NCBI RefSeq assembly: GCF_001921205.1
Contig: NZ_MSIE01000007.1
Span: 124,001-188,000, forward strand
Direction: 5' to 3'
Origin: Actinophytocola xanthii
Lineage (GTDB): Bacteria > Actinomycetota > Actinomycetes > Mycobacteriales > Pseudonocardiaceae
DNA length: 64,000 bases
The notes beneath the pieces are model-generated. The model ran no database searches. It was not told where the DNA came from and was given only the letters and a program-made list of their open reading frames with translations. The position numbers and the translations under genes are program-made. Shown here in pieces: positions 1 to 64,000 of the stretch. Numbering within the stretch: position 1 is the stretch's first letter; every line of letters starts with the position of its first letter.

Positions 1-494
1 TCGGCGGGGACACCCGACGCATCCCCCTGACCGACCTGACCGAGCGGGACCTCACCGAGGCGATGACCGCCAACGTGCTGGGCTGCTTCACGCTCACCCG
101 GCTGTGCGTGCCGGCCATGTGCGAGCGGCGCTGGGGACGGGTGGTCAACCTGGCCTCGATCGCCGGTCGCACCTACTCGATCTTCAGCAACGCCGCGTAC
201 GTCGCCGCCAAGGCCGCCGTGATCGGCTACACCAAGCAGTGCGCCTACGAGCTGGCGTCGAGCGGGGTCACGGTCAACGCCGTGGCACACGGTCCGATCG
301 CGACCGAGCGGCTGCTCGCCGCGCGGCGGGAGATGGACCCGCGGCGCCGGGAGGACCTGATGCGCCGGCTCCCGATGGGCCGGTACGGGACGGTGGACGA
401 GGCCGTCGGTGCGGTCGTGCACCTGTGCGGTGAGGAGGCCGGGTACACCACCGGCTGCGTCGTGGACGTGAACGGAGGCCTGCACATCGCATGA
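1..494 (+). CDS. SDR family oxidoreductase, 5' end outside the window
   Basis: C-terminal part (about 164 residues) of a classical short-chain dehydrogenase/reductase of the 3-oxoacyl-ACP reductase type; the frame is open from base 3, so the N-terminal GxxxGxG cofactor motif lies upstream of the window. Visible: the active-site serine region (NLASIAGR), the catalytic YxxxK (YVAAK), the following NAVAHGPI segment and a C-terminal GCVVDVNGG that matches the usual SDR ending. It presumably reduces a carbonyl or oxidises an alcohol with NAD(P)H; the substrate is unknown. The stop overlaps the start of the next SDR (ATGA), so both are translationally coupled in one operon. Confidence 0.9.
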
Positions 495-1279
495 GCGATC
501 TCGAGGACAAGGTCGTGATGGTCACGGGGGCGGGCAGCGGGATCGGCCGCGCCGCGGTAGCCGCGTTCGCCGCCGCCGGCGCGCTCGTCGTCGCGGCGGG
601 CCGGCGGCTCGACCCGCTGCGCGAATCGCTCGCTCTCGCCGGGCTCGACCCGGCTCGCGGGGCGGTCGTGGCCTGCGACGTCACCGAGGAGGACAGCGTC
701 GAGGCCGCCGTCGGCACCGCCGTCGCGACGTTCGGGCGGCTGGACGCCGCGTTGAACACCGCCGGCACCTTCGGGCCCTCGGCCCCGCTGACGCAGGCCC
801 GGTACACCGACGCCGCCGCCGTCGTCGCGGTCAACCTCATGGGCATGTGGTCCTGCCTCAAGCACCAGGCGCGGGCCATGGCCGAGACCGGCGGCGGGTC
901 CATCGTCACGACCGGGTCGGTGTCCTCGTTCCTCGGGCACTCCGGCAGCCCGATGTACGCGGCGACCAAGCACGCCGTGGTCGGGCTGACCAAGGCCGCG
1001 GCACTCCAGCTGGCGCCGCTGGGGATCCGGGTGAACGCGGTCTGCCCGGGGTCGACCGACACCCCCATGCTGCGCGAGCTCTACCCGTCCGACGAGCAGC
1101 TGCGGGCGCGGGCCAGGCGCGCCCCGCTCGGCCGGATCGGAGAACCGGCGGAGGTGGCGGCCGCGGCCGTATGGCTGGCCGGACCGCTGTCCGGCTACGT
1201 GACCGGGCAGGCGTTGGCCGTCGACGGGGGCGTGACCGCGGGCACCGCGGCTCCCGTGGCCGCGCCGCCGGTGCGATGA
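491..1279 (+). CDS. SDR family oxidoreductase (3-oxoacyl-ACP reductase-like)
   Basis: Complete 262-residue classical SDR. The N-terminal Rossmann motif TGAGSGIG (about residues 13-20), the N-N-A-G-like NTAGTFG, the serine of [11 protein letters not shown] and the YAATK catalytic pair are all present, with [12 protein letters not shown] after the active site and a C-terminal GQALAVDGG. The length is normal for the family. The ATG overlaps the stop of the upstream SDR, and its own stop overlaps an ATG lying 33 bases before the preferred leuC start. Two SDRs in tandem before isomerase and dehydrogenase genes suggest successive redox steps on one carbon skeleton; the substrate cannot be read from sequence. 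Confidence 0.92.
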
Positions 1280-1308
1280 AAACCGAACTGACGCGAGAAA
1301 GGAAGTCG

Positions 1309-2743
1309 ATGGGCGCGACCCTCTACCACAAGGTCTTCGACCTGCACACGGTGCGCGACTACGGCGACGGACGGTGCCAGCTGTTCGTCGGGCTGCACCT
1401 GGTCCACGAGGCCACCAGTCCGCAGGCGTTCGCCATGCTGCGCGAACGCGGGTTGGGGGTGGCGATGCCGGAGCGGAACGTGGCGACGGCCGACCACGTC
1501 ATCCCGACCGACACGATCGCGCGCCCGTTCCTCGACCAGCTCGGCGAGGACATGCTGAGCCGGCTGGAGGACAACACCCGGGACTTCGGGCTCCGCTTCC
1601 TGTCGCCGGAGAGCGGCGAGTACGGCATCGTCCACGTGATCGGGCCGGAGCAGGGCCTCACCCAGCCGGGCATGACGATCGCCTGCGGCGACTCCCACAC
1701 CTCGACCCACGGCGCTTTCGGCGCCGTCGCGCTCGGTATCGGCACCTCGCAGGTCCGCGACGTGCTGGCGACCCAGACCGTGACCATGAACCGGCTGCGG
1801 GTCCGGCGAATCCAGATCGACGGGGCGCTGCGGCCCGGGGTGACCGCCAAGGACGTCATCCTGCACGTGATCCATGAGTTGGGGGTGGTCGGCGGGGTGG
1901 GCTACGCCTACGAGTTCGCCGGCGAGGTCGTCGAGGCCATGTCCATGGACGAGCGCATGACCATCTGCAACATGGCGGTCGAGGGCGGCGCGCGCTGCGG
2001 TTACGTGAACCCGGACGAGACGACGTTCGAGTACCTGCGCGGCCGGCCGGCGGCGCCGAGCGGCGAGGCCTGGGACCGCGCCGTCGCGTGGTGGCGCTCG
2101 ATCGCCTCGGACCCGGACGCGGTCTACGACGACGTGGTGGTGATGCGGGGAGCCGACATCCGGCCGATGGTGACCTGGGGCATCAACCCCGGCCACTCGG
2201 TGCCGATCGACGGCCGGCTGCCCGAGCTCGACGACGTCCCGCCCGAGGTCGCCGCCTCCTACGCCGAGGCCTACGAGTACATGGGGATGCGGTCGGGCAC
2301 CTCGCTGCGCGACTACCCGATCAACGTGGCGTTCATCGGCTCCTGCACCAACGGCCGCCTGTCCGACTTCCTCGAGGTCGCCGACGCGCTCACGCGGAGC
2401 GGGGCGCGCGTCTCGCCGGGCGTGCGGGCGCTGGCCGTCCCCGGTTCGAACGCCGTGCGCGAGGAGCTGGTGCGCCGGGGGGTGGACAAGGTGCTGGAGG
2501 AGGCGGGTTTCGAGTTCCGCCTCGCCGGCTGCTCGATGTGCCTGGCGATGAACCCGGACAAGCTGGTGGGCAGGGAGCTGTCCGCCTCCTCGTCCAACCG
2601 CAACTTCAAGGGACGGCAGGGGTTCGCCGACCGGGCGCACGATGATCATGTCCCCGCTCGCGGTGGCCGCCGCCGCGGTCAACGGCTCGGTCTGCGACCC
2701 CTCCACCGTGTTCGGCACCGCCGACGCCACCCTCGTGTCCTGA
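1309..2743 (+). pseudogene. leuC: 3-isopropylmalate dehydratase-like large subunit with an apparent +1 frameshift
   Basis: Aconitase-superfamily large subunit of the LeuC type (about 477 residues once corrected). The chosen ATG follows an AAAGGAAG ribosome-binding site; an in-frame ATG at 1276 lacks one. Seen: [10 protein letters not shown] at the N-terminus, the [10 protein letters not shown] active-site segment, and Fe-S ligand cysteines in GSCTNG and [11 protein letters not shown]. After NRNFKGRQG the frame is lost: the run of four G at 2619-2622 has one base too many. Removing it restores [12 protein letters not shown] and a normal end at the TGA at 2741-2743. As written, translation instead runs in frame through the intergenic ribosome-binding site into leuD. 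Sequencing error, real mutation or recoding cannot be told apart here. Confidence 0.85.
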
Positions 2744-2754
2744 AAGGAGCACCC

Positions 2755-3378
2755 GTGACCAGCACACTCGACCAGCGCATCCGGTCGGTCTCGGGGACGA
2801 CCGTCGTCCTCGAGGGCAACGACATCGACACCGACCGGATCATCCCCGCGCGGTTCCTCAAGCACCTGACCTTCGACGCGCTCGGCCAGCACGTGTTCGA
2901 GGACGACCGCAAGCAGGACCTCGCGCGCGGGGTCACCCACCCCTTCGACGACCCGGCGCGCTCGGCCGCCACGGTCCTGCTGACCGCCAGGAACTTCGGC
3001 TGCGGCTCCTCCCGCGAGCACGCCGCGCAGGCGCTGTACCGGTGGGGCGTCCGGGCGGTGGTCGGCGAAAGCTTCGGCGAGATCTTCCGCGGCAACTGCG
3101 GCACGATCGGGCTGCCCTGCCTGACGCTGTCCGGGGCCGACGCGGAGGCGGCCAGGGCGATCGGTGCGGCCGACCCGACCGCGCCGGCCGAGGTCGACCT
3201 GGAGCGCGGCGTGTTCCGCATCGGCGAGCGGGAGCTCCCGGCGGAGATCTCCCCCTCGCTGCGCGACGCGTTCGTGAACGGCACCTGGGACACGCTCACC
3301 GAGCTGCGCAGGACTGCCGGCGACGTGGCCGGGGTCGCGGCGCGGCTGCCGTACCTGAGCGGGTTCCGGACCGGGTGA
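2755..3378 (+). CDS. leuD: 3-isopropylmalate dehydratase-like small subunit
   Basis: 207-residue swivel-domain subunit that pairs with LeuC-type large subunits to isomerise 2-alkylmalates by dehydration and rehydration. [16 protein letters not shown] near the N-terminus and [11 protein letters not shown] in the middle are diagnostic of LeuD. GTG start preceded by AAAGGAG 6-7 bases upstream. It begins 11 bases after the restored leuC stop, and its own TGA overlaps the GTG of the next gene. Because no LeuA or LeuB homologue is seen here and a hydroxyacid dehydrogenase follows, it may serve a specialised 2-alkylmalate or homologation pathway rather than leucine synthesis; that is inference. Confidence 0.92.
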
Positions 3379-4376
3379 GCACTCGACCGCCCCGCGTTCT
3401 CGTCGGCACCGACCGGGTGCTCGACGAGCTGCTGGACGAGGTTGCCGGGGAGCTGGCCGCGCGGGGCCACGAGGTGGTCCGCGCGGCCGAGCCGCTGCTG
3501 GCGGGGGACGGGGAGCTGGACGGGGAGCTGGACGCTGTCCTGGTGACCTCCCGCACCCCGGTCGGGCCGGGCTTCCTGGACCGGCATCCCGAGCTGCGAG
3601 GGGTGGCGTTCGCCTCGAGCGGGGTCAACTCGATCGACGTCGCCGACGCGACCCGGCGCGGGGTGATGGTGGCCAACGGGGCGACCCCGGACAACCACGG
3701 CAGCATGGCCGAGGCGACGATCATGCTGGCGCTGGCCCTGCGCCTGCGGCTGGCCGACCGCCTGGCGGCCCTGGCCGAGCGCCGCGCGCGTCCTCGACCG
3801 GCCGAGCTGGACAGCCGCCGGCTGGCCGGGGCCACGGTGGGGCTCCTCGGGTTCGGCCGGATCGCCAGGGAGGTGTGCGTCCGGCTCACCGGCTGGGGTG
3901 TCGGTGCGATCCTGTGCCACACCAGGACACCGCGGCCGGCCGAGTGGCCCCAGGTGCGCTTCCTCGACCTGGACGCCTGTGTGTCCGGGGTGGACGTGCT
4001 GAGCGTCCACCTGCCGCTCACCGGGGCGACTCGGGGGCTGCTCGGCCGGGAGCGCCTGCGGCGGATGCGACCCGGCGCCGTGCTGATCAACACCTCGCGG
4101 GGCGGAATCGTCGACGAGGTCGCGCTGGCGGAAGCGTTGCGGGACGGCCGGATCGCCGGGGCGGCGATCGACACGTTCGAGGTCGAGCCGCTCCCCCGGG
4201 CGAGCCCTCTGCGGGACTGTCCCACCGCCCTGCTGACCGACCACGTCGTCGGGCACACCGTGGAGATGTACCGGTCGCTGGTCCCGGCCGCGGTGGAGAA
4301 CGTCGAGCGGATGGCGCGCGGCGAGCGCCCGCCGTACCTGGTCAACCCGGAGGTCCTCGCGCGTGCACGCACCTGA
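3375..4376 (+). CDS. D-isomer specific 2-hydroxyacid dehydrogenase (phosphoglycerate dehydrogenase-like)
   Basis: 333-residue NAD-dependent D-2-hydroxyacid dehydrogenase, interconverting a 2-hydroxyacid and a 2-oxoacid. The NAD-binding glycine motif is GLLGFGRIA (about residue 155), and the catalytic Arg, Glu and His lie in [16 protein letters not shown] and TDHVVGH respectively. It lacks the ACT regulatory domain of long SerA enzymes. GTG start overlapping the leuD stop (GTGA) and a stop overlapping the next gene by 14 bases show tight coupling. Placement after LeuCD suggests that it oxidises or reduces the isomerase product, a job normally done by LeuB; this is inference. Confidence 0.9.
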
Positions 4377-5904
4377 ATGGCAGTCGGCCAGGCGGCTGGA
4401 CCACCTGGTGGTGTCGACGGCCCGCCGTCACCCCGAGGCTGTCGCGCTCGAGACGCCGGGCGAGCTCCCGCTCACCTACCGCGCGCTGGTCGAGGAGGTG
4501 GAGCGGGCGGCCCGGTTCGTCGCCTCGGCGGTTGGGACCGTACCGGCCAGGATCGGCCTGGTCGGGGCCAAGTGCGCGCGAACCTATGTCGCCTACCTTG
4601 CTGTCCTGCGGCTCGGAGCGACGGTCGTGCCGATCAGCGGGGCTGCGCCGGCCGACCGGATCCGGGCGATCGCGACGGCGGCGGGGCTGTCCCTGGTGCT
4701 CACCGACAGGGTCGGCGGCGCGGTGGCCGAGCTCACCGCGGCGGAGGATCCGACGGTCCTGGAGGTCGCAGCCCTGGGCGGAGTGGACGACCTGCCGTCG
4801 GTGGACCCGGTCCCGACGGAGCCGACCGCGTACATCCTGTTCACCTCGGGCAGTACCGGACGTCCCAAGGGCGTGCCGGTGACCCACGCCGCCGCGCTGG
4901 CCTTCGTCGAGCACAACATCGCGCGGTACGGCACCGGGCCTGGCGACCGGATGACCCAGGTGTTCGACCTCGCGTTCGACGTGTCGGTCTACGACATGTT
5001 CGTCGCCTGGGGTTCGGGCGCGACGTTGGTGGCGCCCGGCCCGATGGACCTGGTGCACCCGGCCCGCTGGGTGAACGAGCTGTCGATCACTCACTGGGCC
5101 TCGGTGCCGTCCGTGGTGTCCGCCGCCGTCGGCCTGCGGGAGCTCGAGCCGGGCTGCATGCCGTCGCTGCGGCTGAGCCTGTTCCTCGGCGAGCAGCTGA
5201 CCCTCGAGCAGGCGCTGGCGTGGCAGCGCGCGACACCCCACGGGCGGGTGGAGAACGCCTACGGACCCACCGAGCTGACGGTGTTCGTGAGCGCCTACCG
5301 GCTGGACGAGGACGTCGAGTCCTGGCCGGAGACCTCGAACCGGACAGTCCCGATCGGACGCGTCTACGACCATCTGGACTCCGTCGTCGTCGCCGACGGG
5401 CGGGAGGCCGACGAGGGTGAGCTGTGCGTCCGGGGCCCGCAGCGGTTCGCCGGGTACCTCGACGGGCGCGACGACGCCGGTCGCTTCCTCGCCGGAGCGG
5501 ACGGCCGGTTCACGCCTGTTGCCGGCCGGTCACCGTCCGCACAGGACTGGTACCGGACCGGCGATCTGGTGCGGCGCGGACCGGATGGCGTGCTCGTCCA
5601 CCTGGGCCGGCTCGACGCCCAGGTCAAGATCCGCGGCTACCGCGTCGAGCTGGCCGAGATCGAAGGCGCCCTGCGCCGCCACCCGGCCGTCACCGACGCG
5701 ATGGTGCTCGCGGTCCCCGGTCGCGTCGGCAGCCTCGAGCTGGTGGCGTTCTACCTCGGCGAGCCGACCGAGGCGCGCGAGCTGCGGGCCTCCCTGGCCC
5801 GCAGGCTCCCCACCTACATGGTGCCGACGCGGTTCGTCCACAAGGGCGCGTTCCCGCTCACCGGCAACGGCAAGGTGGACCGGCGGCGTCTTCCCGACAG
5901 CTAG
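4363..5904 (+). CDS. free-standing amino-acid adenylation enzyme (NRPS A-domain type)
   Basis: 513-residue ANL-superfamily enzyme that should activate a carboxylic, probably amino, acid as its adenylate. Core motifs in order: A3 LFTSGSTGRPKG, A4 FDLAFDVSVYDMF, A5 NAYGPTE, A7 YRTGDLV, A8 GRLDAQVKIRGYRVE and A10 NGKVDRR. The Asp after Phe in the A4 motif is the residue that usually grips the alpha-amino group, favouring an amino-acid substrate. No carrier-protein or condensation domain is attached, so it must load a separate carrier or CoA. GTG start inside the end of the dehydrogenase gene. It is the last gene of the plus-strand operon, followed by a strong hairpin. Confidence 0.9.
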   Translation: MHAPEWQSARRLDHLVVSTARRHPEAVALETPGELPLTYRALVEEVERAARFVASAVGTVPARIGLVGAKCARTYVAYLAVLRLGATVVPISGAAPADRIRAIATAAGLSLVLTDRVGGAVAELTAAEDPTVLEVAALGGVDDLPSVDPVPTEPTAYILFTSGSTGRPKGVPVTHAAALAFVEHNIARYGTGPGDRMTQVFDLAFDVSVYDMFVAWGSGATLVAPGPMDLVHPARWVNELSITHWASVPSVVSAAVGLRELEPGCMPSLRLSLFLGEQLTLEQALAWQRATPHGRVENAYGPTELTVFVSAYRLDEDVESWPETSNRTVPIGRVYDHLDSVVVADGREADEGELCVRGPQRFAGYLDGRDDAGRFLAGADGRFTPVAGRSPSAQDWYRTGDLVRRGPDGVLVHLGRLDAQVKIRGYRVELAEIEGALRRHPAVTDAMVLAVPGRVGSLELVAFYLGEPTEARELRASLARRLPTYMVPTRFVHKGAFPLTGNGKVDRRRLPDS

Positions 5905-5914
5905 CCTGCCGCCT

Positions 5915-5960
5915 GCCGCGGCAACGCGGTCGGATCCGGCACCGACCGTGCTGCCGCGGC
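5915..5960. terminator. bidirectional hairpin terminator
   Basis: Imperfect inverted repeat with 19-base arms (5915-5933 and 5942-5960, two mismatches) around an 8-base loop. It fills the 61-base gap between two convergent genes, the adenylation enzyme (ends 5904) and the substrate-binding lipoprotein (ends 5966). No T-tract follows, as is common in GC-rich actinobacteria. Confidence 0.65.
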
Positions 5961-5965
5961 GGGGG

Positions 5966-6964
5966 TCAGGACGCCGTGTCGCCCCCGGAGATCACCAGGT
6001 CACTCATGTCGATCGGGCGGTCGATCTCACCCGCCTGCTGCAGCATGTCTGCGACCCGCTGGAGTCGGACCTTGTCCACGTTGGTCGGGTACACGGGCAG
6101 CGTCATCAGGCTGGCGATGGACTCGTCGACGCCCAGGTACTGGACGGCGATCTTCTCGGCCTTGGTCCGGTCCCGACGGACGTCGTTCACGGCCCGGCTC
6201 AGCGCACGCTGGAACGCGGCGATGGTCTTCGGGTTCTCCTGGGTGAACTTCTCCGTCGCCACGTAACCCGACCACGGGAAGTCCGCCGTCGGACCGCTGA
6301 ACGGGTCGAACAGCGGGATCGCGCCCTTCAGCATGGCGCTCTGGATGTACGGCTCGGCGATACCGGCGGCGTCGACCTCGCCCTTGGCCAGCGCGTCGGG
6401 CATCTTCGCGATCTCCATCGACACGAACTGCACGGACGCCGGGTCGATGCCCCGCATCTGCAGCTGCACACCGAGCGTGAGCTCGGTGATACCGCGCTTG
6501 GAGGAGTTGGCGACCTTCTTGCCCGCAAGGTCGTTGACCGACCGCAGCGGGCTGTCCCCGGGCACGACGATCTGGATCAGACCAGGCGTGGTCAGCACCG
6601 CCTCGGCGACGACCTTCAGCCGAGCGCCGTCCAGCTGCTCGTTGATCGGCGGGGGGTAGCTGGACATGCCAATGTCGATCTTGTTCTCCATGACGTTGGC
6701 GAGGTTGACCGAGCCCTTCTCGCCGAACTTCATGTCGACCTTGAGGCCCTCGTCCTCGAAGTAGCCGTTGTCCCTGGCGAGCAGGATCGGGATCGAGTCG
6801 GTCAGCTTCAGTCCGCCGACGCGAAGGGAGGTCTTCTCTGGTGCTTGTGCTGGGTCTTTGTCCGCTGTGGAGTCCCCGAACATGCCGCAGGCGGTGAGCG
6901 CGGGCAGCAGGGCTGTGATGACGACGAGAGCTAACTTACGCCGCGCCAGAGACATCGATTTCAT
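5966..6964 (-). CDS. ABC transporter substrate-binding lipoprotein, NMT1/SsuA family (distal copy)
   Basis: 332-residue NMT1/THI5-like periplasmic binding protein. The chosen ATG (6964) gives basic residues, a hydrophobic stretch and the lipobox LTAC; further upstream the frame does not look coding. Family features: two-lobe fold segments GLKLTDSIPILLARDNGYFEDEGL, cut here as GYFEDEGL, plus DLAGKKVANSS and GEVDAAGIAEPYI. It would deliver a small sulfonate-, nitrate- or thiamine-precursor-like ligand to the permease encoded upstream. It is the fourth gene of a minus-strand transporter operon but is separated from the third by an intrinsic terminator, so its expression may be reduced or independent. 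The ligand is not predictable. Confidence 0.88.
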   Translation of the reverse strand: MKSMSLARRKLALVVITALLPALTACGMFGDSTADKDPAQAPEKTSLRVGGLKLTDSIPILLARDNGYFEDEGLKVDMKFGEKGSVNLANVMENKIDIGMSSYPPPINEQLDGARLKVVAEAVLTTPGLIQIVVPGDSPLRSVNDLAGKKVANSSKRGITELTLGVQLQMRGIDPASVQFVSMEIAKMPDALAKGEVDAAGIAEPYIQSAMLKGAIPLFDPFSGPTADFPWSGYVATEKFTQENPKTIAAFQRALSRAVNDVRRDRTKAEKIAVQYLGVDESIASLMTLPVYPTNVDKVRLQRVADMLQQAGEIDRPIDMSDLVISGGDTAS

Positions 6965-7030
6965 GATCGCCGGACCTCGTGGGTTGGTAGTTTTCGGCCT
7001 GGTCAGGTTCGCACGGAACTTCCGAAAAGA

Positions 7031-7071
7031 CCGCATTGGCGCGCCGTTGACGCGACGGCGCGCCAATGCGG
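7031..7071 (-). terminator. intra-operon intrinsic terminator
   Basis: Perfect 17-base inverted repeat (7031-7047 and 7055-7071, 7-base loop). Reading the minus strand, the stem is followed by a TCTTTTC stretch, so it has the form of a Rho-independent terminator. It lies between the two binding-protein genes of the ABC operon and could cause partial termination. Confidence 0.75.
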
Positions 7072-7092
7072 GGTGAAACGTGAAACGTCAGG

Positions 7093-8154
7093 TCACGACG
7101 ACGCTTCGGCGAACTCGTTGGTGAAGGTCTTCGAGACGTCGAGCTCTGCCTCGGCGACCTCCGGGTTGGACAGCTTCAGGACCTCGGCGACGGCCTCGGC
7201 GCCCTCCGTCTCGATGAGACCGTCCTGAGAGTACGCGTCCTTCGCACCCTCGAGGGCGGCCACGTAGGTCTCGGGGTCGTCGCCCCCGTACTCCTTGGGC
7301 ATCTTGTCCGCGATCTCCTGGGCGGAGTGCTGCTCGATCCAGTCCAGCGCGCGAATGATCGCCTTGGCCATCTTGCCGGCCGTCTCGGAGTTCTCCTCGA
7401 CCCAGTCGGCGTTCGAGTACAGCACCGCCGACGGGTAGCTGGTGACGTCGAACACCTCCTTGACGCCCTCCTCGGTCCTGGTGTCCGCGAGGACCTTGAC
7501 CTTGCCGGCGCCGGCACGCTTGTCCAGCAGCGAGTAGGACGGCTCGAGCAGGACCGCCGCGTCGACCTGTCCGTTCTCGACCGCGGCCAGGGCGCTGGCG
7601 TCGCCGCCGATGCCGTGCACCGACGCCGCGTCCGGCTCGAGGCCGTTGCCCTTGAGCAGGTACTTGAGGAAGAAGTCGGTGGAGGACCCCGGCGCGGTGA
7701 CCCCGACCTTCTTGCCCTTGAGGTCCTTGACCGAGGCAATGCCCTTCGCCTGCGGGGAGACCGCGAGTACCATCGACGGGTACCGCAGCATCGCCACGAA
7801 CGCCTTCAGGTCGCGGTTCTTCGCCTGCATCTGGATGGTGTGCTCGTAGAACCCGTTCACCACGTCGACGCTGCCGCCCTGCAGCGCCTGGAGAGCCTTG
7901 GACCCACCCTGCAGGTCGTTGAACGTGACGTCGACTCCTTCCTCGTCGAAGTAGCCGAGCTCGTCGGCCAGGGTCGTCGGCAGGTAGACCATCAGCGCCT
8001 TGCCGCCGACGCCGATGGTGACCTCGGCCTTCGCCCCGCTGTCACCACTCGACGAGTCCTCCGCACCCTCGGCGCAGGCCGCGAGCGGAAGTGCCAGCGC
8101 GACGGTGGCGGCGAGCGCGAGCAGCTTGCGGCTCGTGCGGACCGGTCTGTACAT
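7093..8154 (-). CDS. ABC transporter substrate-binding lipoprotein, NMT1/SsuA family (proximal copy)
   Basis: 353-residue lipoprotein with a basic N-terminus, hydrophobic segment and lipobox LAAC followed by an acidic/serine linker. ADELGYFDEEGV near the N-terminus, DLKGKKVGVTAPGS and ENGQVDAAVLLEPSY are typical of the SsuA/TauA/NMT1 binding-protein group. ATG start preceded by GGAGGA at good spacing. It lies 18 bases downstream of the permease gene. The protein is only a distant paralogue of the second binding protein of the operon, suggesting two ligands or two affinities share one permease. Confidence 0.9.
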   Translation of the reverse strand: MYRPVRTSRKLLALAATVALALPLAACAEGAEDSSSGDSGAKAEVTIGVGGKALMVYLPTTLADELGYFDEEGVDVTFNDLQGGSKALQALQGGSVDVVNGFYEHTIQMQAKNRDLKAFVAMLRYPSMVLAVSPQAKGIASVKDLKGKKVGVTAPGSSTDFFLKYLLKGNGLEPDAASVHGIGGDASALAAVENGQVDAAVLLEPSYSLLDKRAGAGKVKVLADTRTEEGVKEVFDVTSYPSAVLYSNADWVEENSETAGKMAKAIIRALDWIEQHSAQEIADKMPKEYGGDDPETYVAALEGAKDAYSQDGLIETEGAEAVAEVLKLSNPEVAEAELDVSKTFTNEFAEASS

Positions 8155-8172
8155 GTAGTTCTTCCTCCGTTG

Positions 8173-9018
8173 TTAGATTGCCCCATCCGGCTTCCACCGC
8201 AGTAAGAAGCGTTCGACGCGGTGGACGACCAGATCAATGACGAGCACGACAGCGGCCAGCACGACCATGCCGGCGAACACACCTGTCGTGTCGAAAACCC
8301 CCTCAGCCTCCGAGATGAGATACCCCATCCCCTCGGAGGCGCCGAGATACTCGCCGACGACCGCGCCGACGATCGCGAACCCCACGCTGACGTGCAGGCT
8401 GGAGAAGATCCAGGTCAGGGCGCTCGGCAGGAAGACGTGCCGGAGCATCTGCCCTTCCTTGGCGCCGAGGATGCGCGCGTTGTTCACCAGAACCGCTGAC
8501 ACCTCGCGCACACCCTGGTAAGTGTTGAAGAAGACGATGAAGAACACGAGGGTGACCCCGAAGACCACCTTGGACCAGATACCGAGCCCGAACCACAGCA
8601 GGAAGATCGGCGCCAGCACGACCCTGGGCAGCGAGTTGAGCATCTTGATGTACGGATCGAAGATCTCGGCCAGGAGCTGCCACCTGGCGAGCACGAACCC
8701 GACTACCAGGCCGAGGACCGAACCGATGACCAACGCGAGCAGCGCCTCGGTAAGCGTGATCAGCAGGTGGTCGAAGATGTCGCCGTCGGACACCCAGTCG
8801 CCGATCTGCTCGGCGATGTCGGAGGGACGGGGGAAGAAGAACGCGTCCATGACGTCGGCGCGGACCAGGATCTCCCACGTGCCGATCCCGACTACGGCGA
8901 TGGCCACCTGAGCGATGCGGACGACCAGGCTCCTCCGACGGGCCGCGCTCCTGCGTCGAGCGCGGGCCGTGGTCCGCTCATCTCCGTCGGTCGGCAGTGT
9001 TCGCGGTGGTGCGCTCAT
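8173..9018 (-). CDS. ABC transporter permease, SsuC/TauC family
   Basis: 281-residue inner-membrane permease with a basic N-terminus, about six hydrophobic segments and the binding-protein-dependent transport signature in the region of ARILGAKEGQMLRHVFLPSA (the EAA loop that contacts the ATPase). Length and organisation match the nitrate/sulfonate/taurine importer class. Its start lies inside the 3' end of the ATPase gene (41-base overlap), so the two are co-translated. Confidence 0.92.
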   Translation of the reverse strand: MSAPPRTLPTDGDERTTARARRRSAARRRSLVVRIAQVAIAVVGIGTWEILVRADVMDAFFFPRPSDIAEQIGDWVSDGDIFDHLLITLTEALLALVIGSVLGLVVGFVLARWQLLAEIFDPYIKMLNSLPRVVLAPIFLLWFGLGIWSKVVFGVTLVFFIVFFNTYQGVREVSAVLVNNARILGAKEGQMLRHVFLPSALTWIFSSLHVSVGFAIVGAVVGEYLGASEGMGYLISEAEGVFDTTGVFAGMVVLAAVVLVIDLVVHRVERFLLRWKPDGAI

Positions 9019-9805
9019 AGCCCTTCATCACCTCTTCCCTCAGGTCGGCCCAGATGCGCGCGTAGATCTCGGTGAACTCGGGACGCGTGCGCAGGTCCAT
9101 GAGATTGCGCGGACGGGGCAGGTCGATGGGGTACCGCCCCACGATGTGGCTCGCCGGACCCGCCGACAGCAGCACGACCTCGTCCGACAGCGAGACCGCC
9201 TCGTCCAGGTCGTGGGTTACGAAGATCACGGTCTTGCCCGACCCCGTCCACAGGTCGAGCAGCTCGTTCTCCATGATCTGCCGGGTCTGCACGTCCAGCG
9301 CGCTGAACGGCTCGTCCATCAGCAGGATGTCGGGGTCGACGAGCCAGGTCTGCGCCACGGCGGCGCGCTTGCGCATACCGCCGGAGAGCTGGTGTGGGTA
9401 GGCCCGCTCGAAACCGGACAGCCCGACGCGCCAGATCCACTCGCGCGCCCGCTCCTCGCGCTCGGCCTTGCCGACCCCGCGCAGCTGTAGCCCGAAGGCG
9501 ACGTTGTCCAGCACGTTCTTCCACGGCAGCAGCGCTTCCTGCTGGAACAGGTACCCGACGCGGTCGTTGAGCCCGCGCAGCGGCTGACCGTCGATCAGGA
9601 CCTGGCCACCGGTCGGCGCGACCAGGCCGGCGACCGCGTTGAGCAGGGTGGACTTGCCGCAGCCAGTGGGCCCGGCGACAGACAGGAAGGTGCCGGCCTC
9701 CACCTGGAGGTGGATGTCGGACACGGCGGTGTAGTCCCCACCGTCATTGGTGGGAAAAGATACGACGACATCGGCAAGTTCGACCATCGCGGTACCGGGC
9801 GGCAA
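8978..9805 (-). CDS. ABC transporter ATP-binding protein, SsuB/TauB family
   Basis: 275-residue ATPase that energises the importer. Walker A GPTGCGKST, Q-loop region YLFQQEALLPW, signature LSGGMRKR, Walker B ILLMDEPFSALD and the switch histidine in FVTHDLDEA are intact; the Q-x-x-x-LLPW pattern is characteristic of SsuB/TauB/NrtD ATPases. A TTG start at 9805 is favoured because AGGAGG ends 5 bases before it; the in-frame ATG at 9787 lies 23 bases away. First gene of the four-gene minus-strand operon; candidate regulatory palindromes lie directly upstream. Confidence 0.92.
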   Translation of the reverse strand: MPPGTAMVELADVVVSFPTNDGGDYTAVSDIHLQVEAGTFLSVAGPTGCGKSTLLNAVAGLVAPTGGQVLIDGQPLRGLNDRVGYLFQQEALLPWKNVLDNVAFGLQLRGVGKAEREERAREWIWRVGLSGFERAYPHQLSGGMRKRAAVAQTWLVDPDILLMDEPFSALDVQTRQIMENELLDLWTGSGKTVIFVTHDLDEAVSLSDEVVLLSAGPASHIVGRYPIDLPRPRNLMDLRTRPEFTEIYARIWADLREEVMKGYERTTANTADRRR

Positions 9806-9861
9806 CGCAACCTCCTAGAGTGGATGCGCCGAACCCTACCGAACGTGTCCATAGTGTTTGA

Positions 9862-9920
9862 TTGCCCTACAGGACAAACAAACGAGGACAAACGTGAAGA
9901 TCATTCACGTTTGTCCTCGT
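9862..9920. promoter_or_regulatory. palindromic regulatory region upstream of the ABC importer
   Basis: Two inverted repeats lie side by side. The first, TTGCCCTACAGGACAA at 9862-9877, is an imperfect 16-base palindrome of the kind bound by GntR-type regulators. The second is perfect, with 17-base arms 9882-9898 and 9904-9920 around a 5-base spacer. The word AGGACAAAC appears at 9871-9879 and 9886-9894 and inverted at 9909-9917. The position fits an operator for the ABC operon; the perfect hairpin could also terminate the epimerase gene that ends at 10000. Confidence 0.5.
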
Positions 9921-9999
9921 GCGACAACCCAGGTGGACGGTCCGACGCCGCCTCAGGAAAGCGACGGGGACACATCCGACGAGAGCCGACGGAGGGCGG

Positions 10000-10899
10000 T
10001 CACTCCGGCAGCGCGTAGGCGCCGGCCTTGATGTCCTCGAGGAGCGTCGGGCCGGTGGGCGCCCAGTCGAGCAGCTCGCGGGTGCGGGTACTGGACGCGA
10101 CGATGTCCATGCCGAAGAAGCGCGCGATCCAACCGAAGTGCTCTGGCGCGTCCTCCTGCGACACCGACGCGGTCGGCAGACCCAGCCGCTCACCGAGCGC
10201 GCCCGCGATCTCCCGGGACGGGATCCCGGTCTCGGCCACCGCGTGCAGTCGCGCGCCCGCCGGGGCCTCGGTCAGCGCGAGCCGGACCAGCCGCGCGGCG
10301 TCGGAGCGGTGCACGGCCGCCCACCGGGTCGAGCCGTCGCCGATGTAGCCGACCACGCCCCGCTGCCCGGCGATCGCGGCCAGCGCGGCGACGAAGCCGC
10401 TGTCGCCGGTCCCGTGCACCGTGGGCGCGAAGCGCAGAACCACCGGGCGGACCCCGCGGTCGGCGTACTCCAGGGCGAGGTTCTCGCTGCCGCCACGCAG
10501 TGCGTCCGCCCCGTGGAACGGCGACGGGTCGTCCTCGGTCACGGGCCGCCCGACGACCGCCGACGCCAACCCGGAGGCGATCAGGAACGGACGCCCGCTG
10601 CCCTCGAGCGTGTCGAGCATCCGGCGGACGGCGGCGTGCTCGGTGCGGCCGGCGGCCGCGTAGTTGGCGAAGTCGTGGTTGAAGGCGAGGTGGACGACGC
10701 CGTCGGCGTCCGCCGCCCCGGCGGCGAGGCTGTCGAGGTCCTCGAGGCTGCCCCGGTGCGGGGTGGCGCCCTTGGCCTCGAGCGCGGCGGCCGAGGCGTC
10801 GGAGCGGGCGAGGCCGACGACCTCGTGGCCGTTCGCGAGGAACTCGTCGGTGACGGCCGAGCCGATCCAGCCGGAGGCACCGGTGACGAAGAGACGCAT
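10000..10899 (-). CDS. NAD-dependent epimerase/dehydratase family protein (atypical SDR)
   Basis: 299-residue extended or atypical SDR. The N-terminal NAD(P) motif is VTGASGWIGSAV; the segment ADADGVVHLAFNHDF is typical of the YbjT/YeeZ-like subfamily. A canonical YxxxK is not obvious, so the enzyme may be an NAD(P)-dependent reductase of unconventional mechanism or a redox sensor. ATG chosen because it places the Rossmann motif at residue 5. It is divergent from a TetR regulator with paired operators between them, a common arrangement in which the regulator controls both genes and the enzyme handles the inducing compound. Confidence 0.88.
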   Translation of the reverse strand: MRLFVTGASGWIGSAVTDEFLANGHEVVGLARSDASAAALEAKGATPHRGSLEDLDSLAAGAADADGVVHLAFNHDFANYAAAGRTEHAAVRRMLDTLEGSGRPFLIASGLASAVVGRPVTEDDPSPFHGADALRGGSENLALEYADRGVRPVVLRFAPTVHGTGDSGFVAALAAIAGQRGVVGYIGDGSTRWAAVHRSDAARLVRLALTEAPAGARLHAVAETGIPSREIAGALGERLGLPTASVSQEDAPEHFGWIARFFGMDIVASSTRTRELLDWAPTGPTLLEDIKAGAYALPE

Positions 10900-10930
10900 G
10901 TGGCTTCCTTCGATGATGATTCTGAGGTCA

Positions 10931-10947
10931 ATGTCAGTTACTGACAT
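10931..10947. promoter_or_regulatory. TetR operator 1 (perfect palindrome)
   Basis: ATGTCAGT-T-ACTGACAT is a perfect 17-base palindrome in the divergent promoter region between the epimerase gene and the TetR gene. A second, near-identical site lies 33 bases away centre to centre, about three helical turns, so two repressor dimers could bind the same DNA face. Confidence 0.75.
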
Positions 10948-10963
10948 CAACGCTAGCACGAGC

Positions 10964-10980
10964 ATGTCAGTCACTGTCAT
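10964..10980. promoter_or_regulatory. TetR operator 2 (one mismatch)
   Basis: ATGTCAGT-C-ACTGTCAT repeats the first operator with a single arm mismatch. It lies 15 bases before the TetR start codon, positioned to autoregulate it. Confidence 0.7.
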
Positions 10981-10995
10981 CACTACACTTCCGGC

Positions 10996-11553
10996 ATGGG
11001 TCGCTGGGAGCCGGACGCACGAGGGCGGATGCTGCGCGCCGCGGTGGAGCTCTTCGCCGAGCGGGGCTTCGAGCAGACCACCGCCGGTGACATCGCCGAG
11101 CGCGCCGGAGTGACCGAACGCACGTTCTTCCGGCACTTCGCGGACAAGCGCGAGGTCCTCTTCGACGGCTCGGAGACCATGGTGCGGACGACCTACGACG
11201 CGATCCTGGCGGCGCCGGCGGACCTCTCGCCGCTCGACGCCGCCCTGGCCGGGGTGGTCGCCGGCGGCGGCCTGCTGGAGGACCGCCACGACCACGCCGC
11301 ACGCCGCGCCCGGATCGTCGCGGCCAACCCGAGCCTGCGGGAGCGGGAGCTGCTCAAGCTCGCGGCCATGACCGAGAAGACGGCGGAGGCGTTGCGCCGG
11401 CGCGGGGTCGGCGAGCCCACGGCCGACCTCGCCGCCCACAGCGCGGTCACCGTCTTCCAGGTCGCCGTCGCCGCGTGGGTCTCGACCGAGCGGCCGCCGA
11501 CCCTAGCCACCCACATCGCGCAGGCCGCCGCCGCCCTGCGGTCCCTTGGCTGA
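10996..11553 (+). CDS. TetR family transcriptional regulator
   Basis: 185-residue one-component repressor. The N-terminal helix-turn-helix is clear (AAVELFAERGFEQTT ... IAERAGVTERTFFRHF, about residues 15-50); the rest is a variable helical ligand and dimer domain. It probably represses itself and the divergent epimerase through the paired ATGTCAGT palindromes. The ligand is unknown. Confidence 0.92.
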   Translation: MGRWEPDARGRMLRAAVELFAERGFEQTTAGDIAERAGVTERTFFRHFADKREVLFDGSETMVRTTYDAILAAPADLSPLDAALAGVVAGGGLLEDRHDHAARRARIVAANPSLRERELLKLAAMTEKTAEALRRRGVGEPTADLAAHSAVTVFQVAVAAWVSTERPPTLATHIAQAAAALRSLG

Positions 11554-11569
11554 GCCGGCTGGTGTCGGG

Positions 11570-13168
11570 TCAGCGCAGGCGGTAGGCGCGCACGATCGTC
11601 TGGTCGACGCTGTTCCCGGCGGTGTCCACCGCCCTGGCCCGGAGCGAGACGTGCCCCGTCGGCGGGTGGCGCAGCACCACGAGGCCGCTGTCGCCGGACA
11701 GCGTGACCGGGGCCCGCTGCCAGCTGGCGCCGTCGTCGAAGGAGGCGTCCACGGTCAGCGACCGCACCCCGGCCCGCACCGAGCCGGGGTTGCGCTGGAC
11801 GGTCACCGTCACCGGGTGGAGGCGGCCGCCGGGTGCGGTGTTGGCCTCGTCCAGCCCCGCGTCGAACCGGACGACCTGAAGCGGCAACGGGGTCGTGCGG
11901 CCCGGGACGGGACCGGCGTGGCGGAACGCCCACTCCGCGCTGATCCGGGTGGACAGGTCGGTGTGGCCACGGATCGCCTCGGTGCGGAGCCGGTAGTCAC
12001 CGGCCGGCGGCGTTCCCTCGACGAAGCACTCGGCCGGCCGGTCGGACTCGCAGACCGGCTGCCCGTCGCGGTAGCCGACCGTGTGCGCGCGATCCACCGC
12101 CGAGGAGCCCCAGACGTCGGCACCCGCGCTGTACAGCGGCACCCGGACGCCCAGGGCGCCGGGGTAGGCCACGGCCCACTCCACCAGGGACTCCGGGCCG
12201 GGCAGCGCCGGGCCGAACACCCCGCCGCCGTTCCACACCTCGCGGTACCGGTGGCCGGCCCGGTACGCCCGCGCGAGCACGGTCTGCCACCAGCGCGGCG
12301 GGTCCGGCGAGGGCGTCGTCTGCGGCGACAGCTCGAGCTGCCAGGACGTGTCCCGGGTGGTGAACAGCTCGGTGCGGACACCGGGCAGCCGGACGGGCAG
12401 CGACGGCGCGAGCGTGGACACGTTCGGCAGCCGGGTGTAGGTCGCGACGGCGAACTTCCCGCCCGACCGCTCGTCCTCCTGCGGCCGGTTGACCGTGTGC
12501 ACCGTGGCCAGTTCGGCGTCCCGGACCCGCCGGGTCCCGGTGTACGCCCGGCCCGGGGTGAACCAGGCCAGGGAGTAGGAGTAGGGCGAGTCGGTGACCG
12601 CACCGTCCGCATCGGGTACGGCCAGCGTGAACTGCGCCGAGCCGACGAACCGGTCGGCGGGCGCGTCCGGACCGGTCTGGCCGGTGCCGACGTCCGCGAA
12701 GTCGTCGAAGAGGACGACCGGGACGCGGACGGTGCCCTTCCCGGTCAGCATCGAGGCACCGACCATGCCCTGGACCAGGCGGGCGTCCGGGCGCTCCACG
12801 GTCACGTCGACCGGCCGGGTGGTACGCGCGTCGAGGACGACCGTCGTGTCTCCGTTGAGACGCAGCCACGGCCTGGTCAGCCGGTCGGTCCGCTCCCCGG
12901 CGTGCACCGCGCTCTGCAGGAGGTAGTCCCCGCCGGGCAGTTCGACGCGCGCCGTGCCGCTCGGCTCGGACACCGTCGTGGTCGTCCCGTTCTCGTAGTC
13001 GGCGACGAACAGGTCGTTGTCGGCCGCGGGTGCGCCGTCGCGGCCGAGCATCACGACCGTGAGCTCGTAACTGGTCGCCGCCGCGGCCGAACCCGTCCCG
13101 GCGAGCACACCGCCGGTGACCGTCGTGCACAGGACCGTCGCGACCAGACGCGTCCGTCGGCGCCTCAC
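11570..13168 (-). CDS. secreted protein resembling the C-terminal region of actinobacterial subtilases, protease domain absent
   Basis: 532-residue exported protein. The GTG at 13168 overlaps the anti-sigma stop (GTGA) and gives RRRRTRLV, a hydrophobic core and an Ala-rich signal-peptidase region. The remaining sequence is beta-rich. Its last 130 residues (LPLQVVRFDAGLDEANTAPG ... SLTVDASFDDGASW ... LRARAVDTAGNSVDQTI) closely resemble the tail found after the S8 peptidase domain in secreted actinobacterial subtilases, as I recall that family. No Asp/His/Ser subtilase motifs are present, so it is not itself a protease. It is the third gene of the sigma/anti-sigma operon, implying stress- or envelope-controlled secretion. 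Confidence 0.75.
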   Translation of the reverse strand: MRRRRTRLVATVLCTTVTGGVLAGTGSAAAATSYELTVVMLGRDGAPAADNDLFVADYENGTTTTVSEPSGTARVELPGGDYLLQSAVHAGERTDRLTRPWLRLNGDTTVVLDARTTRPVDVTVERPDARLVQGMVGASMLTGKGTVRVPVVLFDDFADVGTGQTGPDAPADRFVGSAQFTLAVPDADGAVTDSPYSYSLAWFTPGRAYTGTRRVRDAELATVHTVNRPQEDERSGGKFAVATYTRLPNVSTLAPSLPVRLPGVRTELFTTRDTSWQLELSPQTTPSPDPPRWWQTVLARAYRAGHRYREVWNGGGVFGPALPGPESLVEWAVAYPGALGVRVPLYSAGADVWGSSAVDRAHTVGYRDGQPVCESDRPAECFVEGTPPAGDYRLRTEAIRGHTDLSTRISAEWAFRHAGPVPGRTTPLPLQVVRFDAGLDEANTAPGGRLHPVTVTVQRNPGSVRAGVRSLTVDASFDDGASWQRAPVTLSGDSGLVVLRHPPTGHVSLRARAVDTAGNSVDQTIVRAYRLR

Positions 13169-13827
13169 CGGGTCGGCCCGCCCGGTCGGACCGGCCTCTG
13201 GTCCTCGGCGGAGACCGGTACGCACGGCAGCACCGGGCCCTCGACGACGGCCACCTCGATCGCGGACAGGCTCTGCCGCCCCGCCGTGGCGATCACCAGC
13301 GTCTCGCCCGAGGCGAAGTCCGCCGGCCGGAGCGTGAAGGAGGCCGAGCCGCCCGAGTAGTCGGCGCGGTGGTCCCCTTCACCGCCGGAATCACCGCCGG
13401 GACCACCGCCGCCCGAGCCGCCGGCCATCGCGCCGGCCGCGGCCTCGGCGTAGCGGGGCTGGCGGCACACCTGGCCGTCCGGCAGATAGTCCACCTCGGC
13501 CGGGATGCCGAGCTCGGCCAGCCGCCGCTCGAGCCCCTGGGCGTCGCTGACCTGCCTGATCTCCACTCGGATGGTGCCGTCCTCCTGCCGGGCGACGGCG
13601 TAGGCGCTGTCGCCGCCGAGAACAGAGGGCAGCACCACCGCGGCCGCGGCGCCCAGCGCCGTCGCGCCGACGGCGAGTGCCAGCCGCGGCCTCCAGCGGA
13701 CCGGTCGGACCGGAACGGCCCGCGGCTGCTCCACTTCGGCCGGTGCCGCCGCGGCACGCTCCGCGACGATCTCCCGCAGGGCGACGAGCAGCCGGTCCTC
13801 GAACCGTTCGCGCTGGTCGGTGTTCAC
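13165..13827 (-). CDS. putative membrane-anchored anti-sigma factor
   Basis: 220-residue protein with an acidic/basic cytoplasmic N-terminus (about 50 residues), one transmembrane segment (LALAVGATALGAAAAVVLP) and an extracytoplasmic part with a glycine-rich stretch. No zinc-binding HxxxCxxC motif is present, so this is not a ZAS-type anti-sigma. Assignment rests on topology and on a 4-base overlap with the upstream ECF sigma gene and the downstream secreted-protein gene. It would hold the sigma factor at the membrane until an envelope signal arrives. Confidence 0.65.
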   Translation of the reverse strand: MNTDQRERFEDRLLVALREIVAERAAAAPAEVEQPRAVPVRPVRWRPRLALAVGATALGAAAAVVLPSVLGGDSAYAVARQEDGTIRVEIRQVSDAQGLERRLAELGIPAEVDYLPDGQVCRQPRYAEAAAGAMAGGSGGGGPGGDSGGEGDHRADYSGGSASFTLRPADFASGETLVIATAGRQSLSAIEVAVVEGPVLPCVPVSAEDQRPVRPGGPTR

Positions 13828-14411
13828 GGCAGAACCTCCGTCGGTGTCGCGATTCCCGTTGTGGCGGGGGTGAGCCGGTGGCGCAACTGCCGCCGCGCGC
13901 GGTGCAGCCGGACCCGCGCGTTGCTCGCCCGGATCCCGAGCACCCGCGCGGCGTCGCTGACCGGCAGCCCGTCCAGCGCGACCAGCTCCAGTACCGCCCG
14001 CTCCCCCTCCGGGAGCTGGTCCATGGCCTCGTACAGCCGCCGGGCGTGGGACTCCGCGTCGATCCGCGCCTCCAGCTCGGCGAGGTCGTCCTCGTCGAGC
14101 AACGCCCGGCCGGCCAGCCGCCCGGCCGCCCGGAGCCCGCGTGCGCTGCGCCGCCGGTCGGCGGCCAGCACGTTGCGGGCCACCCCGAACAGCCAGCGCG
14201 CGGGGTCACCCAGCTCCGGGCGGTAGCCCTCGGCGGAGTCGATCACCGCCACGAACACGTCGGCCGTCAGGTCGGCCGCGAGGTGGGGGTCACCCACCCG
14301 GCGGGCGATGAACCGCTGCACCGCCTCCACGTGCTCCCGGTAGAACACCTCGAACGCCCCCGCCTCGCGCGCGATGCGCCTCAGGTCGCCACCTTCCGAT
14401 GTCCTCCTCAT
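13824..14411 (-). CDS. ECF-type RNA polymerase sigma factor
   Basis: 195-residue sigma-70 family protein with region 2 (VFYREHVEAVQRFIARR ... DLTADVFVAV ... ARWLFGVARNVLADRRR-like) and region 4 (LPEGERAVLELVALDGLPVSDAARVLGI ... ARVRLHRAR). Sigma-1.1 and region 3 are missing, as expected for extracytoplasmic-function sigma factors. First gene of a three-gene unit with the membrane anti-sigma and the secreted subtilase-tail protein. I see no clear ECF autoregulatory promoter in the 170 bases upstream. Confidence 0.92.
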   Translation of the reverse strand: MRRTSEGGDLRRIAREAGAFEVFYREHVEAVQRFIARRVGDPHLAADLTADVFVAVIDSAEGYRPELGDPARWLFGVARNVLAADRRRSARGLRAAGRLAGRALLDEDDLAELEARIDAESHARRLYEAMDQLPEGERAVLELVALDGLPVSDAARVLGIRASNARVRLHRARRQLRHRLTPATTGIATPTEVLP

Positions 14412-14583
14412 CCGTTCACCCGTCCCACCCCTGTCCGCGTCGGTGACCTCACGACAGCTCTTGGTCGGAGCGGGGCGGGACGTTACAACGGCGCGCTCCG
14501 GCTCGACTGCCCACAGTCGCGGTCGGGAGTGGACGGTGTGACGCCACCGCGCTCGCTGTCCCGGCTCGGGTTAGCCTGGCCTC

Positions 14584-15495
14584 GTGAGCAGGGATGACTC
14601 CGCCCGTGGGCGAGCCGCGGCGGCTCGAACGGACGTGCTCACCTTCGGCTGCGGCCCGATCGGGGCACGGGGCGACGCCGGGCGGACGGAGTCGCTGGCC
14701 GCGCTGCGCACGGCGTGGGAGGGCGGCATCCGGCACTTCGACACGTCGCCGAGCTACGGCGACGGCGCCGGCGAGCGACTGCTCGGCGACGCGCTGCGCG
14801 GGCTCCCCCGCGACCAGATGAGCGTCTCGACCAAGGTCGGCCGGACCCGTTCGGCCGCGCAGACCCAGCACGGCGCGGCAGCGGTGCGCTCCAGCGTGCA
14901 CGGCAGCCTGTCCCGGTTGGGGCTCAACCGCCTGGACACGGTGTACGTGCACGAGCCGGACGACCGCCTCGACGTCGCGGTCAACGAGGCCTTCCCCGCG
15001 CTGGAGCAGCTCAAGGCGTCCGGTGTGGTCGGAGCGGTTGGCGTGGCCACCACCGCGCCCGAGACCGCGCGGTGGCTCGTCGAGCTGGGGGTGGTCGACG
15101 TGGTGATGATCGCGAACGCCTGGAGCCTCACCCGCCGCAACGCGGCGAACCTGCTTACCGAGTGCGGTGCGGCCGGGGTGGACGTGGTCGTCGCCGCGCC
15201 GTTCGACTCGGGTCTGCTGGCCCGCGACGAGCCGAACCGCGACGGCCGGTACCTGCACGGCCCGGTGCCCGACCGGGTGCTGGACCGGGTGCGCACGATG
15301 GCCCGCCTCTGCCACGACCACCGGGTGCGGCTGCCGCAGGCGGCGCTGCACTTCCCGCTGCGTCACAAGGCGGTGCGCCAGGTGGTGGCCGGCATGCGGT
15401 CGCCGGCGCAGGTGCGGGAGAACCTCGCGCTGCTGGCCACCCCGGTACCCGAGGTGCTCTGGCCGGCACTGGACCAGGTGGCCAGGTCCCGGTAG
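14584..15495 (+). CDS. aldo/keto reductase
   Basis: 303-residue TIM-barrel NADPH oxidoreductase of the L-fucose dehydrogenase / D-threo-aldose dehydrogenase-like group. The catalytic tetrad is visible: Asp and Tyr in FDTSPSYG, Lys in VSTKVG and His in YVHEPDD. GTG start with no strong ribosome-binding site. A DNA ligase gene follows 40 bases downstream on the same strand. The physiological substrate is unknown. Confidence 0.9.
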   Translation: MSRDDSARGRAAAARTDVLTFGCGPIGARGDAGRTESLAALRTAWEGGIRHFDTSPSYGDGAGERLLGDALRGLPRDQMSVSTKVGRTRSAAQTQHGAAAVRSSVHGSLSRLGLNRLDTVYVHEPDDRLDVAVNEAFPALEQLKASGVVGAVGVATTAPETARWLVELGVVDVVMIANAWSLTRRNAANLLTECGAAGVDVVVAAPFDSGLLARDEPNRDGRYLHGPVPDRVLDRVRTMARLCHDHRVRLPQAALHFPLRHKAVRQVVAGMRSPAQVRENLALLATPVPEVLWPALDQVARSR

Positions 15496-15535
15496 CCGCC
15501 CAGCACCGTCGGTGCGCGCGGGTAGCGTTCCGGTC

Positions 15536-17527
15536 GTGGACGCTCGGGAACGGATCCAGGAACTCGCCGACCAGGTCGTGGTGCTGCGCGACGCGTACTA
15601 CCGGGGCTCGCCGCTGGTGGCGGACGCGGAGTACGACGCGATCGAGGACGAGCTGCGCGGGCTGGTCGAGGCCCACCCGGAGCTCGCGCCGGAGCCGAAC
15701 CCGCTGGAGCAGGTCGGCGCGCCGGCGGTGCTGCACGCGCCGGTCCGGCACTCGCGGCCGATGCTGTCGCTGGAGAAGGCCACCCGCCCCGAGCAGGTCG
15801 CGGCCTTCTTCGACCGCTTCCCCGGCCAGCCGGTGGTGGTGATGCCCAAGCTCGACGGGCTGTCGCTGGCGCTGGTCTACGAGGACGGGCGGTTGGCCCG
15901 CGCCGTCACCCGCGGCGACGGGACGACCGGCGACGACGTGACGGTCCTGGTCCGGGCCCTGGTCGACGGGGTGCCGGAACGGGTCGAGGCGCCGGGCCGG
16001 GTCGAGGTACGCGGCGAGGCGGTGATGCTGCGCTCCACGTTCGCCGCCTACAACACAGCCCACCCCGACCGGCCGCTGATCAACCCCCGCGGTGCCGCCG
16101 CCGGCACCCTGCGCGCCAAGGATCCGGCCACGGTCGCCGAACGCCGCCTGCGGTTCTTCGCCTTCGACCTGGACACCTCCTCCGGTGGCGCCGAGACCGA
16201 CCTGGCCGAGGGGCTGCTCACCCTGGGGTTCACCGCCGCCGAGATGCGACACTGCGCCGACGCCGACGCCGCCCAGACCGTCATCGCGACGATCGAGGCG
16301 CGGCGCAACGACCTCGACTACGACCTCGACGGCGCCGTCCTGCGGCTCGCCAACCGCGACGCCTTCGCCGCCGCCGGCACCCGGTCGAGCTCGCCCCGGG
16401 GGGCGCTGGCGTTCAAGTTCGCCGCCGAGGAGAAGACGACCGTGCTCGCCGACGTGCGCTGGGACGTCGGCAAGACCGGCAAGATCGCCCCCGTGGCGCG
16501 GCTCGAGCCGGTCTTCGTGGGCGGCACGACGGTCACCCGCGCGACCCTCGCCAACCAGGAGGTCATCCGGGCCCGCGGCATCCGCATCGGCGACACGGTG
16601 CTGGTGCGCCGTGCCGGCGACGTGATCCCGTTCGTCGCCGGGGTCCTCGACCCGGCCCGACGCACCGGCAGCGAGCGGGAGATCGTCCCGCCGAGTACCT
16701 GCCCGTCCTGCGCGCAACCGCTGACCGAACAGGGCAACAGCCGGGAGCTGTTCTGCACCAACGTCTCCTGCCCGGCGCAGACCGTCCGCCGCCTCATCCA
16801 CTGGGCCTCAAGGGCCGCCGCGGACATCGAGGCGGTCGGTCCTGTGTGGATCGAGCGGCTGGCCGAGGCCGGGATCCTCGAGCGCCCGTCGGACTTCTAC
16901 ACGCTCACCGCCGAGCGGTTACTGGAGTTCGACCGCATCGGCGAGGTCTCCGCCACCCGGATGATCGAGTCGATCCAGGCCAGCCGCCGGGTCGGTCTCC
17001 GCCGAGCCCTGATCGGGCTGGCGATCCCCATGGCCTCCGAGGGCACGGCGAGCCGGCTCTGCCGCGCCGGCTTCACCAGCCTCGAGGAGGTCGCCGACGC
17101 CGGCGAGGACCGCCTGGTCGCCGTCGAGGACATCGGCCCGAAGGTCGCCGCCTCGCTGACCGAGCACCTCACGCGCCTGCGCCCCGAGCTGGCCAGGCTC
17201 CGCGAGCACGGCGTGTCCCTCGACGTGCGCGAGGAGGACCTCCCGCCCGTCGTCGCCGCCGACGCCCCCCTGGCGGGCAGGACCGTGGTCGTGACCGGCA
17301 CCATCAACGACCCCCGCTCGGGTGAGAAGGTGCCGCGCCCCACGTTCCAACGCCTCTGCGAGAAGGCGGGCGCCACCACCGCGTCCTCGGTCTCGGCCAA
17401 CACCGACCTCCTCATCACCGGCACCGACGTGGGCGCCAGCAAGCTGGCCAAGGCCGAGAAGCACGAGGTCCAGGTGGTCGACCAGAACGAGATCTGGACC
17501 CAACTCATCGCCGCCGGCCTGGCCTGA
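15536..17527 (+). CDS. ligA: NAD-dependent DNA ligase, probably a second copy
   Basis: 663-residue LigA-type ligase, sealing nicks in DNA with NAD as adenylate donor. Order: Ia domain with AYYRGSPLVADAEYD (NMN-binding Tyr/Asp), adenylation lysine in PKLDG (about residue 105), OB fold, Zn finger Cx2C-x14-Cx4C (CPSC ... CTNVSC), helix-hairpin-helix repeats (DIGPKVAASL) and a C-terminal BRCT domain. GTG start chosen from the alignment of the Ia domain. KLDG replaces the more common KIDG, and the BRCT domain carries an insertion before its second strand. No gat genes or other usual ligA neighbours are present, so I suspect a paralogue with a repair or conditional role. Confidence 0.93.
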   Translation: MDARERIQELADQVVVLRDAYYRGSPLVADAEYDAIEDELRGLVEAHPELAPEPNPLEQVGAPAVLHAPVRHSRPMLSLEKATRPEQVAAFFDRFPGQPVVVMPKLDGLSLALVYEDGRLARAVTRGDGTTGDDVTVLVRALVDGVPERVEAPGRVEVRGEAVMLRSTFAAYNTAHPDRPLINPRGAAAGTLRAKDPATVAERRLRFFAFDLDTSSGGAETDLAEGLLTLGFTAAEMRHCADADAAQTVIATIEARRNDLDYDLDGAVLRLANRDAFAAAGTRSSSPRGALAFKFAAEEKTTVLADVRWDVGKTGKIAPVARLEPVFVGGTTVTRATLANQEVIRARGIRIGDTVLVRRAGDVIPFVAGVLDPARRTGSEREIVPPSTCPSCAQPLTEQGNSRELFCTNVSCPAQTVRRLIHWASRAAADIEAVGPVWIERLAEAGILERPSDFYTLTAERLLEFDRIGEVSATRMIESIQASRRVGLRRALIGLAIPMASEGTASRLCRAGFTSLEEVADAGEDRLVAVEDIGPKVAASLTEHLTRLRPELARLREHGVSLDVREEDLPPVVAADAPLAGRTVVVTGTINDPRSGEKVPRPTFQRLCEKAGATTASSVSANTDLLITGTDVGASKLAKAEKHEVQVVDQNEIWTQLIAAGLA

Positions 17528-17688
17528 GCCCTCGGCCGGACCCGCCGGCGTCCCGGCCGGTGGGGCCGATCGTGTCGCGCGGGGCGTCGCGTCGCCGCCA
17601 CCCACGTACCGAACCGACGTGGCACCCGGAGGCCGAGGTGCCTCAGCCCGTCTCCCCCGACGGGCCGAGGCCGATCACCGGGTTCGCG

Positions 17689-18222
17689 TCACCACTGATG
17701 CGCGACGTCCACGACGATCCTGTTCGGCACGGTGAGGACCCGGTACGGCAGCCGCGCGCGGACTCCCAGTCCTACCGAGGACGTGCCGTGGTGCGTGCCG
17801 GCCCAGGCGACCTGCCGGAAGGTCGCGAACCCGGTCGCGTCGACCAGCTCGGCCGGGTCGTCGAACACGTAGGTCGGCCGGTAGTCGTCGTCGTCGTGTG
17901 CGCGGGCGTGGACCGACACCTGCAGCCGGGCTCCGCCGCGCACCGGAACGACGGCCCCGCTGCCCTCGGCCGACACCGAGTCCACATAGGACACCCAATG
18001 CCCGTCGGCCGGACCGCGGAAGTCGAAGACCAACCGGTCGAAGCACTCGTGTCGCCCGGCTCGGATCCCGACCAGGTCGGCGGTCGCCGTCGGGTAGGCG
18101 GACTTCGCACCCGACCCCCAGCTCACCGCGCAGGAGCGGTCCCGCTGGGCCGCCGCCGTGCCGGGAGTGAGCCCGACCAGGACGACCAGCGCCGCCACCA
18201 GTGCGACAGTTCGAACCATCAT
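17689..18222 (-). CDS. secreted AMIN-like domain protein
   Basis: 177-residue exported protein. The first of two adjacent ATGs (18222) follows GGGGGAA; it gives a clean signal peptide (VRTVALVAALVVLVGL ... AAAQ). The mature part contains HECFDRLVFDFRG, RPTYVFDDPAE and a C-terminal LTVPNRIVVDVAH, the pattern of actinobacterial AMIN-like proteins that bind cell-wall polymers in other contexts. Two cysteines (CAVSW and HECF) may form a disulphide. Function beyond envelope binding is unknown. Confidence 0.75.
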   Translation of the reverse strand: MMVRTVALVAALVVLVGLTPGTAAAQRDRSCAVSWGSGAKSAYPTATADLVGIRAGRHECFDRLVFDFRGPADGHWVSYVDSVSAEGSGAVVPVRGGARLQVSVHARAHDDDDYRPTYVFDDPAELVDATGFATFRQVAWAGTHHGTSSVGLGVRARLPYRVLTVPNRIVVDVAHQW

Positions 18223-18293
18223 GTGTTCCCCCGAAATCTCCGTACAACTCGGACACCATGAGGACGTGTCGAGCCCGGGAAGGGTTGCGCGGC

Positions 18294-18998
18294 TCAGGAC
18301 GTGGCCGCGTCCGGGCCGGTGTGGAACCACGTCAGCGACTCGTCGATGATCTCGGGTGGGACGGTGTGCCCTCCGTCGAACTCGCGGTACTCGACCTCGT
18401 ATCCGGACCGGCGCAGGGCCGGGACCAGGCGGCGGCTGCACCGGTCGATCGGCAGCACCCTGTCGTCCGTGCCGTGGCTGACAAACAGCGCGGGACGCCC
18501 GACCGAGGCGGCCGGAGCGGCGAAACCCGGCGAGTACGCCAGCACGTGCCCGAACAGGTCACCGTTGGAGATCCCCACCGACAACGCGTAGGACGCGCCG
18601 TCGGAGAAGCCGCCGATCGCCAGGCGGTCGAGGTCGACCGGGCACCGGGTCAGGGCCAGCCGCAGCGCGTCATCGAGGAACTCGACGTCCGTACCGAAGC
18701 CGCGGTCGACGATGAGGTCCCACGTGTGGCCGCGGGAGTCCGGCGCCAGGAGGAGCACCCCGTGCCGTTCGGCCGCCGCCACGAGCAGGTGCACCAGCTG
18801 CGCACCCGTGCCGCCGGCGCCGTGCAGGGCCACCACCAACGGCAACGGCTCGCCCGGGCCCGCGGACCCGGGCACGTGCAGCAGCCCGTCCCGACCCTCC
18901 CCCAACCCGAGCGGTGAGGTCCCCATCGGGGCCGAGAACGCCGCGGCGGGCGTCGCCCGGAGGTCGAGGCGTGCGCTGTCGTCGCGGCCCCGTCGCAT
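18294..18998 (-). CDS. alpha/beta hydrolase (esterase, LpqC / polyhydroxyalkanoate-depolymerase-like)
   Basis: 234-residue hydrolase. Oxyanion HGAGGTGAQ, nucleophile Ser in GGFSDGASY, acid in GTDDRVLP and His in FDGGHTVPPE give a full catalytic triad; the arrangement matches the phospholipase/carboxylesterase and LpqC-like group. ATG at 18998 preceded by GAGG; an ATG 36 bases upstream in the same frame is an alternative. No signal peptide is evident. The substrate is unknown. Confidence 0.82.
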   Translation of the reverse strand: MRRGRDDSARLDLRATPAAAFSAPMGTSPLGLGEGRDGLLHVPGSAGPGEPLPLVVALHGAGGTGAQLVHLLVAAAERHGVLLLAPDSRGHTWDLIVDRGFGTDVEFLDDALRLALTRCPVDLDRLAIGGFSDGASYALSVGISNGDLFGHVLAYSPGFAAPAASVGRPALFVSHGTDDRVLPIDRCSRRLVPALRRSGYEVEYREFDGGHTVPPEIIDESLTWFHTGPDAATS

Positions 18999-19056
18999 CC
19001 GCCTCAACGTAGGCCCACGGATCCGGGTCCACAACCGGACCGGCGAGCCGCGGTGG

Positions 19057-19902
19057 TCAGGGCCGGTCCACCGTGAGCAGCAGCGGTGTGGTGACCCCCT
19101 CCCGCGCGCTCAGGTCGGCGAGGAAGGCACCCAGCCAGCCGAGCGCGTCCAGCGACCACTCGGCGAGCGTGCCGTGGAAGGTCGCCCGGTGCCCGGCCGG
19201 GCCGTACCAGAGGCGGTCGTCGAACGGGGGCGAGGCGGCCAGCGACGCATGGTCGTCGGCGGAGTGCGAGTCACACGCGAACACCTCCTGGTCGAGCCGG
19301 CCCACCCACTCCCGCAACCGCGCGGCCACCGCCGGGACGGCCGGGGAACGACCGCTGTCCAGAGTGACCCGTACCGGAGTCCGCGCTCTCCCGTCGCCGC
19401 CGAACCAGCCCGCGGTCAGCAGCGACGGCGCCAGTGCCGGCTCAGGACGCGACGAGACGTCCAGACCCTGCACCGGGACCAGCACCTGCACCGCGTCCAG
19501 CTCCAGCTTCCCCAGGCGCGCCACCACCTCCTCGACGCAGCGCAGGAACGGCTGCACCGGCAGCGGCCGTTCGGCGGGCACCGGTTCGGCACCGACCTGG
19601 AACCAGGCGACCGGGGCGGCGCCGGCGGCAGCGGGACGGTCCCGCCCGGCGTCGTTCATGCCCCACAGGCCGGCGGCCCCGGTCGGTCGCTCCTCGTACC
19701 CCGCCGCGCTCCGACGCACGACCCAGCCGATGTCGTCGAGCCAGCGCATGGCGAGCGAGCGCTGGTGGAACAGGGAGTACGCGTCCTGGTCCTGCCACGG
19801 ATGCGACGCGAACCCGCCGTACACCGCGGCGAACAGGGTGCCCACGGGGCTGCGGACCCCGGGCGCGAGACCGGGACGCGCATCGTCGCTGTCAGCGCTC
19901 AT
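19057..19902 (-). CDS. hypothetical protein
   Basis: 281 residues with consistent actinobacterial codon bias; not recognised. It has no signal peptide or transmembrane segment. Notable segments are HPWQDQDAYSLFHQRSLAMRW and an aromatic, conserved-looking C-terminal half (WYGPAGHRATFHGTLAEWSLD). Lies head-to-head with the MarR-fusion gene, so both promoters fall in the 136-base gap that carries the tandem palindromes; co-regulation is possible. Confidence 0.7.
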   Translation of the reverse strand: MSADSDDARPGLAPGVRSPVGTLFAAVYGGFASHPWQDQDAYSLFHQRSLAMRWLDDIGWVVRRSAAGYEERPTGAAGLWGMNDAGRDRPAAAGAAPVAWFQVGAEPVPAERPLPVQPFLRCVEEVVARLGKLELDAVQVLVPVQGLDVSSRPEPALAPSLLTAGWFGGDGRARTPVRVTLDSGRSPAVPAVAARLREWVGRLDQEVFACDSHSADDHASLAASPPFDDRLWYGPAGHRATFHGTLAEWSLDALGWLGAFLADLSAREGVTTPLLLTVDRP

Positions 19903-19994
19903 TCAGACTCCTCCGCCGGCGGCCAAGGCTACAGCGGCAAGATCGTCGACTTCGCCTGTGCCGTCGACCGCTCGGGGGTCACTTCCGCTACAGT

Positions 19995-20025
19995 AGTTAT
20001 GCGCATAACAGTTATGCGCATAACT
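19995..20025. promoter_or_regulatory. tandem MarR-type operator
   Basis: Two identical 14-base perfect palindromes GTTATGCGCATAAC at 19996-20009 and 20011-20024, separated by a single A and flanked by A and T. The whole 31-base block is therefore itself a palindrome except for its central base. It ends 14 bases before the start of the MarR fusion gene, so bound protein would block transcription or translation start: classic autorepression. Confidence 0.85.
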
Positions 20026-20038
20026 AATGGAGGAGTCC

Positions 20039-20923
20039 ATGGAGCTCGAGCAGGCCTACCGCCTCAACCAGGCCATTCGACTGCTGAGCCTGCGCCATCG
20101 GGCCAGGGCCGCAACGCTGCTGGCCCCGCTCGGCCTGCACACCGGGCAGGAGGTCCTGCTGCTCGAGCTCAGCCGCTCGGGGCCGATGATCCAGGCCCAG
20201 CTCAGCGACCTGCTCGGCTGCGAGCCACCGAGCGTCACCCTGATGACCCGCAAGCTCGAGGCATCCGGTCACCTGCGCCGCTCCCCCGCGCCCGACGACC
20301 GACGGGCCAGCGTGGTCGAGCTGACCGACAGCGGCCGGGCACTCGCCGCCGAGGTCAGGCAGCTGTGGCGGGCGCTGGCCGAGGAGACGGTCGCCGGGCT
20401 GCCCGAGGAGACGGTGGACAAGCTGCCCGCGCTCCTCAACACCCTGACCGGCAACGTGGACCCGAGGCACGCTCGGCGCCGGCAGGCGTCGGCGCGACCG
20501 GCGTTCATCGAGGAGCACCTCGAGCGGATCGTGCGCACCGGCACCACCGATGGCGTCACGATGAACGGCAGCCCCACCGTGCTGCTCACCTACCGTGGCG
20601 CCAGGACCGGCAGGACGTGGAAGACCCCGCTGATGCGGGTCGAGCACGAGGGACGCTACGCGGCTGTCGCCTCCAAGGGCGGCGCACCGACCAACCCGCT
20701 GTGGTACGCCGGCCTGCTCGCGCACCCGGCGGTCCAGCTCCAGGACGGCACGCTCACCCGCGACTACCTGGCGCGCGAGGTGTTCGGGGAGGAGAAGGCG
20801 CTCTGGTGGCGGCGCGCGGTCGAGGCCTACCCGGGATTCGCCGAGTACCAACGAAAGATCGAGCGCCAGATCCCCGTCCTCGTCCTCGAACCGGTCAGCG
20901 CCGAGAGCTGGGGCGCATCCTAG
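20039..20923 (+). CDS. MarR regulator fused to a Ddn-type F420-dependent reductase domain
   Basis: 294-residue two-domain protein. Residues 1-140 form a MarR winged helix (LLELSRSGPMIQAQLSDLLG ... VTLMTRKLEASGHLRR, wing PDDRRASVVELTDSG). Residues about 150-288 match the nitroreductase/deazaflavin-dependent (Ddn) family: VLLTYRGARTGRTWKTPLM, SKGGAPTNPLWYAGL and the closing QRKIERQIPVLVLEP. ATG 20039 is preferred because GGAGG lies 5 bases before it; the in-frame ATG at 20027 would place that site inside the gene. The catalytic domain could reduce or sense the ligand that releases the MarR domain from the adjacent operator. Deazaflavin use is inferred from family. Confidence 0.85.
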   Translation: MELEQAYRLNQAIRLLSLRHRARAATLLAPLGLHTGQEVLLLELSRSGPMIQAQLSDLLGCEPPSVTLMTRKLEASGHLRRSPAPDDRRASVVELTDSGRALAAEVRQLWRALAEETVAGLPEETVDKLPALLNTLTGNVDPRHARRRQASARPAFIEEHLERIVRTGTTDGVTMNGSPTVLLTYRGARTGRTWKTPLMRVEHEGRYAAVASKGGAPTNPLWYAGLLAHPAVQLQDGTLTRDYLAREVFGEEKALWWRRAVEAYPGFAEYQRKIERQIPVLVLEPVSAESWGAS

Positions 20924-20928
20924 ACCTA

Positions 20929-20957
20929 TTGACATGGAACGCTGTTTCAGATGCACT
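20929..20957 (+). promoter_or_regulatory. candidate promoter for the sialidase-like genes
   Basis: A consensus -35 hexamer TTGACA at 20929-20934 lies in the gap before the first secreted sialidase-like gene (start 20995). No good -10 is visible at 16-18 bases, only TGCACT-like sequence, so the assignment is weak. Confidence 0.35.
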
Positions 20958-20994
20958 TCCGCGCGGCCCTTTCACCTGCCGGAAGGTGTGATCG

Positions 20995-22116
20995 ATGAGG
21001 ATCAGCGTCCTGGTGACCGTCGTACTCGGGTTGTTGCTCGCGCTCGCGCCGCCGGCCGCCGCCGCGCCGGTCGCCCAGGTCGTGGTGCCCGGCGGCCCGT
21101 GCGGCGACGCCGACCTCGGCGTCGACTGCGAGGCCTACTTCCCCGACCTGGTCAGGGATCCGAAGGGCGACGCCGACGACCTGCTGATGGTGTACCGGTG
21201 GTCCAGCGAGCACACCCGCAAGCCGAGCCAGCTCCGCATGATGCGCAGCCGCGACGGCGGTGCCACCTGGACGCAGGCCACGCCCTTCGTCGTCGCCGAC
21301 TCGACCGGGGTCGACTTCCGCGACCCGTCGCTGACCGCCATGCGCGGCGGACGGCTGCTGCTCTCGTACTTCACCACGACCTCGACCGGCTCGGTCCTCG
21401 CCACCGAGGTCCGCCGGCGCGACGCCGACAACACCGCGTTCTCCGCGCCCGCACGGGTCTGGTCGAGCACCCTGCCCAGTCCCGTGACCTCGGCCAAGAT
21501 CGTCGAGATGACCAACGGGCAGTTGCTGATCCCGTTGTACGGCACCCCGTCCGCCGGCGGACCGCACCACGCCGTCGTCGTCGCGAGTGTGGACGGCGGC
21601 GTGACCTGGGACGGGCGGGTCACCGGCCGGCAGAAGACGATCGCGTCGGGTTCGCTGTGGTACCAGGAGCCGGCGATCACCGAGGTCGCGCCCGGACACG
21701 TACGCGCGCTGATCCGGGTCGCCACGACGAGCCCGTCGGTGTCGGGCAACGCGGTACAGAGCGACTCGTACGACAACACCTACATGAACACCTGGTCCAA
21801 CCCGTCCTCGCTCGGCGTCCCCATGCACGGCCCGGAACTGCTCGCGGTACCCGGCACAACCTACGTGCCCTACCTGTGGAGCCAGCCGAACGCGTCCAGT
21901 GGCGCCACCAACCGCCCGACCGTGATCGCGGTCCGGCGCGGACAGGTTCCCTGGGCGGACACCCCGCGGCACACGCTGTACAACCCCGGCACCACCAACG
22001 ACTCCGGCTACCCCGGCACGGTCGCGCTCGACGCCAGCCGGCTGGTGACCGTGGTCTACGACAACGCCCGCCGCGCCGCCCTCGTCCTGCGCTACCCGCT
22101 CTCCGACGTCGACTGA
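20995..22116 (+). CDS. secreted sialidase-like (BNR/Asp-box) protein
   Basis: 373-residue exported six-bladed beta-propeller candidate. N-terminal signal peptide (VLVTVVLGLLLALAP ... AAAAP), then Asp-box repeats SRDGGATW and SVDGGVTW, and a DFRDPSL segment in the place where true sialidases carry FRIP. It may act on sialic-acid-like or other sugars at the cell surface; the missing FRIP and absence of an obvious arginine triad make exact chemistry uncertain. Followed after 9 bases by a larger sialidase-like gene. Confidence 0.8.
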   Translation: MRISVLVTVVLGLLLALAPPAAAAPVAQVVVPGGPCGDADLGVDCEAYFPDLVRDPKGDADDLLMVYRWSSEHTRKPSQLRMMRSRDGGATWTQATPFVVADSTGVDFRDPSLTAMRGGRLLLSYFTTTSTGSVLATEVRRRDADNTAFSAPARVWSSTLPSPVTSAKIVEMTNGQLLIPLYGTPSAGGPHHAVVVASVDGGVTWDGRVTGRQKTIASGSLWYQEPAITEVAPGHVRALIRVATTSPSVSGNAVQSDSYDNTYMNTWSNPSSLGVPMHGPELLAVPGTTYVPYLWSQPNASSGATNRPTVIAVRRGQVPWADTPRHTLYNPGTTNDSGYPGTVALDASRLVTVVYDNARRAALVLRYPLSDVD

Positions 22117-22125
22117 GGAGCACGC

Positions 22126-24315
22126 ATGTCCCGCGTCACCACCTTCGCGAGTGCCGCGCTCGGCTTCGGCACGGCGGTCGTGCTGCTGGCCACCGCGAGT
22201 GGCTCTGCGGCGCCCGGGGCGCCGAGCGCGGTGAACCCGCTGCCCACCGGGGACGGCGCCGCGCCATCCGCCTACGCCTCTGCCACTGGTCCACTGTGGA
22301 ACGTGCTGAACTGGGGGCCGGGTCCGCGGGCGGCCAATCCGTCCGCGTTCGCCATGGACACCGTCGTCGACGGGCGGACCGAGCAGCAGGTCCTCGTCTC
22401 CTCGTCCGCGAACGACGACGTCGCCAGCGCCGACTCGGTCAACAACATGTCGACCTCGCTCGACTCCGGACTGTCGTTCCTGACCACCCAGCGGAACGCG
22501 CCGACCGGTGCGTTCAACATGGTGCGACTGGACGACGGCTCGCTGCTGTCGATCGACTTCATCCCCGAGTGGCGCGACGAGGCGCACAGCGGGATCAACC
22601 TGAAGGTGTGGCGCTCCACGGACGCCGGCGCCACGTGGAAGCTGACCAGGGCGCCGTTCACCCCGCCGCCCGGCAAGGTGCTCGGCGGCAACCGAGGGCT
22701 GCGCGTGCACCGGGAGGCACTCCTGCTCCCCGACGGGACGATCATCGTGCCGGCCTACCTCGCCTACGTCGGCGAGCGGCAGGCCAGCATCGTCCTCCAG
22801 TCCACCGACCGGGGCAGGACCTGGACCCAGCGGGGGCAGATCCCCGCGCCGCTGGCCACCAACGAGGTCGGCTGGACCTTCACGACCGACGACCGCCTGC
22901 TCGCGGTGATGCGCACGGCCGAGACCCCGGCCCGGCTGCGGACGAGCTCCTCGAGCGACCAGGGTCGGACCTGGACCCAGGCCGAACCGCTGGTCGGCCC
23001 GGACGGGGCGCAGGTCGTGGGCATCAGCCCGCACCTCGTGCTGCAGCCCAACGGGGTGCTGCTGCTGGCGACCGGCCGCCCGGACGGCCGGGTGTACGTG
23101 AGCCACGACGGCACCGGACGCGCCTGGGACGAGCAACGGCTGGTGCTCTCGCGGTACCCCTCGGAGACGGGGAACGGCCGGTACGACGGCACGAGCGGGA
23201 ACAACTCGATCGTGAGCGTGGACTCCGACCGGAGCGTGTTCTTTGGCGACTACTGCGCGGTGTGGGGGTGCAAGGCGTACCACGAGCAGTACGGGATCTA
23301 CGCGTCCTACGTCAGCGCGGTCACCCCGGGCACGGGCAAGATCGACCTGGAGACCAAGGTCCGCACCGGGACCGCGACGCTGACCGGCGACTTCGCCGGA
23401 CGGGACCGGCGGTTCCCCGAGCAGCGGCCGGAGGGGGCCATCGACGGCAGCTCACGGAAGCACTCCGCGGCTGTGCTCGCGAAGCGGCGGGGGACGCCGG
23501 CGATGGTCGTGTCGTTGGACCGGGAGTACCCGGTCGAGCGGATCGGCCTGATGCTCGGCGACGGCCGGCCCTCGTCGGCCACCGTCTCGCTGTCCGCCGA
23601 CGGTCGCGAGTGGACGCCGGTCGTGCGTGCGGACGGGGTGCGCGACCACGCGATGCGCTACACCGAGCTCACCCCGCGGCGGGCGAGGTACGTGCGGGTC
23701 GAGGCACCGTCGGGGACGCGGGTGACGGAGCTGGAGGTGTACGCGGCCGGTCTGCAGACGTTCGAGAACGACCTCGAGTACGCGGTGCCGCGCGGGTTCG
23801 TCGAGGCTCGCAACACGACGGTGTCCGACCAGGAGCTGCGGGGCGCGGACAGCCGCGCGTCGCTGCGCCTGTTCGACAAGTTCCTCGACGACAACGCGAC
23901 GGCCACCGCGGTGGCACCGGACGTCGAGCGCCAGGTGCTCGCGTTCACCTGGGCCACCAACGACTTCCGCGGCCCGTTCACGTTCTCCGTGGGTGGCCAC
24001 CGGGAAGGCAGGCGGGTCGAGCCGTGGCGATTCCGCCTCCAGCCCGGGGCCACCCAGACCCTCGAGGTGTTCGAGGGCGGCGCCTGGAAGCCACTGGGCA
24101 CCCTGGCGAAACCCATCCCGACCAACACGTGGACCCCGTTCGTCGTGGACGCCACGACAACCTCGGCCACCGTCCGGATCGGCGACCAGGAGCTCACCGC
24201 AGCCGCACCCGCGCAGGCCGCGGACACCCTGTCCGGCACGACGTTCACCACCGGCGACCCGGTCAGCTACGGCATGACGTTCTTCGTCGACGACCTGACG
24301 ATCGGCGAGGGGTAG
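22126..24315 (+). CDS. secreted sialidase-like protein with carbohydrate-binding C-terminus
   Basis: 729-residue exported protein, start preceded by GAGGAG. Signal peptide, then a BNR propeller (about residues 40-400) with Asp boxes STDAGATW, STDRGRTW and SSDQGRTW. Residues about 430-545 (HSAAVLAKRRGTP ... ARYVRVEAPSGTRVTELEVYA) look like an F5/8-type C (CBM32-like) domain, followed by a beta-rich domain ending VDDLTIGEG. The two sialidase-like genes probably form one operon for glycan scavenging or host-glycan interaction. Confidence 0.82.
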   Translation: MSRVTTFASAALGFGTAVVLLATASGSAAPGAPSAVNPLPTGDGAAPSAYASATGPLWNVLNWGPGPRAANPSAFAMDTVVDGRTEQQVLVSSSANDDVASADSVNNMSTSLDSGLSFLTTQRNAPTGAFNMVRLDDGSLLSIDFIPEWRDEAHSGINLKVWRSTDAGATWKLTRAPFTPPPGKVLGGNRGLRVHREALLLPDGTIIVPAYLAYVGERQASIVLQSTDRGRTWTQRGQIPAPLATNEVGWTFTTDDRLLAVMRTAETPARLRTSSSSDQGRTWTQAEPLVGPDGAQVVGISPHLVLQPNGVLLLATGRPDGRVYVSHDGTGRAWDEQRLVLSRYPSETGNGRYDGTSGNNSIVSVDSDRSVFFGDYCAVWGCKAYHEQYGIYASYVSAVTPGTGKIDLETKVRTGTATLTGDFAGRDRRFPEQRPEGAIDGSSRKHSAAVLAKRRGTPAMVVSLDREYPVERIGLMLGDGRPSSATVSLSADGREWTPVVRADGVRDHAMRYTELTPRRARYVRVEAPSGTRVTELEVYAAGLQTFENDLEYAVPRGFVEARNTTVSDQELRGADSRASLRLFDKFLDDNATATAVAPDVERQVLAFTWATNDFRGPFTFSVGGHREGRRVEPWRFRLQPGATQTLEVFEGGAWKPLGTLAKPIPTNTWTPFVVDATTTSATVRIGDQELTAAAPAQAADTLSGTTFTTGDPVSYGMTFFVDDLTIGEG

Positions 24316-24322
24316 GTGGTCA

Positions 24323-24979
24323 TCAGGACGTGGCTGCCAGTTCGGTGAGGACGGTGTCGAACCGCTCGACCAGCTCCAGGGCGGTGCCGAGCGACGCGGC
24401 ACCGGACAGCACCGGCCACACCCGCCCGGCATTGACCGCGGGCAGCTGGGCCCACAGCGCGTTGCCGGTCAGCGGCTTGTTGTCCGGCGCCTCGGTCAAC
24501 CCGTCCGGACCGGACGGGACCAGCAGCCCGCCGCTCTCGGCGAGCACCGGGATCCGCTCCATCGCGAACTCCTGCGTCGGCTCCGGCTGGGACACCGACG
24601 GCTCCGCGAGCTTCGCTCCACAGTCGACCAGCACCTTCGTGTCGGTCCACTTCTCCCCCAGCGTCCAGAACGTGGTGTCCGACGCCGCGTGGGCGAAGGT
24701 GAACGTGTACCTGCCCAGCACGTCCGCGTGCCTGGTCCTGATCTCCGCGCACGCGGACTCGTACTCGGCCAGCAACGCGTCCGCCTCCGCGGTGCGGCCC
24801 AGCACCTCGCCCAGCCGGGTCGCGACCTCGGTCAGCGACAGCTGCTGGAAGCTGATCGCCTGGCGGGCGGGTCGCGTCCGCGTTGCCCGATCCCCCGCCG
24901 TCGTGGTCGCCACACCGCCGCCCAAGTCGCCTCGTCCGCGCCCAACCAAGGCCAGCCTAAGCAAAGGTGGTCCTCGCAC
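24323..24979 (-). pseudogene. truncated FecB/FepB-type iron-siderophore binding protein
   Basis: From about 24856 downwards the frame encodes the interlobe helix and C-terminal lobe of a periplasmic siderophore-binding protein (SLTEVATRLGEVLGRT, then FAHAASDTTFWTLGEKWTD and AQLPAVNAGRVWPV). The signal peptide, lipobox and entire N-terminal lobe are missing; the 40 residues encoded before the helix do not look like protein. An imperfect TTAGG..CC-type iron box remnant sits at 24944-24960, so I read this as an iron-regulated gene with an internal deletion. No permease or ATPase genes remain beside it. Confidence 0.7.
24944..24960 (-). promoter_or_regulatory. possible DtxR/IdeR iron-box remnant
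   Basis: On the minus strand TTAGGCTGGCCTTGGTT partly matches the actinobacterial iron box (TTAGGTTAGGCTAACCT-type). It lies just upstream of the truncated siderophore-binding-protein remnant, where such a box is expected. The match is weak in its right half. Confidence 0.3.
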
Positions 24980-25093
24980 CCCCTGAGCAATGAACTTCTC
25001 CCCCCGTGCAACTCACGGCCCTCCCGGCGCCCGGCGCTTCCTAGGGTGCGATCGACACACCCGAACAGAACTTCCGAGGGGACAAGCAGAAAC

Positions 25094-25387
25094 ATGCGGA
25101 ACAACCTGCTCACGGCGGCCGTCCTGGTCGCCGGCACGCTCACCGTCCTGGCGTCACCGGCGAGCGCGAGCGAGGGCCCGGGCTCCCTGTGCACGACGGT
25201 CGACCCGACCCCGGTCTACGCCAACCGCGACTTCACCGGCTACCTGTTCACGCTCAGCCCGGGCCGCGGCTTCCGCGCCCACAGCGGCTGGGGCGTGGAC
25301 TCGACGCTGCTGGGCGCCTACGGCCACGGCGCGGAACGCCCGGACCGCGACGGCTACGTCCGCGGTCACCACCTGCGCGGCTGCTGA
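25094..25387 (+). CDS. small secreted protein, SH3-like
   Basis: 97 residues: signal peptide (NNLLTAAVLVAGTLTVLASPASA) followed by a compact domain of about 70 residues with two cysteines (SLCTT and the terminal RGC) that could form a disulphide. The pattern VYANRDFTGYLFTLSPGRGF is reminiscent of bacterial SH3 folds. No enzymatic motif. Followed by a strong terminator hairpin, so it is probably monocistronic. Confidence 0.75.
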   Translation: MRNNLLTAAVLVAGTLTVLASPASASEGPGSLCTTVDPTPVYANRDFTGYLFTLSPGRGFRAHSGWGVDSTLLGAYGHGAERPDRDGYVRGHHLRGC

Positions 25388-25414
25388 ACACCCGGCACGA
25401 GGACGAGGGCGTCA

Positions 25415-25442
25415 AGGGCCACCTCCCGCCGGAGGTGGCCCT
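25415..25442 (+). terminator. hairpin terminator
   Basis: Perfect 12-base stem (AGGGCCACCTCC and its complement) with a 4-base CGCC loop, 28 bases after the stop of the small secreted protein gene. No T-tract. Confidence 0.7.
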
Positions 25443-25507
25443 GATCGTCTCGGGCGACTGCTCGGCCCGCTCCCCCGCTGGACGCCGTCCGCCAGCCGGT
25501 GCGCGGG

Positions 25508-25858
25508 TCAGCGGCGGGCCAGCCGGCGTTCCGCGCCGGAGCCGTAGTCCAGCTCGTAGTAGACGAAGACCGTCGGTTCCTCCGCCACGACCAGCTCGCC
25601 GTCCACCTCGATCGAGGGGGCGTCCCGGACGAGGTCCTTGGGGTAGCGCACCCGCACCGCCTTCGGCGTGACGGTGGCGCCGAGCGCGGGGACGAACACG
25701 AGACGCTGGCGACCGAACATGCCGACCTTCACCGTCAGGAAGCTCGGCTGGTCGGTGATGGTGTCGACGTACACGGCGTCCAACGACCCGATCGACTTGT
25801 CGGCCGGGTCGACGACCTTCAGGCCGATCCAGTCACGGAGGTTCTCAGCGGGGAACAT
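25508..25858 (-). CDS. PRC-barrel domain protein
   Basis: 116-residue protein opening with ENLRDWIGLKVVDPADKSIGSLDAVYVD, a typical PRC-barrel start (beta-barrel domain found in RNA-processing and photosynthetic reaction-centre H-like proteins). A GRQRLVFVPALGATVTPKAVRV segment forms the rest. No membrane segment. Actinobacterial homologues often occur as stand-alone stress-associated proteins; the actual role is unknown. Confidence 0.8.
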   Translation of the reverse strand: MFPAENLRDWIGLKVVDPADKSIGSLDAVYVDTITDQPSFLTVKVGMFGRQRLVFVPALGATVTPKAVRVRYPKDLVRDAPSIEVDGELVVAEEPTVFVYYELDYGSGAERRLARR

Positions 25859-26059
25859 GCGGTCTGCTTACCCGGCCTCCACCTGCACAAACGTTTCAGT
25901 CCGAGCGGTGCGGCCCCGGCCAGGCCTGGCTCGACATGGTCCGCGTGCGCACGACCCTGCCAGCGGCCCAGATCACCAACGCGTCGCTGTCCCGGTCGTC
26001 GACCGTCTCGACCCCGCCGCGACGACCCGGCCGGAGTGCTGGACGAGTGAGGACCGGCC

Positions 26060-26632
26060 TCAGCGCGGCAGGTCGCCGATCCCGGGTGCGGAGAGGTGGT
26101 GGACCCGGTAGGTGGTCCCGTCCTCGCCCTCGGGGGCACGCCCGAGCAACCGCAAGACCACGGCCTCCCACCGGACGGTGTCGACCGCCCAGGCGACGCT
26201 GTGCGTACCCGGCTCCGCCGCGGCCGCCCGGGCGAGGTCGTCGACCCTGTCCGCCTCCCGCTGCGGGTCGAGATCCGGCCCGAACGGCACGCTGGTCCTG
26301 ACCGCGTGGCTGGGCGCGTCCCCGATGCCGTCTCCCGGCCGGAAGCGGCCGCCGACCCAGGTGCGGACGACCGGACGGCCGAAGTCGCGGACGATGCCGC
26401 CGAACCCCTGGCCCTCCCAGTGGAACGCGGCCATCGCGGCCGGGTCGTTCCACAGGTAGAACGGCGCGTAGGCGTTCACGGGCTCCCCGTCCGCGATGTC
26501 GCGCACCAGGTAGGCCTTCAGCCCCAGCCCGGCCCGACCGTCCAGAGCGGACCCGCGCTCGGCGACCCGACGGCGGATGACGCCCATGTCGTAGTCGGCC
26601 GGCAGGCCGATCTCGTACTGGGCGGCGATCAT
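26060..26632 (-). CDS. DUF4865 family protein
   Basis: 190 residues matching DUF4865: MIAAQYEIGLPADYDMGVIRRR at the start (cited as AAQYEIGLPADYDMG), GLGLKAYLVRD, NAYAPFYLWND and IVRDFGRP.V.TWV in order. These proteins are probably dimeric alpha+beta-barrel (monooxygenase-like) enzymes, usually found beside LysR regulators; none is present here. ATG 26632 has CGGAGG 6 bases upstream. It starts 23 bases after the RHS toxin stop on the same strand, where an immunity gene would normally sit. Confidence 0.85.
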   Translation of the reverse strand: MIAAQYEIGLPADYDMGVIRRRVAERGSALDGRAGLGLKAYLVRDIADGEPVNAYAPFYLWNDPAAMAAFHWEGQGFGGIVRDFGRPVVRTWVGGRFRPGDGIGDAPSHAVRTSVPFGPDLDPQREADRVDDLARAAAAEPGTHSVAWAVDTVRWEAVVLRLLGRAPEGEDGTTYRVHHLSAPGIGDLPR

Positions 26633-26654
26633 CTCGGCCTCCGACGGGCAGCGC

Positions 26655-29600
26655 TCACGTCCTCCTCCCGCCGCCCGAGGAGGCACCACCGCCGGAGCTG
26701 GAGCCGCCGGCACCACCGGCACCGCCCTGCGGGTTGACCGGGTGCCAGGCCGGCCACGGGCCACCCTGGTTGGCGTAGCCGGGGTCGCGGGGGTCCCAGT
26801 AGCTGCGGTGGGCGCCGTTGTGCGGACCGGGGTCGGCGAACCGGGGCTCGCTGGCACCGCTCGCGTTGGACCGGCCCCGGTCCTCGATGCCGTGGTAGGT
26901 GCCGGTCTGCCGGTTGTGGTCGATGTTGGTGTCCCGCGGGTTGCGCATGCCGTTGTTGTTCCAGTGGGCGCTGGCCGACGGCTGGTGCCCGAGCACGCCG
27001 TTGCTGTGGCCCTGGATCGTACCGGTCTGCCGGCCGCTCGGCGAGCTCGCGCGGAAGCGCCGCCGCTCGTTCATCAGCCACCGGCGTTCCTCGGTGCGGT
27101 TGCGGAACCGGGGCGGTGGCGAGACCGCGGCCCGCCGCCAGTGCGGCAGCATGTTCGTGTGCGAGTGGGACGGGTTGTCGTACCCGGCGGCGTGCCGCCG
27201 GCTCGCGCTGCCGTAGCGACCGCCGCTGGCCCCCTGCTGGTAGGTCGTCCCGCCCGGTGACTGCTCCCGCCGCGGCGGGCGGCCGCGGCCGGGACCGCTG
27301 CCCGCGCCGCGTCCACTGCGGCAGCTCTGCGAGGTCAGCCCCAGCGGGTCGGCGAAGGCGTGCGGGTTGTGCACATAGGCATGCGGGTCCGGGCCGCCGG
27401 TCAGGCCGATCGGGTCGGGGCTGAGGTAACGGGCCAGCGTCGGGTCGTAGTAGCGGTGGTAGTTGTAGTGCAGGCCGGTCTCCGCGTCGAAGTACTGGCC
27501 CTGGAAGCGCAACGGCGTCGCGCCCGCACCGCCGGACTCCTCGACCATCACCCCGTACAGGCTCATCCGGGCGAACCACTCGATGCCACCCTGGTCGTTG
27601 ACCAACTCCGCCGGCGCGCCCGAGGCGTCGGCGACGATCGCCGAGAACCGCTCGCCCTGGCGTTGCAGCAGGGGGCGGTAGGACTCCGGCTCGTAGTCCC
27701 ACACGGTGATCTCGGTGCCGCCCGGCCCGAACCGGGCCTGCTCGACCAGCACGTCGTCGTCCCAGGTGAACTCGACGCGCTCCAGTACCGCGACCCCGTC
27801 CGCGGCGACGTGCTCCTTGCGCACCCGGCGGCCCAGCGGGTCGTAGGTGTAGCGCCAGGTCGTGCCGGAGGGCGTGTGGACCGCGACCAGCCGGTCCTTC
27901 GGCCCCCAGGTGAAGCGCCAGACCCGGGAGCCGCCGTGGTCGCGGGAGACCATCCGCCCGCACTCGTCGTAGGTGTAGCGGACTCGCCCCGCGAGCGTGA
28001 CGACCGAGCCGGGGCCGGACCGCGTTCCCACCCGGTCCTCCCCGGCCGGAGCCGGCCAGGCGGCCTCGGCCAGGCGGCCCGCGGCGTCGTAGGCGTACCG
28101 CTCGGTCCACCGCTGGGCGGCGACCGACGTGACCCGGCCCCGCACGTCCAGGCCGAACGTCCGGGGGCCGGTCAGCCGGTCGTCCACATGGGTCGGCAGG
28201 CCGTCCGGCCGGTAGCGGTAGGACCGCTCCTGACCGAGCAGCCCCGCCGCCGTCACCACCATCTGCCCGGCCACTAGGCCGGCGGGGGTCCACGAGTGGA
28301 GCACGGAGGCACCCGACCCGAGCGTGCGGCGGATCTCCCGGCCGGCGAGGTCGTACTCGAACCGCATGCTCCGGCCGGCGGCGTGCACCGCGGCCGGGTT
28401 GCCGGCCGCGTCGTACTCCCAGACGCTCTCCGCCCCGGAGGGGGTGCGCCGACGAACCCGCCGACCGGCCCGGTCGTACTCGGAGTGGACAGTGCGGCCG
28501 TTGACCGTCTCGGCGCGCACCCGGCCGACCGCGTCCCGCGCGTACTCCACCCGGGTGGTCCCGTCGTCCATGATCAGCAGGTGGCCGACGTCGCTGTAGG
28601 TGTACCGGGTGCGCTGGGCGCCGGTGACCTCCTCGACGACATTGCCGAGCACGTCCCGGTGCAGGGTGACGGTCTCGCCCGCCCGGTTGCGCACCTCGGT
28701 CAGCTGGCCCGCGGCGTCGTACCGGTAGTCGATCGTGGCGCCGCCGAAGTCGGTCTCCCGCACCAGGTTGCCGGCGGCGTCGTACTCGTAGCGCCAGACC
28801 AGGCCCTGCTCGTTAAACACCGCGACCATGCGCAGCTCGGTGTCGTAGGCGAACTCGATCCGGCTGCCGTCCGGGTTGACCTGGGCCGCGGGGAGGTCGA
28901 AGTGCGTCACCTCGGAACGGGTGACCGCGGCGGCGGCGTCGGTGTGCTCCCGGTTGTTGCCCTCGCCGTCGAACAGCCACCGCTCCACCGACCCGTCGGC
29001 ACGGCGGTGCCAGGCGAGCGCACCCTCGACGGTGTAGCCGAATCGCTCGACCGCACCCATCGGGTCTGTCACCGCGACCAGCCGACCGAACTGGTCGTGC
29101 TCGTAGGCGGTCACCGCGCCGCGGGGGTCGGTCACGGTGACCGGCAGCCCCGAACCGTCGGACACCACGGCCAGCGTCACGCCGGCGGGATCGGTGACCG
29201 ACGCGAGGTGGCCCCACTCGTCGTAGGTGTAGGCGGTGGTGGCACCGTCCGGGTCGACCACCGCCGTCACGTTGCCGCGCTCGTCGTACTCCCAGCGGGT
29301 CTCCACCCCCGGGGCCTCGACCAGGTGCACCGGCAGGCCGAACTCGTTGCGCGCGATGAGCACCTCGGCGCCGTCGGGACGCGCGATCGCGACCACGTTG
29401 CCCAGCTCGTCGTGGCGGTAGCGGGTCTCGCGGCCGAGCGGGTCGGTCTCCCGGAGCAGCCGGTCCCGCTCGTCCCACTCGAACTCGGTCACCGCGCCGA
29501 GGGGGTCGACCTCCCGGACCACCTGGCCGTACTGGTTCATGTGGAAGGTGGTTCGGTGGCCGAGCGAGTCGGTGGAGTGGGTGACCCGGTTCGCCTCGTC

Positions 29601-31394
29601 GTACTCCATCGTCCCGGTGAGACAGCCGCCCGCACCCTCAGTGCGCACCACGCGCCCGGCGTCGTCGTAGACGTAGCGGTACCACTCGCCGTTGCGGTCG
29701 GCCCAGCCGACGATCCGACCGGCGTCGTCGTAGGTGAACCGGAACGGGAGACCGGAGCCGTTCGTGACCTCGGTCAGCCGGCGGCCGGTGTAGCCGTAGC
29801 GGACCAGCTCCAGCTCACTGCCGTCGGCGGCCACCGTGGACAACCGGGTGACCAGGCCGTCCTCTGTGGTCAGCCGGAGCCGGTAGCCGCCGCTGTGCCG
29901 GACCTCGGTCGGCACGCCCTCGTCGTCGCGCTCGAAGACGATGTGGTCGCCGTTGCGGTCGCTGATCGACTGGATCGGGAGCACCCCGGTGCCCGAGCCG
30001 AAGAACAGCAGCCGTGCCCGTTCCCGGTCCTCCAGGACGAAACCGCCCTCCGGCTCCTCGGTCAGCCGGCGTGCCGGGCCGCGTTCGGCACTCACCCACG
30101 CCCCGTCCCGCGGCCGGGGGAAGACCTGGATGGTGCCGTCCGCGGCGGCGAAGCTCACCTGGTCGGCGTGCACCTCGAGCCGCTGGTCCACAGTGGACAT
30201 CCAGCTGGTGCCGAACCAGCGACCCGTGCGGTAGGACGAGAAGTACGCCCGTTCGAAGACCAACGGCAACGCGCCGAGGAACTCCGCGTCGACCTCGTGC
30301 ATCACCATCTGCCCGGTCGAGACGTCGATCGGGTCCTTCTCACAGCGGAGGTTGTCGATCGACCGCGGGTTCGGCCCCTGGTCCCGCAGCGAGTCCCCGG
30401 ACCTTGGCTTGGGCCCGGCGTCGGGACCCGACCTCGGGTTGCCGTTCGGCGATCCGCCGCTAGGCGCGGTGGTCCCGTCGCCGCCGGGCTTCGGTTCCGG
30501 CTTCGGGTCCGGCTTGGGTTGGGGCGTGGCGTCGGGGCCGCCCCGGGCGCCGGAGGGCGTGGTGCCGCCGCCGCCGGGTGAGTCGATGCCCTTCGGGGTG
30601 GAGTCGATGTCCTTGGGCTTGGGCGCGGGACCGGGCTTGGTGTCCTTGATCTTCTTCAGCGCCTTGGCGGCGTCGTCGAAGAGGTCACCGGCCCGCTTGA
30701 GCAGCGGCACCAGGTTCTTCATCGCCTGCACCAGGCGCTTGACGATGCTGGCGATCTGCGAGGCGACCTGGGCGACCTTGGCGATGACCTTGGGCACGAC
30801 CCAGACCAGACCGATACCGAGGGTGAACACGACCTGCAACGCCCAGCTGATCAGGCTGCCGACGAGGTCGGCGATGATGTCCCGGACCAGGCTGCGCACC
30901 GCGGCGACCACCTCACCCGCGGTCGCGATGCCGCTGGCGGCGCCGTCGGCGCCCTGCTGGGCGGCGTTGATGAGGCTGACGGTGTCGTCGGTGCGCTGCC
31001 GGTAGGCATCGGCGGCAGTGCCCTGCCAGCTCGCGGTGTCGCTGGTGACCATGCCGGCCAGGTCCTCGCCGACGGCGCCGAGCTCCTTCGCGACGTTCTT
31101 CCACGTCTCGGAGTGCGCCTTGATCTCCGCCGGGTCCCCGGCGAGGCCGTCCAGCGCCTCCTTGAGCGGGCCGACGTGCTCGATCAGCCAGCCGACGCCG
31201 TTGGCGAGGATCGCCGCGAACGGGTCCAGCGCCATGCCGAGCACCTCGAGCGCGGTGCCGACCGAGCCGAGCGCCACCGAGGCCCAGTCGCCGCTCTCGA
31301 TGGCCTTCTTGAGATCGGCGCCGGCCTCCAGGAGGGGCATGCCGGAGTAGGCCTTGGTCTCGTCCTTGGCCTCGGCCACCAACGGGTTCACCAC
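26655..31394 (-). CDS. RHS-repeat polymorphic toxin with WxG-type N-terminus and GH-E-like nuclease C-terminus
   Basis: 1579 residues. N-terminal helical WxG-like module (SWQGTAADAY, Trp about 123) fits ESX-type export; hydrophobic helices at 165-205; Pro/Gly-rich linker 250-340; DUF6531 from about 351 (CEKDPIDVSTG); many YD repeats; RHS core (LRFQGQYFDAETGLHYNYHRYYDP, shorter form RYYDP ... YLSPDPIGL) ending at DPLGL, residue 1353. The last 226 residues are the variable toxin: GHQPSASAHW (about 1469) and IEDRGRSNASGASE (about 1502-1516) resemble the GH...E pattern of GH-E HNH-fold nuclease toxins. GTG start; a GTG 3 bases downstream overlaps the upstream stop. No recognisable immunity gene follows. 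Confidence 0.9.
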   Translation of the reverse strand: MVNPLVAEAKDETKAYSGMPLLEAGADLKKAIESGDWASVALGSVGTALEVLGMALDPFAAILANGVGWLIEHVGPLKEALDGLAGDPAEIKAHSETWKNVAKELGAVGEDLAGMVTSDTASWQGTAADAYRQRTDDTVSLINAAQQGADGAASGIATAGEVVAAVRSLVRDIIADLVGSLISWALQVVFTLGIGLVWVVPKVIAKVAQVASQIASIVKRLVQAMKNLVPLLKRAGDLFDDAAKALKKIKDTKPGPAPKPKDIDSTPKGIDSPGGGGTTPSGARGGPDATPQPKPDPKPEPKPGGDGTTAPSGGSPNGNPRSGPDAGPKPRSGDSLRDQGPNPRSIDNLRCEKDPIDVSTGQMVMHEVDAEFLGALPLVFERAYFSSYRTGRWFGTSWMSTVDQRLEVHADQVSFAAADGTIQVFPRPRDGAWVSAERGPARRLTEEPEGGFVLEDRERARLLFFGSGTGVLPIQSISDRNGDHIVFERDDEGVPTEVRHSGGYRLRLTTEDGLVTRLSTVAADGSELELVRYGYTGRRLTEVTNGSGLPFRFTYDDAGRIVGWADRNGEWYRYVYDDAGRVVRTEGAGGCLTGTMEYDEANRVTHSTDSLGHRTTFHMNQYGQVVREVDPLGAVTEFEWDERDRLLRETDPLGRETRYRHDELGNVVAIARPDGAEVLIARNEFGLPVHLVEAPGVETRWEYDERGNVTAVVDPDGATTAYTYDEWGHLASVTDPAGVTLAVVSDGSGLPVTVTDPRGAVTAYEHDQFGRLVAVTDPMGAVERFGYTVEGALAWHRRADGSVERWLFDGEGNNREHTDAAAAVTRSEVTHFDLPAAQVNPDGSRIEFAYDTELRMVAVFNEQGLVWRYEYDAAGNLVRETDFGGATIDYRYDAAGQLTEVRNRAGETVTLHRDVLGNVVEEVTGAQRTRYTYSDVGHLLIMDDGTTRVEYARDAVGRVRAETVNGRTVHSEYDRAGRRVRRRTPSGAESVWEYDAAGNPAAVHAAGRSMRFEYDLAGREIRRTLGSGASVLHSWTPAGLVAGQMVVTAAGLLGQERSYRYRPDGLPTHVDDRLTGPRTFGLDVRGRVTSVAAQRWTERYAYDAAGRLAEAAWPAPAGEDRVGTRSGPGSVVTLAGRVRYTYDECGRMVSRDHGGSRVWRFTWGPKDRLVAVHTPSGTTWRYTYDPLGRRVRKEHVAADGVAVLERVEFTWDDDVLVEQARFGPGGTEITVWDYEPESYRPLLQRQGERFSAIVADASGAPAELVNDQGGIEWFARMSLYGVMVEESGGAGATPLRFQGQYFDAETGLHYNYHRYYDPTLARYLSPDPIGLTGGPDPHAYVHNPHAFADPLGLTSQSCRSGRGAGSGPGRGRPPRREQSPGGTTYQQGASGGRYGSASRRHAAGYDNPSHSHTNMLPHWRRAAVSPPPRFRNRTEERRWLMNERRRFRASSPSGRQTGTIQGHSNGVLGHQPSASAHWNNNGMRNPRDTNIDHNRQTGTYHGIEDRGRSNASGASEPRFADPGPHNGAHRSYWDPRDPGYANQGGPWPAWHPVNPQGGAGGAGGSSSGGGASSGGGRRT

Positions 31395-31870
31395 GGCGCG
31401 TTGTCCTCGTCATCCTCGGGGGGCGTGCGGTCCTGGTGCTGGGCCGCCGGTGGCGGCGGCGCCTCCTCGTCCTCCTCGTCGTCCATGCGGGGGAACCTGG
31501 TCCGCAGGGCGTCGAGCATCTCCGTCCTGGTCTGCGGGTCCTCCTCGCCGAGGTGGCCGCTCATCACCTCGCTGACCCGGTCGGCGATGCCGGACTGGGC
31601 CCGCCGCATGGTGTCCAGGATCTGCGCGGCCAGCTCCTCCGGCGGCATCGTCCGGACCTTGTTCCCCAGCTCCAGGGCGGTGACGTTGCCGTCGGCGCCG
31701 ACGGTCACCCGCACGACGCCGCCGGGACCCGACGCGGTGAGCCGCAGCTGCTCGGTCTCCGCCTGGGCGGCCTGGTAGCGCTGCGCCTTCTCGGTGAAGC
31801 CCTGGGCCCACCGGTCGATCCCGGCCATCACCTCGTCCGGGTCGCGGGACAGTCCGCTGAACGCCGTCAC
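31388..31870 (-). CDS. YbaB/EbfC-like nucleoid-associated family protein
   Basis: 160 residues. The central region (YQAAQAETEQLRLTASGPGGVVRVTVGADGNVTALEL) matches the YbaB/EbfC DNA-binding fold; the C-terminal tail is acidic and proline-rich. Divergent members of this family are regularly encoded within ESX accessory loci of actinobacteria, where their role (chaperone, regulator) is not established. GTG start 1 base after the EspC stop; its stop overlaps the RHS toxin start, indicating tight co-translation with the toxin. Confidence 0.8.
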   Translation of the reverse strand: MTAFSGLSRDPDEVMAGIDRWAQGFTEKAQRYQAAQAETEQLRLTASGPGGVVRVTVGADGNVTALELGNKVRTMPPEELAAQILDTMRRAQSGIADRVSEVMSGHLGEEDPQTRTEMLDALRTRFPRMDDEEDEEAPPPPAAQHQDRTPPEDDEDNAPW

Positions 31871-31871
31871 A

Positions 31872-32228
31872 TCAGTCTCCTGTCAGGTTCTGGCGGGTGG
31901 GCCGGGGAGCCCGGGCGGGTGCCTCCAGCGTCTTGCCGTAGACGGTCGCGTGGGCGGTGTCGGTGTCGGTGTAGGACGTGGCCGTGCTGCGGATGTTGCC
32001 CGCGGAGGTGCGCACCCCCTCGGCAGCGGCGTCGATCGCCTCCATCGCCTTCTGCTCCATCGGGTTCACGAAGGGCGGCACGAACTGGCAGATCAGCCCG
32101 TAGGCGCTGTCGGACATGCTGACCGTCCTGGCCGCGTCGGCCGCCGTGGTCAACCGGTCCGACAGGCCATCCAGGTGGCTCGCGTGCGCGGTCAGGTCCT
32201 CGGGGACGACCTCGAAGGCGGAGCTCAT
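31872..32228 (-). CDS. EspC-like ESX secretion-associated protein
   Basis: 118-residue helical protein of the T7SS EspC/WXG-like group: SSAFEVVPEDLTAHASHLDGLSDRLTTAA at the N-terminus (cited as VVPEDLTAHASHLDGL), no signal peptide, and a C-terminal helix ending in a polar tail. It would be an ESX substrate or partner for the PPE-like protein encoded 2 bases upstream. The ATG is chosen because a GGAAG element lies 7 bases ahead. Confidence 0.8.
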   Translation of the reverse strand: MSSAFEVVPEDLTAHASHLDGLSDRLTTAADAARTVSMSDSAYGLICQFVPPFVNPMEQKAMEAIDAAAEGVRTSAGNIRSTATSYTDTDTAHATVYGKTLEAPARAPRPTRQNLTGD

Positions 32229-32230
32229 GC

Positions 32231-34435
32231 CTACTTCCAATCCTGTTTGTTCTGCCAGTCACCGATCACCGGCGGATGCACCACGGCGTCCGGCGCGAAC
32301 AGCTCCGACTCGCCCTCGAGGTACTCCGCGAACCGGTACTCCCTGTCCTCCGCGCCCTGGCTGCCGGCGCCGCCCATGCCGCCCATCGGGGCGCCACCCG
32401 CGTTCCCGCCCCGTGCGCCGGCCGCACCACCGCCGCCGGCCGCTCCGCCGGGGCCGACTCCGCCGGGCATCGCGCCCACGGTGCCGCCGGCGCCGCCCGG
32501 GCCGCCGCTGCCCATCGGGCCGAACCCCCCACCGCGACCGGCACCGGCACCACCCGGCGCACCGCCCACGGAGCTACCCGAGGCGGAGCCGCCGCCCGGG
32601 ATGTTCGGCACGCCGCCCGGGCCCCCGCCGGGGCCGAAGCCGCCCTTGCCAACTCCCAGCGGGCCGCCACCGGGCGCGTTGCCACCCGGGATGTTCGGCA
32701 CGCCGCCCGGACCGAAGCCGCGGCCGTCACGCGGACCGCCACCGCCGTCGAGCGGACCGCTCCCCGGGATCCTGGCGCCGCCGGGGATGTCCGGTATGGA
32801 CTGCCGGTCCCGGGGGTTCGGCGGGCTCGGCATCCTGGTCGTCCGCTCCGTGTCCCGCCCGGCGGGAGAGGTGCCGGAGAACGCGGTCGGCCCGAAGCCG
32901 CCGCCGGGGAGGTTCCCCCCGCCGCCTGGCACGCCGCTGGGAACCGTCGCGCCGCGGGGGATGTCGGGGACGTTCGGCGTGGCGGACGGGCTGTTGGGGG
33001 TGAAGCCGGCAGAGACGGTCGAGCCCGGCACGCCGCCGCCGGAGAGGGAGGTCTGCGGGATCTCCGGCACGGCCGGCCTGCCCTGACCGCCGGCGCCGCC
33101 ACCGAAGCCGTCACCGCCAGGGCTCGCGCCACCGCCTGGGATCGGGCCACCGCCGGGGGTTCCGCCACCGCCGGGGATGTCGGGAACACTCTGGCGCGCG
33201 GCGAGGTCCGCGGAACCACCCGGGCCTCCCCCACCGGGAACGCCACCACCCGGAACGCCACCACCCGGAATGCCGCCACCCGGGACGCCACCGCCGGGAA
33301 CTCCCCCACCGGGAACTCCGCCGCCGGGGATGTCGGGCACCGGCCCGGCACCCGGGGCGCCCTGACCGCCCGGTCCCCCGGCGCCGCCGCGCAGGTCCGG
33401 AACGACGGCGGTCTGGGCGGCGAAGGTGTTGGGGCTCGCGGACAGGGCCTCGCGCCGCAGCCCCTCCGTACCGGCCGGCGCGGCGTCGTCGAGTTGTCGA
33501 CTGACGGCGTCGAGCCGTTCGCCGGCCATCATCGGCCTGACCGACCTCATCGGCGTCGCGCTGGGCAGCGCGGGTGGCGCGGTGAACTTCGGGGTGGTGA
33601 CAGCCGAGGCGATGGTCTCGTCGAACCGCGTCATCACCTGGGCGGCCTGGTCCCGCGCCGCCTTCGACCGGTTGAAGGTGTCCATCTCGGCGGAGAACTG
33701 CATCGCGAACTGGACCGGGTTGGTGATCCCGGCCAGCCGGGCGTTGGCCTCCGCCGCCGAGAACGGCACCGGCGGGTTGGTCGCCATGACCTTCTGCGTC
33801 TCGTTGAGCGTCTGCGAGTGGATCTCCTGCTGGCGCCCGGCGAGCACCGCGCCCTCGGAGGTGGTGCCCAGCCACTTCGCCACCTCGGCGAGGTGCCTGC
33901 GCGCGGAGTCGCCGGCCTCGCCCTCCCAGTTGGACAGGCTGTCCTTGATCGCCGCGCCGAACGCCTTCTGGTGCCCGGACAGGTCGTTGCCCAGCCGCAC
34001 CCACTCCTCGCTGGTCACGGCGACCGCCGACGAGTCGGCGTTGGTGCCGATGACCGCGGCCATCTGCTCGTGGGAGGCGTTCTCCCACATCGTCCTGGGT
34101 GCCTCGCCGGGGGCGCGCATCTCCATCTCGTCGGCGAGGCCGGCCCGCTCGGCCTCGATCCGCCCCTGGTAGGACGACTGGATCAGGTCGTCCTTGAACG
34201 GGCCGAACAGCTGGTCCAAGAAGCCGCCCGGCGGGCCGGTGACCTGGTCGATCACCGAGGTCACCTCGTTGCGGATCTCGTCGCCGGACTTGTGGTCACC
34301 GGTGATCGGGCCTACGTAGAACGTCGACGACGAGTCCGCCGTGACGTCGTAGTGCGGGCTGTCCGGGTCGTAGTCCGGGCTGTTCGGGTCGGACACAGCA
34401 CGGGTCCGCTCGTCGAGCGTCGTCATGGGGCTCAT
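32231..34435 (-). CDS. PPE-like ESX substrate with Gly/Pro-rich repeat domain
   Basis: About 734 residues. The N-terminal 330 residues are helical with a W-x-G-like LSNWEGEAGDSARRHLAEVAK, comparable to PPE/WXG proteins of non-mycobacterial actinobacteria. The remaining 400 residues are a low-complexity Gly/Pro-rich domain with seven consecutive PGGGx units and repeated PDIPGG/PNIPGG motifs. Start taken at the ATG overlapping the upstream stop (ATGA); an in-frame ATG at 34426 with GAGGA at better spacing is an alternative. No signal peptide; export through an ESX system encoded elsewhere is expected, with EspG as chaperone. Confidence 0.8.
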   Translation of the reverse strand: MSPMTTLDERTRAVSDPNSPDYDPDSPHYDVTADSSSTFYVGPITGDHKSGDEIRNEVTSVIDQVTGPPGGFLDQLFGPFKDDLIQSSYQGRIEAERAGLADEMEMRAPGEAPRTMWENASHEQMAAVIGTNADSSAVAVTSEEWVRLGNDLSGHQKAFGAAIKDSLSNWEGEAGDSARRHLAEVAKWLGTTSEGAVLAGRQQEIHSQTLNETQKVMATNPPVPFSAAEANARLAGITNPVQFAMQFSAEMDTFNRSKAARDQAAQVMTRFDETIASAVTTPKFTAPPALPSATPMRSVRPMMAGERLDAVSRQLDDAAPAGTEGLRREALSASPNTFAAQTAVVPDLRGGAGGPGGQGAPGAGPVPDIPGGGVPGGGVPGGGVPGGGIPGGGVPGGGVPGGGGPGGSADLAARQSVPDIPGGGGTPGGGPIPGGGASPGGDGFGGGAGGQGRPAVPEIPQTSLSGGGVPGSTVSAGFTPNSPSATPNVPDIPRGATVPSGVPGGGGNLPGGGFGPTAFSGTSPAGRDTERTTRMPSPPNPRDRQSIPDIPGGARIPGSGPLDGGGGPRDGRGFGPGGVPNIPGGNAPGGGPLGVGKGGFGPGGGPGGVPNIPGGGSASGSSVGGAPGGAGAGRGGGFGPMGSGGPGGAGGTVGAMPGGVGPGGAAGGGGAAGARGGNAGGAPMGGMGGAGSQGAEDREYRFAEYLEGESELFAPDAVVHPPVIGDWQNKQDWK
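33222..33332 (-). repeat. tandem 15-base repeat encoding PGGGx
   Basis: Seven imperfect 15-base units, related to GGAACGCCACCACCC on the plus strand, inside the PPE-like gene. Each unit keeps the frame and encodes PGGGV/I, so copy-number change would lengthen or shorten the protein without frameshift. Confidence 0.85.
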
Positions 34436-34869
34436 TCCTCGCCGGAGATGCTGGTGAACTTCTGGCGGTTCCCTTCCTCGGTCTCCTGGTAGGTGCGCTT
34501 GGCGAGCTCGATCGCCTCCACGTAGGTGGGGAACTCCGCCCGCGCCGCCTGGAGCTGGGTGAGCAGCCCCTCCTCGTCGGCGGCGGTGCGCACCATGTGG
34601 TGGGAGACCCACCGGGCAGCCGGGCTCTCGCTCATCGGCGGGCTGTGCCGGAGCTTCTCCAGCTCGGCCCACCGGGCCTCGAGGGTCTGGATCGTCGACT
34701 CCAGGGCCTCGATCATGCGGTTGCCGGTGTTGTCGTCCACGGCGAAGCCGCCGCTGACCGCCATCTCCTTCAGCTCTCGGCCGGACAACCTCGGCAGCGC
34801 CGGGGTGGCTCGCAGCGCGGGTGTCATGAGGGCCGGCTCCGCCGGCACGGCACGTTCGAACTCAGGCAA
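34432..34869 (-). CDS. ESX-associated helical protein of unknown function
   Basis: 145 residues, predominantly helical with charged heptad-like stretches (MIEALESTIQTLEARWAELEKL and EFPTYVEAIELAKRTYQETEE, given in short form), no signal peptide or membrane segment. TTG start is supported by AAGGA 6 bases upstream; the alternative ATG at 34827 lacks a site. Located between espG and the PPE-like gene with a 9-base and a 4-base junction, so it is probably a secreted partner or accessory factor of the same ESX locus. I do not recognise a named family. Confidence 0.72.
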   Translation of the reverse strand: MPEFERAVPAEPALMTPALRATPALPRLSGRELKEMAVSGGFAVDDNTGNRMIEALESTIQTLEARWAELEKLRHSPPMSESPAARWVSHHMVRTAADEEGLLTQLQAARAEFPTYVEAIELAKRTYQETEEGNRQKFTSISGEE

Positions 34870-34878
34870 CGGATGTCC

Positions 34879-35718
34879 TTAGTAGACGCTGGAAATCACT
34901 TCTTGGACCGCGGTCTGGACCTCTGCCGCTCCGGCGGGCTGGTAGGTGGCGACAGTGGTGCCGTCCGCCTCGGTGGTGGTCCGCACCAGGTACCGGCCCT
35001 GCTCGGTGTCGACCCAGCCCAGGGGCGGCACGGACCGGCGTTCGCCGCTGCGGCGTAGCCCGCTGGCGGCCAGGAACCCGACTCCGAGTCGCTGGCCGGC
35101 CATGATCTCGCCGAGCTTCTCGGCATCGCTGCGCCCGGACGGGCGGCGCCTCGGCCCGTCGCCGACCATGCCGATCACCAGGTTGCCGAACGCGTCGGTC
35201 TCCTCGGCGTCGGCCTCCTCCTCGGCCAGGCGCCGTGCGGCCATCGCGGACACGGCGCGAGCCGGACGGTGCGCGACGGTCAGGGTGCCCTGCGGCGCGG
35301 CCGGCGCCGCGGGCAGGAACGTGGAGATCCGCCGGACCAGGTCCTCGTCGGGAAACAGCGAGAAGCGCAGGGCGTCGCTGCCGTGCTCCTGGGTGACGCC
35401 GACCGCCTGTGCGCCGTCGGACATCGCCAGCATGGCGATGTCCTCCTCGCGCTCGGTCCGCCCGCTCACCGAGACCGACACCTGGTGGTCGTTGAACAGC
35501 TCGAGCGCGGTCTGGACCAACGGGTGCAGCCTGCCGCCCACCGACAGGCCGCGTCGCTCCAGTTCGTCGTGCACCAGCACGCCGAGCCGCACGAACCGCA
35601 CCGGGTCGATGGTGCTGTTGCGGATCCGCAACGGAAACCTGCGCACGTCGGCGTTCATCGCCCTACCGACGACCGTCGCCTCGACGCTGTCCAGCGTGAA
35701 CTCGAACCGGTCAGCCAT
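34879..35718 (-). CDS. espG: EspG family ESX secretion chaperone
   Basis: 279 residues. N-terminal FEFTLDSVEATVVGRAMNADVRRFPL-type strand/helix and the C-terminal AGQRLGVGFLAASGLRR followed by LGWVDTEQGRYLV are typical of EspG, the cytoplasmic chaperone that binds PPE-type substrates and prevents their aggregation before ESX export. ATG 35718 chosen because upstream codons look non-coding. First gene of a six-gene minus-strand unit (espG, unknown, PPE-like, espC-like, ybaB-like, RHS toxin). Confidence 0.85.
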   Translation of the reverse strand: MADRFEFTLDSVEATVVGRAMNADVRRFPLRIRNSTIDPVRFVRLGVLVHDELERRGLSVGGRLHPLVQTALELFNDHQVSVSVSGRTEREEDIAMLAMSDGAQAVGVTQEHGSDALRFSLFPDEDLVRRISTFLPAAPAAPQGTLTVAHRPARAVSAMAARRLAEEEADAEETDAFGNLVIGMVGDGPRRRPSGRSDAEKLGEIMAGQRLGVGFLAASGLRRSGERRSVPPLGWVDTEQGRYLVRTTTEADGTTVATYQPAGAAEVQTAVQEVISSVY

Positions 35719-35846
35719 CCCCTGCCCTGTCACCCCTCGTCTCCCGCCCTCCGCGCACATGGTGCACAGCCGCGCCGGCGCCGGAGCGCGCCACGCTGGA
35801 TGGCTGCCCGAAAGTCCCTCGAACCGTGCCCGGATCCCCCCGACCG

Positions 35847-35861
35847 TAGACTTCCGCTGTG
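35847..35861 (+). promoter_or_regulatory. candidate leaderless promoter -10 (TAGACT)
   Basis: TAGACT (TANNNT type) at 35847-35852 ends 6 bases before the GTG of the first NarL-type regulator, so transcription would start at or beside the start codon. The -35 region is poor. Confidence 0.35.
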
Positions 35862-36509
35862 GCACCGAGGGTCGGTCTGAGGGTCGATGTCGCCGTGCAC
35901 GCGTCGGACCGGGTCACCGCGCTGGGCGCGGTCAGCATGCTGGCGGCGGACCCGCACCTCCGGGTGCTCGACGAGGCCGACCGCACCCGGGCCGAGGTCG
36001 TCGTCGTGGTCGCGCCGACCCCCGGCGAGGAGGTGTTCGACTGGCTGCGCGAGCTCGGCCGGTCCCGGGCCGGCACACCGCCGCCGCGCTGCGTGCTGGT
36101 GACCGACGATTTCCGGGCGGTCGGCCTGGTGCCGGCCATCGAGTGCGGGATCGCCGCGATCCTGCCCCGCCGCGACACCACCGGCGCGGAGCTGGTGCGG
36201 ACCGTGCGCGCGGTCAGCAAGGGCGCGGCGTCGCTGCCGCCGGCCATGCAGGGCGCCCTGCTGGACCACCTGGACCGGATGCGGCGCGAGGTGCTCGAAC
36301 CGAACGGGCTGACGATGTCCGGCGTCACGGCACGGGAACGCGACGTGCTCCGGCTGCTTGCCGAGGGACACGGCCTCGAGGAGATCGCCACCGAGCTCGG
36401 TTACGCGGAGCGCACGGTGAAGAACGTGCTCTACGGGCTGATGACCCGGCTCGGCCTGAGCACCCGGGCGCAGGCCGTCGCGTTCGCCCTGCGTACCGGC
36501 GTGATCTGA
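35859..36509 (+). CDS. NarL/LuxR-type regulator with degenerate receiver
   Basis: 216 residues. C-terminal LuxR helix-turn-helix is clear (TARERDVLRLLAEGHGLEEIATELGYAERTVKNVL). The N-terminal 120 residues have receiver-like secondary structure, but the segment that should carry the phosphorylated Asp reads EVVVVVAPTPG, so phosphorylation is unlikely. No kinase gene adjoins. It is divergent from the ESX unit (140-base gap) and is a candidate regulator of it. Confidence 0.85.
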   Translation: MAPRVGLRVDVAVHASDRVTALGAVSMLAADPHLRVLDEADRTRAEVVVVVAPTPGEEVFDWLRELGRSRAGTPPPRCVLVTDDFRAVGLVPAIECGIAAILPRRDTTGAELVRTVRAVSKGAASLPPAMQGALLDHLDRMRREVLEPNGLTMSGVTARERDVLRLLAEGHGLEEIATELGYAERTVKNVLYGLMTRLGLSTRAQAVAFALRTGVI

Positions 36510-36551
36510 GCGTAGAGAGTTCGTGAAGTCCGGGACGCCAGAATGTGGACC

Positions 36552-37139
36552 ATGGAACCGGTGCACGTGGCGATCGAGGCCGCGGACACGTTCACCGCGG
36601 TAGGACTGGCCAACCGGCTCGCCTCCCGGCCCGAGGTCCGGGTCGTCGACCGGACACGGCTGTCCGGACGGGGTGTCCTGGTCGTCGCCGCGGACCATGA
36701 CTCCTTTGGGGAAAGCGCATTCCTCGCCGACCCCGGCCTGCCCAAGGTCCTGGTGACCGACTTCCTGACCGAAGAGGACCTGCGGGCCGCGGTGGAGGTC
36801 CGCGTCGTGTCGGTGCTCTCCCGCGCCGACGCGGCCGGCGACCGCTTCGTGGCCGAGCTGCTGGCCGTCGCCGCCGGCGAGGGCACGATGCCGGCCGAGG
36901 CGTTCGACCGGCTGCTCGACCAGGCCCGTCGCGCGACCCTGTCGCGGCCGCGGTTGAGCGACCGGGAGGTCGAGGTACTGCGGCTGATGGCCGATGGCTG
37001 GGACACCGCCGACATGGCCAGCCGGCTGTGCTACTCCGAGCGCACCGTCAAGAACGTCATCTACTCGCTCACGAGCAGGTTGAAACTGCGCAGCCGTCCG
37101 CACGCGGTGGCGTTCGCGATGCGGGCCGGGCTGATCTGA
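36552..37139 (+). CDS. NarL/LuxR-type regulator with degenerate receiver (second copy)
   Basis: 195 residues, paralogous to the preceding gene: C-terminal helix-turn-helix LSDREVEVLRLMADGWDTADMASRL ... YSERTVKNVIYSL. In the pseudo-receiver the phospho-acceptor position reads VLVVAADHDS, without the usual DVVLLD pattern. ATG 36552 preferred over 36543 since it aligns with the paralogue. The last 71 bases overlap the 3' end of the convergent SARP gene. Confidence 0.85.
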   Translation: MEPVHVAIEAADTFTAVGLANRLASRPEVRVVDRTRLSGRGVLVVAADHDSFGESAFLADPGLPKVLVTDFLTEEDLRAAVEVRVVSVLSRADAAGDRFVAELLAVAAGEGTMPAEAFDRLLDQARRATLSRPRLSDREVEVLRLMADGWDTADMASRLCYSERTVKNVIYSLTSRLKLRSRPHAVAFAMRAGLI

Positions 37140-38451
37140 CCCGGACCAGCTCGCCGTCGCGGGCGAGCACAGCGTCCCGCAGCTTCCCGAACCTGCCGCC
37201 GCCCTCGCCGGGCGGACAGGTGCCGACCAGCAGCAGCGGCAGCAGCCGTGTCGCGACGGCCAGCTGGTGCCACAGCAGCAGGCTCGCGTCGTCGGCGTGC
37301 TGTAGGTCGTCGACGACCAGCACCAGCGGGGCTGTCGCGCAGAGTGCGTCGACCCGCTCGAGCAGCTCCTTCCTGGTGGCGGGCGCGGGCGCGCCCAGCG
37401 CCTCGGCGACCACGCCCAGCGGCGGCCGCGGTCGCCCGGCGACGGCCCAGGCCACGTGGCAGCCGAGCCGACCCGCCCCACCCAGCACCTCGGCGAGCAG
37501 CGCGGACTTCCCGCTCCCCGGCTCGCCCTCGACGAGCACCGCGCGGCCCCGCCCGACCAGCACCCCGTCCAGGTAGCCCCGCAACCGGGCCGCGTCGCGC
37601 TCCGCGACCGGCCCCGGGTCCGCGGCCCGGGCGGGGACCACCGCCAGCAGCTCACGCTCCCGCGCGGGTTCGTGCGGGAGGTCCGCCGGCTCCGGGGCGG
37701 TGGCCAGCAGGCGCTGGTGCAGCGCGCGAACGGCGGCGCCGGGCTCGGCGCCGAGCTCCGCCCGGAAGTAGGCCCGCATCCGCGCGATGACGTGCAGCGC
37801 CTCCGCGTGTCGACCGCCGCGGTAGAGGGCGGTGACCAGCAGCACCCAGGCCGACTCACGCAGCGGAGCCGCTGCGACCAGGGCGGTGAGCTCGAGGACC
37901 GGCTCGGCGTGTTCGCCCAGCGCGAGCCGGGCGCGGGCGCGCTCCTCGACCGCCGAGTGTCGCTCGTCGGTGAACCGGGTGCGCTGCCGCTCGGCGAACG
38001 GGCCGGGCACCCCGGCGAACGGCTCACCCCGCCAGAGCGCCAGCGCGTCGTCGAGCAGTTCCACCGTGGCCCGGTGCTCGCCGGCCCGCGCCCGTTCGGC
38101 GGCCCGTTCGCGGAGCTCGGCGAACGTGCGGAGGTCGAGGTGGTCCAGCCGCAGGCGGTAGCCCTGCGGTTCGGAGACCAGCACCTCGCCGGGCGACCAG
38201 CGGGGCCTACCCGGCTCCAGCACCCGACGCAGGCCGGATACGTAGGTGTGCAGGCTCCCCGCCGCGCTCGCGGGCGGCGAGGTGCCCCAGACAGCCTCGA
38301 CCAGCTCACCACGCGGGACCACCTGCCCGGCCCGGGTCGCGAGGACGGCGAACACCGCGCGTTGCCGTGCCGGGCCAAGCGTGACCGGCTCGTCCCCGAG
38401 CCAGGCGCGGGGGTCGCCGAGCAGCTCGACCCGCAGCGCGCCGTCGGTCAC
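37069..38451 (-). CDS. SARP-type (BTAD) regulator with N-terminal part of an AAA ATPase domain
   Basis: 460 residues. OmpR-like winged helix (VELLGDPRAWLGDEPVTLGPARQRAVFAVLA ... YRLRLDHLDL), BTAD bacterial transcriptional-activation domain (about residues 100-245), then an ATPase segment with Walker A EGEPGSGKSALL and Walker B LVLVVDDLQHAD. The C-terminal remainder of the AfsR-like NTPase and TPR region is absent. GTG overlaps the stop of the upstream SARP (GTGA). Such proteins activate antibiotic or secondary-metabolite genes; no target cluster lies directly beside it. Confidence 0.88.
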   Translation of the reverse strand: MTDGALRVELLGDPRAWLGDEPVTLGPARQRAVFAVLATRAGQVVPRGELVEAVWGTSPPASAAGSLHTYVSGLRRVLEPGRPRWSPGEVLVSEPQGYRLRLDHLDLRTFAELRERAAERARAGEHRATVELLDDALALWRGEPFAGVPGPFAERQRTRFTDERHSAVEERARARLALGEHAEPVLELTALVAAAPLRESAWVLLVTALYRGGRHAEALHVIARMRAYFRAELGAEPGAAVRALHQRLLATAPEPADLPHEPARERELLAVVPARAADPGPVAERDAARLRGYLDGVLVGRGRAVLVEGEPGSGKSALLAEVLGGAGRLGCHVAWAVAGRPRPPLGVVAEALGAPAPATRKELLERVDALCATAPLVLVVDDLQHADDASLLLWHQLAVATRLLPLLLVGTCPPGEGGGRFGKLRDAVLARDGELVRVRSARPASRTPPRADGCAVSTCS

Positions 38452-39887
38452 CGTCGAGGCCCGAGCGTGATCGTGGTTGCTCGGGTCGCGGCCGCCCACA
38501 GCGGCTCCAGCTCGCGCCGAAGGGCCGGCCGGGACGCGGTGACGACCAGCAGCGGACGCTCGGCGGTAGCGGGCAGCAGGCGCCGCAGCACGAGCAGGCT
38601 CAGCGGGTCCGCCCACTGAAGCTGGTCGACGACGACGACCAAGGGCCCGTCCGCGCACAGCTCGTGGACCAGCTCGACCGCGCCCTCGACGGCGGCCGCG
38701 ACGGTGTCCCGGTCGAGCCGCTCCGGCTCCACCTGGCGGGCGAGCGCGGCGAGCGCGGCCCGGCGCGGGTCGGGTGACAGGGCCGTCACGTCGAGACCGT
38801 CCAGCACGGTGTGCAGCGGGACCTGCTGCCCCAGCTCGTCGGCCACGCTCCAGGCGAGCTGACAGCCCGGCGTCTCGGCGAGGCCCTCGGCCAGCAGCGC
38901 CGACTTGCCCGCGCCCGGCGGCCCCTCGATCCGCACGACGCCCCCGGTGCCGGCGGCGACGGCGCCGGCCGCGGCGCGGAGCAGGGCCACCTGCTCCCCC
39001 CGCCCGGTGAACCCGCGCGGCCGGTCCGGGCGGGACCGGACGGCCAACGGGATCGGCCGGGCGGGTCCCGTCGGCTCGTCGCGGGTCCAGCGCAGCGCGG
39101 GGTCGTCCCGGAGGATCTCGCCGTACAGCGCGCTGGGGCCGGGCCCCGGCTCGGTGCCGAGCTGCTCGACCGTGGCCGAGCGCAGCCGATGGAAGACGTC
39201 GATCGCGTCCCCCCGCCGGTCGGCGAGGTACAGCGCGTGCATCAGCAGCGAGTGCGACTCCTCCCGCAGCGGGTGCGAGCGGCACAGCCGGTCCAGCTCG
39301 TCGATGACCGCGTACCGCGCGCCCGCGTTCACCATCAACCGCGCCCTCCGCTCGACGGCACCGAGACGCAGCTCGGCGAGCCGGGTGCGCTGCCAGGACG
39401 CGTGCGGGCCGGAGACGCCGTCGAGCGCCTCGCCCCGCCAGAGCTCGAGCGCGGAGTCCAGCGCGGCGAGCTCACCGGCCACATCGCGCCCCCGCTGCCG
39501 CTCCCGGGCGCGCTCACGCAGCACCCGGAAGCGCTCGACGTCCAGGGCGCAGCCGGACAGCGCCAGCCGGTAGCCCGACCCGGTCGAGACGAGCACCTCC
39601 CCCGTCGAGCGCCGGGCCCATCGCGGCTCCAGCCTCTTGCGCAGGGCGGAGATGTGCGTGTGGATGCCGCCGTACGCACTCGCCGGGGCGGTCTCCCCCC
39701 AGACGGCGTCGACCAGCTCGCCCTTGGTGACCAGCTGGTTCGCCCGCATCGCGAGCACGGACAGGACGGCCTTGCGCTGCCCGGAGCCGAGCTCGAGCTC
39801 CCCCGCGGTCCCCCAGGCCCGGACGGGACCGAGCAGGGAGATCCGCAGCGGGGCGTCCCGCTGGGGCGTAGCGGCGATCATGTCCAT
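38448..39887 (-). CDS. SARP-type (BTAD) regulator with N-terminal part of an AAA ATPase domain (upstream copy)
   Basis: 479 residues with the same layout as the downstream copy: winged helix (LGPVRAWGTAGELELGSGQRKAVLSVLAM, shortened LGSGQRKAVLSVLA), BTAD about 110-260, Walker A EGPPGAGKSALL and Walker B LVVVVDQLQWAD, ending shortly after a third NTPase motif. Lacks a strong ribosome-binding site, so the ATG could be 39887 or 39881. The tandem arrangement looks like an old duplication. Both truncated ATPase domains end at comparable points, so truncation is ancestral rather than recent damage. Confidence 0.88.
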   Translation of the reverse strand: MDMIAATPQRDAPLRISLLGPVRAWGTAGELELGSGQRKAVLSVLAMRANQLVTKGELVDAVWGETAPASAYGGIHTHISALRKRLEPRWARRSTGEVLVSTGSGYRLALSGCALDVERFRVLRERARERQRGRDVAGELAALDSALELWRGEALDGVSGPHASWQRTRLAELRLGAVERRARLMVNAGARYAVIDELDRLCRSHPLREESHSLLMHALYLADRRGDAIDVFHRLRSATVEQLGTEPGPGPSALYGEILRDDPALRWTRDEPTGPARPIPLAVRSRPDRPRGFTGRGEQVALLRAAAGAVAAGTGGVVRIEGPPGAGKSALLAEGLAETPGCQLAWSVADELGQQVPLHTVLDGLDVTALSPDPRRAALAALARQVEPERLDRDTVAAAVEGAVELVHELCADGPLVVVVDQLQWADPLSLLVLRRLLPATAERPLLVVTASRPALRRELEPLWAAATRATTITLGPRR

Positions 39888-39941
39888 GGTTTTCTGTGGG
39901 GCCTGCTTCGAGTTGCTTCGGTTCTCCTGGGAAGACGTGCG

Positions 39942-39971
39942 AGTTTATGTTGGGTTGCTCTCGGAGGGCAA
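39942..39971 (-). promoter_or_regulatory. candidate promoter of the SARP pair
   Basis: On the minus strand TTGCCC (39966-39971) and TAAACT (39942-39947) are separated by 18 bases, about 55 bases upstream of the SARP start. Two TGCTTCG words (39904-39910, 39914-39920) lie between promoter and gene as a 10-base-spaced direct repeat. Confidence 0.35.
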
Positions 39972-40071
39972 CGCGGGTGGAACGTTGCGTGAGTGCTCCT
40001 CGTCGACTCCGCGGACGCGACCGCTGGCGGTCCGCGCCGTCACCGCCAGCCGCCGTGGCCCCCACACACGG

Positions 40072-40107
40072 CGACGGACGCCCTCCTGGCGCGGAGGGCG
40101 TCCGTCG
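40072..40107 (-). terminator. hairpin terminator of the GH12 gene
   Basis: Perfect 15-base stem (40072-40086 and 40093-40107) with a 6-base loop, starting 16 bases after the end of the GH12 gene on the minus strand. No T-tract. Confidence 0.75.
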
Positions 40108-40123
40108 GCGGGCTGCGGCGGGA

Positions 40124-40816
40124 TCAGCTGTAGGAGACGGAGAAATTGTTGGTGACGAAGTCCATTCCGCCGGGCGAGGACGTGATCTCATAGCCGAACT
40201 GCACGTATCCGACGTTCACGTTGCCGATCCAGCCGTTGTTTCGCAGCCACTCGAGGACGGCCCTGATGTCGACCGTGCCGGAGCTCGTGTTGCCCTGGCG
40301 CAGGAACGAGAAGACCTGGAAAGAACCGTTGACGCCGCGGTAGATGTCCCAGCTGTGACCACCGGTCGAGGCGGTCGTCTGGTAGGAGCCGATCGGTCCG
40401 ACCGGTCCCGTCCTGTTGACCCACAGCATGATCTCGTAGGCGTTGTTGTCCAGCCAGATGTCGTAGGTGCTCGCGTAGGCACCACCGGAGGGAACCCTGG
40501 TGTTGAACGTGCTGGACAGGCTGCGCAGCGAGCTGAGCTGCCGGTTGATGTTCCTGGTCGCGTTGGGGTAGGACTTCACGCCGCCGGTGTTGGGGTGGTT
40601 GGCCCACACGCCCCAGTTGCTCGCCGAGTTGGCCCAGATCGTCTGCGGTCCGGCTCCGCTGCCCCAGATGTTGTTGTAGAGGATGTAGTCGCCGGTGGTC
40701 CATGTGCCCCACTGGTCCGACGACTCCCAGACCGCGGCGTGGGCGACCGCCCCGCCGGCGACGAGCGCCACGGCGGAGAAGAATGCCGTCACCGCGAGAC
40801 GTGCTGACCTGATCAC
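40124..40816 (-). CDS. secreted endoglucanase, glycoside hydrolase family 12
   Basis: 230 residues: signal peptide (LAVTAFFSAVALVAGGAVAHA) then a single GH12 jelly-roll domain. Hallmarks: GDYILYNNIWG, the nucleophile Glu in AYEIMLWVN and the acid/base Glu in VQFGYEITSS. It should hydrolyse beta-1,4-glucan (cellulose, xyloglucan) outside the cell. No cellulose-binding module is attached. GTG start with GGGAG 8 bases upstream. Flanked by its own terminator and a LacI-type palindrome, so it is probably a single-gene unit under catabolite or cello-oligosaccharide control. Confidence 0.93.
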   Translation of the reverse strand: MIRSARLAVTAFFSAVALVAGGAVAHAAVWESSDQWGTWTTGDYILYNNIWGSGAGPQTIWANSASNWGVWANHPNTGGVKSYPNATRNINRQLSSLRSLSSTFNTRVPSGGAYASTYDIWLDNNAYEIMLWVNRTGPVGPIGSYQTTASTGGHSWDIYRGVNGSFQVFSFLRQGNTSSGTVDIRAVLEWLRNNGWIGNVNVGYVQFGYEITSSPGGMDFVTNNFSVSYS

Positions 40817-40857
40817 GGGTCACACTCCCTGTCGTCAAGTATTTGTCGAATCAGATA

Positions 40858-40871
40858 TCGAAGCGCTTCGA
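40858..40871. promoter_or_regulatory. LacI/CebR-type operator
   Basis: TCGAAGCGCTTCGA is a perfect 14-base palindrome with a central CG, the shape of LacI-family sites such as the CebR box that controls cellulase genes in streptomycetes. It sits 42 bases upstream of the GH12 start. The flanks differ from the canonical CebR box. Confidence 0.55.
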
Positions 40872-40971
40872 CGACCCATTCGACACGTCGATCGTGGAAT
40901 TGCGGGTGTCGCTCCAGAATAGAAGTCAGACGACTACGTGGCAAACGTCCGTATGTGGACTATTCAGACCG

Positions 40972-41223
40972 TCAGCGGTTGTCGCGGCGGGAGGAGCTGT
41001 CGCTCGTCCGGGCCGGCCGGTTGGCCCAGGAGTCGATGACGACGATCAGGATCGAGAGGACGATCAGGACCACACCCAGCAGCGCGATCTCGCTCCAGAA
41101 GAACAGCCCCGCCACGATCAGCAACGGCACCACCGCGAACGCGCAGAACGGGTCGACGCGCCCGAAGTGCTGCTGCTTCTGCTCCGAGGAGCTTTCGTAC
41201 CGTGTCGCGATGGTCCTGCCCAC
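40972..41223 (-). CDS. small membrane protein
   Basis: 83 residues with two closely spaced hydrophobic segments (FCAFAVVPLLIVAGLFFW and ALLGVVLIVLSILIVVI) and polar ends. GTG start; no strong ribosome-binding site seen. No family recognised; many actinobacteria encode such two-helix proteins of unknown role. Its start lies close to, and divergent from, the sensor kinase gene. Confidence 0.7.
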   Translation of the reverse strand: MGRTIATRYESSSEQKQQHFGRVDPFCAFAVVPLLIVAGLFFWSEIALLGVVLIVLSILIVVIDSWANRPARTSDSSSRRDNR

Positions 41224-41432
41224 CCGTCGTCCGTGCTGTGTCGGGTACCCCCGAGGAGAGCCGCGAGCAGCATAGCCGCCCCGTCACTCGGATGGCTTAC
41301 GTGCCCGCCCAACGCCTCATCCCGGCCCCCGCGGTGCCGATAGTCGGGATGGAGGTGGCTCCGGAGTGCGAGGTCGGTGATGGATCGGGTCGGGCACGCG
41401 TCGCGCCGCGGCACGTCCATGGGGACGTCGTC

Positions 41433-43505
41433 GTGAGATCGCGGTGGTTGGCGCGCTCGGCCGGCTTCGCCGTGGCGTACGCGGTCGCCGTCGGGTTCGG
41501 CCGCCTGACCGTGATGGACGCCACCAGCCTGAGCCTGGTGTGGCCCGCCGCGGGGATCGGCGCGTTGTGGTTCTGGTTTCAGCGCCGCTCACCGGTGCGC
41601 TGGGTCGACGCCGCGGCCCTCGCCGTCATCACCCTGGTCCTCAACACCGCCACCGGTGCCCCGGCCGGGCTGGCGATGGTGTTCGTTGGCGCCAACCTGG
41701 CCCAGATGCTCGTCTTCACCCACCTCCTGGCCCGCTGGCGGCCCCACCTCGCCGACCCCGGGGTGGACGGCCCACGGTTCGGCACGACCGGCGACCTCTG
41801 GGCGCTGCTCGCGGCCAGTGCGGTCAGCACAGCCTGCGGCGCGGTGGTCGGTCCGGTCGGGGTGTGGCTCGCCTCCGGCGACTACTCGCCGATGAGCGTG
41901 GCGGTCTGGCTCGCACGCAACATCGCGGCCGTGCTGACGATCGGCGCCGTCGGTCTCCGCCTCGCAGACGTCCTCCGACGCCGCCCCGACCACACCCCGG
42001 GCGGCACCCCGAGGAGGGCACCGGTGGCCCGGGCGGCCGAGTACGCGGCCGTGGTCCTGTGCTCCGCTCTCGCCTACGTGGTCGCGTTCGCCCTCGCCGG
42101 TGGGCTGCCGCTGGCGTTCCTGCTGCTCGCGTTGACCGTGTGGGCGGCGGTGCGCCTACCCACGACGTTCGTCGTCCTGCACACCCTGGCCACCGGGACC
42201 ACGGCCGTCCTGTTCACCCTGGCCGGCACCGGACCGTTCGCGCTGATCACCGACGACGCCACCCGCGTCCTCATCGCCCAGGCCTTCGTCATCGTCGTCG
42301 CCACGATCGGCCTGGCGCTGGCGCTGAGCCGCGACGAACGCGCGGCTCTGGTCCGCGCGCTCGAAGCCGAGACCGCCGCCGCCCGCCACCAGGCCGACCT
42401 GATGTCGACCATCGTGAACTCCATGGCCGACGGTCTCGCGGTGGTCGACGCCGACGGGCACGTCCTCCTGCGCAACCCCGCCGCGGACGAGCTCCTCGGC
42501 GGACATGCCGGGTCGGAGTACCAGATCACCGACCCCGTCTACTACGGGTTCTTCCACCCCGACGGCACCCCGGTCACCGTAGGGGAGCTCCCCTACGTCC
42601 GCACGCTCACCACCGCGCGGCCACACGACCTGGACATCCTCGTCCGCAACCCCAGCGTGCCGCAGGGGCGGATCGTCCACGCCACCGCGACCCCGCTTCC
42701 GCGCCGCGCCAGCCACGACGACGGACGCCGCGCGGTCGCGCTCTTCCACGACGTCACGGCCGAACGGCGCCACCGCGACGAGCTCGCCACGTTCGCCGGC
42801 GTCGTCGCACACGACCTGCTCAACCCGGTCACCACCATCCAGGGCTGGGTCGACCTCACGACCGACATGCTCGACGACGCGCCGCCGGCACCCGTGATCC
42901 TCGACATCGAGGACGGCCTCGAGCGCATCCGGCACGCGGCCAACCGCATGTCCCGGTTCATCAACGACCTCCTCGCCTACACCACCGCGCGCGACACCGC
43001 CCTCATCCCCGCCCCGCTCGACCTCCAGGCACTGTTCGCCGACATCGCCGCCGCCCGCATGGACGCGGCGATCGCGAGCAGGACACCGATCCCCCGCTTC
43101 GACATCGGCCCGCTCCCCCGCATCCAGGCCGACCCGGTCCTGATGCGACAGCTCGCCGACAACCTGGTCAGCAACGCCGTCAAGTACACCGCGCCCGGCA
43201 CCACCCCCCACATCACGATCCACACCACCGAGGACACCGCGCCCGGCACCGTCGCGATCCAGGTCACCGACAACGGCATCGGCATCCCCGACGGCCAGCA
43301 CGACGCCATCTTCACCAACTTCCACCGCGCCCACGCCAACACGACCTACGCCGGCACCGGCCTCGGGCTCGCGATCTGCAGACGCATCGCCGAGCGCCAC
43401 GGCGGCACGATCACCGCCGCCGCCGACCCCTGCGGCGGCTCACGCTTCACGATCACCCTTCCCGCCGTTGCGCCGGTCCGTTCCGAGCACGGCCGCGCGT
43501 CCTAG
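41433..43505 (+). CDS. MASE1-domain sensor histidine kinase
   Basis: 690 residues from the GTG at 41433 (GGGGAC 6 bases upstream; upstream codons look non-coding). Residues 5-300 form about eight transmembrane helices of the MASE1 sensory type, followed by a PAS-like segment (IVNSMADGLAVVDADGHVLLRN), HisKA with phospho-His in FAGVVAHDLLNP (about residue 457), and HATPase with N-box LVSNAVKYT, VTDNGIGIP and GTGLGLAIC. Histidine kinase activity is expected. No response regulator gene adjoins, so it is an orphan. The signal is unknown. Confidence 0.87.
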   Translation: MRSRWLARSAGFAVAYAVAVGFGRLTVMDATSLSLVWPAAGIGALWFWFQRRSPVRWVDAAALAVITLVLNTATGAPAGLAMVFVGANLAQMLVFTHLLARWRPHLADPGVDGPRFGTTGDLWALLAASAVSTACGAVVGPVGVWLASGDYSPMSVAVWLARNIAAVLTIGAVGLRLADVLRRRPDHTPGGTPRRAPVARAAEYAAVVLCSALAYVVAFALAGGLPLAFLLLALTVWAAVRLPTTFVVLHTLATGTTAVLFTLAGTGPFALITDDATRVLIAQAFVIVVATIGLALALSRDERAALVRALEAETAAARHQADLMSTIVNSMADGLAVVDADGHVLLRNPAADELLGGHAGSEYQITDPVYYGFFHPDGTPVTVGELPYVRTLTTARPHDLDILVRNPSVPQGRIVHATATPLPRRASHDDGRRAVALFHDVTAERRHRDELATFAGVVAHDLLNPVTTIQGWVDLTTDMLDDAPPAPVILDIEDGLERIRHAANRMSRFINDLLAYTTARDTALIPAPLDLQALFADIAAARMDAAIASRTPIPRFDIGPLPRIQADPVLMRQLADNLVSNAVKYTAPGTTPHITIHTTEDTAPGTVAIQVTDNGIGIPDGQHDAIFTNFHRAHANTTYAGTGLGLAICRRIAERHGGTITAAADPCGGSRFTITLPAVAPVRSEHGRAS

Positions 43506-43627
43506 GCACGTCTGGTGGATCTCCGGCCGCGCGGTCCGCGCCCGGATGGCCCCTGGCGGCGTTGTCGCATCGCCCGAGTACAACCCGGTACGAGGCCGAC
43601 GCTCCGCCTTGCCAGGAACCACCCGGA

Positions 43628-44713
43628 TCACGAACCGCATCGACCAAGCCCCACCAAACGCGCCCCAGCGGACCGGTGATGGGCCACCAGCTCGTGCTGG
43701 GCGTGCCCGGAGGGGCCGGCCGGGTGCGGGTGGATGGTGGCCCGGTCCAGCCGGGGTAGTGCGTGGATCAGCCGGTGCTCGGCGTCGTGTGCGATGGCGT
43801 GCGCGTCGACCACGCTCAGCGTCGGGTCCACCTCGATGTCGGCCTCGGCGGTGAGGCTGTGCCCGACCCAGCGCAGGCGGACCCAGCCGACCGCACGCAC
43901 ACCGCGCGTGTCCCGCAGGGTCCACTCCGCCCGGTCGACGAGAGCGGGGTCGACCGCGTCCAGCAGCCGCGCGCAGACCTCGCCGGCCGCTCCCCACAGG
44001 ACAGTCGCGATCGCCGCCGCGATCGCGAGACCCACCACCGGATCCGCCCACTGCCAGCCCAGGCCGGCACCACCCGCCGCGGCCACCACCGCCAGGCTGG
44101 TGAAGCCGTCGGTCCGCGCGTGCAGCCCGTCCGCGACCAGCGCGGCCGAGCCGATCCGCCGGCCGACCGTGATGCGGTAGCGGGCGACGAGCTCGTTGCC
44201 GGCGAACCCGACCAACCCCGCCACCGCGACCAGGCCGACGTGGGTCATCTCCCGCGGGTCGACCAGCCGGTCGACCGCCTGCCAGGCGGCGAGCCCGGCC
44301 GAGGACGCGATCACCACCACGATCACCAGCCCGGCGAGGTCCTCCGCCCGCCCCAGCCCGTAGGTGAACCGTCGGGTCGCCGCCCGCCGGCCCAGCAGGA
44401 ACGCGATCCCCAGCGGGACAGCGGTCAGCGCGTCGGCGACGTTGTGCAGCGTGTCGCCCAGCAACGCGACGGAGCCGGTCAGCCCGACCAGCACGCCCTG
44501 CACGACGGCCGTGACCGTCAACACCGCGAACGAGATCCACAGCGCACGCATGCCCCGTCGACTGGCCTCCAGCGCGTCGTCGGTCAGCCCGGCCGGGTCG
44601 TGGCTGTGCGGCGTCACCGCGTGCCGGACGGCGCCCCAGAGCCGCCGCGCCCAGCCCCCGTGTCCGTGGCCGTTCCCGTGGCCGTGCCCATGACCGTGTC
44701 CCGCGTTCGCCAT
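43628..44713 (-). CDS. cation diffusion facilitator (CDF) metal exporter
   Basis: 361 residues. His-rich N-terminus (MANAGHGHGHGHGNGHGHGG), six hydrophobic segments and the two metal-site motifs GDTLHNVAD and ADGLHARTD typical of Zn/Co/Ni/Fe exporting CDF proteins; cytoplasmic C-terminal domain about residues 260-361. ATG 44713 preferred, with a GGGAGG 7 bases away; a longer frame would add a glycine/valine-rich stretch encoded by DNA repeats. Downstream of the PepSY gene on the same strand. Confidence 0.9.
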   Translation of the reverse strand: MANAGHGHGHGHGNGHGHGGWARRLWGAVRHAVTPHSHDPAGLTDDALEASRRGMRALWISFAVLTVTAVVQGVLVGLTGSVALLGDTLHNVADALTAVPLGIAFLLGRRAATRRFTYGLGRAEDLAGLVIVVVIASSAGLAAWQAVDRLVDPREMTHVGLVAVAGLVGFAGNELVARYRITVGRRIGSAALVADGLHARTDGFTSLAVVAAAGGAGLGWQWADPVVGLAIAAAIATVLWGAAGEVCARLLDAVDPALVDRAEWTLRDTRGVRAVGWVRLRWVGHSLTAEADIEVDPTLSVVDAHAIAHDAEHRLIHALPRLDRATIHPHPAGPSGHAQHELVAHHRSAGARLVGLGRCGS

Positions 44714-44714
44714 C

Positions 44715-44759
44715 ACCGCGCCTCCCACCGCGCCTCCCACCGCGCCTCCCACCGCGCCT
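44715..44759 (-). repeat. 12-base tandem repeat containing GGGAGG
   Basis: Three full and one partial copy of ACCGCGCCTCCC (plus strand) directly upstream of the CDF start. Read on the mRNA strand each unit carries GGGAGG, a Shine-Dalgarno sequence, so the gene has a ladder of ribosome-binding sites. Copy number may vary by slippage. Confidence 0.8.
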
Positions 44760-44840
44760 ACGTCCGGCACGCTACGGACGAGGCGGGCATGCGACAACGC
44801 CGTCACAGCCAGCCGGTGGCAACAGCCTGTCGGTGGTGTC

Positions 44841-46268
44841 TCACCCGACCGGCTCGGCCGGCTTCCCGCCCCCGCGACGACGCCCGGCCAGCCCGATGGC
44901 GACGTCGAGGAGCAGGAACGCGAGCAGGCTCCACCCGAGCAGGGGCACGGCCCACCCGAGGGCGACCAGCACCGGGATGCCGACGACGAGCAGGACCGGC
45001 GGCAGGTGCCGCCACGCGCCGCGGTCCGGCGGATCGCCTACCGGCCGGCGCCGGTCGGCGCGGGTGGGCCTGCGCTGCCACCACATCCGGTAGCCCCACC
45101 CGATCACGCCCAGCAGCCCGACCGCGGTCAGGGCGAGCACGACCTGGTTCACGGGTCCGAACAGGACACCCATATGCGCCTGGACACCGAGGGTGGAAAG
45201 GCGCGCCAGCAGGGGTTGGTCGGCGAACCGGACGTGGTCGGTGACCGTGCCGGTGCCCGGGTCGACCGCCACGACGTCCTGGCGAACCGGCCACACGTCG
45301 TCGGCCTGAGCGACGGTCCACGCCTCGCCGGCACCGGCCGCCGGGGTGATCTCCACCGGGCCGTCCAGCCCCGCCGACCGCGCGGCCGCCAGCACGGTGT
45401 CCACCTCGGACAGGGCGGACTCCTCGGCCGCGCCGGCATCCCCGTCCGCGTGTCCCTCGTGGCCGGTGGACAGTTTCGTGTCGGGCTCGGCGCTGGTCGC
45501 GTCGAGCTGCTCCTGCAGCAGGTCGAACCGGGCGCCGGCGTAGGTGGACCAGGTGAGGCCGGTCGCCGAGAGGATGAGCAGCACGACGGCGAGCCACAGG
45601 CCGGTACTGGCGTGCCAGCTACGGGTCCGGCGCACCCCCACCGAGGCGGACAGCTCCGGGTGGAGCATCCGGCGCACCCGGCGGCGGCCCCGCTGGCGAC
45701 CCCACCACAGCACGACACCGCCGAGCACGAGCACCCACAGCCAACTCGCCGCGAGCTCGGTGTAGAGCCGCCCAACCTCGCCCAGGTGCAGGTTCCGGTG
45801 CAGGTCGTCGAGCCACGTCGTGAGCGGCGTCGACCCGAACCAGGTCGTCAGCTGCCCCCGCACCTGCCTGGTGTAGGGGTCGACGAAGGCCGTGCGGTCC
45901 CGGTCGGCCAGCTCCGGTACGGCGAACACCACCCTCGTCGTGGCGTCGGCCGAGCCGGGCGGGACGACGAGGGTCACCGTCCCGTCCGGTACAGCCGCCC
46001 GCGCCGCCTCGACCTGTTCGGCGAGAGGGACGGTGGCCGCCCCCACCGCCGGCACGTGGAGCTGGTCGCCGTAGGCGATCTGGTCGAGCTGCGGGGCGAT
46101 GGTGTAGGCAAGCCCGGTCAGCGCCGCGACCACCAGGAACGGCGCGACCAGCACGCCCGCGTAGAAGTGCAGGCGGCGCACCAGGGGCGCGAGCGAGCGC
46201 ACCGACCGGTCGCCCTTGCCGGTCGGTGCGGCCGGATCCGCCTGCGGGGTTTCGGCGGTCGTTGACAT
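44841..46268 (-). CDS. PepSY domain membrane protein
   Basis: 475 residues with four transmembrane segments (YAGVLVAPFLVVAALTGLAY, LWVLVLGGVVLWW, LWLAVVLLILSATGLTW, VVLALTAVGLLGVIGW) and PepSY-type extracytoplasmic regions, resembling PiuB/PepSY-TM iron- or copper-reductase-like proteins. A short His/Asp-rich stretch (GHEGHADGDA) between segments may bind metal. ATG 46268 follows GGAG. Near a CDF exporter and a divergent ECF sigma unit; a metal-linked role is plausible. Confidence 0.82.
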   Translation of the reverse strand: MSTTAETPQADPAAPTGKGDRSVRSLAPLVRRLHFYAGVLVAPFLVVAALTGLAYTIAPQLDQIAYGDQLHVPAVGAATVPLAEQVEAARAAVPDGTVTLVVPPGSADATTRVVFAVPELADRDRTAFVDPYTRQVRGQLTTWFGSTPLTTWLDDLHRNLHLGEVGRLYTELAASWLWVLVLGGVVLWWGRQRGRRRVRRMLHPELSASVGVRRTRSWHASTGLWLAVVLLILSATGLTWSTYAGARFDLLQEQLDATSAEPDTKLSTGHEGHADGDAGAAEESALSEVDTVLAAARSAGLDGPVEITPAAGAGEAWTVAQADDVWPVRQDVVAVDPGTGTVTDHVRFADQPLLARLSTLGVQAHMGVLFGPVNQVVLALTAVGLLGVIGWGYRMWWQRRPTRADRRRPVGDPPDRGAWRHLPPVLLVVGIPVLVALGWAVPLLGWSLLAFLLLDVAIGLAGRRRGGGKPAEPVG

Positions 46269-46361
46269 GGCTCTCCAGGATTCGTCCACACGGCGACATC
46301 CGTCGTCGAGGAACTGGTCGGCTCGACCGGCGCGCGAGTTCCCGGCAGCGCCGAAAACCCC

Positions 46362-46940
46362 TCAGCCGGCGTCGTCGCGGCGGCGCTCGTCGGTGCGCAG
46401 CGCGTCGAGGTCGTCGCGGGCGCGGGCGACCCGGGAGCGGATGGTGCCGACCGGGCAACCGCAGACCTCCCCCGCCTCCGCGTAGGACAGGCCGAGGAGC
46501 TGGGTCAGCACCAGTGCCTCGCGGCGCTCGGGGTCGAGCTGGCCGAGGAGCACGTTGAGCTCCACCAGGTCCTCGAAACCCGCGGCGGCACGGTGGGCGG
46601 CCGCCTGCCGGCGGTCCGCGGCGTCGGCCCAGTCCACCGAGTGCGTCGTCCTCGGCCGTGACCGCGCGGCGCGGACGTGGTCCACCACCGCCCGCCGCGC
46701 GATCGACAACAACCAGGTCCGCGCGGTCGAGCGGCCGGCGAACCGGGCGAGGCTCGGAATCGCCCGCAGGTAGGTCTCCTGGGTGAGGTCGTCGGCCAGA
46801 CCGACCCCGGCCAGGTGTGCGACCAGCCGCCACACCTCACGCTGGCTGGCCCGGACGAACCGGTCCAGGGCACGCCTGTCGCCCCTTCCGGCGGCGAGCG
46901 CGAGCTCGGTCAACTCATCGGCGTCGGACGGGATCGGCAC
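46362..46940 (-). CDS. ECF-type RNA polymerase sigma factor
   Basis: 192 residues with sigma region 2 ([40 protein letters not shown]) and region 4 ([35 protein letters not shown]). GTG start at 46940; no ribosome-binding site, and a TATCCT sequence 8 bases upstream may mean a leaderless message. It is divergent from a zinc-type anti-sigma gene 75 bases away, an unusual but known arrangement, and upstream of the PepSY gene. Confidence 0.9.
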
Positions 46941-47015
46941 AAAACGAAAGGATAACGAGCCCTGCCGACAGGTGGGGAGACGTTCCCGGGAACCGAGCGG
47001 CGGCCATGGACGACA

Positions 47016-47741
47016 ATGACAGGCGTGGACTGTCTGACCTGTCGCGAAGCGCTCTCGGCCCGGATGGACGGCGAGGAGGAACCCGTCCCCGCGGACCAGA
47101 CCGACCAGCACGTCGACTCGTGCGCGGCATGCCGGTCCTGGCGGGCGCGCGTGGAGCACCAGTCCCGCGCGCTGCGGATCCGGCAGGCCCCACCGGTGCC
47201 GGACCTGTCCGCCGCCATCCTGGACCTGGCGGTCCCACCGCACGAGACCCGGGGATGGTGGGCCCGCATCGCGCTGGTCGCCGTCGCCGCCGCACAGCTC
47301 GCCCTCGCCCTGTCCCAGCTGCTCGGCGTGCACACCACCGTCGTCGCCGCCCACGGCGACGGCCACCTGTTCAACGAGAGCACCGCCTGGAACCTCGCCC
47401 TCGGCGCCGGAGTGCTCTGGGCGGCGTTCCACTCACGGGTCACCTCCGGCCTGATCCCCGTGCTCGGAGGCTTCGTCCTGGTCCTCGCGCCGTACTCGGT
47501 GCACGACATCCTCACCGGTGCCGTCGGCATGTCCCGAGTGGCCGAACACGGCCTGCTCGTGGTCGCGCTCGCCCTGCTCATCGTGGTCAACCGCCGCTAC
47601 TCCGATCCGGCACCCCACGACCGCACCAGCCACGACGACGCCGAGGCGCCGCCGCACCCCGACATCGACGAGCCCAGGCCACCGACGACCCGCACGACAC
47701 CCCGTCGCCCGCTGCGCCCCACCGGCCGACACGCGGCGTGA
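47016..47741 (+). CDS. zinc-finger (ZAS-type) membrane anti-sigma factor
   Basis: 241 residues. N-terminal zinc motif C-LTC and HVDSCAAC (HxxxCxxC) is the hallmark of ZAS anti-sigmas, which bind and silence ECF sigma factors. Four to five transmembrane segments follow ([56 protein letters not shown]), with a polar Pro-rich tail. The partner is presumably the divergent sigma factor. Other members of this multi-helix type sit near copper-handling genes; I cannot confirm that here. Confidence 0.85.
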
Positions 47742-47791
47742 GTTCCCGTGGCAGATGTCCGCGGCGGGCCACGTTCCCCGATCACGCGTAC

Positions 47792-48787
47792 CTACAGGAG
47801 TGACGGGTCGACGGCGGGATCCGTCCAGCGGCGGTAGGCGTCCAGGTCCACGTTGCCGCCGCACACGATCGTGAGCACGTGGCGGTCGGCGAAGCGGTCG
47901 CGGTCCTCGAGGATCGCCGCGATGCCGAGGGCTGCCGAGGGTTCGACGACCAGGCCGGCGTGGTCGAGGAGCATCCGCATCCCCGCGACGATCGATGCCT
48001 CGGTGACCAGGACGGCGTCGTCGACGATCAGGAGGAGGTCGTCCAGGACGGCGGGGATGGGGTGGCGGCCGGCGACGCCGTCGGCGATGGTGTTGGTCGA
48101 CTCGGTGGTGACGACCCTCCGTTCGTGCCAGGAGCGCGTCATCGCCGGCGCGCCCAGCGGCTGGACGCAGACCACCTCGACGTCGGGTCTCGACGACTTC
48201 ACCACGTGGCCGACACCGGTCGCCAGTGCCCCGCCACCGAGTGCCACCAGGACGGTGTCGAACGACGACGCGCTGTCCACCAGTTCCAGACCGATCGTCG
48301 CCGCGCCCTCGCAGGTCTCGAGGTCCAGGCTGTCCTCGAGCAGCCGGATGCCGTCGCGCCGCGCGATGGCCGCGGCCAGGTCGCGCGCCAGCTCGTGGTC
48401 ACCGTCCACGAGCTCCAACCTGGCGCCCAACGCGCGGATGCGGTCGAGCTTGGCCGCCGTCGCGTGTCGGGGTGCCACGACCGTGACGTCGAGCCCTCGG
48501 CCGCGACCCGACCAGGCGAGGGCCTGGCCGAGGTTGCCGGCGCTGGCGCACACCACGGCACGCGGGCCTCGGGCGGCGAGCAGGCTCGCGACCACCTCGG
48601 TGCCGCGGGCCTTGAAGCTGCGTACCGGGTTCGCGGTCTCGAGCTTGATGCTCACCGCGCACCCGAGGCCGGGGTCCAGCGCCTCGCACCTATACAGCGG
48701 CGTGTCGAGGAAGACCGGGTCGATCAGCTGTCGAGCCGCGCCGATCCGAGCGGCGTCGAGGCGCGTCTGCTGCACGGACGGCAGCAT
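47792..48787 (-). CDS. threonine/serine dehydratase-like PLP enzyme
   Basis: 331-residue fold-type II PLP enzyme. Schiff-base Lys in VRSFKARG, Asn loop CASAGNLGQALAW and the phosphate-binding glycines GGGALATGVGHV all present; the layout matches catabolic threonine/serine dehydratases without the ACT regulatory tail. It would deaminate a hydroxy-amino acid to a 2-oxoacid. Starts 12 bases downstream of the MaoC gene on the same strand, the last gene in that operon. Confidence 0.88.
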   Translation of the reverse strand: MLPSVQQTRLDAARIGAARQLIDPVFLDTPLYRCEALDPGLGCAVSIKLETANPVRSFKARGTEVVASLLAARGPRAVVCASAGNLGQALAWSGRGRGLDVTVVAPRHATAAKLDRIRALGARLELVDGDHELARDLAAAIARRDGIRLLEDSLDLETCEGAATIGLELVDSASSFDTVLVALGGGALATGVGHVVKSSRPDVEVVCVQPLGAPAMTRSWHERRVVTTESTNTIADGVAGRHPIPAVLDDLLLIVDDAVLVTEASIVAGMRMLLDHAGLVVEPSAALGIAAILEDRDRFADRHVLTIVCGGNVDLDAYRRWTDPAVDPSLL

Positions 48788-48798
48788 AGCCTCGGTGC

Positions 48799-49257
48799 TC
48801 AGGCGTAGTAGCGGTACACCGCCTCGGCGACCAGCGCCGGCTTCGGCGCGTCCCGCAGCTCCATTGTGAAGTCCACAATGGTCTGAACGCTCTCCACGCC
48901 CAGGTTCTCCACCTCCGCGACCCTGGCCCTGAGCCGGACCTGACCGCCGGCGGGGACCGGCGCGGGCAGGCGCACCCGGTTCAGGCCGTAGTTCACCGCC
49001 ATCCGGATGCCGTCGATACGGAGCAGCTGGCTCCACAGCGGAATGAGCAGGGCGAGGGTCAGGTACCCGTGCGCGATCGTGGTGCCGAACGGGCCGGTGG
49101 CAGCGCGCTCGGGGTCGACGTGGATCCACTGGTGGTCACCGGTGGCGGCGGCGAAGGTGTCGATCCGCTCCTGGCTGATCCGGTGCCAGTCGCTGGGGTC
49201 GAGCTCCCGGCCGGCGAGCGCGGCGAGCTCGGCCAGCCCGTTGACGACAGTGGTCAC
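48799..49257 (-). CDS. MaoC family (R)-specific enoyl-CoA hydratase
   Basis: 152-residue hot-dog-fold hydratase. Catalytic Asp/His in GDHQWIHVDPERA and the typical HGYLTLALL helix are present, as in (R)-hydratases that add water to enoyl-CoA. GTG start overlapping the ligase stop (GTGA). With SDR and ligase genes upstream it fits a beta-oxidation-like step. Confidence 0.92.
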   Translation of the reverse strand: MTTVVNGLAELAALAGRELDPSDWHRISQERIDTFAAATGDHQWIHVDPERAATGPFGTTIAHGYLTLALLIPLWSQLLRIDGIRMAVNYGLNRVRLPAPVPAGGQVRLRARVAEVENLGVESVQTIVDFTMELRDAPKPALVAEAVYRYYA

Positions 49258-50759
49258 CGTTGCCCTCCGTAGGTCGTGCGCAGTTGGCTCTTGAGCAACT
49301 TCCCGGACGCCGTGCGCGGAAGCGCCCCGGCGAACGTGACCGATTTCGGGATCTTGTACCGCGCGATCCGGCCGTCGAGGAACTCCAGCAGTTCCTCCGG
49401 GCGAGCGCCGGCACCCTCGCGGAGCACCACCACCGCCCGGCCGACCTCGCCCCACCTCTCGTCGGCCACGCCGATGACGGCGCAGTCGGCCACCGCCGGG
49501 TGCTTGTGCAGCGCGTCCTCCACCTCGGCCGGGTAGACGTTCTCGCCGCCGGAGATGATCACGTCCTTGATCCGGTCCCGGACGTACAGGTAACCGTCCT
49601 CATCGGACACCGCGACGTCGCCGGTGCGCAGCCAGCCGTCGGCCGAGAGCACCGCCGCCGTCTCCGCCGGCTTGCCCCAGTACCCGCGCATGACGTTCGG
49701 CCCGTGCAGCACGACTTCGCCGGGCGTACCCGGCGGCACCTGCTCGCCGTCGGGCCCGACGACCCGCATGTCGGTGAAGAAGCAGGGCGTGCCGGCCGAG
49801 CCGGCCTTCTCCCGGCTCTCCCTGGTGCGCAGGAACGACGCGCTCGGCGAGGACTCGGTGAGGCCGTAGCCCTGCAGGAACACCAGACCGCGTTCCTGGT
49901 AGGTGGTGATCACCTGGTGCGGAACCGGCGCGCCGCCGCAGATCAGCGTGCGCACGGAGGACAGGTCCGCCTCGGCCCACCGCCGGCTCGCCGCGACCGC
50001 CGCGAAGATCGCGGGCACGCCGAACAGGTAGGTGACGCGGTGCCGCTCGATCAGCTCCAGCGTGCCCTCCGGGTCGAACGCCGGCATCAGCACCACCGTG
50101 CCGCCCTTGAGCATCGTTGGCAGCACGGTCTGGTTGAGCGCGGCGACATGGAACATCGGCGCGTTCACCAGGGTCACCTCGTCGCCGGCCAGGTCGACGT
50201 CGATGAGCAGGTTGACGCTGTTCCATTGGATGTTGCCATGGGTCAGCGCGGCACCCTTGGGGTGGCCGGTGGTGCCCGAGGTGTACATGATCATGGCCAC
50301 CTCGTCCTGGCCGACCGGCTCGTCGAGCGGCTCGACGGGCGCCTGCGCCACCAGTCGAGCGTGCTCGTCCAGGTCCACCACATGCGGGATCCGGACCATG
50401 CCCCGCAGCGCGTCGGCGTGCTCGGCGTGGCTCGGCGCGTGCACGAGGACCGCCGCGCCGCTGTCGGCCAGCATGTAGGCGAGCTCGTTCGGGGTCAGGC
50501 GGGTGTTGAGCGGCACGAAGATCGCGCCGAGCTTCGCGGTGCCGAACAGCGTCTCGAGGAACGCGACGTGGTTGGGGCCGAGGTAGGCGACGCGGTCCCC
50601 AGCGCCGACACCGAGCCCGGCGAGCGCGTGGGCGAACCGGGTGGCGCGTTCATGCAGCTGCCGATAGGTCCACTCACGACCTTCGCCGACGACGGCGACC
50701 TGGTCGGGCGACATGCGAGCCCGGCGGGTCGTCCAGGACCCGATGCCCTGGTCACGCAT
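49254..50759 (-). CDS. long-chain or aryl acyl-CoA ligase (FadD-like)
   Basis: 501-residue ANL enzyme with IMYTSGTTGHPKG, GYGLTESSP, GWLRTGDVA and the C-terminal ISGGENVYPAEVEDAL; the A10 lysine lies in RTASGKLLKSQLR. The sequence resembles feruloyl/cyclohexanecarboxylate-type ligases that form CoA thioesters with ATP. ATG start overlaps the end of the amidohydrolase gene by 8 bases. The substrate is probably the product of the upstream amidohydrolase/decarboxylase-like enzyme. Confidence 0.92.
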   Translation of the reverse strand: MRDQGIGSWTTRRARMSPDQVAVVGEGREWTYRQLHERATRFAHALAGLGVGAGDRVAYLGPNHVAFLETLFGTAKLGAIFVPLNTRLTPNELAYMLADSGAAVLVHAPSHAEHADALRGMVRIPHVVDLDEHARLVAQAPVEPLDEPVGQDEVAMIMYTSGTTGHPKGAALTHGNIQWNSVNLLIDVDLAGDEVTLVNAPMFHVAALNQTVLPTMLKGGTVVLMPAFDPEGTLELIERHRVTYLFGVPAIFAAVAASRRWAEADLSSVRTLICGGAPVPHQVITTYQERGLVFLQGYGLTESSPSASFLRTRESREKAGSAGTPCFFTDMRVVGPDGEQVPPGTPGEVVLHGPNVMRGYWGKPAETAAVLSADGWLRTGDVAVSDEDGYLYVRDRIKDVIISGGENVYPAEVEDALHKHPAVADCAVIGVADERWGEVGRAVVVLREGAGARPEELLEFLDGRIARYKIPKSVTFAGALPRTASGKLLKSQLRTTYGGQR

Positions 50760-51627
50760 CGCCGAGTCCGAGCAGCCGCACGGCGTTCTCCTTGAGGATC
50801 ATCGGCACCACCTCGGGCCTGACGTCCAGCTTCGCGAAGTCGGCCAGCCACCGGTCCGGGGTGATGACCGGGAAGTCGGAGCCGAACAGCACCTTCTCCC
50901 TGAGCAGCGTGTTGGCGTAGCGCACCAGCTGGGGCGGGAAGTACTTGGGGGACCAGCCGGACAGGTCGATGTGCACCAGGGGCTTGTGCGTGGCGATCGC
51001 GAGCGCCGCATCCTGCCAGGGGAAGGACGGGTGCGCGAGCACGATCCGCAGGTCCGGGAAGTCGGCGGCGACGTCGTCGACGGCCATCGGGTCGGAGTAC
51101 TTGAGGCGGATCCCTCCCCCGCCCGGCAGACCGGCGCCGATCCCGGTCTGTCCGGTGTGGAACAACGCGACCATCCCGCTGTCCTGCAACACATCGTAGA
51201 GCGGGTAGAGCATCCGGTCGTTGGGGTGGAAGGCCCCCAGGCTGGGGTGGAACTTGAACCCGCGGACCCCGTACCGCTCCACGAGCGCGACGGCCCGGCG
51301 CACGGCCGCCCGGCCCCGCCACGGGTCCACGCTGGCGAACGGGACCAGCACGTCGGCGTGCTCGGCGCACTCCTCGGCGATCTCCTCGCTCGAGATCGGT
51401 GGGTGTCCGGTGGCCGCCTCGGCGTCGACGGTGAACACCACCGCGGCCATCCGGCGCTCCCGGTAGTACGCGGCGATCTCCGGCACGGTCCTGGTGCGCT
51501 CCTCGCCGGCGACCTTGAAGTACGCCGCGGAGCCGCTCATCAGGTGCGGGGGCAGCGAGTTGTGGCCGCCGGCCGAGACCTCGACGTGGACGTGCACGTC
51601 GAGCGCGACCAGGTCCGCCACCCTCAC
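50752..51627 (-). CDS. amidohydrolase-2 family enzyme
   Basis: 291-residue metal-dependent TIM barrel. HVHVE at the start, FKFHPS, LAHPSFPW and the Asp of FGSDFP supply metal and catalytic ligands of the ACMSD/gamma-resorcylate decarboxylase-like amidohydrolase-2 family, which performs hydrolysis or non-oxidative decarboxylation. GTG at 51627 overlaps the SDR stop. Confidence 0.9.
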   Translation of the reverse strand: MRVADLVALDVHVHVEVSAGGHNSLPPHLMSGSAAYFKVAGEERTRTVPEIAAYYRERRMAAVVFTVDAEAATGHPPISSEEIAEECAEHADVLVPFASVDPWRGRAAVRRAVALVERYGVRGFKFHPSLGAFHPNDRMLYPLYDVLQDSGMVALFHTGQTGIGAGLPGGGGIRLKYSDPMAVDDVAADFPDLRIVLAHPSFPWQDAALAIATHKPLVHIDLSGWSPKYFPPQLVRYANTLLREKVLFGSDFPVITPDRWLADFAKLDVRPEVVPMILKENAVRLLGLGDA

Positions 51628-52532
51628 GAGGGCACCACCGGCGCGGGAATCCCGACCTCCTGGAGGTCCCGCCCGACCGTCGTCGCCCACGTCTGCGCGA
51701 TCGCGTCGGCGCTCCACCCGCCGTCCCGGTAGGACACCGTGACCTCCTGCGGGTGGGTCCACAACGAGAGCCTGTTCCCGCCGATCCCGATCGCCTGCCC
51801 GGTCACCGCGCCGGCCGCGGCGGAGGCGAGGAAGACCACCAGCCCGGCGGCGTCCCGCGGGGTGCCGAAGCCCTCCCCGGACCGCAGCCACGCCGGCAGT
51901 GGGGTGCCGTCCCGCTGCCAGGCCTCGACGTACGGGGCGAACGCGGGGATCGTCGCCGTCATCGCGGTCGCGGCGACCGGGATCACGGCGTTCACCGTGA
52001 TCCCGGACCGTTGGCACTCCATCGCCCAGGTGCGCACCATCCCGACGATGCCGGCCTTGGCCGCCGAGTAGTTCGTCTGCCCGACGTTGCCGCGCTGCCC
52101 GGCCGGCGACCCGACGACGACGATCCGCCCCCCGTCGCCCTGCTCGCGCATCCGCCGCACCGCCGCACGCACACAGGTGAACGTGCCGCGCAGGTGCACG
52201 TCGAGGACCGTGTCGAACTCCTCGTCGGACATCCGCCAGAGCATGCGGTCCCGCAGCACGCCGGCATTGGTGACCAGGGCGTCGAGCCGGCCGTACGCCT
52301 CGACGGCCCGGTCCACCAGCCGCTGGGCCACCGCCGAGGGCCCGACCGCGCCGGGCTCGGTCACCGCGGCCCCGCCGGCGGCGGTGATCCGGTCGACGGT
52401 CCGCGTCGCCGACTCGGCGTCGGCGTCGTTGACCACCACCGCCGCGCCGGCCGCGGCCAGGGCCGTCGCGTAGGCCTCGCCGAGCCCACGTCCGGCACCG
52501 GTCACGACCGCCACCCGTCCGGTCAGCTCCAC
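51624..52532 (-). CDS. SDR family oxidoreductase
   Basis: 302 residues. TGAGRGLGEAY cofactor motif, NAGVLRD, active site GSPAGQRG and YSAAK, plus a C-terminal extension of about 40 residues beyond the usual end, as in the multifunctional-enzyme type 2 / HSD17B4 dehydrogenase group. GTG 52532 follows AGGAG. First gene of a minus-strand operon with amidohydrolase, ligase, MaoC and PLP dehydratase. Confidence 0.9.
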   Translation of the reverse strand: MELTGRVAVVTGAGRGLGEAYATALAAAGAAVVVNDADAESATRTVDRITAAGGAAVTEPGAVGPSAVAQRLVDRAVEAYGRLDALVTNAGVLRDRMLWRMSDEEFDTVLDVHLRGTFTCVRAAVRRMREQGDGGRIVVVGSPAGQRGNVGQTNYSAAKAGIVGMVRTWAMECQRSGITVNAVIPVAATAMTATIPAFAPYVEAWQRDGTPLPAWLRSGEGFGTPRDAAGLVVFLASAAAGAVTGQAIGIGGNRLSLWTHPQEVTVSYRDGGWSADAIAQTWATTVGRDLQEVGIPAPVVPS

Positions 52533-52669
52533 ATCTGCTCCTCTCCAGATCAACGATCAGTGGAACCCTGCCTTCGACCTCCGCTACCGTCACCCCAGGG
52601 GAACGTGACGCAACCCAGCCACAAGTACGTGACCTGATGGAACGCTGCTGCCCACGGTGACCAACAGGG

Positions 52670-54019
52670 TTAGTTCCGGGGAGGCGGATCCACCAGGTCG
52701 AACGGCCGCGGGTACGGCGCCGGCCGGTAGGCGAGGTAGGCGTGGGTCCCGCCGGGGTCGAGCCGTTCGGCCGCCTCGTTCAGCGCCCGGGGCCCGGTGT
52801 CGGGCCAGCGCCCGTCGCGGACGCGCTCGCGCAGCGCGCGCAGGGCGGCGAGCATCTCGCCGGTGGTGAACGTGCAGTGGCCGCCGCGGTGCACGAACGC
52901 CTGGCGCAGCCACCGCTCCCGCCCGGCCTCGTGCACGGCGTCCGCGTAGGCCCGCTGGACCTGGACCGGCACCAGCGCGTCGCCGGTGGTGTGGATGGTG
53001 AGCAGGGGCGCGCCGGGACGCCCGGTGAAGCTGAGGTTGCGGACCAGATAGGCGACCGCGTGGCGGTCGGCACTGATCCGGGGCGCGGCCGCCAGGGTCG
53101 CCAGGTCGGCGGAGAGGGAGGCCCCGGCACGCGCGTAGAGCGCCTCGACCTCCGCCCGGATCGACGACCGGGCGAGCATCCGGGTGTAGTCCACTCCGGT
53201 GTTCCACGACATGTTCCCCCCGGCCCAGGTCTCCGCCTCCTGCCGCCAGGACAGTCCGACGTAGACGGTGCCGCGCAGGGCCAGGTACTGGTTGCGCTGG
53301 GCGGTCTCGTGGTCCCCGGGCGCCGGCTCCGGCAGCTGGGCTTCGGTCCAGGCCGGGATGTTGTGCAGTGCCGCGGCCAGGGCTGTTCTGGCCCGGCCGA
53401 GCGCGGTGCTCTGGCCGGCGTCGAGCGCCGCCGTGAGCTCGGCCGCGGCGGCGAGCGCGGTCGCCTGGTCGGGCAGGTCGACCAGGGGCGCGGTCGAGCC
53501 GGGGGCCAGCAGCGTCCGGATCGCGAACACCGGGTCCAGCGTGTTGTTCCAGTTGGCGACCCCGCCCTGCTGCAGACCGCACATGGCCAGCGCGCCGTCG
53601 AAACGGTCGTACCGCTCGACGAGGCCGGTCGTGACCATCCCGCCGAGCGAGGTCCCCCAGGCGATCGTCTCCCGAGGGCTGCCGAAGCGGTCGACGAACG
53701 CGTCCAGGGTGGCCACCTGGTCCGGCAACGCCCGCTCGAGGACCCAGCCGGTCTCGGCGTAGGAGGACCCGATCAGGGCGTAGCCGCGGTCGAGCAGGCC
53801 GGTCCGGACCTCCTCGTCGGGGGCGTTGCGCGCCGGGTTCGGTGCCCCGTCCGGGGTGTAGCCGTGGCTGTAGAGCAGGACCGTCCGGTTCCACCCCGCC
53901 GGCACGTCCATGACGTAGGTCGCCCCGCTGGGCAGCGTGCCCTCCACGTGCACCGGGTCCGCGGCGGTCGCCGGCGACAGCAGGCCCACGACGAGCGTGG
54001 ACACGACGAGCAGCTTCAC
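52670..54019 (-). CDS. secreted alpha/beta hydrolase (prolyl-oligopeptidase-like or tannase-like)
   Basis: 449 residues with a short signal peptide (LLVVSTLVVGLLSPATA). Catalytic Ser in WGTSLGGM, Asp in TTGDALVP and His in RGGHCTF form a complete triad; the lipase-lid-like insertion (residues about 180-300) is helical. It could release a carboxylic or amino acid outside the cell from an ester or amide. GTG start overlaps the stop of the LivM-type permease (GTGA), so it is translationally coupled to the importer. Confidence 0.82.
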   Translation of the reverse strand: MKLLVVSTLVVGLLSPATAADPVHVEGTLPSGATYVMDVPAGWNRTVLLYSHGYTPDGAPNPARNAPDEEVRTGLLDRGYALIGSSYAETGWVLERALPDQVATLDAFVDRFGSPRETIAWGTSLGGMVTTGLVERYDRFDGALAMCGLQQGGVANWNNTLDPVFAIRTLLAPGSTAPLVDLPDQATALAAAAELTAALDAGQSTALGRARTALAAALHNIPAWTEAQLPEPAPGDHETAQRNQYLALRGTVYVGLSWRQEAETWAGGNMSWNTGVDYTRMLARSSIRAEVEALYARAGASLSADLATLAAAPRISADRHAVAYLVRNLSFTGRPGAPLLTIHTTGDALVPVQVQRAYADAVHEAGRERWLRQAFVHRGGHCTFTTGEMLAALRALRERVRDGRWPDTGPRALNEAAERLDPGGTHAYLAYRPAPYPRPFDLVDPPPRN

Positions 54020-54963
54020 GACCGATCCCTCCTCGACAGCGCGGGCACCAGGCCACGCGGCAGGTACAGCACGGCGATCACGAGCAGCAGCCCGTAGACC
54101 GCGTAGGAGAGCACGCTCGGGGCGTAGCTCGGCATGCCCGGTCGGGTGCCGATGTCGTTGAGCACCTGGACGAGCAGCACGATGGCCACCGCACCGACCA
54201 CGCCACCGGACACGGTGCCGAGCCCGCCGACCACGGCCATCACGACGTACTCGACCGACAGCAGGACCGGGAACGACCCGGGTCCGAGGTAGCCGAGGTA
54301 GAACGCGTAGATCCCGCCGGCCAGGCCCGCGAACGCGGCGGACAGCGCGAACACGCCGAGGCGGTAGCGGCCGACCGGGACCCCGCTGGCCCCCGCCGCG
54401 ACCTCGCTCGTGGCCAGTGCCCGCAGTCCGCGGCCGACGCGCGAGGCGACGAGGTTGCGCGCCACGAGCAGCGTCCCGGTGAGACCGGCCAGGACCAGGT
54501 AGGCGTAGTGGACGTCCTCGTCCAGCTCGATCCCACCGACCGACAGCCGCGGGATGCCCTGCAGGCCGATCGCCCCGCCGGCCCACTCCGACTGGGCGAG
54601 GACCGAGAGCAGGATCAACTGCATGGCCAGGGTCGCGAAGGCGAGATAGTGCCCGCGCAGCCGGAGCAGTCCGATGCCGACGACCGCGGCGAACCCGGCG
54701 GCGAGCACCGGCGCGGCGGCCAGACCGAGCAGCGGCGGGACGCCGTTCACGGTGAGCAGGCCCGCGGTGTAGGCGCCGATGGCGTAGAACGAGGCCTGGC
54801 CGAGCGAGATCTGTCCGGCGAAGCCCATCAGCAGCGCCAGCCCGACGGTGACCATGGCGGCGAGCCCGGCCAGGACGTAGATCCCGAGCTGGCGGCCGTC
54901 CAGCACGACCGGCAGCGCCAGCGCCGCTGCCGCGGCGGCGAGGACGAGTGCGGTTGTCCTCAC
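54016..54963 (-). CDS. livM: branched-chain amino-acid type ABC permease (LivM family)
   Basis: 315 residues, about nine hydrophobic segments, with the GQISLGQASFYAIGAYTAGLL motif (GFAGQISLGQA) and a second EAA-like GRGLRALATSEVAA region characteristic of LivM. GTG start overlaps LivH stop. Together with LivH it forms the membrane channel of a high-affinity importer. Confidence 0.92.
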   Translation of the reverse strand: MRTTALVLAAAAAALALPVVLDGRQLGIYVLAGLAAMVTVGLALLMGFAGQISLGQASFYAIGAYTAGLLTVNGVPPLLGLAAAPVLAAGFAAVVGIGLLRLRGHYLAFATLAMQLILLSVLAQSEWAGGAIGLQGIPRLSVGGIELDEDVHYAYLVLAGLTGTLLVARNLVASRVGRGLRALATSEVAAGASGVPVGRYRLGVFALSAAFAGLAGGIYAFYLGYLGPGSFPVLLSVEYVVMAVVGGLGTVSGGVVGAVAIVLLVQVLNDIGTRPGMPSYAPSVLSYAVYGLLLVIAVLYLPRGLVPALSRRDRS

Positions 54964-55820
54964 GTCGGTTCCTCCAGTGCCGCCGGACGGCGCGCCGCCC
55001 GCCCGATCATCACCGCCAGCATGAGCCCGAGCGCGATCTCGGTCTGGTGCGCGGCGTTGCCATACCCCGCGACGAGCGCCTGGGTCACGCCGAGCAGCAG
55101 CCCGCCGGCGAGCGTGACCGCCGGGCGCGTCAGTCCACCCAGGACGGCCGCCGCGAACCCGTTGACGATCAGCGTCACGTCGGAGTCGAAGGTGATCTGC
55201 TGGACCGGGGTCAGCAGCACTCCGGCCAGGGCACCGAGCGCGCCGCCGATGGCGAAGGCCAGCAGCCCCATCCGCCGCACGTCGATGCCGATCACGCGCG
55301 CGGCGTAGGGGTTCGAGGCGCACGCGGTGAGCGCCCGGCCCAGGTCGGTGTGGCCGAAGAACAGTGCCATGCCGGCGAACACCGGCACGGTGACGCCGAT
55401 GACCAGCAGGTAGTGGCTCTGCACCCGGCCGTCGAGGACGGTCACCGCCCCGGGCACGCCGGCGAACGAGCGCGGCTGGTCGCCCCAGACCAGCACAACG
55501 ACCGCGTAGGCGAAGATGGCCAGCCCCAGCGTCACGATCAGCGCGGCCTGCGGGGTGGTGCCCGGCCGTCCTATCGCGACGAACCCGACGAGCAACCCGA
55601 CCAGTGCCACGGCCAGCACCGCGAGCGGTTCGGCGATCCCGTGCGGCAGAACGGAGAGCAGCGACGACGCACACATCGCGCCGATGACGGCGAACGTGCC
55701 CTGGGCGAAGTTCACCACGCGGGTGACCCGGTAGATCGCCACCAGCCCGCTGCCGACCAGCGCGAAGCCGCACCCGGTGCCGAGCCCGGTGATCACGTAG
55801 CCGGCGAGCTCATTCGCCAT
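54960..55820 (-). CDS. livH: branched-chain amino-acid type ABC permease (LivH family)
   Basis: 286 residues; ATG at 55820 gives MANELAGYVITGLGTGC, with the LivH motif YRVTRVVNFAQGTFAVIGA (cited as VVNFAQG) and GLGRALTACASNPYAARVIGI-like coupling loop. Starts 11 bases inside the LivF gene end. Confidence 0.92.
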   Translation of the reverse strand: MANELAGYVITGLGTGCGFALVGSGLVAIYRVTRVVNFAQGTFAVIGAMCASSLLSVLPHGIAEPLAVLAVALVGLLVGFVAIGRPGTTPQAALIVTLGLAIFAYAVVVLVWGDQPRSFAGVPGAVTVLDGRVQSHYLLVIGVTVPVFAGMALFFGHTDLGRALTACASNPYAARVIGIDVRRMGLLAFAIGGALGALAGVLLTPVQQITFDSDVTLIVNGFAAAVLGGLTRPAVTLAGGLLLGVTQALVAGYGNAAHQTEIALGLMLAVMIGRAARRPAALEEPT

Positions 55821-56499
55821 CGACGACCACCCCGCCGAGGTAGGCGTCGGACACCAGGGAGCTCGCGGCGAGCTCCGCGCTCGTGCCCTCGGCGACGATC
55901 CGGCCCGCCTCCAGCACATAGGCACGGGAGCAGAGATCCAGGGCCAGGCGGGCGTTCTGCTCGATCAGCAGCACCGCGACGCCGCGCCAGGCGTTGAGCT
56001 CGCGCAGGTGCCGCACGAGGTCGGCGACCACGAGCGGCGCGAGACCCAACGACAGCTCGTCGATCACCAACACGTCCGGGCGGCTCATCAGTGCCCGCCC
56101 GACCGCGACCATCTGCTGCTCGCCGCCGGAGAGCAGCCCGGCCCGCCGCCGGCGCAGCTCGGTCAGAGCGGGCAGCACGGCGTACACCGCGGCGGTGTCG
56201 CGCTCCCCGATCCGCCATCCGCCGAGGCGCAGGTTGTCCTCGACGGACAGGTCGCCGAACACCTGCCGTCCCTCCGGCACGTGCGCGAGCCGACCTCGCA
56301 CGGTCACCGAGCCCGAGGCGGGCACGAGGATCCCGGACAGCGTGTCGACCAGGGTGGACTTCCCGGCGCCGTTGGGGCCGACCAGCGCGACCAGCTCGCC
56401 GACGCCCACGGTGAGGCTGACCCGGTCCAGCGCGGTCGCCGCGCCGTAGCGCACGGTCAGCTCGGCGACCTCGACGAGCGGGCCGCTGGTCCGGATCAC
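55810..56499 (-). CDS. livF: branched-chain amino-acid type ABC ATPase (LivF family)
   Basis: 229 residues. Walker A GPNGAGKST, signature LSGGEQQM, Walker B VLVIDELSLGLAP and HVPEGRQVFGDLSVEDNL, which is diagnostic of LivF. GTG start overlaps LivG stop. Confidence 0.94.
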   Translation of the reverse strand: MIRTSGPLVEVAELTVRYGAATALDRVSLTVGVGELVALVGPNGAGKSTLVDTLSGILVPASGSVTVRGRLAHVPEGRQVFGDLSVEDNLRLGGWRIGERDTAAVYAVLPALTELRRRRAGLLSGGEQQMVAVGRALMSRPDVLVIDELSLGLAPLVVADLVRHLRELNAWRGVAVLLIEQNARLALDLCSRAYVLEAGRIVAEGTSAELAASSLVSDAYLGGVVVDGE

Positions 56500-57266
56500 G
56501 CGCTCACCTCCGCACCGAGGTAGGCCGCGATCACCCGTTCGTCCGCCCTGACCTGCGTCGGCGTGCCCTCGGCGATGACCTGGCCGAGGTCGAGCACGGT
56601 GACCCGGTCGGCGAGTCGGCTCACGAACGCGACGTCGTGCTCGACCAGCAGCACTGTCAGCCCGTCGGTCCGCAGGTTCTCGACCAGCGCGGCGAGCTCG
56701 GCCCGCTCGGCCGCCCGCAGCCCTGACGCCGGCTCGTCGAGCAGCAGCAGGCGTGGCCGCCCGCACAACGCCCGGGCCAGCTGCACCCCGCGCTGCTGGC
56801 CGAGCGGCAGCGCGTCCACCGCGCGGTCAGCCCACGCCGAGAGCCCCGTCCTGGCCAGGCACTCCCGGGCGGTCCCGAGGATCTCCCGCTCCTCGCGGCG
56901 GTGCCGTGGCGCACGGGTCACCGCGCCGAGGAACCCCGACCGGGTGACCCCGTGCGCGCCGACCATGACGTTCTCCAGCACGGTCATGCCGCGGAAGACG
57001 CGTGCTCCCTGGAACACGACGCCGATGCCCGCCCGGGCCCTGCGGTGCGAGGGCCACCGGTCGATGCGGTCGCCGTCGTAGACGACCTCACCGCCGTCCG
57101 GCCGGAGCTGTCCGCCGATGAGGTTGAACAACGTGGACTTCCCGGCGCCGTTCGGCCCGATGACGGCCCGGAGCTCACCCCGCGGGACCTCGAGGTCGAC
57201 CTCGCGCACGGCGAACACCCCGTCGAACGAGCGGCGGAGCCCGTTCACGCGCAGCAGCGGGTGCAC
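56496..57266 (-). CDS. livG: branched-chain amino-acid type ABC ATPase (LivG family)
   Basis: 256 residues. Walker A GPNGAGKST, IGVVFQGARVFRGMTVLENV, signature region LPLGQQRGVQLARAL, Walker B LLLLDEPASGL and VEHDV switch. The signature reads PLGQQR rather than LSGGQ, an accepted variation in this group. GTG start 5 bases before the stop of the binding-protein gene. Confidence 0.93.
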   Translation of the reverse strand: MHPLLRVNGLRRSFDGVFAVREVDLEVPRGELRAVIGPNGAGKSTLFNLIGGQLRPDGGEVVYDGDRIDRWPSHRRARAGIGVVFQGARVFRGMTVLENVMVGAHGVTRSGFLGAVTRAPRHRREEREILGTARECLARTGLSAWADRAVDALPLGQQRGVQLARALCGRPRLLLLDEPASGLRAAERAELAALVENLRTDGLTVLLVEHDVAFVSRLADRVTVLDLGQVIAEGTPTQVRADERVIAAYLGAEVSA

Positions 57267-57270
57267 CGTC

Positions 57271-58452
57271 CTAACCGGCCAGGCTGGCCAGCTGTTCGCT
57301 GGTCCACTCGGTCGGGACGAACTGGCCGTCGGTCACCGTGTTGACCGCGATGAACTCCGGACCGAGACCTGCGTGGTCGTCCTCGGCGTAGGTGTACTCG
57401 CCGTTGGGCGTGGTCAACGTCAGGTCCTGCAACGCGGCCTGGATGCTCTCCGGCTCGGCGTCGCCCGCCTTCTCGATCGCCGCGACCAGCAGCTTGACCG
57501 CGCTGTAGCCGTCCTGGGCGAACTGCGGCGGCGGGTAGCCGTACTCGTCCTGGAAGGCGGTGGTCAGCTCGTCGACGGCCGCCTTCTGCTCGCCGTCGGG
57601 CAGGTGCGGGCCGACCACGCCGATCGAGCTGGCCACGAGCACCCCCTCGGCCGCCTCGCCGACCGGGTCCAGGAACAGCGTGCTGGCCTGGGCGCCGGTC
57701 AGCACGAGCGGCACGTCCACCCCGGCGCTGGCGTACTGCTTGGTCAGCGCGACGGCGGGCGCGCCGGTGGCCCAGACCACCAGCGCCCGTGCGCCGGAGG
57801 TACGCACGCGGCCCAGCAGCGCACCGAACTCGGTGGCGTCGGTCGTGAACTCCTCGGTCGCGACCAGGTCGACGCCGTACTCCCGCGCCTTGGCCGTCAT
57901 GCCCTCGAACCCGGCGACGGCGTAGGAGCTGCGGGTGTCGTGGGCGACGGCCACCTCGGACACGCCGGTCGCCTCGAAGTACTGGAGGATTCGCTCCGCG
58001 TAGGTGCTCGAGGTCGCGGGGACGACGAACACGTAGGGATGCACCGGGTCGATCTGCTCGTCGGCCGGGGTGAGCGAGAGGTAGGGCAGCTCAGCCCGGT
58101 CCACGAGGGGGACCGTGGCGAGCGCGGAGTTGGAGAACGGGGAGCCGATGACGGCGGCGACCTGGTCCCCGCGCAGCTCGTTGAACGCCAGCACCGACTG
58201 GTCCGGCTGGCTCCGGTCGTCCCGCACCACGAGCTCGAGCTGTCGGCCGAGCACGCCGCCCTCGCGGTTGACCCGCTCGACGGCCAGCTCGACGGACTTC
58301 TTGTTCTCGCTGCCCAGCGGCGAGTAGTTGCCGGTCAGCGACACGATCTGGCCCACCCGGATGGGGCCGTCCCCGGAGCCGCCCGAACCGTCGTCGGCGC
58401 ATCCAGTGGTGAGGAGAGTGAGGGTGGCGAGGAGCGGAGCAAGTCGACGCAC
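57271..58452 (-). CDS. livK: branched-chain amino-acid type substrate-binding lipoprotein (LivK family)
   Basis: 393 residues. Lipobox LTTGC; type I periplasmic fold with IRVGQIVSLTGNYSPLG, AVIGSPFSNSALA, YVFVVPATSSTYAERI. GTG 58452 has GGGAGG 5 bases upstream. First gene of the importer operon; the promoter lies in the divergent region with the PaaX-type gene. Ligand is not necessarily an amino acid: aromatic acids and amides use this family as well. Confidence 0.92.
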   Translation of the reverse strand: MRRLAPLLATLTLLTTGCADDGSGGSGDGPIRVGQIVSLTGNYSPLGSENKKSVELAVERVNREGGVLGRQLELVVRDDRSQPDQSVLAFNELRGDQVAAVIGSPFSNSALATVPLVDRAELPYLSLTPADEQIDPVHPYVFVVPATSSTYAERILQYFEATGVSEVAVAHDTRSSYAVAGFEGMTAKAREYGVDLVATEEFTTDATEFGALLGRVRTSGARALVVWATGAPAVALTKQYASAGVDVPLVLTGAQASTLFLDPVGEAAEGVLVASSIGVVGPHLPDGEQKAAVDELTTAFQDEYGYPPPQFAQDGYSAVKLLVAAIEKAGDAEPESIQAALQDLTLTTPNGEYTYAEDDHAGLGPEFIAVNTVTDGQFVPTEWTSEQLASLAG

Positions 58453-58492
58453 GGTACCTCCCTGTACCAGGAGCGCGATGCGGCCGCACCTA

Positions 58493-58536
58493 AAGCTAGG
58501 CGTAGTGCTTGCAGCCGTCAAGAATGTGCCTAATAT
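58493..58536. promoter_or_regulatory. overlapping divergent promoters, liv operon and PaaX-type gene
   Basis: Minus strand: TTGACG (58516-58521), 17-base spacer, TAGCTT (58493-58498) for the importer. Plus strand: TTGCAG (58509-58514), 16-base spacer, TAATAT (58531-58536) for the regulator. The two -35 regions practically overlap, so one bound repressor would control both. TAATAT ends 6 bases before the regulator GTG, implying a leaderless message. Confidence 0.7.
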
Positions 58537-58542
58537 CGCGAC

Positions 58543-59355
58543 GTGCAGAACCCGGGCCCACGACCGAGCTCCCTGATGCTCACCTTCCTCGGCGACTACG
58601 TCTTCGGGCGTGGCCGGTGCGTCTTCTCCGGCAGCGTCATCGACGTCCTCGGCCGGCTCGGCGTCTCCGAGCACGCGTCCCGGTCGACCCTGTCCCGCAT
58701 GGTCAACCGCGGGCTGCTGCGCCGGCAGAAACATGGCAGGCGCATGTACTTCGGCCTCACCCCCCGCACCGTCGACATCCTGCGCGACGGCCACACCCGC
58801 ATCTGGCGGACCGGAGCGGTCAACGACGACTGGGACGGCACCTGGACCCTGCTCGGCTTCTCACTGCCCGAAGCCTGGCAGCGCCAGCGACACGACCTGC
58901 GCTCACAGCTGGCCTGGGCCGGTTTCGGCCCGCTACAAGGAGGCTTGTGGATAGCCCCCGGCCACGTCGTCGTGGACGGCATCGTGGCGGAGCTGGGCCT
59001 CGGCGCCCGCGTCCGCGTCTTCCGCGCGACGGCCGACGACCTGACCGAAATCGGCCAACTCGTCGAGGACGCCTACGACCTCCCCCGCCTGGCCACCGGC
59101 TACCGCGACTTCCTCACCCGCTGGGACCACGGAACTCCCCAGCCGTACGCCGCCGACCCACTCGCCGCCCACCTGTCAATCGTCACCGAGTGGCTACAGA
59201 CCATTCGCGCGGACCCACGCCTCCCCGTACGCCACCTACCCCAGGACTGGCCGGCCATAGTCGCCCAGAAGGCGTTCCACCGAATCGAGGCCGCCCTGGC
59301 CACCCCCGCCGCAGAGCTGGCAGCCCAGCTCCTGGAGACGGTGCCCGAGCAGTAG
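58543..59355 (+). CDS. PaaX family transcriptional regulator
   Basis: 270 residues. N-terminal winged helix (SSLMLTFLGDYVFGR ... STLSRMVNRGLLRRQKHGRRMYFGLTP), PaaX central segment (WTLLGFSLPEAWQRQRHDLRSQLAWAGFGPLQGGLWIAP, in parts) and the PaaX C-terminal domain. PaaX proteins usually sense aryl-CoA thioesters. GTG start without ribosome-binding site but with -10 at leaderless distance. Divergent from the importer and secreted hydrolase genes, which it probably represses. Confidence 0.9.
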   Translation: MQNPGPRPSSLMLTFLGDYVFGRGRCVFSGSVIDVLGRLGVSEHASRSTLSRMVNRGLLRRQKHGRRMYFGLTPRTVDILRDGHTRIWRTGAVNDDWDGTWTLLGFSLPEAWQRQRHDLRSQLAWAGFGPLQGGLWIAPGHVVVDGIVAELGLGARVRVFRATADDLTEIGQLVEDAYDLPRLATGYRDFLTRWDHGTPQPYAADPLAAHLSIVTEWLQTIRADPRLPVRHLPQDWPAIVAQKAFHRIEAALATPAAELAAQLLETVPEQ

Positions 59356-59403
59356 CAGCTCCCCGAGCCCTCGCTCCCTCAGGCCGACAATCGTCGTACT
59401 CCA

Positions 59404-59477
59404 GGGGATCGGTGTAAAGGGCGCCTTCGGCGTCGCTGACGCGAGCTCGCTTCGCTCGCCCCTTGACACCGATCCCC
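59404..59477. repeat. long hairpin 1 of the repeat block
   Basis: Arms GGGGATCGGTGTAAAGGGCG (59404-59423) and its near-complement (59457-59477) close a 33-base loop that itself contains the hairpin CGCCTTCGGCG (59422-59432) and the palindrome GCGAGCTCGC (59441-59450). May act as a terminator for the PaaX-type gene, 48 bases upstream. Confidence 0.7.
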
Positions 59478-59632
59478 CGGAGCCACGAACCGGCCTGTAT
59501 GAGGGAGCAGCGGGAAGGAGTAGGCAGCCTCCCTCAGAGCCGAGCCCTCGGCGCGCCGCTTCCCAGGCAACCCCACCGAACAAGGAAACCTCCCTACACT
59601 CCCCCCGGCTCCCTCGTATAGGCCGTCCCTAG

Positions 59633-59711
59633 CGCCACAGCGTCGGGGTCAAGAGTGGCGAAGCCATCGCGCAGCGACGCCGCAGGCGCTCTTGAAGCCG
59701 ACGATGTGGCG
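59633..59711. repeat. long hairpin 2 of the repeat block
   Basis: 23-base arms (59633-59655 and 59689-59711) with 20 matching positions, loop of 33 bases that contains further self-complementary GC-rich sequence. Located 26 bases after the end of the PLP-enzyme gene on the minus strand, so it may terminate that operon. Confidence 0.65.
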
Positions 59712-59736
59712 TTAGACCATTGTCGGCCGAGGGAGC

Positions 59737-60729
59737 TCAACCCGGCCCACCCGCCCTTCCCCAGCGCATACGTGACCACGGAAGCCGCAGCTCGTCCACA
59801 GTAGACACCTCGACCGGGGCCAGGCTCTCAACAGCCGGCGCCTCGCGAAAGCGGGCGAACACGCTCTCGACATAGCGGTGCCCCGTGTCGGCCGCGATGA
59901 ACACGGTGGTGCGGGCGGGGTCGTGTTCCCAGTGGGCGGTGAGGTAGGCGGCGCCGGTGGACAGGCCGGCGAAGACGGCGTGTTCGCGCAGCAGGGCGAT
60001 GCTGCCGGCGAGGGCGGCGGTGAAACCGACCCAGTGCAGGGTGTCGTAGAGGGTGTGGTCGACGTTGTCGAAGGGAATCGAGCTGCCGATGCCGGCGATG
60101 ATGATGTCCGGGTCGGACACGTGCTGGCTGCCGAACGTGACGCTGCCGAAGGGTTGTACCCCGACGAGCGCCACCTCGGGTAGGCGACCGCGCAGGTAGG
60201 TGGCGAGGGCACCGGTCGACGCACCGGAACCGACGCCGCCGACGAGGGTGAGCGGTCCGTCGCCGAGTTCGTCGGCGATCCGGTCGGCCACCGCCCGGTA
60301 GCCGAGGTAGTGGATGGCGTCGTGGTACTGGCGCATCCAGTGGTAGCCGGGGTTGTCGCGGAGGATCTCGTGGATGCGGGCGACGCGGCGGCTCTGGTCG
60401 AGCTTCAGGCTCACCGACGGGGCCATTTGTTCCAGGTGGGCACCGAGGACCGCGAGCTGGGCGCGCAGGGTGTCATCGACCGTGGTGGAGCCGACGATGT
60501 GGCAGCGCATGCCGTAGCGGTGACAGGCCAGCGCGAGCGCGTAGGCGTAGATGCCGCTGGAGGAGTCCAGCAGGGTGTCCCCTGGCCGCACCACGCCGGT
60601 CTCGAGCAGGTGCTCCACGGCGGCCAGCGCGGAGACGACCTTCATCGACTCAAACCGCAGGCAGACCAACCCGTCGTCGAGGCGGACGAGGTCCGGTCTG
60701 CTGATCGCGTCGGCGATGTGGCTGTCCAT
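59737..60729 (-). CDS. SbnA/CysK-like PLP-dependent enzyme of the putative metallophore cluster
   Basis: 330-residue fold-type II PLP enzyme of the cysteine-synthase group. Putative Schiff-base Lys30 in RFESMKVVSA; phosphate-binding VGGVGSGASTGALA (about 163-175). The usual substrate/cofactor loop SSGN reads SSSGIYAYALA, so the conserved Asn is replaced by Ile. SbnA-type relatives make 2,3-diaminopropionate precursors from O-phosphoserine; a beta-replacement on a phospho-hydroxyamino acid fits the adjacent kinase. ATG 60729 has GGAGGG 6 bases upstream. It overlaps the 3' end of the kinase gene by 80 bases. Confidence 0.8.
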   Translation of the reverse strand: MDSHIADAISRPDLVRLDDGLVCLRFESMKVVSALAAVEHLLETGVVRPGDTLLDSSSGIYAYALALACHRYGMRCHIVGSTTVDDTLRAQLAVLGAHLEQMAPSVSLKLDQSRRVARIHEILRDNPGYHWMRQYHDAIHYLGYRAVADRIADELGDGPLTLVGGVGSGASTGALATYLRGRLPEVALVGVQPFGSVTFGSQHVSDPDIIIAGIGSSIPFDNVDHTLYDTLHWVGFTAALAGSIALLREHAVFAGLSTGAAYLTAHWEHDPARTTVFIAADTGHRYVESVFARFREAPAVESLAPVEVSTVDELRLPWSRMRWGRAGGPG

Positions 60730-61633
60730 GTCCGCCCTCCGCTCGGCCGGTGGTGAAGATGCGTGTGACCGGGATGCCGTGCCGGTCAAGCGCCCGCCGG
60801 CAGTGCCACAGCCGCCGGTCCAGATCGGACGCGGGGTCGAACAGCAGTCCCGCGACGTTCCCGCTGTGCGCGACCTGCACGCCGGCCGACCCGGTCCGCC
60901 GGGCGACGGCCTCCAGCTCGGTTAGCTCCTCCTTGGGCAGCACCCGCTGGTTGCGCCGGGCGCTCTCGGTGCTGACCCGGCCGAGCAGGGCGAGGTCGGC
61001 GTCGGCGATCGCCCGGCGCAGCAACGCGCGGAGCCCCTCGAAACACCGCACGTCCTCCTCCCGGCACGGGCCACGAACCGTCAGCGTGTCCACCGGTCTG
61101 CCGCCCCCGGTCAGGCAGCCGACGACGACCACGGGCGGCAGCGCCGCGCCGAGGTCCTCCAGGACCCGGCCCTCCCGGTGGGCGAACAGCAGCGGACGGT
61201 CCTCGAGCATGAGAGGGTCGCTCGCGTGCTCGGCGCGGACCGCGAGGCGGGCGACGGCGGCGGGCGGCAGCTCGACGCCGAAGCTCGCCGCCACCGCGCG
61301 GATCGCGGCGATCACGTCGCCACTGGAGGAGCCCATGCCCAAGCCCAGCGGGATGTCGCTGTGCAGCCGCAGCCGCCCACCGCACCGCGGCCGGCCGCTG
61401 CGGCGCGCGCACTCGGCGGTCGCGAGCGAGGCCGCGCGGGCGGCCTTCACCCGGTCCGCCGGGCGCACGACCACCACCCCGGTGCCGGGTGTCGGTGCGA
61501 ACTCGGCGCGGACGCCGGGCCCGCCCATCGGCAGCGTCACCAGCCCCCGGCACGGCCGACCGGAGGCGTCGACGAAGACACCCTGGAGGAGCTCACCGTG
61601 GTGGACGGCGGAGTGCCCGGTGCCGACGATCAT
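60650..61633 (-). CDS. GHMP-family kinase, L-threonine kinase (PduX)-like
   Basis: 327 residues. GTGHSAVHHGELLQG at the N-terminus and the ATP-binding GHMP motif PLGLGMGSSSGD (about 95-106) resemble PduX-type threonine kinases; the C-terminal GHMP motif lies near VQVAHSGNVAGLLFD. It would phosphorylate a hydroxy-amino acid such as threonine or serine. ATG overlaps the stop of the DUF364 gene (ATGA). The last 26 or so residues (after TTGRAEGG) are encoded in the overlap with the PLP gene, out of frame, and look unlike protein, so the natural C-terminus may have been extended by a late frameshift. Confidence 0.8.
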   Translation of the reverse strand: MIVGTGHSAVHHGELLQGVFVDASGRPCRGLVTLPMGGPGVRAEFAPTPGTGVVVVRPADRVKAARAASLATAECARRSGRPRCGGRLRLHSDIPLGLGMGSSSGDVIAAIRAVAASFGVELPPAAVARLAVRAEHASDPLMLEDRPLLFAHREGRVLEDLGAALPPVVVVGCLTGGGRPVDTLTVRGPCREEDVRCFEGLRALLRRAIADADLALLGRVSTESARRNQRVLPKEELTELEAVARRTGSAGVQVAHSGNVAGLLFDPASDLDRRLWHCRRALDRHGIPVTRIFTTGRAEGGHGQPHRRRDQQTGPRPPRRRVGLPAV

Positions 61634-62436
61634 GCCGGCGTCGCCTGGCGGTAGTGGTAGAGCGTGGTCACATCCGCGCTGAACTGGGAGAACGGGAAGG
61701 GCTCTGCCGACACCGCGGTCACCCCGGCACCGAGGAACGCCCGCGCGACCGCGCTCCCGCTCTGCGCGTAGACGACCAGCGGCACGGCTCGCTCCCGGCA
61801 GCGGCGGACAATCTCGTCGAACGTGCCGTTTCCCAGCGTCATCCCGGTCGCGACGACCGCGTCGGCGTCCTCGAGCACCTCGCTCATCTCCGAGGTCACG
61901 GTGTCCCCCCACTGGGTCGCGGGCAGGTTGAGGTCGCACGGGAGGCAGACCCCTCCCCGCTCGCGAATGGCGGCCACGAGGGGGTTCACCACCCCGATGA
62001 GCGCGACCCGCGCACCCGTCGCGATGTCCAGCAGGCCGGTGATCGCGGCGTCGCGGGCACGAGCCCGCACCTCCGGCGTGCCCGCGGGCAGGGACACCGG
62101 CTCCGCGTCCGGCGCCTCCCGGTGTGGACGAACGGTGGCGAGATAGGCGTCCAGTGCGGCGATTCGCAGCGGTAGCGGGCCGTCCCGCAGCAGGTCGCCG
62201 ACGGACCGGCCGGACGCCTCGAGGCAGATCGACGGGTCCACCTCATCGGCCTCGAACGCGCAGGCGCCGAACGACCGCCCACATCGGACCAGAAGGTACT
62301 GGTTGCGGTAGGTGGTGTTCCCGCCGGCCAGGCGCGTTCCGTGATGGAGCCAGAAAACGCTCGTCGCGTCCATCGTGGACGGACGGGGGCCATGTTCTCC
62401 GGCGAGGACGCCGGCGATGAGCTGTTCGACGTTCAC
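61630..62436 (-). CDS. DUF4213/DUF364 putative heavy-metal-chelation protein
   Basis: 268 residues. N-terminal enolase-like DUF4213 part (about 1-100: SVFWLHHGTRLAGGNTTYRNQYLLV) and C-terminal Rossmann-like DUF364 part (about 115-265: ALIGVVNPLVAAIRERG, ADAVVATGMTLGNGTFDEIVR, VYAQSGSAVARAFLGAGV; short forms). The family is annotated as putative heavy-metal chelation on structural grounds; the biochemical role is not established. GTG at 62436 is the chosen start. It is the first gene of the minus-strand metallophore operon and divergent from the exporter. Confidence 0.82.
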   Translation of the reverse strand: MNVEQLIAGVLAGEHGPRPSTMDATSVFWLHHGTRLAGGNTTYRNQYLLVRCGRSFGACAFEADEVDPSICLEASGRSVGDLLRDGPLPLRIAALDAYLATVRPHREAPDAEPVSLPAGTPEVRARARDAAITGLLDIATGARVALIGVVNPLVAAIRERGGVCLPCDLNLPATQWGDTVTSEMSEVLEDADAVVATGMTLGNGTFDEIVRRCRERAVPLVVYAQSGSAVARAFLGAGVTAVSAEPFPFSQFSADVTTLYHYRQATPA

Positions 62437-62507
62437 CCGGCGCCACCGCGCCGGAACCGGAAGGGGCCACAGGCCGGTGCATCCATGCTCACGGTCGGCT
62501 ATGTTAC

Positions 62508-62522
62508 AAATGATAACCATTT
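62508..62522. promoter_or_regulatory. Fur/Zur-like box
   Basis: AAATGATAACCATTT is an inverted repeat (AAATG / CATTT, 5-base centre) in the divergent promoter between the DUF364 gene and the MFS gene. AT-rich TGATAA..ATT sequence in such GC-rich DNA is typical of Fur-superfamily operators; it matches about 10 of 15 positions of the actinobacterial Zur box TGAAAATGATTTTCA as I recall it. Confidence 0.55.
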
Positions 62523-62547
62523 CCGTCTAGACCGAGGAGGCCAGAGG

Positions 62548-63807
62548 GTGACTTCGTCGTCGGCCGGGATCGCGGGGAGGAGAGCCCGGCGCTCGGCGCC
62601 GCTCGGGGCGCGGTTCGCCCGGCTCTGGCTTGGCACGACGGCGTCGGGCCTGGCGACGTGGGCGCTGCCGTTCGTGCTGGGGCTGGGGGTGCTGACCCGC
62701 GAGCTGAGCGCGGCCGGCCTCGGCGTGGTGCTCGCCGCGCGCACGGCGGGGTTCCTGCTGGCCGTTCCGGTCAGCGGGGTGCTCGCCGACCGCCGCTCAC
62801 GCCGCCAGGTGGTGTTGTGGGCGGGGCTGGCCGCCGCGGTCGGCTCGCCCGTGCTGGCGCTGGGGCTCGGACGCTCGGTCGCGTTGATGGCGGCCGCGGC
62901 GGTGGTGGTCGGTGCGGGGCAGGGTGCGTGCCGACCCGCGTTCCAGGCACTCGTCGCCGAGATCGTCGAGCCGGAGCGCAGGCAGGCGGCCAACGCGGCG
63001 ATCGCGTTGTCGGTCCGGGTCGTCACGCTCACCGCCCCGGCACTGACGGCCCTGTTGGCCGCCGTGCTCAGCACCACCGCGCTGCTGGTCGGGACCGGCC
63101 TGGTCTGGCTGTGCGCCGCGCTCGTGCCGCCGGCCGGGCGACACGGGGTGGACACCGCCGCCCCGCGGGCCTCGTTCACGCGCGAGTTCGGCGAGGGCGT
63201 GCGGGAGGCGAGGCGCCACCCCTGGTTCCTCGCCGGCCTGGGCGCGCTCACCACGGTGATCGCCACCGGGTACTCCGCATCCAGCGTGGTCCTGCCGCTG
63301 GTCAGCCGGGACCGCTACGGCACCGAGGCGGTACTCGCAGCGGCGTTGACCGCGTACACGGTGGGCGGTCTGCTCGGGGCGCTCGTCCTCACCCGGTGGC
63401 GGCCCCGCGTCCAGGGCTGGACCGCCCTGGGGGCCCTTGCCTGCCACGGCTTCGTACCGCTCGCGCTGCTGCTGCCCGTGCACTGGACGGTGGTCGTGGC
63501 CGCCTACGTCGTCGCCGGGCTGGGGATCGAGCTGTTCAACGTGCCCTGGTTCACCGCGACCCAGCGCGAGGTCGCGCCGGACAAGCTCGCTCGAGTGTCC
63601 TCGTTGGACTTCTTGCTCTCCTACGGGCTCGCACCGGTGGGACTGGCGCTCATCGTGCCGGCCATCGACGCGTTCGGGGAGTACGCCGTGCTCGGCACCT
63701 GCGCGGTCGTGTGCTTCCTCGCTCCGGTCGCCGCGATGGCGGTCCCCACGACCCGCGGCTTCACCAGGCCGACGACCTCCGTTCCTTTCCCAGGGAGGAA
63801 GAGATGA
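62548..63807 (+). CDS. MFS transporter, probable metallophore exporter
   Basis: 419 residues with 11-12 predicted membrane helices. RFARLWLGTTASGLATWALPF at the start, the MFS motif ADRRSRRQVV between helices 2 and 3, and the DHA3 layout shared with EntS-type siderophore exporters. GTG 62548 preceded by GAGGAGG. Its stop overlaps the ATG of the binding-protein gene, so export and uptake genes are co-translated. Export of the cluster product is inference from location. Confidence 0.87.
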   Translation: MTSSSAGIAGRRARRSAPLGARFARLWLGTTASGLATWALPFVLGLGVLTRELSAAGLGVVLAARTAGFLLAVPVSGVLADRRSRRQVVLWAGLAAAVGSPVLALGLGRSVALMAAAAVVVGAGQGACRPAFQALVAEIVEPERRQAANAAIALSVRVVTLTAPALTALLAAVLSTTALLVGTGLVWLCAALVPPAGRHGVDTAAPRASFTREFGEGVREARRHPWFLAGLGALTTVIATGYSASSVVLPLVSRDRYGTEAVLAAALTAYTVGGLLGALVLTRWRPRVQGWTALGALACHGFVPLALLLPVHWTVVVAAYVVAGLGIELFNVPWFTATQREVAPDKLARVSSLDFLLSYGLAPVGLALIVPAIDAFGEYAVLGTCAVVCFLAPVAAMAVPTTRGFTRPTTSVPFPGRKR

Positions 63808-64000
63808 CACGATGTGGCAGAAGCGGCTGGACGGCCGCACTCGGTTCGGTGCTCACCGCCGCCGCCGTCGGGCTGTCCGGCTGTGCCGACCCCCCAGCCG
63901 ACCCCGCGGCCGATCCCGCGCGCTCAGCGCCGGCGAGCACCGTGCGGAGCTGCGGTCAGGAGCTGTCGTTCACCGAACCGCCCGAGCGCGTGGTGACGCT
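63804..64000 (+). CDS. FecB/FepB-type metal-siderophore binding lipoprotein, 3' end outside window
   Basis: First 65 codons only. Signal segment LGSVLTAAAVGLSGC (lipobox LSGC), a proline/alanine-rich linker, then CGQELSFTEPPERVVTL, the conserved beginning of TroA/FecB-fold siderophore-binding proteins. ATG has GGGAGGAAG upstream. Permease and ATPase genes may follow beyond the window. Confidence 0.85.
   Translation, partial: MTRCGRSGWTAALGSVLTAAAVGLSGCADPPADPAADPARSAPASTVRSCGQELSFTEPPERVVT

Follow-up and report, generated by a model that had tools for sequence, protein, structure and literature searches.

A predicted Zur-controlled zincophore cassette in Actinophytocola xanthii combining a PLP enzyme, a GHMP kinase and a DUF364 protein

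The end of the window, a 64,000-nucleotide stretch of DNA from Actinophytocola xanthii, carries a compact cassette that is very probably a Zur-controlled metallophore system. It would seem likely that this is a self-contained zincophore cassette, operating with neither an NRPS nor an NIS synthetase, in which the DUF364 protein is the second enzyme. The cassette comprises seven genes (Table 1). Those for the PLP enzyme, the GHMP kinase and the DUF364 protein form one coupled operon, divergent from the MFS and FecB genes; the DUF364/GHMP and MFS/FecB pairs each overlap by 4 bp and the GHMP and PLP genes by 80 bp. The five genes listed in the initial annotation are thus all present and coupled in two divergent operons. 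Its FecB-type receptor also stands and is extended to a full FecB-FecCD-FecE set, since the genome supplies FecCD and FecE past the window edge, so that the exporter and the complete importer adjoin the biosynthetic genes. As had been noted, no NRPS or NIS (IucA/IucC) synthetase was detected with Pfam and NCBIfam among the cassette proteins scanned, nor did these give a Pfam match to the nicotianamine-synthase-like or opine dehydrogenase proteins of staphylopine-like opine metallophores. In NCBIfam the MFS protein falls in an H+ antiporter subfamily, with a weaker match, below cut-off, to the enterobactin exporter EntS.

Table 1. Features of the cassette, numbered from the first base of the window unless a contig is given.
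Feature	Position	Strand or placement	Details
PLP-dependent beta-substitution enzyme	59737..60729	-	ATG start 60729; PALP E 5e-33
GHMP-superfamily small-molecule kinase	60650..61633	-	GHMP_kinases_N E 4e-13
DUF364 protein	61630..62436	-	GTG start, leftward operon's first gene; PF04016 E 9e-13
Zur-type operator (predicted), between divergent operons	62507..62529	.	matrix score 29.5
MFS exporter (predicted)	62548..63807	+	GTG start; MFS_1 E 9e-32
FecB-type substrate-binding lipoprotein	63804..64000	+	window-cut, 197 bases visible; full extent in genome to contig position 188835 of G000:C172; Peripla_BP_2 E 2e-31
FecCD	contig G000:C172 188825-189907	after FecB	FecCD E 2e-84
ABC ATPase FecE	contig G000:C172 189904-190680	after FecCD	ORF

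The cassette recurs in Streptomyces, Amycolatopsis, Tsukamurella and other genera. Among 112 loci, representing 103 distinct DUF364 sequences, the PLP gene was found in 108, adjoining DUF364 in every one, and the other four are cut by contig ends. The GHMP kinase was found in 96, MFS in 87, the substrate-binding protein in 98, FecCD in 100 and FecE in 106; the 25 loci in which MFS was not found are partly explained by cut contigs. Retention of the gene set across genera goes far beyond chance grouping. The initial annotation had allowed that the neighbourhood might be lost outside this strain or belong to a known unrelated pathway. It is kept across genera, and literature searches found no unrelated pathway with the same genes, nor any description of the product and second step of this enzyme combination. 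Taken with the predicted Zur box, these observations favour the metallophore reading proposed there. Associations with importer type (A or B) and with a methyltransferase had many exceptions and were set aside.

A palindrome lying between the two operons fits the published actinobacterial Zur box. The matrix built from the cassette sites equals the 21-bp actinobacterial Zur motif given in PMC5472717. With this matrix the next non-overlapping site in the 64 kb scores 8.9, and the score of the operator was unmatched by any of 2000 shuffled intergenic stretches. A further matrix was trained on Streptomycetaceae cassettes only, with sites scored anywhere in a locus, whether in a promoter or not. 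It gave the same operator a score of 27.6 and matched 28 of 30 Pseudonocardiaceae cassette loci (L064, at 11.6, and L069, at 17.8, fell below the threshold), the one Tsukamurella cassette and 20 of 30 ZnuA loci, while none of 150 shuffled sequences scored above 18. No match was found in 19 loci where this PLP subfamily occurs without DUF364. Occurrence of the box in cassettes and ZnuA loci, and its absence from the PLP loci without DUF364, indicate that the metal is most likely zinc; both operons are apparently under Zur control. The metal had been left unspecified at first, and the metallophore idea is retained with zinc as the metal now indicated; the metal-dependent transcription put forward as a test is predicted by a box that is also seen at znuA promoters. 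Within the source genome one of the two ZnuA loci has no Zur box, a strict motif allowing 3 mismatches gave no matches and a looser pattern matched at 15 places, most of them of little help, and ZnuA promoters were therefore taken for comparison.

FecB/FecCD importers commonly serve siderophores, and iron is the metal of the siderophores EDHA and staphyloferrin B. That the product is a siderophore, or a chelator of another metal, is nevertheless improbable, because IdeR-type boxes at the main genes do not exceed the shuffled background and a Zur-type box is found instead. Searches of upstream regions for IdeR/DmdR and Nur boxes gave no excess over shuffles except in two FecE regions of a single organism (L051 and L135, IdeR-type), which lie beside a separate importer. 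The pairing of kinase and CysK-like enzyme also occurs on plasmids of rhizobia and Azospirillum and within an NRPS cluster, as might be expected if the product were an amino-acid derivative under Zur control that serves some other function, for example as an antimetabolite. This would seem very improbable for a cassette in which an exporter, an importer of the metal-complex type and a Zur box co-occur.

The PLP enzyme is a fold-type-II member of the SbnA/CysK superfamily. Its description as SbnA-like is justified to the extent that its best NCBIfam match is the SbnA model TIGR03945, but at 125 bits against a cut-off of 350 it lies far below equivalog level. Lys30, Arg115, Tyr135 and Gly167 are invariant in all 141 aligned sequences, and Ser168 was also noted. 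In SbnA, Arg132 and Tyr152 are described as binding the phosphate, and these two together with Ser185 as selecting OPS (PMC12414870). On alignment to the SbnA structures 5d84-5d87, Arg132 and Tyr152 correspond to the invariant Arg115 and Tyr135, whereas the position of Ser185 is occupied by glycine in 141 of 141 sequences. The absence of an SbnB-like dehydrogenase, remarked on initially, extends to all 126 loci searched and to 20 further loci (searched with 11 query translations, 8 of which read the SbnB frame); in two genomes SbnB lies 14-24 kb from DUF364.

The kinase matches GHMP_kinases_N with 49.8 bits (threshold 22.3), carries the conserved motifs HHGELLQG and GLGMGSS and has a GHMP fold. 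The nearest solved structure is homoserine kinase 4p52 (TM 0.62, 14% identity), and the fold search did not distinguish the substrate. By description, PduX presumably shares with it the GHMP superfamily and a GELxQG-like N-terminus; the NCBIfam scan gave no match to the PduX L-threonine kinase. Of the earlier proposal of a threonine-kinase-like GHMP kinase the superfamily is confirmed, but the gene is not universal, with none seen in 16 of the 112 loci.

Presence of the kinase is tracked by residue 168 in the active-site loop of the PLP enzyme, which is serine in 98 of 98 loci with the kinase and threonine in 29 of 29 with no kinase seen; one of the latter, L129, is contig-cut, ending about 70 bp upstream of the PLP gene, where relatives carry the kinase. 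These 127 rows hold 118 distinct sequences (90 Ser, 28 Thr); the count leaves out L142, where the PLP gene is in two pieces and the loop is missing, and L110, L141, L145 and L150, where it lies beyond the contig end. Among the 263 PLP positions scanned, the length to which the window's own row (locus L009) is cut, with later columns outside the scan, no other tracked the kinase without error. The kinase changes six times on the tree, whose supports are low (0.34-0.73), and when neutral characters were simulated at five rates, none of the 4000 at each rate matched this. Exceptions are found outside the subfamily, in L246 (kinase, Thr) and L084 (no kinase, Ser). All eight kinase-less cassette genomes tested lack the kinase genome-wide, and three of seven type-ii genomes have a homolog elsewhere.

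From this covariation we read Ser or Thr at 168 as marking probable use of phosphothreonine or phosphoserine, respectively, and on balance take threonine to be the kinase substrate; PduX is reported to make phosphothreonine (PMC12631008). Alternatively, the kinase could make O-phosphoserine and so render the pathway independent of central metabolism, with the loop residue only tuning affinity, much as SbnI is described as a cluster-encoded serine kinase redundant with the phosphoserine pathway (PMC12414870). Such redundancy would permit loss of the kinase from some loci, and the GHMP fold leaves its substrate undistinguished. We consider this rather unlikely, as a redundant supply of phosphoserine would give no reason to expect that a single loop residue covaries with the kinase strictly and repeatedly.

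The DUF364 protein matches PF04016 with 48.6 bits (gathering score 23), and its predicted structure (pLDDT 93.9) has an enolase-N-like and a Rossmann-like domain. The model aligns over the whole two-domain structure 3l5o (TM 0.61, rmsd 5.8), and 3l5o and 3npg, both DUF364, are its top Foldseek matches. Past its own family the search reached fold-type-I PLP enzymes with TM values no higher than 0.4, which does not indicate a mechanism. The initial assignment to DUF4213/DUF364 therefore holds for the second name, but the DUF4213 model gave no match at E <= 1e-3. No DUF364 column covaries cleanly with the kinase (best, 10 errors in 112), lending no support to DUF364 sensing a kinase-derived group. 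To our knowledge DUF364 is widespread and no reaction has been assigned to it.

In type-ii clusters, which have the same PLP subfamily, DUF364 is missing and an ATP-grasp gene is present, suggesting that DUF364 fills the slot of the second step. A biosynthetic role is accordingly the one we favour. The gene directly follows FecE in many loci, and in other settings DUF364 adjoins metal transporters while this PLP gene is missing (PMC2954201), so that handling of the imported complex, by metal release or chelate breakdown, might be envisaged. The same structure paper, as far as its text is drawn on here, associates the family with metal transporters and suggests only condensation or hydrolysis; its Dhaf4260 (3l5o) shares the two-domain fold and the suggested metal-transport neighbourhood but is only 13-14% identical, and in that text no PLP or kinase partners are mentioned. 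A role in import would seem the less probable, however, as DUF364 adjoins every PLP gene seen in the main loci (108) and likewise in 14 of 14 distant sister loci, even where the kind of importer differs, and in type-ii loci importers of the FecBCD type occur without DUF364.

With DUF364 placed in synthesis, the following route may be proposed. Under zinc shortage Zur would leave the operator and both operons would be expressed. The kinase would phosphorylate a hydroxy-amino acid, most likely L-threonine, and the PLP enzyme would eliminate the phosphate and let an amine attack the beta carbon as nucleophile, so that an N-substituted 2,3-diamino acid is formed. This would be of the 2,3-diaminobutyrate type where the kinase is present and of the 2,3-diaminopropionate type in kinase-less relatives, which would draw on phosphoserine; a literature search on diaminobutyrate routes gave nothing useful. 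A second condensation or a cyclisation by DUF364 would yield the finished chelator, decorated in some clusters by the methyltransferase, exported by the MFS protein and recovered as its zinc complex by FecB-FecCD-FecE. Tentatively, the cassettes could define a new zincophore class, made from phosphothreonine through an N-substituted 2,3-diaminobutyrate joined or cyclised by DUF364, with the kinase-less sisters making a demethyl serine version and the ATP-grasp/PLP type another, non-zinc product. One active-site residue would then mark a built-in chemical switch, and the link between kinase and Ser168 would allow the donor amino acid to be predicted from sequence. Through the cassette DUF364 gains defined partners and a regulator, together with a product class that can be tested, and many streptomycetes may scavenge zinc by an NRPS-free route that escapes synthetase-based genome mining.

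The cassette resembles the SbnA/SbnB/SbnI system of staphyloferrin B in its cluster kinase, its conserved Arg and Tyr and a PLP enzyme predicted to use a phosphorylated hydroxy-amino acid. It differs in having no SbnB, no NIS synthetase and glycine in place of SbnA Ser185, and SbnI presumably belongs to a kinase superfamily other than GHMP. The EDDS cluster of Amycolatopsis japonicum uses PLP beta-substitution chemistry; by comparison, the present cassette carries DUF364 and a GHMP kinase and no SbnB homolog. EDDS is likewise an NRPS-free zinc chelator, and its control by Zur has been described (PMC6103462). A further likeness, by description, is to the EDHA cluster (scab_5231-5311) of a related actinomycete, Streptomyces scabiei, whose product is an aminopolycarboxylate metallophore called a siderophore (PMC8914351).

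At the window end the cassette lies in two divergent operons, with overlapping start and stop codons within both; the FecCD and ATPase genes come next in the genome, past the window edge.

Features at the end of the window
Feature	Position or gene order	Strand
Leftward operon	DUF364 (GTG 62436), then GHMP kinase, then PLP enzyme	-
Rightward operon	MFS (GTG 62548), then FecB (ATG 63804)	+
Repeat element 3' of the PLP gene, with inverted arms; other parts of the genome match it dozens of times	59369-59736	

The initial annotation placed DUF364, the PLP enzyme and the GHMP kinase in one system, and their co-occurrence in neighbourhoods is borne out, with the PLP enzyme at 108 and the kinase at 96 of 112 main-group DUF364 loci, alongside MFS (87), SBP (98), FecCD (100) and FecE (106). 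In all four loci that lack a PLP gene, the contig breaks off on the side where that gene would lie. The set, with 103 distinct DUF364 sequences, comprises the window genome, 3 plasmids, 28 family genomes and 80 named relatives; the best 80, mostly Streptomyces, of 317 confirmed relatives from a scan of 84,980 species were used. Among named relatives Actinophytocola algeriensis is the nearest (DUF364 79-80%, PLP enzyme 85-87%). At E <= 1e-3, 136 of the 297 Pseudonocardiaceae genomes contain a DUF364 relative, and these relatives form two identity groups of 63-80% and 35-47%. Gene order and orientation differ among cassettes and the importer is of two interchangeable types, so retention is more than the passing on of a single arrangement by descent. 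In 51 of the 112 cassettes there is also a small-domain methyltransferase gene (for example L040:9246-9998), which in 48 of these 51 lies no more than 2 kb from DUF364. At L142:6143-6859 the PLP gene is matched as two pieces with the middle missing.

The palindrome nTAATGAAAATnATTTTCATTAn is present in cassette upstream regions at 58 distinct sites, picked with three mismatches tolerated to what we take to be the Zur core, a level that shuffled regions seldom reach. It agrees with the 21-bp motif taaTGaNAANNNTTNtCANta published for znuA of 17 actinobacteria (PMC5472717). The candidate site in the window scores 29.5, the next independent site 8.9, and none of 2000 intergenic shuffles scored as high. 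With a matrix built from 33 Streptomycetaceae sites only, a best score >18 was obtained for 28/30 Pseudonocardiaceae loci (shuffles 0/150), the single Tsukamurella locus (0/5), 20/30 ZnuA comparison loci (0/150) and 7/7 sister loci (distant DUF364 and PLP genes) with ATP-grasp (1/35), the site in L044 being away from the operon start. The same matrix gave none >18 in 19 type-ii loci (same PLP subfamily, no DUF364; shuffles 0/95), 7 minimal sister loci (0/35) or 12 SbnB loci, where the stretches are short (0/60). One of the two A. xanthii ZnuA genes has a site (21.8) and the other none.

Substrate selection in SbnA, the model for phosphoserine use, depends on Arg132, Tyr152 and Ser185 (PMC12414870). 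By profile alignment these are R115, Y135 and G167 of the window PLP enzyme, which together with K30 are unchanged in all 141 aligned sequences. Residue 168, at the position of SbnA Thr186 and presumably that of CysK Thr177, is serine in 98/98 loci with a GHMP kinase and threonine in 29/29 with none in sight, of which 28 are firm and one, L129, is on a contig too short to tell; dropping identical sequences leaves 90 Ser and 28 Thr. It is the sole column of 263 scanned that tracks the kinase without error, the runner-up having 6 errors. On a tree built without column 168 and with low branch supports, the kinase changes six times; simulating 4000 characters at each of five rates gave none that matched to within 2. 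The rule holds only loosely outside the subfamily, where three of four enzymes paired with a kinase have Ser and one has Thr, and one sister-locus enzyme without a kinase has Ser.

The kinase is missing genome-wide in 8/8 kinase-less cassette genomes examined; it is found elsewhere in 3/7 type-ii genomes, in one adjoining its own DUF364 gene. Since the phosphate-binding pair is kept in both sets, central metabolism is a plausible source of phosphoserine for the kinase-less enzymes, and the kinase would plausibly supply something absent there. One methyl fewer in the loop would fit the extra methyl of phosphothreonine. The main alternative is that the kinase would phosphorylate serine, as does its precedent SbnI, a serine kinase (PMC12414870). 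Kinase and CysK-like pairs are also seen on Azospirillum, Mesorhizobium, Streptomyces and Paraburkholderia plasmids (L245, L246, L248, L249), two of them with ATP-grasp and argininosuccinate-lyase genes reminiscent of 2,3-diaminobutyrate pathways; at L249 the PLP gene is directly preceded by a box-like site scoring 26.6.

In 108 main-group and 14 sister loci DUF364 is the constant partner of a PLP beta-substitution enzyme; type-ii loci instead have an ATP-grasp gene after the PLP gene. From this pattern we infer that DUF364 would perform a second synthetic step. Counted against this, no DUF364 residue tracks kinase presence. The predicted model (pLDDT 93.9) matches solved DUF364 structures, and a fold search with it gave no close match to any enzyme of known function. 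The structure paper suggests that a metal-related small molecule would be condensed or hydrolysed (PMC2954201), and judged by listing is the only relevant openly licensed PubMed Central paper for DUF364 alone. In that collection no paper pairs DUF364 with a metallophore and DUF4213 is likewise absent, a description elsewhere being possible; none of the 25 matches listed out of 181 has the GHMP kinase, and none of the 20 titles listed out of 23 on zincophores and Streptomyces clusters has the cassette.

The type-ii loci (L213-L231) form a second cluster type, with PLP enzymes of the shared subfamily (57-65%) and no Zur box. An ATP-grasp probe finds its gene in 17/19, FecBCD is present in most, and four have a distant GHMP kinase and a Ser loop residue. 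The sister loci (L043-L045, L074-L084) carry MFS and an Opp-type importer; of the 14, seven have a Zur-type site together with extra genes of ATP-grasp, dipeptide-epimerase-like and methyltransferase type, and the remaining seven lack both.
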